This document shows positions 1 to 27,890 of a stretch of DNA of 27,890 bases, piece after piece. Position 1 is the first letter of the stretch. The number at the start of each line of letters is the position of its first letter. Source of the stretch: a virus. The stretch covers positions 1 to 27,890 of the IMG/VR virus record IMGVR_UViG_3300020472_000136. One strand, 5' to 3'. The notes under the pieces are model-generated. The model did not search any database. It was not told where the DNA came from and worked only from the letters and a program-made list of their open reading frames with translations. The position numbers and the translations under genes were made by a program.

Positions 1-1104
1 GTTTGGGTTACCACCAGCATAGAATTCTAATTTATATGTATTAGGTGCTTTTAAAAATATTGATGATGCTGTAGTTTTTACTGACATAGATTGTTTAAAC
101 ATTCTAATTATATTTTTAACCATATTACTTTCTCCCCTATCTCTAGGAGCAAATCTATATGTAAATTGGAATGGTCTTAGTGCAGGAGCATCAAAGAGTA
201 ATTCCATATTTGGATTGACAACTGCACCTTCTGTCCTTGCAAGTACACCTGTGACTCCCGTTGCCTGTCCTACAAAAAATTGTGCGATTGCTTTTTGAGC
301 GTCACTACCACTTAGACCAAGTTCTTGAGCCGCTTTTTTTGCTGCTTCTCCACCTGCTTCAAGACCTTGTGTTACTGCATCTAGACCTATGTTTGCAGCA
401 GCAACTTGAAGAGGATTCATTGTTCCTTCTTTCCATCCCACTCTATTTGCATCACTTACTCCACCAGTAGGAACGGGAAGGGTAACACGACCTATTGTTT
501 TACCTGAAGGTCTCTTACCTATTCCAAAAGATGTATTTTCCGCACCAAATTTTCTACCTTTAAATTCTAAGACAGAAATTTGGAGTCTATCTTGTTGTCC
601 TTTTCTTAAGGTTACAGGATAGCAAAGATTCATGTTATATTTTTTTCTTCCTATAGCATCTGCACCTGCTGCTTTTGCCAGTCCTTGACTTGATGTTCTT
701 GCAGCAGTTTCCTTAGTTATTCCTTGCTCTTCATCAAGATTCTTTGATAAGTCATCTGATTCTTGTTTGGTAAGTTTATCTTTATTGTTTACTCGTACAC
801 CATCTACACCAGTTTTTTCTTTTTCTAATATAGTTTCTGATTGATTTCTAACTAGTTTTTGTCCATCCTCTGAAGCAAAGAATTCTTTTTCTTTATCTGT
901 TCCACTACGCCACCCATCATTTGGAACAAACTTTCCATCTTTATAATTTCCTATTCTCTTATCTACTCCCCATTCTTCATTATATACTTCAGTTTCTCCT
1001 GTCTCAGGATTAATTTGCAGGAAATATTTTTCCTTGGAACCAGGAGGACCAAGGAATCTGTTCTCTTCTCTATCGTTACCAACGTAACCGTTTTTAGCCG
1101 TCAT
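1..1104 (-). CDS. 48: Baseplate tail-tube cap protein, T4 gp48-like (C-terminus cut by window edge)
   Basis: The minus-strand frame opens with ATG at 1104 (MTAKNGYVGNDREENRF) and stays open for 368 codons to base 1, so the C-terminal end lies outside the window. In T4, gp48 sits on top of the baseplate hub and, with gp54, starts tail-tube polymerisation. The call rests on the C-terminal part: a beta-rich stretch (LRKGQQDRLQISVLEFKGRK), then an Ala/Gly-rich helical segment, then the family-like pattern ending in FQFTYRFAPRDRGES and NIIRMFKQSM. That pattern resembles the tail-tube fold shared by gp48, gp54 and gp19. A charged N-terminal region of about 150 residues (EKEKTGVDGVRVNNKDK and similar) is unrecognised. 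The gene follows gp53 with a 13-base gap, as expected for a minus-strand 4-53-48 operon. T4 gp48 has 364 residues, so little should be missing. Confidence 0.8.
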   Translation of the reverse strand, partial: MTAKNGYVGNDREENRFLGPPGSKEKYFLQINPETGETEVYNEEWGVDKRIGNYKDGKFVPNDGWRSGTDKEKEFFASEDGQKLVRNQSETILEKEKTGVDGVRVNNKDKLTKQESDDLSKNLDEEQGITKETAARTSSQGLAKAAGADAIGRKKYNMNLCYPVTLRKGQQDRLQISVLEFKGRKFGAENTSFGIGKRPSGKTIGRVTLPVPTGGVSDANRVGWKEGTMNPLQVAAANIGLDAVTQGLEAGGEAAKKAAQELGLSGSDAQKAIAQFFVGQATGVTGVLARTEGAVVNPNMELLFDAPALRPFQFTYRFAPRDRGESNMVKNIIRMFKQSMSVKTTASSIFLKAPNTYKLEFYAGGNPN

Positions 1105-1117
1105 CTACACAACTTTT

Positions 1118-1561
1118 TTATCTATTTAGGATATATTTTGCATAGGGCGTACCGATTAGGTCATCAAGTTCATCCCACTCCACAATATATAACTGCCCTG
1201 CAAGCTCATTCCAAGTATAGTTCCTTGTTTGTTGCCAATGATAGTTGATACCTTTGAATCCCCATCGTTCTAAATGAGTGCAAGCAATCAATGGGTGTTG
1301 ATCATATTGAAGTTTAGGAGTCTTGGCATTATATACAAAGGTATAGAATTTTCCTATGTCTGGTATTGGTGTTACTGTATCTTTAAGTGCATCCATAATC
1401 ATCAACATCATATCCTCTGGATCATTTGTTGAATCTAAATCATTTTTGATTGCTTCTATTCTATTTGATGATGGTATTGGATCAAATTCAGTATTTATTT
1501 TCCCTTGCTGCAATCGAGCTAAGTCTCTTTCTCTTCTTTGTTTGATTGTTTTTCTTGCCAT
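1118..1561 (-). CDS. 53: Baseplate wedge protein, T4 gp53-like
   Basis: This 147-residue protein resembles T4 gp53, the wedge component that joins wedges around the hub. The recognisable part is the core FYTFVYNAKTPKLQYDQHPL followed by HLERWGFKGINYHW, where the 'Tyr-Asp-x-His-Pro-Leu' and 'Gly-Phe-x-Gly-Ile-Asn-Tyr-His' patterns are typical of myovirus gp53. The N-terminus is very basic (ARKTIKQRRERDLARLQQG). The protein is shorter than T4 gp53 (about 196 residues), and the C-terminal LysM-like region of T4 is absent or very short. The start codon overlaps the stop of gp4 by one base (TAATG), so translation is probably coupled. The next gene is gp48. Confidence 0.82.
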   Translation of the reverse strand: MARKTIKQRRERDLARLQQGKINTEFDPIPSSNRIEAIKNDLDSTNDPEDMMLMIMDALKDTVTPIPDIGKFYTFVYNAKTPKLQYDQHPLIACTHLERWGFKGINYHWQQTRNYTWNELAGQLYIVEWDELDDLIGTPYAKYILNR

Positions 1562-2004
1562 TATTTGATACCTAATTCATCTTCGGTTACTATTTTAAAT
1601 TCAATACGATTGTCCTTACAAAATTCACCTGCTGCTTTCCATTTAGCTTGGTTAACTGCATAGGTTGTACACTCATAAAGATATGATTTAGTTACTCTCT
1701 TCCTTGGTTTGGGTGGAAGAGTTTGTTTCTTTGGTTTCACTTCAACTACATATGTTTTAACTTTATTATTTTTTTCTTGTACTTTAATTAGAAAGTCTGG
1801 ATAATAACGGTGTACTCTATTATCTTTTGGTGATACGTAGGGTATACTTACTTCTTCTGATGCCCAGTATATTATACTACTATTTTTATCACACCACTGA
1901 CAAAATTTTCTTTCCCAACTACTACGACAGATAATATTGTTAGAATTACCCTTATATTTGCTAGGATGGAGGGGTTTAAACCTACTTTTAATACTTTCTG
2001 CCAT
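1561..2004 (-). CDS. 4: Head completion nuclease, T4 gp4-like
   Basis: This 147-residue protein matches T4 gp4, which acts on the DNA-filled head before tail joining. Visible family features are IICRSSWERKFCQWCDKN (residues 24-41), a Glu pair in WASEEVSIPY (47-56), HRYYPDFLI (65-73) and VVEVKPKKQ (86-94). Together Asp70, Glu88 and Lys90 form a PD-(D/E)xK nuclease signature, and Glu31 or Glu50/51 may complete the metal site. The C-terminus is basic and mixed helical/beta, typical of the fold. Length equals that of T4 gp4 (about 150). It is the first gene of the minus-strand unit. A TATAAATA element on the minus strand lies 34 bases upstream of its ATG. Confidence 0.88.
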   Translation of the reverse strand: MAESIKSRFKPLHPSKYKGNSNNIICRSSWERKFCQWCDKNSSIIYWASEEVSIPYVSPKDNRVHRYYPDFLIKVQEKNNKVKTYVVEVKPKKQTLPPKPRKRVTKSYLYECTTYAVNQAKWKAAGEFCKDNRIEFKIVTEDELGIK

Positions 2005-2037
2005 TATCTTATATACATAATATATAAGGTCAAAAAT

Positions 2038-2045
2038 TATTTATA
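2038..2045 (-). promoter_or_regulatory. T4-type late promoter for the gp4-gp53-gp48 unit
   Basis: The minus strand reads TATAAATA here, the exact T4 late-promoter consensus recognised by the phage sigma factor gp55. It lies 34 bases upstream of the gp4 start. It is part of the palindrome ATTTATAAAT (2039-2048), so a one-mismatch copy (TATAAATG, 2042-2049) also faces the plus-strand gene. That copy overlaps the plus-strand start codon and cannot produce a transcript containing it. Confidence 0.6.
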
Positions 2046-2046
2046 A

Positions 2047-2856
2047 ATGGCTATCCCACCAAGGTCTAGAACTCTCGCAGAAATTAAGGCTAAGTTACTA
2101 AATCCTGCCACTACTTCACATTTTCAAGTAAATATTGGTAAACCAACTGATGATGGTAGTTTTCAGAAGTTTCTGAGTGAGACTGGTGCTTTTAATGATC
2201 AAGATAGATTAAATTTATTGTGTTGTGAATCATCACTTCCTGGATCAAGTTTTGCAACTACTGAAGTTACTAATGATTTTAGTGGTGTAACTGAGAGACA
2301 TGTTAATCGTAGAATATATGACCAAAGAACTGATTTTACTTTTTATACAGATGCTGAACAATATTTACCTATTAGATTTTTTGAAGCATGGATGAATTAT
2401 ATAACAAATGAGAGTGTATCTCAGGGAAGAACTGGAAGTGTGAAGGATCCAAACTTCTTTTATAGAATGAAGTTTCCTAATAGTTATAAGGGAAGTTTAG
2501 AAATTACTAAGTTTGAAAAGAATTTAGAAGAAAGGAAATCGGCTAAAGCACTTACTTATTCTTTTGTGAATGCTTTTCCTTTAGCTATTAATGCAACACC
2601 AGTAAGTTATGAATCATCTTCTTTATTGAAGTGTACAGTTTCATTCACTTATAGTAGATATTATATTGATTCTGGTGGAAAAGGTTTGGGTGGTTTTGGT
2701 AATCCATTACAACAAGCATTCCTTAATGGCCAATTACTATCTCCAGGTGGAATACCTTCTCTTATTTCGGGAGTAGCAGGTAATGCTATAGGTAATACAC
2801 TAGGTAACCAACGTATTGGATCTCTGGCAGGAGGGTTCATCAGAAATCTCTTCTAA
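2047..2856 (+). CDS. Tail-tube-fold baseplate protein, T4 gp54-like
   Basis: A 269-residue protein. Near its end, FPLAINATPVSYESSSLLKC followed by TVSFTYSRYYID (about residues 180-211) is the pattern typical of the gp19/gp54 tail-tube fold, in which a beta-strand with a Pro-Val/Ile-Ser-Tyr turn precedes a hydrophobic strand. The earlier SSLPGSSFATTEV and YDQRTDFTFYTDAEQYLPIRFFEAWMN (written here in parts of the chain) fit the same fold. In T4, gp54 with gp48 forms the platform on which the tube starts. T4 gp54 has 320 residues and the tube protein gp19 has 163, so this length fits gp54 better. The last 50 residues are Gly/Ala-rich and probably flexible. There is no clear ribosome-binding site; the ATG is chosen because the MAIPPRSRT start is the only suitable one. 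Confidence 0.65.
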   Translation: MAIPPRSRTLAEIKAKLLNPATTSHFQVNIGKPTDDGSFQKFLSETGAFNDQDRLNLLCCESSLPGSSFATTEVTNDFSGVTERHVNRRIYDQRTDFTFYTDAEQYLPIRFFEAWMNYITNESVSQGRTGSVKDPNFFYRMKFPNSYKGSLEITKFEKNLEERKSAKALTYSFVNAFPLAINATPVSYESSSLLKCTVSFTYSRYYIDSGGKGLGGFGNPLQQAFLNGQLLSPGGIPSLISGVAGNAIGNTLGNQRIGSLAGGFIRNLF

Positions 2857-2888
2857 ATAAAATACACTGAAATTTTTATAAAGATATT

Positions 2889-3608
2889 ATGCCTTTACCA
2901 AAAATTGCTACGCCAACTTATCAACTTGAGTTGCCATCAACAGGAAAGACAATCACATATAGACCTTTCCTAGTTAAAGAAGAAAAATTACTTGTAATTG
3001 CTTTAGAGAGTGAAGATACAAAGCAAATTACAAATGCTATTAAAGCAGTTATTAAATCTTGTATTCTTACTAAGGGGATTAAGGTAGAAACTCTTCCTAC
3101 TTTCGATATTGAATTTTTGTTTTTGAATATTAGAGGTAAGTCTGTAGGAGAAGATCTTGATGTGAATATCATTTGTCCTGATGATGAAGAGACACAAGTT
3201 TCTGTTAACATTAATCTAGATGATATTAAAGTTCAAAAGACTGAGGATCATACTAATCAAATTAAACTTGATGATAATATTATGATGGAGTTGAAGTATC
3301 CTTCACTTAATGAGTTCATTAAGAATAATTTTGATGCCAAAGATGGAAATCAAATGGAGCAGTCCTTTGATTTAATAGGATCATGTATTGATAAGATCTA
3401 TACTGAGGATGAAGTATGGGTTGCTGAAGATTGTACTAAGAAGGAAGTGAATGAGTTTCTTGATTCAATGAATTCATCTCAATTCAAAGAGATTGAAACT
3501 TTCTTTGAGACAATGCCTAAATTATCTCATACTATTAAGGTAACAAATCCCAAGACAAAAGTTAAAAGTGACGTGGTACTGGAGGGTTTAGCGTCTTTTT
3601 TCGAATAG
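2889..3608 (+). CDS. 26: Baseplate hub subunit, T4 gp26-like
   Basis: A 239-residue protein opening with MPLPKIATPTYQLELPSTGK, then TITYRPFLVKEEKLLVIALE. This N-terminus is diagnostic of the T4 gp26 base-plate family in marine T4-like phages. The following region (TFDIEFLFLNIRGKSVGE) and the beta-rich CPDDEETQVSVNINLDDIKV also fit. T4 gp26 is a hub component of 208 residues, so this one is slightly longer, and the C-terminus ends in a Lys/Val-rich strand (VTNPKTKVKSDVVLEGLASFF). It follows the gp54-like gene by 32 bases and is followed two bases later by the gp51-like gene. It probably acts in hub assembly at the tail tip. Confidence 0.88.
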   Translation: MPLPKIATPTYQLELPSTGKTITYRPFLVKEEKLLVIALESEDTKQITNAIKAVIKSCILTKGIKVETLPTFDIEFLFLNIRGKSVGEDLDVNIICPDDEETQVSVNINLDDIKVQKTEDHTNQIKLDDNIMMELKYPSLNEFIKNNFDAKDGNQMEQSFDLIGSCIDKIYTEDEVWVAEDCTKKEVNEFLDSMNSSQFKEIETFFETMPKLSHTIKVTNPKTKVKSDVVLEGLASFFE

Positions 3609-3610
3609 CC

Positions 3611-3793
3611 ATGGTGCATATGAACCTGGAGAATTACTTCAGGTTGAATTTTGCTTTGATGCAGTACCATAAATATAGTTTAACAGAGATTGAAAACATG
3701 ATGCCTTGGGAACGAGACATTTATGTTGGTCTTCTTCAGCAACATCTTGAGGAAGAACAATTAAAACAAAGACAGCAAAACACTAATGGCTGA
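3611..3793 (+). CDS. 51: Small baseplate hub assembly protein, gp51-like
   Basis: A 60-residue protein whose core NFALMQYHKYSLTEIENMMP followed by WERDIYVGLL (residues 13-42) resembles the short gp51 (hub assembly catalyst) proteins I associate with T4-like cyanophages directly after gp26. It is all-helical, and the C-terminus is Gln/Glu-rich (QHLEEEQLKQRQQN), suggesting a coiled coil. T4 gp51 is much longer (about 249 residues), so the equivalence rests on this conserved helix and on gene position. ATG at 3611 and a second in-frame ATG at 3620 (MNLENYF) are both possible starts, and neither has a strong ribosome-binding site. The stop overlaps the next gene by 8 bases, indicating coupling. 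Confidence 0.7.
   Translation: MVHMNLENYFRLNFALMQYHKYSLTEIENMMPWERDIYVGLLQQHLEEEQLKQRQQNTNG
3668..3675 (+). promoter_or_regulatory. Possible internal late promoter element
   Basis: CATAAATA inside the gp51-like gene differs from the T4 late consensus TATAAATA only at the first base. It would initiate about 105 bases before the first tape-measure-like gene. Because it lies in AT-rich coding sequence, it may be a chance match. Confidence 0.25.
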
Positions 3794-5315
3794 AACTTCA
3801 ACCATACCTACACCTAAAGTTACTAAGATTTCTGCATCTAAACTTCTTGGAAGAGATAGTTTAGAGAAGAGGGTGGAAGGTAATGCGAAGAAGATTACTT
3901 TATTAAAGAATATAATTAAGGCACGGAAGATAAATGTTGGTAAAAAGATTGCAGATTTATCAGAGTCAACTAGATCTGATAAGTTATCACCATTACAATC
4001 TACGGTGCAATCTATTGCAGAGAAAGTTAATTCTATTCAGCAGACATTATTAGATCAACAGGAATTTGATAAGAAGACTGGACGTAAAGAAGATATAGAA
4101 AAGAATCAACAGAGTAAGAAAAGTAGAGAAGGATTATTAGAATCAAAAGCCTTTAAAGGTTTTATGACATCAGCACAGAAAGTTCTTGCTCCTGTTAAGA
4201 GTCTGTTTGATCGGGTGCTGAAGTTTATAACAACTATTATTTTGGGAAGGGTTGTTTTTAGTATAGTAAAATGGTGGTCTAATCCTGCGAATGAAAAGAA
4301 AGTTCAGGGAATTCTTAAATTTATTGGTGATTATTGGCCTGCATTAACTGCTGGTTTTCTTTTATTTGGAACAGGATTGGGTTCATTAGTAGCGAATCTT
4401 ACTAGGTTAATGTTGTGGGCAATACCCATGTTGATTAAATCTATTGCTGTTATGATGAAAAATCCTTGGATTGCTGCTGCAATATTGTCAGCGGGTGGGA
4501 TCTATGGTATTGGTAAGATGTTGGGTAAGGGAGAAGAAACATCTAATGTATCAGAGGCAGTAACTACAGGAGTACAAGAGGGTGGTGCGAATCAGGTAGA
4601 TGTTCAAGGAGCATTGCCTAAAGGGGTAGACACTGGTACAACAGGTGGTGGTAATATTGATACGATGAGACAAGGTGGGTTAACGGGTACCGATCCATTG
4701 GATATTAAGAGTAATGTTGGTGGAGTAAAATATAATGGAGGTGGTTTAGTATCTCCTCTTATTAAACCAAAGAAATATGTGGGTGGTGGTAAAGTAACTG
4801 GTCGTGGTGGTGTTGATAATGTTCCTGCAAGATTAACTGCAGGTGAGTTTGTAATGAGTAAAGGTGCAGTTAATAAGTGGGGTGCTGGTACACTTGCTGC
4901 TATGAATTCTATAGGTGGTGGAACTAATAGACCAACTTATGGTGGATATGAAGGTGGTGGAGTGGTTAATACTCCTGGATATGAGGGTGGTGGTGTGGTT
5001 AGTGGTGAAAGTCCTACTAAGACGAAGAATAATATGTTGCCATTAGTGTTGACAACTATGGCTTTTATTATGATGTCACAGAAGAACAAAAGGGCTGATG
5101 AAAGAATTCAAGAATCTGTACCCAATCAGACTGTTGATGGAACATCTATAACTCCTCCTTCTGATTCATCTAAGAACGAACCAAAAGTTATAGTGATACC
5201 ACAGGAAGGTGGTGTGGATGGTGGTGAGACTGGACCTGCAATAAGTCCAATACCACCAATTAATGTTGGTAGAGGTGAGAAACATGTAAGAGAAGTATTG
5301 GGGTTAGTAATATAA
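3786..5315 (+). CDS. Tape-measure-like tail protein A
   Basis: A 509-residue protein. The N-terminus (about 1-138) is charged and helical, including SASKLLGRDS and a probable coiled coil around residues 65-120. A membrane-like amphipathic block follows (SLFDRVLKFITTIILGR, 139-155, then KWW), with hydrophobic helices at about 180-245. A Gly-rich section with repeated GGGxV stretches contains DNVPARLTAGEFVMSKGAV (about 342-360) and a following AAMNSIGGG. That segment is a hallmark of tape-measure C-termini. A last hydrophobic helix (PLVLTTMAFIMM) precedes a polar tail. The role is probably tail-length determination and injection, equivalent to T4 gp29, but with no strong sequence match. The next gene shares the N-terminal architecture (see findings). 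The start overlaps gp51-like by 8 bases. Confidence 0.6.
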   Translation: MAETSTIPTPKVTKISASKLLGRDSLEKRVEGNAKKITLLKNIIKARKINVGKKIADLSESTRSDKLSPLQSTVQSIAEKVNSIQQTLLDQQEFDKKTGRKEDIEKNQQSKKSREGLLESKAFKGFMTSAQKVLAPVKSLFDRVLKFITTIILGRVVFSIVKWWSNPANEKKVQGILKFIGDYWPALTAGFLLFGTGLGSLVANLTRLMLWAIPMLIKSIAVMMKNPWIAAAILSAGGIYGIGKMLGKGEETSNVSEAVTTGVQEGGANQVDVQGALPKGVDTGTTGGGNIDTMRQGGLTGTDPLDIKSNVGGVKYNGGGLVSPLIKPKKYVGGGKVTGRGGVDNVPARLTAGEFVMSKGAVNKWGAGTLAAMNSIGGGTNRPTYGGYEGGGVVNTPGYEGGGVVSGESPTKTKNNMLPLVLTTMAFIMMSQKNKRADERIQESVPNQTVDGTSITPPSDSSKNEPKVIVIPQEGGVDGGETGPAISPIPPINVGRGEKHVREVLGLVI

Positions 5316-5316
5316 G

Positions 5317-7098
5317 ATGTGGGGATCCGTTTTAAAAACTTTTGCAAGAGGTTCGGTTAAAAAAGTAGCCGCTAAGAAACTATTGGGAAGAGGTAAAGAT
5401 CAGAGAAGGCAGAGAGTGCAAGGAATAATGGAAGGAGAAGGTGGTATTGATAAGTCTCAAAATCCTAAGATTAGTTTCAGTAGTGGTATTGTTGCTCCAA
5501 CTTCATCAATTGTTGAGAGTTCTGGTGGTGGAGTAGAAGGAACTTTAATGAGAATAAAGACTTCTACTGTTAATATTGATACTATTTTACGGGGGTCACT
5601 TAAATTAGATAAATTGAGAGAGAATAAGAAAAGAAAGGATGTTCAAAATCAAAAACGTGCCAATAGAGAAGGTAAGTTAGAAAAGGGTAAGACTGGAAAG
5701 ACTGGAAAGGGTTTTAATATAATACCTAAGATGGGATTCTTAGACAAGACTAAGAATTTTATAATGAATATTATCTTTGGTTGGCTTGCTATTAAGATGC
5801 TAAAGTGGGCTCCGATGCTGGCAAAAATTCTTCCTGCCCTTGGGAAAGCAGCAGATACTCTTCTAAAGTGGGGAGGAAAATTTTTTGATGGTGTGGCATG
5901 GATGATAGGAAAAGGATATGAAGCAATTGGTTTATTCAGGCAGGGAGTAGGAAAAGTATTTGGTGATCAGGGAGTAAAAATATTTGATAAATTTGGTGAT
6001 CTTTTTAAGAAGTTTGTTAATTATTCTTTGATTGCAGCGATGTTTGGTGCAAGAGCAGGGATGTTGGGTGGAAACATGGGGTTTGGTGCTGGTGGTATTT
6101 TTAGACGAGGATTGGGTAGAACATTACCTAGATTGGGTCTTAGATTATTTGGTAGGGCAGGTATGGCGAAAATAGTAGGAGCTGGGGGTGCTATAAAAGG
6201 TGGACTTGCATCTGCAGCATCAACTGTTGGTACGGTACTTACTGGAACAGCAGCTATTGCTACGGGAGCTGTTGCTGGTGCTGGTTTACTTTCTTCTGCT
6301 CTTGGTGAAGGTGCATATAAACTTAATCAATGGGGTGAAGGTAGGGAAGATTCATTTAAAGAGAAATTTCAAAAGTTAAAGTGGTTGGAGAATCCTATAA
6401 AGAAAGCTTGGTGGGGTGCAGCATCTCTTGTGATGCTTGTATTAAATCGTGTCTTTGGGTTCTTTGGTAATTTATTAGATATTATTGGAGCTCCTTTTAG
6501 ATATCTTATAGAGGCACTTAGACATCCTTTCCTTGATGAGGCAGGTAAGAAAAAGCAAAGAGAAAATCTTGCTAAGTTTGATGCAAGAATTAGAGAAGGA
6601 TTTAGAAAGACTTTTAATTTCTTAACTCTTGGATTGGCATTTAAGCAAGAAGGATCTTTTGGAAGTTTATATGGTGAAGAGGGTGCTGGTGCTCTTAATG
6701 CAAAAAGAACTGATCAAGGAGAAGGTTATAAGAATCAGTGGTGGGATTTTATGGATCTCTTTCCAAATAAGAAAAAGCATAAGGGTGGATTTATTCCTGT
6801 AACAGGACCATATATCTTAAAGAGGAAGGAGATTGTTATTGATCCTGATAGTGCTGGACCTGCAAAGGATATGCTGCTTGCAATTAACCAAGCAAATACC
6901 CGTACTGGTATAATAGAAGCAATTAAAGAGTATGCTCCTTATGAATCTGGAGGAGGTGCTTCCAACTTTATCATACCAATTACAGTACCATCTATGGGTA
7001 GTACTAAGTCAGACCAACCGATACCATCATTCTCTGCATCATCAGATGGTGATAGTGATCCTTATAGGGGATTATATCAGGGTGGACTGGTTGCTTAA
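5317..7098 (+). CDS. Tape-measure-like tail protein B (probable gp29 equivalent)
   Basis: A 593-residue protein, practically the length of T4 gp29 (590), the hub protein that sets tail length. The N-terminus is basic (AAKKLLGRGKDQRRQRVQ) with a Lys-rich helical stretch at about 100-132. Then comes the same element as in protein A (GFLDKTKNFIMNIIFGW, 140-156, then IKMLKW). Several Ala/Gly-rich hydrophobic helices occupy about 235-330, and further helices 365-420. The C-terminal part holds KHKGGFIPVTGPYILKRKEI then VIDPDSAGPAKDMLLAINQA (about 487-526), reminiscent of tape-measure C-terminal motifs, and a Ser-rich tail. It starts one base after protein A and is followed, after 21 bases with an AGGAGG, by gp27. 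That position also fits gp29. Confidence 0.6.
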   Translation: MWGSVLKTFARGSVKKVAAKKLLGRGKDQRRQRVQGIMEGEGGIDKSQNPKISFSSGIVAPTSSIVESSGGGVEGTLMRIKTSTVNIDTILRGSLKLDKLRENKKRKDVQNQKRANREGKLEKGKTGKTGKGFNIIPKMGFLDKTKNFIMNIIFGWLAIKMLKWAPMLAKILPALGKAADTLLKWGGKFFDGVAWMIGKGYEAIGLFRQGVGKVFGDQGVKIFDKFGDLFKKFVNYSLIAAMFGARAGMLGGNMGFGAGGIFRRGLGRTLPRLGLRLFGRAGMAKIVGAGGAIKGGLASAASTVGTVLTGTAAIATGAVAGAGLLSSALGEGAYKLNQWGEGREDSFKEKFQKLKWLENPIKKAWWGAASLVMLVLNRVFGFFGNLLDIIGAPFRYLIEALRHPFLDEAGKKKQRENLAKFDARIREGFRKTFNFLTLGLAFKQEGSFGSLYGEEGAGALNAKRTDQGEGYKNQWWDFMDLFPNKKKHKGGFIPVTGPYILKRKEIVIDPDSAGPAKDMLLAINQANTRTGIIEAIKEYAPYESGGGASNFIIPITVPSMGSTKSDQPIPSFSASSDGDSDPYRGLYQGGLVA

Positions 7099-7119
7099 AT
7101 ATAATAGGAGGAAATAACT

Positions 7120-8478
7120 ATGCCGTTCATACAATCTAAAGCATCGGGAATGGGTGGAGAAGTCACATCTCAAGCTGCTGTACCATGTACTCCAATTAAG
7201 GTTGAAGTAAGTTCTAATAAGGATGAGTCAAGAACTGTAGATCTTCTTGGTGGATTTATTCGTTTAGAATATAGAGAAAGTATTTTATCTGATTCTGTTA
7301 AAGCAGTTTATGTATTCGCTGATGCTGGTGATGCTATTGATGGTAAGTCAACTTTAGAAGGGTTACCTTTAATAGGTACTGAAGATATTAAGTTAGAGTT
7401 TGAAGATAATAATGAGAATAAATTTAAGGTAGATTTAAATGTCAATAAGGTCACTCCTTTAATAGATGATGTACAAAAATCTATGGTTGCTTTGAGTTTA
7501 GTTTCGGAAGAATATATTCGCAATGAACAGGGTAGTGCTGGAGTTAAAATTAGATATGATGGAAAGATTTCGGATCATATTAAGAAGATACTAGAAGATA
7601 ATTTAAAGACTGAAAAGGAATTAGATATTGAAGAGACTGCTAACAATTATAATTTCTTAGGTAATGGTAGGAAACCTTACTATATTATGAATTGGCTTTC
7701 TAAAGCATCTATTCCTCAAAAGGATGGGAAAGAGGGAGACAGTGCGGGATTTCTTTTTTATGAAACAGCAGAGGGATATCATTTTAAATCTATTGATACT
7801 TTATTTGCTCAAGAGAAGAAGAGATCATTCATTTATAACCAAACTCCTGACGGTGAGAAGGGAATTCCTGCTGGATATGATGGAAAAATACTGGAATATG
7901 GAACAGATAACCTTATAGATGCTCAACAAAAACTTAGAATGGGTGCATTTCAAACTAAGTTAATTGTATTTGATCCTTTTAATTGTTATTATGAAACCTT
8001 TGATCAGACAGCTAAAGAGACTGAAGAAGGGACTACTCTTGCAGGTAAAGAACTTCCTCAATTGAATGAAAAGAAATTTGAATTTAATGATAAAAAGAAT
8101 GCTACTCGTACCACATATATGTTACTTGATACGGGAACATTACCTACTGGTGATACTGATGAGCAAATCAGTAAGAATGAATTGCAGAATTTTAAATCTA
8201 AAACTGTTATGAATCAGTCCATTCGTAGATATAACCAAATCTATACTGCGAGTGTCACTATTACTCTTGCTGCTGACTTTACTTTACATGCTGGTGATGC
8301 TATATTTGTAGACGCTCCTGAACTCAAAGCTGACGTTGATGATGAGGTAAATAAGGAGACAGGTGGACTATATATTATATCCGATTTATGCCACTACATT
8401 ACTCCACAAGAATCTTATACTAAGGTTAATTTAGTCAGAGATTCTTTTGGCAGAAAGGGTAATCACACAAAAAGGTAA
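7120..8478 (+). CDS. 27: Baseplate hub subunit, T4 gp27-like
   Basis: A 452-residue protein, longer than T4 gp27 (391). gp27 forms the trimeric hub ring that holds gp5 and contacts the tube. The N-terminal part (IKVEVSSNKDESRTVDLLGG then FIRLEYRESILSDSVKAVYV) and the central segment (IKKILEDNLKTEKELDIEET, GRKPYYIMNWLSKASIP, GFLFYETAEGYHFKSIDTLF) are typical of cyanophage gp27. The C-terminal part (AADFTLHAGDAIFVDAPEL then GGLYIISDLCHYITPQESYT) is a beta-rich domain resembling the second barrel of the hub. AGGAGG at 7106-7111, 8 bases before ATG, is the clearest ribosome-binding site of the hub block and fixes the start. The small CP12-tailed protein and gp5 follow directly. Confidence 0.85.
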   Translation: MPFIQSKASGMGGEVTSQAAVPCTPIKVEVSSNKDESRTVDLLGGFIRLEYRESILSDSVKAVYVFADAGDAIDGKSTLEGLPLIGTEDIKLEFEDNNENKFKVDLNVNKVTPLIDDVQKSMVALSLVSEEYIRNEQGSAGVKIRYDGKISDHIKKILEDNLKTEKELDIEETANNYNFLGNGRKPYYIMNWLSKASIPQKDGKEGDSAGFLFYETAEGYHFKSIDTLFAQEKKRSFIYNQTPDGEKGIPAGYDGKILEYGTDNLIDAQQKLRMGAFQTKLIVFDPFNCYYETFDQTAKETEEGTTLAGKELPQLNEKKFEFNDKKNATRTTYMLLDTGTLPTGDTDEQISKNELQNFKSKTVMNQSIRRYNQIYTASVTITLAADFTLHAGDAIFVDAPELKADVDDEVNKETGGLYIISDLCHYITPQESYTKVNLVRDSFGRKGNHTKR

Positions 8479-8484
8479 TCTATT

Positions 8485-8739
8485 ATGACCATTAAACATG
8501 ATTTAGATCATGAAGTTTATATTGATCCAAAGGATCATAAGGAACATACTAATCATGGTATGCACGAATATTCAGAGGCAGACTTAAAGGATGTTCATGC
8601 TAATTATGAGGAGTATCATAAGGGTGATGAACCTGAAACAGGTATTAATGATTATCATACTAGGCACACAGATAAGACCCTAGAAGTCTACTGTGATAAT
8701 CATCCAGATGCATTTGAGTGTAGAGTATATGACGAGTAA
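8485..8739 (+). CDS. Small His/Asp/Glu-rich protein with a CP12-like C-terminal tail
   Basis: An 84-residue protein placed between gp27 and gp5 (6 bases after gp27, 3 bases before gp5). The first 60 residues are very polar and rich in His, Asp and Glu, and probably disordered. The last 16 residues, YCDNHPDAFECRVYDE (69-84), have the same layout as the C-terminal GAPDH-binding end of CP12: Cys70, eight residues with Pro74 in the turn, Cys79, then Arg-Val-Tyr-Asp-Glu. In plants and cyanobacteria CP12 binds GAPDH through this end and regulates the Calvin cycle, and cyanophages are known to carry CP12 genes. The usual CP12 central element (AWD-VEEL type) and N-terminal Cys pair are not seen. It could be a true host-metabolism effector or a structural protein that mimics the motif. 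A weak ribosome-binding site AAAGG precedes ATG. Function is inferred. Confidence 0.6.
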   Translation: MTIKHDLDHEVYIDPKDHKEHTNHGMHEYSEADLKDVHANYEEYHKGDEPETGINDYHTRHTDKTLEVYCDNHPDAFECRVYDE

Positions 8740-8742
8740 CTA

Positions 8743-10932
8743 ATGGAAGCAGGGACACTATTTAACTCAGGATTTCTGGGAAGTAAATTTTTATGGTGGG
8801 TCGGTCAGGTTATGTCCGATGCAGTTTGGCGTGAGAACCAGAATGAATGTAAGTTTTCAGGCCCTGAAGATGTTCCTGGTTGGGGTTATCGTTATAAGGT
8901 AAGGATACTTGGTATTCATGACCAAGATGAAGCAGATATCCCAAACGATCAACTCCCTTGGGCCCAGATAATGTATCCTGTTGTTGCAGGTAGTGGAACA
9001 GCAGGAGTGTTCATGACTTCTGGAATCCGACAAGGTAATTTTGTCTTTGGATTCTTTTTAGATGGTCAGGATCAACAAGTACCTGTGATCATGGGTATCT
9101 TGGGTAATAATGGTAAGACTGAAGTTCCTGATCTAAAACAACATATCTTTGCACCATCGTCAGGGTTTGCAGAGGCTCATGATGATCCAACTAAAAAAGT
9201 TGCTGATAATAATCTTGCTACAGAACAGAAGTCTCCACCTATAGTGAATGGTATAGACTGTGTGATGAATCAAGAGTCTATAAAAGATGTAAAGGAACAA
9301 GTTAATTTATTAAGGGAACACGCATTAGCATGTCCTAATCCACTAGCGAATACTGATATGAAAGGTATTCAGACTGCAGTTAAGGAACTTAGTAAGGATA
9401 TAGCAGAGTTGCAAAGATCTAAATCAGATTTTGCAAGAGCAGCAGGTTTACCTATTGTCAAATATAAGAAAACAATTGATCAATTAATAGAAGGTCGTGC
9501 TGGTGAGATGTCGAAATATATGGGAGGAATAATGGGTAGAGTGCAGCAATATACTACTGATCAATATAGTACACAGTTACAACAGATGCTTAAGTTGGCT
9601 CCTGCTAGTTCGGGATTGGATTTACGTGTCCTTGAGGTTGCAGGATTGCAGGGTATTAGTGATACTTTTGAGGGTATCCTTGGTAAAATTCCTTCTTTAT
9701 TATTGTCTGCATTGAAGAAAGCATTTAAGAAGAAAAAAAATAGTTCACCTCCTGCATCTCCTACTGCTCCTCAAGTTGATGAAGGACTTCCAAATACTGC
9801 AGAGATACCTCCTTTACCTGAAGAAGATTATTATACTCCTACACCTATGTGTTCTACGGAGGAAGTTGTTGGTGAAGTATTAGGTTCTACTCTTAATGAG
9901 ATCTTACAGGGATTTGATGATGCAATATCTCCTCCTGTTGTTGGCGCAGAGAATGCTAGTAGTGCTGCTGGATCTTCTGGTGGTAAGAAAGGAGCAGGGA
10001 AATCACCTTTTGCTGCTCTAGCAGGTTTACTGCAGGGTGGTGGTCTTGGTGGTATATTAGGAGGACTTGGAGCACTTAAGGGAATGAACTTTGATCTTAA
10101 TGCTGCTGTTGGTTTCATTGATAATGTAGGAGCAGTTTTTCCTAGTAAGTTTACACCACAATTCTCTCCTAATGATGCTTATACTTTAGCAAGTGGTGGA
10201 ATGGAGGAAGCAAAGTCAAGTATGCAATCTATGGTTGAATCTGCGGTTAATAAGAAATTAAGTCTTGATTCATTGAAAGATCAGATTGGAGGTCTAGCCG
10301 GATCTTTAGGTAATGTTGGAGATATAGCAGGTAATCTTCAAGGTTTAGCATCAGGTGCATTACCAGGTAACCTACAGAACCTAGCATCAGGTGCTTTGCC
10401 AGGCAATCTTCAAAATTTAGCATCAGGTGCATTACCAGGTAACCTACAGAACCTAGCATCAGGTGGTTTATCTGATTTAGCATCAGGTGGTTTATCTGAT
10501 TTAGCATCAGGGGGTTTATCTAATTTAGCATCAGGTGGTTTATCTAATGTTGAAAGTTTAAAAGGATCTTTAGGTGATGTTTCTAGTCTGAGTGGTATTG
10601 CAAAGGATTTACCTAAGTTTGATGTACCTTCAGTATCTTCTCTTACTAGTGACGGCACTACTATCACTACCACTACTCAAGGAAATGTTACTACTACCAC
10701 TATTAATAGAGAAGAAAGAATAAGTTCACTAAAAGGCGAAAAATTTAGCGAAGATTCCCTTGAAAGCATAAGGAGTATGAGACTAGAGGCTGTAAGAAGA
10801 TTTAATAATGCCAAAACTCGTTCACTAAGAGCACGAATGTCAAACCTGATTAATAGGTATAACGAGAAATTGGATTTACCTCGAATTTCCGTAGATGACA
10901 TTTACAACTTTGACTATAAAGTACAAGAATAG
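8743..10932 (+). CDS. 5: Baseplate hub protein with gp5-type OB fold, no visible lysozyme
   Basis: A 729-residue protein. Residues about 48-122 (GWGYRYKVRILGIHD then LPWAQIMYPV, then FMTSGIRQGNFVFGFFLDGQ, then QVPVIMGILGNN) match the N-terminal OB-fold of T4 gp5, which binds the gp27 ring. I see no lysozyme domain comparable to T4 residues 174-339, nor the VxGxxxxx beta-helix repeat. Instead there is a helical region (about 165-300), a Pro/Glu-rich linker (330-360), Gly/Ala-rich sequence with tandem LASGALPGNLQN and LASGGLSD repeats (about 535-602), a Thr-rich strand segment and a basic coiled-coil end (ISSLKGEKFSEDSLESIRSM). The start is ATG after a 3-base gap, with weak SD. The C-terminus differs so much from T4 that this portion may serve another purpose, such as anchoring of a separate spike. 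Confidence 0.82.
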   Translation: MEAGTLFNSGFLGSKFLWWVGQVMSDAVWRENQNECKFSGPEDVPGWGYRYKVRILGIHDQDEADIPNDQLPWAQIMYPVVAGSGTAGVFMTSGIRQGNFVFGFFLDGQDQQVPVIMGILGNNGKTEVPDLKQHIFAPSSGFAEAHDDPTKKVADNNLATEQKSPPIVNGIDCVMNQESIKDVKEQVNLLREHALACPNPLANTDMKGIQTAVKELSKDIAELQRSKSDFARAAGLPIVKYKKTIDQLIEGRAGEMSKYMGGIMGRVQQYTTDQYSTQLQQMLKLAPASSGLDLRVLEVAGLQGISDTFEGILGKIPSLLLSALKKAFKKKKNSSPPASPTAPQVDEGLPNTAEIPPLPEEDYYTPTPMCSTEEVVGEVLGSTLNEILQGFDDAISPPVVGAENASSAAGSSGGKKGAGKSPFAALAGLLQGGGLGGILGGLGALKGMNFDLNAAVGFIDNVGAVFPSKFTPQFSPNDAYTLASGGMEEAKSSMQSMVESAVNKKLSLDSLKDQIGGLAGSLGNVGDIAGNLQGLASGALPGNLQNLASGALPGNLQNLASGALPGNLQNLASGGLSDLASGGLSDLASGGLSNLASGGLSNVESLKGSLGDVSSLSGIAKDLPKFDVPSVSSLTSDGTTITTTTQGNVTTTTINREERISSLKGEKFSEDSLESIRSMRLEAVRRFNNAKTRSLRARMSNLINRYNEKLDLPRISVDDIYNFDYKVQE
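10345..10548 (+). repeat. In-frame tandem repeats in gp5 (three 36-base, four 24-base units)
   Basis: Units of 36 bases coding LASGALPGNLQN lie at 10345-10380, 10381-10416 and 10417-10452, followed by four 24-base units coding LASGGLS(D/N) at 10453-10548. Units 1 and 3 are identical at the base level, whereas unit 2 differs from them by many synonymous changes. The array therefore looks like duplication of a 72-base pair of units rather than of single units. Unit length is always a multiple of three, so the frame is kept. Confidence 0.9.
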
Positions 10933-10936
10933 AACA

Positions 10937-11953
10937 ATGCCAATAGTACCTACCTCACCAGATCTTATTAAAGTATCATACATTAGCCCGATCAAAGGAT
11001 TGGTTAAGGATGTATCAATTGCTGCTGCAAATTCATATGAAGAATTAAATCCAGGTACACTTTTTATTTTTGTTAATGGTGATGGGAAGGTAAAGTATTT
11101 GGATATAAATGGTGTTAATGATCTTACTATTACTGATCTAGGAAGAAAAGATCCTTGTAAAGTTGGACCTCAACCTTGTGGACCACCTACACTTCACTTC
11201 TTTGGTGGTGGAGGTATTGGAGCACAGGCTAATCCTGTTGTAGATAGTAGTGGTAATATAATTGCTGTTGATATTATCAATAATGGGTTTGGATATAGTT
11301 CTCCACCAAAAATACAAGTCATTGATCCTTGTCAGAAAGGAACTGGTGCTGTTCTTCAGAGTGAAATGCAAATAGATCCTACTACAGGAAAAACTAATGG
11401 AAGAGTGAGAAGAATATTAGTTTTAGATCCTGGGTTTGGGTATCTTCCTAAACCAGTAAGAGCACAGGTAGGTACTAGTTCTTCTCCACAATATCCTGTA
11501 TTGATTAAACTTACTGATGTTATAGTTACTAATCCAGGAATAAATTATACATGTGGAGTAGATAAGTTGACAATTACTCCTAATAATGGTACAGTTTTAT
11601 CATATAAATGTGATCCTTTTGGAAAGATAAAGTCTGTTCAAGTGGAGAAGGGTGGAAACTTTACTGAACTTCCACGTATAAGTATGCCAACAGAGCAGGG
11701 ATTGAATGCAAGATTTGCTCCTGTGTTTGAAGTAATTCGTGATCCTTTTGTTCCAGAAGTTGCACCTCCTTCAGATGTAGTTCAAGTCTTTGATTTAGTG
11801 GGGGTAAATATTAATGGGTATGTTGGCGGCAAAGCCTATTATGGTAATGTTTATTTCTCAGACGGTATTAAGTATGCTGGAACATCATCTGCTGGTGGTA
11901 GTACTATCAAAGTTTATGATACAAGAAAAGAAAGTATATCAAGGAGTAACTAA
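10937..11953 (+). CDS. Beta-rich structural protein with Gly-x-Gly-Tyr repeats
   Basis: A 338-residue protein from ATG 10937. An upstream in-frame ATG at 10895 would overlap gp5 by 38 bases and add 14 residues without a hydrophobic or motif reason, so I prefer the inner start. Residues about 105-260 hold degenerate repeats of the form 'GxI.AVDIINNGFGYSSPP' (SGNIIAVDIINNGFGYSSPP) and 'RVRRILVLDPGFGYLPKP', with 'GKIKSVQVEKGGNFTELP' as a third copy. Such modules are common in cyanophage baseplate/tail proteins and are probably beta-sandwich or spike building blocks. The C-terminus is polar and ends with KAYYGNVYFSDGIKYAGTSS. It lies between gp5 and the needle-like gene and is probably an accessory tail-tip or baseplate protein. 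The precise function is unknown. Confidence 0.7.
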   Translation: MPIVPTSPDLIKVSYISPIKGLVKDVSIAAANSYEELNPGTLFIFVNGDGKVKYLDINGVNDLTITDLGRKDPCKVGPQPCGPPTLHFFGGGGIGAQANPVVDSSGNIIAVDIINNGFGYSSPPKIQVIDPCQKGTGAVLQSEMQIDPTTGKTNGRVRRILVLDPGFGYLPKPVRAQVGTSSSPQYPVLIKLTDVIVTNPGINYTCGVDKLTITPNNGTVLSYKCDPFGKIKSVQVEKGGNFTELPRISMPTEQGLNARFAPVFEVIRDPFVPEVAPPSDVVQVFDLVGVNINGYVGGKAYYGNVYFSDGIKYAGTSSAGGSTIKVYDTRKESISRSN

Positions 11954-12621
11954 TGTCTAAACCACCTTCAGGAGCAAAATATAATTTTTGGGGATTCGCT
12001 GTTGGAGCAATGAATTCTCTGATGAAGATCGGTGGTCTGAGTCCGAGAGGAGATGTCACTTCTAGTTGGAGTGTTACTGGACTAGATGGACGACATTATA
12101 TTACGATGGATGAGGACGGTCAACGTACAGGTTGGACTACTATAAACGCTCCTGGTGCCATTCAGATCAATGCTGGTGAGGATATAACAAATATACCTAG
12201 CATGGTTGAGAATCGTTCGGGATCATTCTTACTGGCAAATCCTGAAGAAGCAGAGTATGTAGAGAATGATAAGGTTGAAGATAATGCTATCTTTTTTCAG
12301 GCACAGAATGGAGATATTGTTATTAAGGCAGGGAATGGAAAGATTCGTATGGAAGCAGACTCTATTGAGATGGTCTGTAATGGTACTAAACCTAAAGGGG
12401 AAGGACATTTTTGGCTTACTGCAAATAATGATATTGAAATTAAAGCAACTGATATTCTTGTAGAGTCTAAATCAACTCTAAAATTAGTATCATCAGGAGT
12501 TGCTGGATTGAAAGGTAAACCAATTGAAATTATAGGATCTCTTATAACTGGAGTATCTAAAGCAACTAATCCTGATGTAAGGATAGGAGAAACACACGAA
12601 GTATTGGGAGGAGACTACTAA
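11953..12621 (+). CDS. Needle/spike-like beta-helical protein (gp5 C-terminal-type)
   Basis: A 222-residue protein. Residues about 70-200 alternate short beta-strands of the form NGDIVIKAGNGKIRMEADSI and WLTANNDIEIKATDILVESK. This resembles the triple-stranded beta-helix of T4 gp5 C-terminus and VgrG ('NGDIxIxA' type repeats). The N-terminus (SGAKYNFWGFAVGAMNSLMK) and the last 30 residues (ITGVSKATNPDVRIGETHEV) appear to be attachment regions. Since gp5 in this window lacks the beta-helix, this gene may supply the membrane-piercing spike separately. The start overlaps the preceding stop by one base and has AAGGAG at 11941-11946. No catalytic residues are seen. The spike role is inference from the repeat pattern and position. 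Confidence 0.65.
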   Translation: MSKPPSGAKYNFWGFAVGAMNSLMKIGGLSPRGDVTSSWSVTGLDGRHYITMDEDGQRTGWTTINAPGAIQINAGEDITNIPSMVENRSGSFLLANPEEAEYVENDKVEDNAIFFQAQNGDIVIKAGNGKIRMEADSIEMVCNGTKPKGEGHFWLTANNDIEIKATDILVESKSTLKLVSSGVAGLKGKPIEIIGSLITGVSKATNPDVRIGETHEVLGGDY

Positions 12622-13541
12622 TGGCATTTCAAATGGATGAAGTGTGGATCTATCATGGTCAACACGTAGTATCTCAAAAGGGAATTGTTGCAGAAGCATT
12701 AGGAACTGCTGAAAAGAAAATAGATTGGTCTGCTTATCTTCAAGGACCAGTACAGATAGGAGATGCTGGTACTTATGGTGATGTAAATGCAACCTTGATG
12801 ATTGGTAGAGATACTAATATACAGAATGCTCAATTTATAGCAGATGTATCAGAAGATAATCCTGCTGGTATTAATACCAGAGAGAATCCAAATTTCAAAT
12901 ATAATAAACCATCTAGATCCTTATGGGTTGTGGGTGATATCATGACTCAAGGTGATGGAGCAAATGATGCTCATGTGGAGATTCGTGGTACAGAAAGTGA
13001 GAATGCTTTAGTTGTAGAAGGGAATCAGACTATTAATAATGGTAATTTACATACTAGTAATTTGGTAGCTAATACCTTTCAAGGACTTGTAGGAACAGGT
13101 GGAGCATTTAGTGGTAGTACAATTAATGTTCAAGGTTGGAAAGGATTTGATATAGAACACCCATCTAAAGAGGGGCATAGATTACGACATATTTGTTTAG
13201 AAGGCCCTGAAGGTGCAGTTTATTATCGTGGAAGAGTAAGGAAAAATGTAATTCCACTTCCTCTTTATTGGAAAGATTTAGTTGATCCAACAACAATTAC
13301 TGTAAGTTTAACTCCAATAGGAGCTCATCAGGATGTTATTGTAAAGAGGTGGGATGCTGAGAATATATACCTTCAAGCACAGGGTGCATTACCTATTAAT
13401 TGTTTCTTTCATGTATTTGGTGAGAGAATTGATGGTGAGAGATTAATTCCAGAGTATGAAGGGGATTCTCCTGAAGATTATCCAGGAGATAATACACAAT
13501 ATTCAATTGCAGGATACCATTATGATAGGAGGACACTATGA
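12621..13541 (+). CDS. Structural protein with the EGPE...RGR motif
   Basis: A 306-residue protein. The N-terminal half has beta-rich, Gly-Asn-rich stretches (VQIGDAGTYGDVNATLMIG and so on) reminiscent of tail fibre collars. The C-terminal half (174-306) begins KGFDIEHPSKEGHRLRH then ICLEGPEGAVYYRGR (191-205) and continues with IPLPLYWKDLVDPTTITVSL (211-230) and FFHVFGERIDGERLIPEYEG (262-281). This domain, with HPS...RLRH..LEGPE...YRGR, recurs in many marine phage structural and fibre proteins, where I know it as a C-terminal module of unknown chemistry. I see no signal peptide or lysozyme residues. It shares one base with the previous stop, follows a strong GGAGGAG, and its stop shares 4 bases (ATGA) with the next gene. 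It is likely a tail or baseplate-associated component. Confidence 0.6.
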   Translation: MAFQMDEVWIYHGQHVVSQKGIVAEALGTAEKKIDWSAYLQGPVQIGDAGTYGDVNATLMIGRDTNIQNAQFIADVSEDNPAGINTRENPNFKYNKPSRSLWVVGDIMTQGDGANDAHVEIRGTESENALVVEGNQTINNGNLHTSNLVANTFQGLVGTGGAFSGSTINVQGWKGFDIEHPSKEGHRLRHICLEGPEGAVYYRGRVRKNVIPLPLYWKDLVDPTTITVSLTPIGAHQDVIVKRWDAENIYLQAQGALPINCFFHVFGERIDGERLIPEYEGDSPEDYPGDNTQYSIAGYHYDRRTL

Positions 13542-13939
13542 CAAAATGGATTAATCAGATAGATGATACAGTTGGTGATGGTGCAACTACTGTTGCTGAT
13601 ATGAAAACCAATGGTCCTACGTATGGGGTTGGACTTAGCACAAATTTTGAAGTTTGTAACATCAATTCATCTGGAATTTCTACATTCACTGGCAATGTAA
13701 CTATTGGTTCTACTGGTGGAGTAAGTGGATCTGGTAGAGAATATGAAGGAGGAATTGGTTTTGGTACTGTTGGGGATAGTGGTTGGAGTCACGCAAAGTT
13801 TCAACTTCCTCAATATGCTGGTATTGCTAGTGCTCCACTGGAAGCTGGATCTTTATTCTATAATACATCCACTGGAGATATTTGTTATTACAATGAAGCT
13901 GCCAGTCGATTTGAAAAGATTACATCTACTGCTGCCTAA
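13538..13939 (+). CDS. Small fibre-like structural protein
   Basis: A 133-residue protein. The start overlaps the previous stop by four bases (ATGA) and is preceded by AGGAGG at 13527-13532, spacing 5. The middle (GISTFTGNVTIGSTGGVSGS) has the 'GIxTFxGxVTIG' pattern seen in the fibre genes further downstream, and the C-terminus has AGSLFYNTSTGDICYYNEA (101-119), a short beta-hairpin common at the ends of phage fibre or collar proteins. The last residues are a Thr/Ala-rich tail. This may be a fibre adaptor. No specific function is known. Confidence 0.6.
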   Translation: MTKWINQIDDTVGDGATTVADMKTNGPTYGVGLSTNFEVCNINSSGISTFTGNVTIGSTGGVSGSGREYEGGIGFGTVGDSGWSHAKFQLPQYAGIASAPLEAGSLFYNTSTGDICYYNEAASRFEKITSTAA

Positions 13940-13944
13940 CTAAT

Positions 13945-13973
13945 TTGACAAAACTCTGAGTATCTGGTATAAT
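13945..13973 (+). promoter_or_regulatory. Consensus sigma70 promoter with extended -10
   Basis: TTGACA (13945-13950) is separated by exactly 17 bases from TATAAT (13968-13973), and TGG directly before TATAAT gives an extended -10. All 12 hexamer positions fit the bacterial consensus. The predicted start of transcription is about 13979-13981, within 2-4 bases of the ATG at 13983. The flanking genes lack such promoters and have late-type elements, so this is a host sigma70 (early) promoter inside the late region. Confidence 0.85.
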
Positions 13974-13982
13974 TGTGTGAGT

Positions 13983-14201
13983 ATGATAACTGCTTGGATG
14001 GACGAAGAGTATTTAATGAAATGCGTGGTTGATCCACTCAAGAAAACAATTTACCTGTATTCCAATGAAGGGGATACTAAGGAGGTAGTGTGTGATAATA
14101 CAGAACAGTTTATGAATGTGTTGGGTGTGATACGTGCTACGTGTCCAGAAGGTAGGTTAGTGTACACAGATCCAATAGCCTCAGGGAAAACCGACTTTTA
14201 A
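13983..14201 (+). CDS. Small conserved-type protein of unknown function
   Basis: A protein of 72 residues beginning MITAWMDEEYLMKCVVDPLK and continuing with TIYLYSNEGDTKEVVCDNTE and QFMNVLGVIRATCPEGRLVY. It is mixed alpha/beta, without signal peptide, membrane helix or recognised motif; three Cys residues are present. I believe similar small proteins exist in other marine T4-like phages but cannot verify this here. A GTG at 13977 gives two more residues, but the promoter's start site (about 13980) would exclude it. ATG 13983 would be nearly leaderless. ATG 13998 and 14016 are other options, the last with GAAGAG upstream. The gene forms an island between two blocks of structural genes, with its own promoter and a possible terminator. 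Function unknown. Confidence 0.65.
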   Translation: MITAWMDEEYLMKCVVDPLKKTIYLYSNEGDTKEVVCDNTEQFMNVLGVIRATCPEGRLVYTDPIASGKTDF

Positions 14202-14216
14202 TTCCAAAAAAGTCGG
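14191..14216 (+). terminator. Hairpin, possible terminator of the small-gene cassette
   Basis: CCGACTTTT (14191-14199) pairs with AAAAGTCGG (14208-14216) across an 8-base loop. The stem's left arm includes the last codons and stop of the small gene. A further copy of AAAAGTC at 14221-14227 offers an alternative partner, with a T6 run starting 7 bases later (14234-14239). The T run is not immediately after the first hairpin, so terminator activity is uncertain. Confidence 0.4.
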
Positions 14217-14254
14217 GAAAAAAAGTCCGCCAATTTTTTGCCCTATTACTTTTT

Positions 14255-14262
14255 TATAAATA
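14255..14262 (+). promoter_or_regulatory. T4-type late promoter before the fibre block
   Basis: TATAAATA is an exact T4 late consensus, preceded by a T-rich stretch, 28 bases before the ATG of the fibre-like gene at 14291. With the cassette hairpin upstream it probably restarts late transcription for the fibre region. Confidence 0.7.
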
Positions 14263-14290
14263 TCTAAAAGGTAATTTTCGGTTAGATAGA

Positions 14291-15253
14291 ATGGGTATTC
14301 GCATAGATGGTGCTTCAGACCAAATATCTGCATCTGATGGTAGTCTTACCATTGAAGGACAATCTGTTAATACTACTGGTATATTGACCGCATCGGGTGG
14401 TATCAAAGTTGGTACTGCTGCAACTATTCATTCTACGGGTCAATTTAACATAGGGGTTGCTGCTACAATATTTGCTAATGGTAATGCAACTTATTCTGGT
14501 ATTGTAACTGCAGCGAGTTATATTGGAGATGGTAGTGCATTAACAGGTATTGCGGGAACAGAAATAACAAATAGTGATTTTGCAGTTGGTGTTTCTACCT
14601 TCTTTGCTGATTATAGTACTGGTAGAGCTGGCATCGGAACTATCGTACCAGCAGGATTATTACATGTTAAAGCAGGTCCATCTGGATCAACTTATTCAGC
14701 AAATGCTGCAGACACATTAATTTTAGAAAGGAATGCTGCTTGTGTAGTAGATATTAGAAGTACAGCAACTACTGAAGGTGGATTTGTTTTTTCAGATCAG
14801 AATGCAAGAGCAGTAGGAAGGATTCTTTATAATCATACTAACGATAGTATAAACTTTACTACAGACTCTGCAGAAAGACTCACCATTCGAGGTGATGGTA
14901 GAGTTTCTATAGCAAGTTCATTAGCAGTAGCAGGTGTTTGTACTGCTACTTCTTTTAGTGGAGATGGATCGGGATTAACTGGTGTTAGTGCTGGAGAATT
15001 TTTTGGAAATTCAGTTGGTGTAAGTACATCAAAGAATGTAGGTATTCATACAATTAATGTTAATACTGAAAAAATTGTAGGTGCAGCAAATTCATTTGTT
15101 GGACTTTATCTGGGTGATGGGTTCATTGGGTTCCCTACTTCGTTAAATAGAGATGGTGGTTATTTTATAGCAACTACTGTTAATGCATTTAATGCAGGAC
15201 CAGTGAGTTTAGGGTCAACCATGACTCTACATGGTACTTGGACAATCGTTTAA
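14291..15253 (+). CDS. Tail fibre-like protein with modular repeats
   Basis: A 320-residue protein rich in Gly, Thr, Ala and Ser and beta-rich throughout, as expected for phage fibres. The first 90 residues hold GGIKVGTAATIHSTGQFNI and NGNATYSGIVTAASYIGDGS, a module recurring in the 1979-residue protein (positions about 1670-1710) and in other fibres. It also has FSGDGSGLTGVSAGEF (about 224-239) and a final domain with AGPVSLGSTMTLHGTWTIV. There are no enzymatic motifs. The leader has no strong ribosome-binding site; the exact late promoter lies 28 bases upstream. Probably part of the tail fibre complex. Confidence 0.7.
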   Translation: MGIRIDGASDQISASDGSLTIEGQSVNTTGILTASGGIKVGTAATIHSTGQFNIGVAATIFANGNATYSGIVTAASYIGDGSALTGIAGTEITNSDFAVGVSTFFADYSTGRAGIGTIVPAGLLHVKAGPSGSTYSANAADTLILERNAACVVDIRSTATTEGGFVFSDQNARAVGRILYNHTNDSINFTTDSAERLTIRGDGRVSIASSLAVAGVCTATSFSGDGSGLTGVSAGEFFGNSVGVSTSKNVGIHTINVNTEKIVGAANSFVGLYLGDGFIGFPTSLNRDGGYFIATTVNAFNAGPVSLGSTMTLHGTWTIV

Positions 15254-15262
15254 GGAGGAATT

Positions 15263-15703
15263 ATGGGACAACTTAATGTAGCAAAAGTAGTAACAACAAG
15301 TGATCTTGAAGTTGGTGGAACATTAGATGTTGCTGGAAACACTACTCTTAGTGCAGACGTTTTAGCAAATTCTGATTATGGATCAGCAACTCAGATTTAT
15401 GGTGTAAGAGCATGGTTGAATTATGATCATATTACTGACACTATTAATGGAAGTGCTGGTGTCTCATCAATCGCTGATACTAGTGCTGGTAGATTTACAA
15501 TAACTTGGGCATTTACTTGGCCTAATGATAACTATACAGTATTACTAACTTCTGGTGGTAGTGGTGGTGCTTATGGAGATGATAGTTGCGGAACAATAGG
15601 TGCTGCTGATAATGGTACGACTACTCTTCCCACTAGGTGGAAAAGTTTTACTGCTGGTACTAGTATAGATTCTGACAATGCTAATGTCATAGCAATAGGA
15701 TAG
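15263..15703 (+). CDS. Short fibre-tip-like protein
   Basis: A 146-residue protein whose first 30 residues (VVTTSDLEVGGTLDVAGNTT) carry a fibre-like beta strand pattern. The rest (SATQIYGVRAWLNYDHITDT, then AGRFTITWAFTWPNDNYTVL) is a compact beta domain that I associate with the C-terminal (receptor-facing) domain of marine phage fibres. AGGAGG at 15253-15258, 4 bases before ATG, gives a strong start. Two Ser/Gly-rich loops (SGGSGGAYGDDSCG) are candidate binding loops. It follows the previous fibre gene by 9 bases and is probably translated with it. Confidence 0.65.
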   Translation: MGQLNVAKVVTTSDLEVGGTLDVAGNTTLSADVLANSDYGSATQIYGVRAWLNYDHITDTINGSAGVSSIADTSAGRFTITWAFTWPNDNYTVLLTSGGSGGAYGDDSCGTIGAADNGTTTLPTRWKSFTAGTSIDSDNANVIAIG

Positions 15704-15717
15704 GAGGTTTACTAACA

Positions 15718-16206
15718 ATGGCTACTAGAATTATTTGGGAAAATTCAGATGGAACTACAACTGTTTTGAACCCTGTTCTTACTTGTATAAATCCTGCTAC
15801 AGGTAACTATTTTACTATTGATGAAATTGCAACGAAGGATGTTCCTGCAGGTATAACAACTTATTCGATTGTTGACAATTCCATTCTTCCATCTAATCGT
15901 AATTTTCGAAATGCATGGAAAGTAACAGGAGTTGGTAGTACATCTGCTACTGTTGGTGAGGATATTACTGCTGCAAGAGAAGTACATAAAACAAATATTC
16001 GTAATGCAAGAACACCTAAACTTGCTGCACTTGATGTTGAATTTCAAAAAGCACAAGAGACAAGTGCTGGTATAACCACAATTGTCGCTAAGAAACAAGC
16101 ATTGAGAGATGCACCTGCTGCTACTGGAATTGCTACTGCTGCCAATACAACCGAATTGAAAGCACAGTGGGATACTTCTATTTTAGGAACCAGTCCTTAC
16201 TCCTAA
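15718..16206 (+). CDS. Tail fibre assembly-like protein
   Basis: A 162-residue protein. The N-terminal half (TRIIWENSDGTTTVLNPVLT to RNFRNAWKVTGVG) is beta-rich with a Trp-containing motif, and the C-terminal half is helical: AREVHKTNIRNARTPKLAAL then DVEFQKAQETSAGITTIVAK then KQALRDAPAATGIATAANTT. The 'IRxxRxxKLxxLDxxFxxA' and 'LRD' pattern is what I know from C-terminal helical parts of phage tail-fibre assembly chaperones (Tfa-like, DUF4376-like). AGGAGG precedes ATG. The location among fibre genes supports a chaperone role, but a structural role is possible. Confidence 0.6.
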   Translation: MATRIIWENSDGTTTVLNPVLTCINPATGNYFTIDEIATKDVPAGITTYSIVDNSILPSNRNFRNAWKVTGVGSTSATVGEDITAAREVHKTNIRNARTPKLAALDVEFQKAQETSAGITTIVAKKQALRDAPAATGIATAANTTELKAQWDTSILGTSPYS

Positions 16207-16228
16207 ATAACATTACTGAAAGATAACC

Positions 16229-16717
16229 ATGGCATCAAAACTCCGAGTCGATCACATTGAACCAGTTAATGGTATTCCCACTGGTGGGGGTGGTGGTATT
16301 ATTCAGATAGTAAGAGCACAAAGCACTACTGCTAACCAAACTCCAGGATCATCTGATGAAACTTCTTATACAGATGTAACACCAACTTGTACTATTACAC
16401 CAACATCAACATCAAGTAAAATTCTTATAGTAGGAAGTACGGGATGTACTCTTGGAGCTAACAATCATATAGCAATTGCATTAACAAGGACTTCGACAAT
16501 AATAAGAAAGTGGTATTATTATTGTGATGAGGCTTACTCAGCATTGCATTTTGGAGGTTGGCATCTTGATAGTCCTGCTACAACTTCAGCGACTACTTAC
16601 AAATATTCAATATCTTCACAAGGTACTAATACTCAATTTATGTGGAATTATCAAGGACCATCTGCAACGGATGCTCTTAGACAAGCAGAAATGTATTTAA
16701 TAGAGGTATCAGGATAA
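16229..16717 (+). CDS. Small fibre/adhesin-like protein, copy 1
   Basis: A 162-residue beta-rich protein that starts with LRVDHIEPVNGIPTGGGGGI and IQIVRAQ, with HLDSPATTSATTYKYSISSQ (112-131) and ends AEMYLIEVSG. This layout, with 'LDSPATTSATTYK' followed by a final 'EVS' strand, is shared with the next gene and is a common marine-phage fibre/capsid decoration type. Thr/Ser-rich strands fill the centre. No enzymatic residue is recognisable. The stop overlaps the next start by one base. It is likely a receptor-binding or decorating protein. Confidence 0.6.
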   Translation: MASKLRVDHIEPVNGIPTGGGGGIIQIVRAQSTTANQTPGSSDETSYTDVTPTCTITPTSTSSKILIVGSTGCTLGANNHIAIALTRTSTIIRKWYYYCDEAYSALHFGGWHLDSPATTSATTYKYSISSQGTNTQFMWNYQGPSATDALRQAEMYLIEVSG

Positions 16718-17214
16718 TGACATTAAAAACAGACAAAATTTTTCCAAAGAATGGATTAGTTGGTGATGGTGGTGGTATTATTCAAATAAAACAATCAATT
16801 CTAACTGCTACTGCCACTACTACTACAAGTGGAAGTTGGACTGATGTGGGTTTAAGTTGTGCAATAACACCACAATCAGCATCAAATAAAATATTTTGTA
16901 TGGTTAGTCTTGGATCTATTAGTGCTGATGCTGGAACATCCACTGGTTTTAGATTAGTAAGAGGAAGCACTGATATAGGAATGCCAGATTCAACTGCTCT
17001 TCAATCTGGTTTTACTAACATTTATGATGCAGACCAACAGATATTGGCAAGTGCTAATTTTAATTATCTAGATTCTCCAGCAACAACATCTGCTACTACA
17101 TATAAGATCACATGGAGAAATAGTGGTAATACCACTTGGCTTAATAGGTATATTGGTAGTTCTACTGATTATAATGGATCTTCTACTTTGATTCTTATGG
17201 AGGTATCAGCATAA
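16717..17214 (+). CDS. Small fibre/adhesin-like protein, copy 2
   Basis: A 165-residue paralogue of the preceding gene: LKTDKIFPKNGLVGDGGGII then QIKQ opens like copy 1, YLDSPATTSATTYKITWRNS (117-136) is nearly identical at the core, and TLILMEVSA ends like its EVSG. The intermediate part (CAITPQSASNKIFCMVSLGS) matches copy 1's CTITPTSTSSKILIVGSTG, so the duplication covers the entire protein. ATG overlaps the previous stop by one base, indicating translational coupling. Two paralogues in tandem may form a heteromeric or alternative tip. Confidence 0.65.
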   Translation: MTLKTDKIFPKNGLVGDGGGIIQIKQSILTATATTTTSGSWTDVGLSCAITPQSASNKIFCMVSLGSISADAGTSTGFRLVRGSTDIGMPDSTALQSGFTNIYDADQQILASANFNYLDSPATTSATTYKITWRNSGNTTWLNRYIGSSTDYNGSSTLILMEVSA

Positions 17215-17233
17215 ACTTCTCCTTTCTGGATTT

Positions 17234-17241
17234 GATAAATA
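17234..17241 (+). promoter_or_regulatory. Late promoter element of the giant fibre gene
   Basis: GATAAATA (one base away from TATAAATA) lies 37 bases before the ATG at 17278, in the only gap of this region that is wider than 50 bases. Confidence 0.5.
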
Positions 17242-17277
17242 ATCCATAACGGATACATATAGCTTCGGAACAATAAC

Positions 17278-20200
17278 ATGGGTTTATCCAGACTAGAAAA
17301 TTTTCTTAAGAATGTGCGAGGTAATATCCTGTACGTGAGTCCAAATGATTTGGATGCGACGGATAGTATTGACAATAAAGGAAATTCATTAACCCGTCCT
17401 TTTAAGACCATTCAAAGGGCTCTTGTTGAGGCATCAAGGTTTTCATATCAGCAAGGTTTAGATAATGACCGTTTTGGTAAGACTACAATCTTGCTATATC
17501 CTGGTGAGCATGTAGTAGATAATAGGCCTGGTTGGATTCCGATTCAGAATTTAGAAGCAGATACATTTAGATTAAGAGATGGTACAAATAGTACAGATTT
17601 TAGTGCATGGGATTTAACAACAACATTTGATTTAAATAATGCAGATAATGCACTTTACAAACTTAATAGTATTCATGGTGGTGTAATTATTCCTCGTGGT
17701 ACTTCACTTGTAGGTTTAGATTTAAGAAAGACAAAGATAAGACCGAAATATGTTCCAAATCCAACAAATGATAATATTGAAAGATCATCACTTTTCCGTG
17801 TAACTGGTGAGTGTTATTTTTGGCAATTCTCTATATTTGATGCAGATCCTAATGGACTTTGCTATGTTGATTATACAACGAATACATTTGTTCCTAATTT
17901 CTCACACCACAAACTTACTACATTTGAATATGCTGATGGTGTCAACAATGTAGATATTAAGGATACTTATCAGACTTATGGTACTGATCGTACTGATCTA
18001 CAGATGTACTATGAGAAAGTAGGTCTTGTATATGGAACTGCTAGTGGTCGTGCAATTTCTCCAGATTATCCATCATCTGCAATTGATATTCAACCAAAAG
18101 TTGATGAATATCGTATTGTGGGTTCTACAGGTAAATCTGTTGGTATTTCAAGTATTAAGGCAGGTAATGGAACAATAACTAGTGACACTATTACTGTTAC
18201 AACTACAGAAGCTGTTGCTGGACTTGATGTAGATACTCCTATTGTTATTGAAGGTATTACTGCTGATGGTTATATTGGTAAGTATGTTGTTAGTGAGAAA
18301 GTAAATAGTACTCAATTTAAGTATGAGGTACAAGATCAACCCGTAGATCCTTTACCTACAATTACAAGTGCAACAGTAGCATTAAGTTCTGATACTGTAA
18401 CATCTTCTTCTCCATATATCTTTAACTGTTCATTGAGATCAGTTTATGGTATGAATGGTCTTTTTGCTGATGGTAATAAGGCAACTGGATTTAAATCTAT
18501 GGTTGTTGCCCAGTTTACTGGTATTGGTTTACAGAAAGATGATAAAGCATTCTTATTATATAATTCAACAACTGGTGTATATGATGACAGTACTGTTCCT
18601 GGAAATGATAATTTAAGTACTAATTCAAGAGCAATATTTAAACCAGCATATGTAAACACTCATATTAAGTGTACTAATAATGCTGTTATTCAGGCTGTTT
18701 CTATCTTTGCGATTGGATATGCTGAACATTTTCTGGTAGAAACTGGTGGTGATATGTCAATCACCAACTCTAACTCCAACTTTGGATCAAAATCTTTAAT
18801 TTCTTCTGGATTTAGACCTGATGCATTCTCTCAAGATGATAAGGGATATATTACTCATATTATTCCACCTAAGCAACTTCCTATTACTGAGAATGCAATT
18901 GAATTTAATGCAGTTGATATTGCTAAAACTGTTGGTGTAGCATCAACAGGACATTTATTTCTTTATGATCAGACTAACTTTGATGCTCCTCCAGAAAACG
19001 TATTGGAAGGATATAGAGTTGGTGCAAAAGAGTTAGATACTCTTAGTGTCTTAGTTCCAGCTGATTCTGGAATTTCTTCTGAATATAGTTCTCGTATTGT
19101 GATGCCAGATTCTCAGTCTAGTTCTGAGAAGAAATTTGTTGTAGATAGAAGTTCTGCAGGTATTAATAGTATCACAAGTAATATTGTTACATTAACTGAG
19201 GCTCATACCTTTGCTAATGCAGAATCCGTTCGTATTTTAAGTGATAATGGTAGATTACCTGATGGATTGAAGTCAAATACTGTTTATTATGTAATTACTA
19301 ATGATAATGCTAGTTCGGGATTAACTTCTACTACCGATATTAAATTTGCAAAAACTGAGACAGATGCTAAAAATGCTTCTGGATTAACAATTAATAATCT
19401 TGGTGGAACTCTTGATGTTGTAAGTAGAGTATCTGATAAGAATTCTGGTGAAATAGGACACCCAGTTCAGTGGGATACTAATCAGTCTCAGTGGTATATT
19501 AAGGTATCTACTGCTTCAACTGATAATGCAGTTTACAATAATGTTGTTGTTGGTTTAGGTACTACTGCATTAGGAACTGCAACTCCAAGGTCATATATTA
19601 AGAGAAAATCTGATAATAGATCTGCAAATGATACATCTTATAGGTTAAGATATGTAATTCCTTCATCTAATGGTGGAGCAGTTGCAAGACCTCCTACAGA
19701 TGGATTTATTATTCAAGAATCCAATACTTCTATTGGATCCACTAATGCTGAAATTCAGACGTATTTTGGATCAGGTTCTTTAAGTCATGAGAATGAGCAA
19801 AGAAACTTTAGGTTTATTGCAAATGCTAATTGGTCTTCTAATGTAGCAAATATTCTTACAGAACTTCCTCATGATCTTTCTGTAGATTCTAGAGTACAAC
19901 TTGTTAATATTACTAGTGGAGTTAATACAACTGGTGTAGGTAACTCTGGATACAATGGTACTTATTATGTAACTGGTATTACAAGTGCAAGAGAATTTAC
20001 TGTTGGTATAAACACCAGTCCTGGTGCATTTACTAATGATACTCTTACAAGAACTACTGCACTTCCTTACTTTAAGAGAAAGAATTATAAGACAACCTAC
20101 TTTATTCAAGATGCAGAAGAGCTTCAACAGTATGTTCAAGGTGAACAGGATGGTATTTACTATCTAACTACATTAAACTCAACAAACAAACCATCAGTAG

Positions 20201-23200
20201 ATCCATTTACTTCTGAAAAGTTTGCACAGAATGTTCAAAATTTATTCCCACAAACTGATCGTGATACTCCTGTTTCTGATGCAGATCCTGCAATTTCATA
20301 TGCGGTTTCTCAACCAATTGGCCAAGTTATTGTAGATAATGTTAAAAGGAGTGTTACAAAGGAAACAGTTAATAAACTTATTGATGACGTTGATGTTGGT
20401 GTTGGTTTAACTGATGTTATTACTGCTGTTGGTGGAACAACACATAGATTTAATACTAGTTTGGATCATGGATTTAATCGTATTACCAAAGTAAGTATTG
20501 CAAGTAGTGGTACTGGTTATGGTACGGGGGTTGATGCTGATTATTATAATGCTAAATTGGTTTCTATAGGTGCTTCAACTACTGGTGCAAATGCTACAGC
20601 GAAAGTTGGGGTAGATGCTACTGGTGGTATTGTTAGTGTTCTAATAATGGATGGTGGTAGTGCCTATGGTATAGGTAATACTCTAAATGTTGTTGGTATT
20701 GCTACTACAGGAACTCATGCAGAGGCAGTTGTAACAGTTGATAAGATCTATGATAACGTTGGCGATATTGTTAGAATTGCTGGTGTAACTTCTGCAACAT
20801 ATAATCAATATAATACAGTTTATAGGATTCGGGGTGTTGAAGTGGGAGGATCGAAGAGCTTTACTGCTGTTTGTGATCCTGCTGTTACTGGTGTAACAAC
20901 CGCAGGTATAGGAACTGTACCTTTAGATACTGCTTCTGTATATCTAACTGGTAGAGGAATTCAAGTAAGTAATATTTCATATAATACTACAAGTGGACTT
21001 GCAACTGTTACTTCAATTAATAATCATGGATTAAAAGCGAATGCTAAGGTTAGAGTTTCTACTGGTATTGGTGGTACTCTTGGTGCATGGGATGACAGTT
21101 TTGTTGTTAAGCAGAATGTAAGTCAGACTAAGTTTATATTGAATATTGGTGTTGGTAAGACATCGGCACATGTAGCAGCTGCATCTTCAATGTTTGCTCT
21201 TCGTGAGGGTATTACATCTAATGATGGTATTCCAACACTAGAAGATGAGAGTTTGAATGGTAGAATGGTACCAACATATGCTGGTATTACAACCACTCTA
21301 TCCTCTAATATTTCTGATGCTGTTACAACTAATGTAAGTCTAACTGATATTGCTAATATTGGTATACAGATTGGTGATTATCTGTCTATAGATAATGAGA
21401 TTGTTCGAGTTAAAGCAACTCCATCCAATCCAGCAGCAAACCCATTAACAGTATTCCGTGCAGTTTTAGGAACAAGAGCAACTACTCATAGTAGTGGAGC
21501 TGTTGTTAGAAGGATTAAACCATATCCTATTGAATTAAGAAGACACTCTATCAACAGAGCATCTGGACATACATGGGAATATGTTGGGTATGGGCCTGGT
21601 AACTACTCAACAGCACTTCCAGATAAGCAAAATCGTGATATATCTGACGTAGAGGAAGTATTAGCACAAACTACTAGGAAAGATGGTGGAGTTAACTACT
21701 TCACAGGTATGAATGATAAGGGTATATACTACGCTGGTAATAAGAAAGTAAGTACTGTTAGTGGAAAAGAGGAAATCTTTGACACTCCTGTTAGAACAGT
21801 AACAGGTGAAGATATTTCTAATAAGTCTTCAATTAACTTAATTAATGCAACTGAAGGTACATTTACACAATCTATTCGTGTAGATGGTGGTGATGAAGGT
21901 AAAGCAATCTCAGAATTTACTGGACCTGTTGTCTTTACTAATAAGGTAACTTCAACTGCTGCTAGAGGTTTTGAAGCAAATTCACTCTTTATTCAGGGTG
22001 ATGCTACTGTTTCTAGAAAATATACAGTAGGTATTGCTACTCCAACTAATGCAGGAACTCCTGGTGATGTAATTTATGATGAGACTCCAACTCAAGGAGA
22101 ATATCTTGGTTGGGTTTATACAACAAATAGTGATTGGAAGAGATTTGGTCCTATTAGTTTAGGAAAGACTGATAATACTTACGTCTTTGATAAGTTAGGA
22201 ATCAGTATTGGTGCAGGTGCTACTGCAGGTACTCTTGATGGTTCTGTTTTACGTATTGGTGCAGGAACTACATTAGTTGCTGTTAATGCTGGTATTATTA
22301 CTGCTACTGGTGGACTTCATGTTGGTACAGCAGCGACTATTTACAGAAATGGTAATGCAACATTCTCAGGAATTGTAACAGCATCAAGTTTCGTTGGAGA
22401 TGGTTCAAATCTATCTGCATTAAATGTATCAGCTGCTGGTTGGTCACAAGTTCAAGAGGCTTATGCAGGTGCTGGTAACACTGGTGTTTATGCATATGCA
22501 TCTGGTGATGTAGATACTGCAAGAGTTGGTATTGGTACTTCGGTTCCTCACTTTAATCTTGATTTGGGTGATACAACTGCTGGTGCTGCAAGAACTGCTC
22601 TTTATGTTAGAACCAGAGCAGAATTTAAGGATCAACTTACTGCTGTTAATGTAAATGTAAGTACTGCACTAACAGCAACTAATAGTTATCATTTACATGA
22701 TACATCAGGTCAGATTTATGCAGGTATTATAACTTCAACTAATATAGTTGTTGGAAGTAGTGGAACTGCTATTCAAACAAGTAGTTCTTCATTCATTGGT
22801 TTCGGAACTGCGACACCAAGGTCTAAGGTTGATATTGATGGTAGATTAAGAGTTAAGTCTCTTCATGAAAATGTTGAGGAACTTGATATATCATCGGGTA
22901 ATGTCAATGTTGATTTGGCTCATGGTCAATCCTTTAACTTGAATATTGATGCAGCAGTAACTGGATTTACTATTTTAAATCCTCCTGCAGACGCAACCGC
23001 ATTCACAATTAAGATTACTCAAGGATCAACTGCTTATTCCGTTGGCATAGATACCTTTACTAATAATTCAACTGGAGCAGGATCAACAGTATTCTGGCCA
23101 GGTGCAGTTGTTCCAATAGTTACTCAAACTGCCAATAAGACAGATGTTTATTCATTCAAGACTTTTGACTCTTGTGCAAGTCTGTTTGGTATAGTTGGTG

Positions 23201-23217
23201 GTCAAAACTTTGCTTAA
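17278..23217 (+). CDS. Giant beta-helix/tail fibre structural protein
   Basis: A 1979-residue protein. Near the N-terminus, ILYVSPNDLDATDS...LTRPFKTIQRALVEA and TTILLYPGEHVVDNRPGW (17-86) is the start pattern of right-handed beta-helix proteins (extracellular 'YV.P...PFKTIQ.AL...I.L.PG.Y' type), with many Ile/Val/Gly-rich strands following. I know similar ~2000-residue proteins as virion structural proteins in cyanomyoviruses. Residues about 1068-1150 contain SSGTGYG and MDGGSAYG repeats shared with the gene at 10937. At about 1650-1710 a fibre module (GGLHVGTAATIYRNGNATFS) is shared with the gene at 14291. The last 140 residues (IGFGTATPRSKVDIDGRLRV then VKSLHENVEELDISSGNVNV, and a C-terminal AVVPIVTQTANKTDVYSFKT) resemble a fibre tip domain. 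A tail-associated spike or fibre is likely. The exact place in the virion is unknown. Confidence 0.75.
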   Translation: MGLSRLENFLKNVRGNILYVSPNDLDATDSIDNKGNSLTRPFKTIQRALVEASRFSYQQGLDNDRFGKTTILLYPGEHVVDNRPGWIPIQNLEADTFRLRDGTNSTDFSAWDLTTTFDLNNADNALYKLNSIHGGVIIPRGTSLVGLDLRKTKIRPKYVPNPTNDNIERSSLFRVTGECYFWQFSIFDADPNGLCYVDYTTNTFVPNFSHHKLTTFEYADGVNNVDIKDTYQTYGTDRTDLQMYYEKVGLVYGTASGRAISPDYPSSAIDIQPKVDEYRIVGSTGKSVGISSIKAGNGTITSDTITVTTTEAVAGLDVDTPIVIEGITADGYIGKYVVSEKVNSTQFKYEVQDQPVDPLPTITSATVALSSDTVTSSSPYIFNCSLRSVYGMNGLFADGNKATGFKSMVVAQFTGIGLQKDDKAFLLYNSTTGVYDDSTVPGNDNLSTNSRAIFKPAYVNTHIKCTNNAVIQAVSIFAIGYAEHFLVETGGDMSITNSNSNFGSKSLISSGFRPDAFSQDDKGYITHIIPPKQLPITENAIEFNAVDIAKTVGVASTGHLFLYDQTNFDAPPENVLEGYRVGAKELDTLSVLVPADSGISSEYSSRIVMPDSQSSSEKKFVVDRSSAGINSITSNIVTLTEAHTFANAESVRILSDNGRLPDGLKSNTVYYVITNDNASSGLTSTTDIKFAKTETDAKNASGLTINNLGGTLDVVSRVSDKNSGEIGHPVQWDTNQSQWYIKVSTASTDNAVYNNVVVGLGTTALGTATPRSYIKRKSDNRSANDTSYRLRYVIPSSNGGAVARPPTDGFIIQESNTSIGSTNAEIQTYFGSGSLSHENEQRNFRFIANANWSSNVANILTELPHDLSVDSRVQLVNITSGVNTTGVGNSGYNGTYYVTGITSAREFTVGINTSPGAFTNDTLTRTTALPYFKRKNYKTTYFIQDAEELQQYVQGEQDGIYYLTTLNSTNKPSVDPFTSEKFAQNVQNLFPQTDRDTPVSDADPAISYAVSQPIGQVIVDNVKRSVTKETVNKLIDDVDVGVGLTDVITAVGGTTHRFNTSLDHGFNRITKVSIASSGTGYGTGVDADYYNAKLVSIGASTTGANATAKVGVDATGGIVSVLIMDGGSAYGIGNTLNVVGIATTGTHAEAVVTVDKIYDNVGDIVRIAGVTSATYNQYNTVYRIRGVEVGGSKSFTAVCDPAVTGVTTAGIGTVPLDTASVYLTGRGIQVSNISYNTTSGLATVTSINNHGLKANAKVRVSTGIGGTLGAWDDSFVVKQNVSQTKFILNIGVGKTSAHVAAASSMFALREGITSNDGIPTLEDESLNGRMVPTYAGITTTLSSNISDAVTTNVSLTDIANIGIQIGDYLSIDNEIVRVKATPSNPAANPLTVFRAVLGTRATTHSSGAVVRRIKPYPIELRRHSINRASGHTWEYVGYGPGNYSTALPDKQNRDISDVEEVLAQTTRKDGGVNYFTGMNDKGIYYAGNKKVSTVSGKEEIFDTPVRTVTGEDISNKSSINLINATEGTFTQSIRVDGGDEGKAISEFTGPVVFTNKVTSTAARGFEANSLFIQGDATVSRKYTVGIATPTNAGTPGDVIYDETPTQGEYLGWVYTTNSDWKRFGPISLGKTDNTYVFDKLGISIGAGATAGTLDGSVLRIGAGTTLVAVNAGIITATGGLHVGTAATIYRNGNATFSGIVTASSFVGDGSNLSALNVSAAGWSQVQEAYAGAGNTGVYAYASGDVDTARVGIGTSVPHFNLDLGDTTAGAARTALYVRTRAEFKDQLTAVNVNVSTALTATNSYHLHDTSGQIYAGIITSTNIVVGSSGTAIQTSSSSFIGFGTATPRSKVDIDGRLRVKSLHENVEELDISSGNVNVDLAHGQSFNLNIDAAVTGFTILNPPADATAFTIKITQGSTAYSVGIDTFTNNSTGAGSTVFWPGAVVPIVTQTANKTDVYSFKTFDSCASLFGIVGGQNFA

Positions 23218-23227
23218 GGATTAAAAA

Positions 23228-25225
23228 ATGAGTAATAAGATTTGGGACGAAAAGACAACTGATTTTCCTCTTAATGGACCTGATATGTCCATTACGACTG
23301 ATACTACAAGATCAGTTACTAATGTTGCTCCCAATGGACAAACTGGTGGTAGTGAATCTACTTCAGTATCTTTTACTGGAGTAGCGACTTGTACTTTTGA
23401 TAGCGGAGCTGCCACTGATGGTAGAATTGTATATCAATGGTATGAAAATGGAGTTGGCCCAGTAGGAGTATCTACAAGATGGTCTGGTGAATCTACTGAT
23501 ACTTTAACTATAAATTATGCTCTTAGTCCAGAAGATAACGGTAAGCAATATTATTTTCAAGCAAGTTATGTTCCTGGTGCAGTAGATGGTGATACTTATA
23601 GTGGTAGTTCAGGGGAACCTCTTAGTGAACCTGTATCATCTACTCCTGCAACATTAAATGTTCTTCCAGAATTGTTTATAGCATCTGGTATTACATCATC
23701 AACAGTTTCGGTTGATACTAATACAACATTTAGTTGTCTGGGTGGTATAAATGCGGATAAAATTTCTTCATATGATACGTCTCAAGAAAATGATATAACT
23801 TATCAATGGTATGTGGATGGTTCATCAGTTAGCAATGGAACAAGACAAACAACTATATCTGCAAATACTTATACAAATACTTATGGGATAGGTAATCATA
23901 GTATAACTTTACCCGATGATGCTACTAATGTAAGTATTACTGTTACTGGTGCAGCAGGTGGATCTGCTGGTGGTGATGCTGGTGGAGATGGTGGTGGTGC
24001 TGGTGAAGGAAGAACAGGAAAATTCTCTATAGCAGATGGAGCAAGAGTATTAACAATTAATGTTGGTAGTCGGGGTGGTAATGGAGGGCATCATAGCGGA
24101 AATGCTCCTGGTGGAAGTGCTGGTGATGGTGATGTAAGTGGTGGTGATGGTGGAAGAGGTGGTAATTCAGGTCAACGTGGAGCATCAGGTGCTGGTGGTG
24201 GTGGTGGTGCTGGTGTATATGTTTATGATAGTGTAAGTGCTGGATATATTATCGCTGCTGGTGGTGGCGGAGGAGGAGGAGGTGGAGCTCATAATTGTGG
24301 TACTGGTGAAGAAGGTGGTAATGGAGAAGGTTGGCAATCTGTTTCTGGATCATTAACTGGATTTAATAATGGTGCTAATGGAACTGATTTGGGAGGTGGT
24401 GATGGTGCTGGAGGCGGTGGCGGCGGTGGCGGCTATCGTGGAGGTAGTGGCGGTGGATCTCAAGGAGACTGCGGTGGTGGAGGTGGTGGTGGTAGAAGAT
24501 GTTTTACCCCAGATACATTAGTTTTAATGCAAGGTTATTTTGACAAGGAAAATAATAAGTATCAATATGAGGAGAAACCAATATCTGAAGTAAAAGTAGG
24601 CGAATATGTAGTTAATAAAGATAAGAAAGAAGTAAATAGGGTTACTTTTATTGAAAAACATGAACCTAATCTTTTACCTGATGAAGAAAAATTATATTCT
24701 CCTAGTCCAGAAGTTAAACCTTTTGCTACAGAGAATCATGGATTGTATATTGATGGAAAATGGGTAGCAGTGGATACAGATTGTTTTCCTTGGTTTGATC
24801 ATTTTAATATTCAACCAGTTCAAAATCCTATTTCTGAACCACTTGGTGATAATATGGTAATGTATAATGTATGGTTAACTGGTGATGGTACTTATATTGT
24901 AAACGGATATGGAACTCATTGTGGTTTGTATGATGGTGGTTGGATGAGACAGTGTTGGGAACAAGGACTTCTTAAACATGAAGAAGTTATGAATTTTTTA
25001 TATGAATATGGTGGGGAAAAACAGCATTTAAAATACGGTGCTTATTTGACTAGTAAGATTATAGGGAAATTTAATAATAAATTGTTAAATAGATTTGGAG
25101 TTTATATGATATGTGCAGATGATTCTACTATTCGTAAAAAAATAGCAGAAGGTACGATGCAAGTTTTACAAATAATTCCGTTGTTTGTAAATAAATCAAG
25201 AAGATTTTGGAGGAGGTTTAAGTAA
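23228..25225 (+). CDS. Ig-like/Gly-rich adhesin with C-terminal Hint domain
   Basis: A 665-residue protein with several parts. (1) N-terminus of about 40 residues. (2) One clear Ig-like domain (about 43-146), with Cys55, YQWYENG and DNGKQYYFQASY, and a second, shorter one (about 151-220, with YQWYVDG). (3) A Gly-rich region (about 240-424) with IIAAGGGGGGGGG, as in the glycine-rich (polyglycine-II/ALK-type) domain. (4) A Hint (intein/hedgehog) domain (425-565): Cys425-Phe-Thr-Pro-Asp-Thr is the block A start, VKVGEYVV is the following core strand, TENH (501-504) the block B TxxH, and TYIVNGYGTHC (555-565) the final block. The usual terminal His-Asn is replaced by His564-Cys565. (5) About 100 residues of basic, helical tail. 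It is likely a fibre or adhesin that cleaves itself. AAGGA precedes ATG by 7 bases. Confidence 0.75.
   Translation: MSNKIWDEKTTDFPLNGPDMSITTDTTRSVTNVAPNGQTGGSESTSVSFTGVATCTFDSGAATDGRIVYQWYENGVGPVGVSTRWSGESTDTLTINYALSPEDNGKQYYFQASYVPGAVDGDTYSGSSGEPLSEPVSSTPATLNVLPELFIASGITSSTVSVDTNTTFSCLGGINADKISSYDTSQENDITYQWYVDGSSVSNGTRQTTISANTYTNTYGIGNHSITLPDDATNVSITVTGAAGGSAGGDAGGDGGGAGEGRTGKFSIADGARVLTINVGSRGGNGGHHSGNAPGGSAGDGDVSGGDGGRGGNSGQRGASGAGGGGGAGVYVYDSVSAGYIIAAGGGGGGGGGAHNCGTGEEGGNGEGWQSVSGSLTGFNNGANGTDLGGGDGAGGGGGGGGYRGGSGGGSQGDCGGGGGGGRRCFTPDTLVLMQGYFDKENNKYQYEEKPISEVKVGEYVVNKDKKEVNRVTFIEKHEPNLLPDEEKLYSPSPEVKPFATENHGLYIDGKWVAVDTDCFPWFDHFNIQPVQNPISEPLGDNMVMYNVWLTGDGTYIVNGYGTHCGLYDGGWMRQCWEQGLLKHEEVMNFLYEYGGEKQHLKYGAYLTSKIIGKFNNKLLNRFGVYMICADDSTIRKKIAEGTMQVLQIIPLFVNKSRRFWRRFK
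24500..24922 (+). other. Hint (autoprocessing) domain coding segment
   Basis: Codons 425-565 of the adhesin gene. The first Cys (24500-24502) follows a run of Gly and two Arg residues. The TxxH motif is at codons 501-504. The last Cys is at 24920-24922, where an intein would end with His-Asn before a Cys/Ser/Thr. Absence of the Asn suggests that splicing is lost and N-terminal cleavage at Arg424/Cys425 is the more likely reaction. There is no homing-endonuclease insertion between the blocks (the whole domain is about 140 residues). Confidence 0.7.
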
Positions 25226-26493
25226 TGGCTGGTCGTGGAACTGGAGGACAAAGTGCCTTTAATAGTCAAGTAGCTAGTCTTACTGGCAATGATACTACTG
25301 GTGGGGTCAATCCTCAAGTTGTTGTTCAGTATACATCTGCTACTCAGGGTGGAGGTGCAACTCAAACAATAAACACTGTTATTTCTGGTGCAACTAGTAG
25401 TACTATGACTATTAGAGCAGATAAAGTTACTACTCAAGAAATTAAATGTAAGATATCTCATCCAACTGCGGCATTGAATAAAGCAGATGCTGATGGGTCT
25501 ACAACAGTTTCAGGTGGAACTTTAAGTGGAGGATTGGTTACTAAAACTGCAGATTTTGAGACTATTAGTGCTATTAATAAGTCAAGATCTATGGTAGATT
25601 GGGAAGTAGTAGATGATATAACAAATAGTCGTTCTGGATTTAGTCAGAATCTTTTCCTTGGTGATATTGCAATGCAAGGAGATGATAATAATCCTTATAG
25701 GGCTTTTATTCTTTCTCCTCCAGAAGAAAATATTGCAGTGAAAGTAACAATGGGAGGAGGAAAAGGAAAGGGATATAATGGAAGAAGTGGTGGACAAGGT
25801 GGTACAACGGTTTTTACTTATACACTTCAGAAAGATGTTGAATATGTATTTAAATTTGGTAGTGAATCTTCAGCTCCTCCTGATGCTCTAGGTGGTGGTG
25901 GAGCAGCTGCATATTTTTATGAAAAGGGTAGACTTTTAGTTGTTTGTGGTGCAGGTGGTGGTTCTGGTTGGTCTGGTGGAAATGGTGGTGCAGGTGGCGG
26001 TGCATCCGTTTCTGGTGCTAATGGTGGAGGATCATCTGGGGGATCTGGTGGTCAGGATATTTCTGATGGTCAACTTCCTTCTGCTGGAATTATTCCTACG
26101 GGTACAAATGGTGGTAAAATAGAGTCTTGTACTACTGGGGTGTATTGGGCTAATCAGGGTAAAGCACCTTGTGAAGGTTTGGGAGGAAATGATAGATTTA
26201 GAACCTATGATGGTACTTTAGTATCCAGTAGTATGAACATTCAAAGGGGTTATAAAGCAGACAATAATCCTAGAAATGGATTTAGATGTAATGGGGGTAA
26301 TAGTTTTACTGTTGAAAATGGAAGTTATGTAGGTGGTGGTGGAGCAGGTGCATATGGTGGAAATGCTACTACTTCTGGTAATTCAGGTGGTGGTGGAGGA
26401 AGTGGATATACGAATGGAAGTGTTGCAATTCAAAGTACTCAACAGGGCGGTAATCCTTCAGAAACGGCATATGCTATAGTTGAATTAGTATAA
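25225..26493 (+). CDS. Glycine-rich adhesin/fibre protein
   Basis: A 422-residue protein that begins immediately (one-base overlap) after the Hint-containing gene, with AGGAGG at 25211-25216. Its N-terminal half has beta strands including GATSSTMTIRADKVTTQEIK. The C-terminal half is a Gly-rich domain: VTMGGGKGKGYNGRSGGQGG, AYFYEKGRLLVVCGAGGGSG (the 'YFYEKGRLLVVCGAGGG' strand-Gly motif seen in ALK-type glycine-rich domains), then YVGGGGAGAYGGNATTSGNS and GGGGGSGYTNGSVAI near the end. It probably folds into polyglycine-II helices like known phage adhesins. There is no Hint domain. Cys residues at CGAGGG, SCTTG, APCEG and FRCNGG could form disulphides outside the cell. Likely a receptor-binding adhesin working with the preceding gene. 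Confidence 0.7.
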   Translation: MAGRGTGGQSAFNSQVASLTGNDTTGGVNPQVVVQYTSATQGGGATQTINTVISGATSSTMTIRADKVTTQEIKCKISHPTAALNKADADGSTTVSGGTLSGGLVTKTADFETISAINKSRSMVDWEVVDDITNSRSGFSQNLFLGDIAMQGDDNNPYRAFILSPPEENIAVKVTMGGGKGKGYNGRSGGQGGTTVFTYTLQKDVEYVFKFGSESSAPPDALGGGGAAAYFYEKGRLLVVCGAGGGSGWSGGNGGAGGGASVSGANGGGSSGGSGGQDISDGQLPSAGIIPTGTNGGKIESCTTGVYWANQGKAPCEGLGGNDRFRTYDGTLVSSSMNIQRGYKADNNPRNGFRCNGGNSFTVENGSYVGGGGAGAYGGNATTSGNSGGGGGSGYTNGSVAIQSTQQGGNPSETAYAIVELV

Positions 26494-26505
26494 CATGCCC
26501 ATTAT

Positions 26506-26513
26506 GATAAATA
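26506..26513 (+). promoter_or_regulatory. Late promoter element of the last fibre gene
   Basis: GATAAATA, the same variant as before the giant fibre gene, lies 29 bases before ATG 26542. A GGGGGAGAG ribosome-binding stretch (26524-26532) is present in the leader. Confidence 0.55.
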
Positions 26514-26541
26514 GTAAAAAATAGGGGGAGAGTGAACCCGA

Positions 26542-27890
26542 ATGGCAATTAATAAGAATTTTGTCATAAAGAATGGTGTTGAGGTTAATAGTAGCCTCAT
26601 CGTAGGTGATTCGACACTGAACAAAGTTGGTATAGCAACAACGGTACCAGGATATACCCTTCATGTGGGTATGGACAATGGACGAGGTGGTATTGGTGCT
26701 ACAGACCTTACTGTAACGGGAATTACAACTCTGGGTGTAGGTGCTAGTGCTTCTGGTGCTTTACAAGTAACAGGTATATCTACGTTTGATGGACTTATAG
26801 ATGCGAATGGGGGAATATCTGCTAGAACTGCTGCAGTACAGGATTTAACTGCTCAAAGAGTTGTACTTGCAGGAACTGGAGGAGAATTAGAAGATAGTGG
26901 AGATTTAACGTTTGATGGTGATAAACTCTCTGTTGGTATTGCTACGATCTGGGATTCTACTGGTAATGTAGCTATTGCTGGTATTTTAACAGTTGGTGGA
27001 TCCTCCATTACAATGGGTGGTACATCTATAGTTGATAGTGATTTCCAACTTAAGAATATTGATTCTCTTGATGCAACAACTATTGCAACTATTGAGACTG
27101 CTATTAAGGCAGGTCCAAATATATTTGATGACCTTGAGATAACTGGTCTGTCAACTTTTGTTGGGTTCTCAACATTTGAGAGTGGATTCAGAGTTTCAGG
27201 TGTTGGTACCTTTGAGAATGATGTAGATTTCTATAAGACAACTGGATTTTCAACTGCAGGAAAATGGGATGCATCTGAGAATGCATTAACTTTCGATGAT
27301 GGTGCAGCAGTTCGAGTCGGTACTGGTTCAGACCTGGCCATATATCATGATTCAATTAATTCTAGAATCATAAATCGTACAGGTGCTTTAAGTATTCAAG
27401 CGGATGATCTTGATATACAAGATGTAACTAGTAATCATGCTCTGATCAGAGCTAATGTTAGTAGCTCTGTACAATTATTCTATGACGGAACAAAAACTGT
27501 TGAAACCAGCCCTCAAGGTATTATTGTTAGTGGAGTAACGACAAGTAATAGATTAAATATTAGTGGAGTATCTACATTAACGTCTGTTGGTAGTAATTTA
27601 ATACCTGATGCAGATGGTACTAGAAATATTGGTGCTGCTACCAGTGAGTGGGGTGACCTATTCATAGATGGAACAGCAAATATTGATACTCTTGCTGCTG
27701 ATACTGCTGCAATTGCTGATTTAACCTCTGGTAGAGTTGTACTGGCTGGTACGTCTGGAGAATTAACAGATGGTACATTACTTACCTATGCAGGTATTGG
27801 TTTTGGTGTAACAGGTAACATTAGAGCAACTGGTGTTTCTACCTTTGTTGGAGTTGTTACCACGGGTGGAGATTTATATGTTGGTGGAGA
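26542..27890 (+). CDS. Modular tail fibre protein (C-terminus cut by window edge)
   Basis: The frame starts with ATG 26542 (MAINKNFVIKNGVEVNSSLI), preceded by GGGGGAGAG, and continues open for 449 codons to the window end. N-terminal residues with INKNFVIKNG are typical of cyanophage tail fibre starts. The protein is made of beta-strand modules such as GISTFDG, GVSTFVGVV and GVGTFEN, and has a repeated block: TAAVQDLTAQRVVLAGTGGE at about residue 96-115 and TAAIADLTSGRVVLAGTSGE about 876 bases (292 codons) later. AVRVGTGSDLAIYHDSINSR then IINRTGALSIQADDLDIQD (about 255-290) is a familiar phage fibre segment. The C-terminal receptor-binding domain is outside the window. Confidence 0.72.
   Translation, partial: MAINKNFVIKNGVEVNSSLIVGDSTLNKVGIATTVPGYTLHVGMDNGRGGIGATDLTVTGITTLGVGASASGALQVTGISTFDGLIDANGGISARTAAVQDLTAQRVVLAGTGGELEDSGDLTFDGDKLSVGIATIWDSTGNVAIAGILTVGGSSITMGGTSIVDSDFQLKNIDSLDATTIATIETAIKAGPNIFDDLEITGLSTFVGFSTFESGFRVSGVGTFENDVDFYKTTGFSTAGKWDASENALTFDDGAAVRVGTGSDLAIYHDSINSRIINRTGALSIQADDLDIQDVTSNHALIRANVSSSVQLFYDGTKTVETSPQGIIVSGVTTSNRLNISGVSTLTSVGSNLIPDADGTRNIGAATSEWGDLFIDGTANIDTLAADTAAIADLTSGRVVLAGTSGELTDGTLLTYAGIGFGVTGNIRATGVSTFVGVVTTGGDLYVGG

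Follow-up and report, generated by a model that had tools for sequence, protein, structure and literature searches.

A putative self-processing Hint domain with a helical tail at the C-terminus of a predicted phage virion protein

The C-terminal 241 residues of ORF1, a protein encoded in a 27,890-base IMG/VR virus record (hereafter the window, meaning the whole stretch of DNA analysed), are proposed to form a Hedgehog-like self-processing module composed of a catalytic Hint domain and a helical tail (Table 1). Self-cleavage before Cys425 is our best reading of this module and its most likely function, and the conservation of its residues makes it reasonably probable. The layout of the module also appears Hog-like, with a tail resembling an adduct region placed behind the Hint domain.

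Table 1. Coordinates of ORF1, its parts, the putative active-site residues and the neighbouring genes in the window
Feature	Position	Strand	Description
Tail fibre protein	17278..23217	+	Conserved upstream neighbour of ORF1; phrog_529 tail fiber and synteny
ORF1	23228..25225	+	665 aa, open; two Ig-like stretches, Gly-rich region, Hint, helical tail
Gly-rich region, residues 231-424	23918..24499	+	43% Gly; GGGGGGGRR at its end, just before the putative cleavage site
Hint domain, residues 425-565	24500..24922	+	Predicted from AlphaFold model, VIA fold matches and Pfam matches of relatives
Cys425 (Hint Cys1)	24500..24502	+	Putative N-S acyl shift nucleophile; scissile bond Arg424-Cys425
Glu476 (E52 of the module)	24653..24655	+	Glu in 43/43; aligned with D46 (D303, the general base) of Hedgehog
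TENH, Hint block B (TxxH), residues 501-504	24728..24739	+	Thr77 43/43, His80 43/43
Cys565 (module position 141)	24920..24922	+	Occupies the terminal-Asn position of inteins; aligned with Hedgehog C400
C-terminal helical tail, residues 566-665	24923..25222	+	Five helices, basic: net +8 for 567-665
ORF2	25225..26493	+	Conserved downstream neighbour of ORF1; phrog_24848 positions 390-792

ORF1, its Hint fold and the helical tail

Genes of the window match tail genes and cyanophage relatives, including those for a tail tube, baseplate hub, hub lysozyme and tail fibre. ORF1, whose Ig-like stretches were assigned by eye from the sequence, matched the profiles phrog_24848 (E = 4.6e-30) and phrog_2155, a virion structural protein (E = 8e-19). 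Together with its place adjoining the tail fibre gene, the evidence says that ORF1 is probably a virion structural protein; the name 'adhesin' given in the preliminary description had been a guess from the Gly-rich region only. On ten contigs of the window type (L021-L030, some of them near-duplicates), the fibre gene is followed by ORF1 with the module, and an ORF2 homologue comes next in nine; the exception, L029, stops shortly past ORF1. The window groups in one clade with eight non-redundant relatives of its type.

Queried alone against Pfam, NCBIfam and the PDB, the window sequence matched no Hint family, and tblastn in phages and a related-locus search with the same query returned nothing useful, so that the domain was revealed only through relatives and fold. 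Relatives were found with a degenerate DNA pattern encoding GDGTY.VNG[YF]G (GDGTYIVNGYG in the window), which retrieved 14 IMG/VR contigs; an alignment-based scan from these yielded 53 loci, some sharing a contig, and a final alignment (A2) of 43 non-redundant sequences, in which the window is joined by its relatives from uncultured phages. Outside the invariant residues, identity to the window among family sequences is 26-58%. Against a family profile made with the window left out, residues 425-665 of the window scored E = 8e-75; among 2000 shuffled versions of these residues, the best value was E = 0.0025.

Members of the alignment matched the Pfam families Hom_end_hint and Hint (24 of 43) and Vint (21 of 43) at E≤0.01. 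The relatives matched five Pfam Hint families altogether, with best values of 1e-8 for Hom_end_hint, 2e-5 for Hint and 5e-6 for Vint; among the full-length carriers scanned, gathering scores were passed only by L062 (two Hints). The best PDB matches of the family profile were likewise Hint proteins (BIL2, PI-SceI, 2lwy and Vint). An AlphaFold model of Hint and tail together was confident (pLDDT 94.2, pTM 0.88), and its comparison with solved structures by VIA gave Z scores of 14.4 for BIL2 (6y75), 12.3 for the gp41-1 intein, 11.6 for Vint and 11.3 for Hedgehog (1at0). In all, 75 chains reached Z≥8, and all 50 among the matches listed were Hint proteins, covering module residues 1-144. Residues 425-565 are thus predicted to adopt a Hint fold, established as far as prediction can.

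These results confirm the observation in the preliminary description and support part of its interpretation. It had proposed a Hint domain from the motifs CFTPDT (425-430), TENH (501-504) and TYIVNGYGTHC (555-565) behind a run of Gly. All of these occur as claimed, after the Gly-rich region (231-424), and the range that it gave, 24500-24922, corresponds exactly to residues 425-565, where the family profiles, the conserved catalytic residues and a confident model similar to solved Hint structures strongly support a Hint domain. The profile search that it recommended was blank for the window alone but succeeded for the family of 43, and the structure prediction it had called for produced a confident model with a Hint fold rather than one without. 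Its extent and its typing of the domain were incomplete: the tail at 24923-25222 is also part of the module, and it had been missed together with the lost splicing Asn; these two features settle the type of Hint.

The tail, of ~100 aa, is found in every complete relative. Across the family it has a mean net charge of +5.8 and amphipathic helices, with a transmembrane-strength segment missing from 42 of 43 tails, and in the model its last helix spans 30 residues. Modelled alone (pLDDT 85), the tail had no match above Z 2.1 among 15 PDB candidates and none with E≤0.001 in BFVD; blank structural matches do not prove a new fold. By analogy, its place behind the Hint domain parallels that of the sterol or adduct recognition region of Hog proteins.

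Active-site residues and the proposed reaction

The first Cys of the Hint domain is kept in all 42 family sequences that cover the position and, with the invariant Thr77 and His80 of block B, completes the set of residues for an N-S acyl shift. At module position 141, 42 of 43 sequences have Ser and only the window has Cys; the following residue is Ile in 41 and Gly in two. No sequence has Asn at this place, which by known chemistry excludes splicing and Asn-dependent C-cleavage. Nor did any of the 43 show the class 1 intein signature (a terminal Asn, Gln or Asp with a Cys, Ser or Thr nucleophile) or the type A BIL C-terminus (His-Asn lacking a +1 nucleophile), and the class 1 layout, in which a conserved host protein is interrupted and continues as a C-extein, was not seen, the module being terminal in all complete relatives. 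An ordinary splicing intein, excised while joining ORF1 to a C-extein, would account for the Hint fold, Cys1 and block B, but it is scarcely credible given the lack of a terminal Asn or Gln in 43/43 and a module that runs to the C-terminus with a tail conserved as part of it, and for want of that Asn we rejected it.

From these conserved residues we infer cleavage at Arg424/Cys425. In the proposed reaction, Cys425 would attack the carbonyl of Arg424 in an N-S acyl shift to a thioester, helped by Thr501 and His504, and a nucleophile, its entry aided by Glu476 and the tail, would then take the thioester; candidates for this acceptor are water, thiols, lipids and proteins. The Ig/Gly-rich virion part, ending at Arg424, would be released from the Hint and tail piece, and neither splicing nor Asn-dependent C-terminal cleavage enters the proposal, since the terminal Asn is missing. 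Chemical linking of the N-terminal part of ORF1 is possible by analogy, because the architecture looks Hedgehog-like rather than intein-like. In 23 of 41 relatives, as in Hedgehog, Gly precedes Cys1, and in the window Arg does; this Arg, and Glu rather than Asp at E52, count against a Hedgehog-like cleavage. The same Arg at -1, and Cys instead of Ser at position 141, would suit a catalytically silent Hint retained as a structural tip domain. We consider such a domain unlikely, as Cys1, Thr77, His80 and Glu52 are invariant despite the low overall identity to the window, and a structural domain would not need them.

Tandem Hints, two or three per phage protein, occur in L062 (4417-6645), L065 (1285-6642) and L067 (1255-6645), where the upstream Hints end in a canonical AHN-K or VHN-K and the last is of the window type with a tail. 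Most of the upstream Hints also have Glu or Asp near the E52 position; an acid here is therefore not unique to a Hog mechanism, and the E52 acid is consistent with Hog chemistry while being no proof of it.

Carriers of the module and homologous loci

The module forms the C-terminus of every complete carrier, usually behind runs of Gly, Pro or Arg, and its position behind such linkers on several carriers is counted in favour of self-cleavage. The carriers fall into nine N-terminal groups lacking detected mutual similarity, the largest of which is partly joined via the tandem Hints, and include at least three virion proteins: the Gly-rich/Ig protein of the window, DUF4815 structural proteins and baseplate hub/tail lysozyme-like proteins. 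Baseplate hub (gp5-like) proteins with the Hint and tail module at their end are encoded at L034 4888-6660 and L058 5191-6693. Exactly one module was present in 35 of 38 virus records, whichever the carrier and including contigs of 161, 152 and 101 kb, while the remaining three hold the tandem Hints within one protein. Between the closest pairs, dN/dS was ~0.05-0.22 for Hint and tail alike, and the module is under purifying selection. It is an optional, mobile accessory that stands outside the core virion protein.

Loci homologous to that of the window illustrate this. In S-SM2 gp031 (L003 8001-10538) and in marine virus AG-345-O18, the N-terminal part of ORF1 is fused to ORF2 and there is no Hint; the two parts are one protein there and two genes in the window (23228-26493) and its nearest relatives. 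SynMITS9220M01 gp028 (L002 7992-9842) also lacks a Hint and has long polyPro and polyArg runs followed by a different helical-looking tail, a C-terminal part of ~170 aa that is unmatched among other phage records. Because S-SM2 holds both halves in one chain, we considered trans-ligation of ORF1 onto the N-terminus of ORF2; this is unsupported, as ORF2 homologues start with Met-Ala/Ser/Gly and have no N-terminal Cys, and SynMITS9220M01 is split without a Hint.

The same distribution bears on what the module would do. Hint and tail might serve as an intramolecular chaperone or trimerisation aid, comparable to the Peptidase_S74 domains of other tail fibres, and be cut off by hydrolysis after folding, a role suited to a consistently C-terminal position, usually after flexible Gly/Pro/Arg linkers and on virion proteins wherever the carrier can be named, and to a helical tail with a 30-residue last helix. 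That homologous carriers (S-SM2 gp031 and the AG-345-O18 fusion to ORF2) manage without a Hint, and that the same module sits on unrelated folds, leaves this folding aid possible but on balance not likely. More doubtful is a Hog-type conjugation in which the tail would act as an adduct-recognition region and a lipid, a sugar/glycan or a protein would be joined covalently at Arg424, with one tail protein modified per virion. The combination of a Hint and a basic amphipathic helical tail modelled as one unit (pTM 0.88 for the whole module), an invariant acid that sequence alignment places at the Hedgehog general-base position, the lost terminal Asn and a single module on different proteins in 35 of 38 records all point that way; however, the tail has neither a detectable relation to the sterol recognition region nor a convincing structural match, and sterols are generally missing in bacterial hosts, where the part would have to be played by a bacterial lipid or by a further virion protein. 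Finally, the released piece of 241 residues with its basic tail could be a membrane-active or injected factor on the tail tip, as a baseplate hub among the carriers and the amphipathic basic helices might suggest, but 42 of 43 tails have no transmembrane-strength segment and no similarity to known effectors was found, making this highly improbable. After self-cleavage before Cys425, the thioester could be resolved either by hydrolysis, the module being a disposable helper, or by Hedgehog-like transfer to an adduct.

When member L015 and family consensus queries were searched against 50,697 phage records, no record contained a Hint plus the tail. Matches covered at most the Hint part; the genes concerned carried annotations as helicase, terminase, P-loop hydrolase or hypothetical, and other matches lay in unannotated records, while >1000 phage records matched the DUF4815-type carrier region. 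The clearest match in the genome collection, L074, is on a 3,960-base contig of an Erysipelotrichaceae MAG (DITO01000002.1); it is close to viral contig L066, and is thus probably a phage contig binned into that MAG.

Phage terminases and nucleotide reductases are known to contain inteins (PMC3556154). BFVD includes entries named 'Hint domain containing protein [uncultured Caudovirales phage]', so Hints are not in themselves new to phages. In the openly accessible literature, we found no description of a Hint domain carried by virion proteins of cyanophages or of other phages. If active, the module would be a mobile, mostly single-copy device for self-cleavage or conjugation on structural proteins of uncultured phages, with active-site residues that are Hedgehog-like rather than intein-like. 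It would offer a new route for phage tail proteins to mature or attach to a partner, suggest a use that can be tested for the conserved helical tail and provide, for protein engineering, a new source of N-terminal thioester chemistry, as well as a bacterial-virus setting in which to ask about the origin of Hog-type processing; were Hog-type conjugation true, it would represent Hedgehog-like protein modification in viruses of bacteria.

Comparison with known systems

Peptidase_S74 intramolecular chaperones of tail fibres are C-terminal, auto-cleaving and common to unrelated phage tail proteins, but differ from the phage Hint and tail module in both chemistry and fold. Within the Hint proteins, BIL domains (Tetrahymena BIL2 6y75 and C. 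thermocellum 2lwy) provide the closest fold, at the Z of 14.4 given above, and the closest profile match (E=1e-4), and BIL2 shares with the module an N-x-V that lines up in the HMM alignment. BIL2 carries a terminal Asn (N143; the construct whose structure was solved has it mutated), whereas the module has Ser or Cys and a conserved helical tail, and BIL2 has no acid at the E52 position. Vint, of VWA-Hint proteins (PDB 8r2c), shares the Hint fold and the Pfam matches already described, but is eukaryotic and also lacks an acid at E52 in the HMM alignment.

The Hedgehog Hog domain (1at0) shares the Hint fold (2.5 A over 113 residues), the CFTP start, Cys1, TxxH, the lack of a terminal Asn and a helical C-terminal region after the Hint; by sequence alignment, an acid is also placed at the D46 (D303) position and, in the window, Cys565 at that of C400. 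D303 and C400 are described as Hedgehog residues that inteins lack, D303 being the general base for cholesterol transfer (PMC9163320). In sequence alignment, E52 fell on D46 and residue 141 on C400 in 8/8 MAFFT variants, while the TxxH register was recovered in only 2/8, and hhalign and HMMER aligned just the first 30-33 residues locally, the match being weak beyond block A. Differences are that the module has Glu where Hedgehog has Asp and that its carriers are phage proteins, and no sequence or fold link was found between its tail and the sterol recognition region. We file the module with the Hint superfamily, not as a member of Hedgehog.
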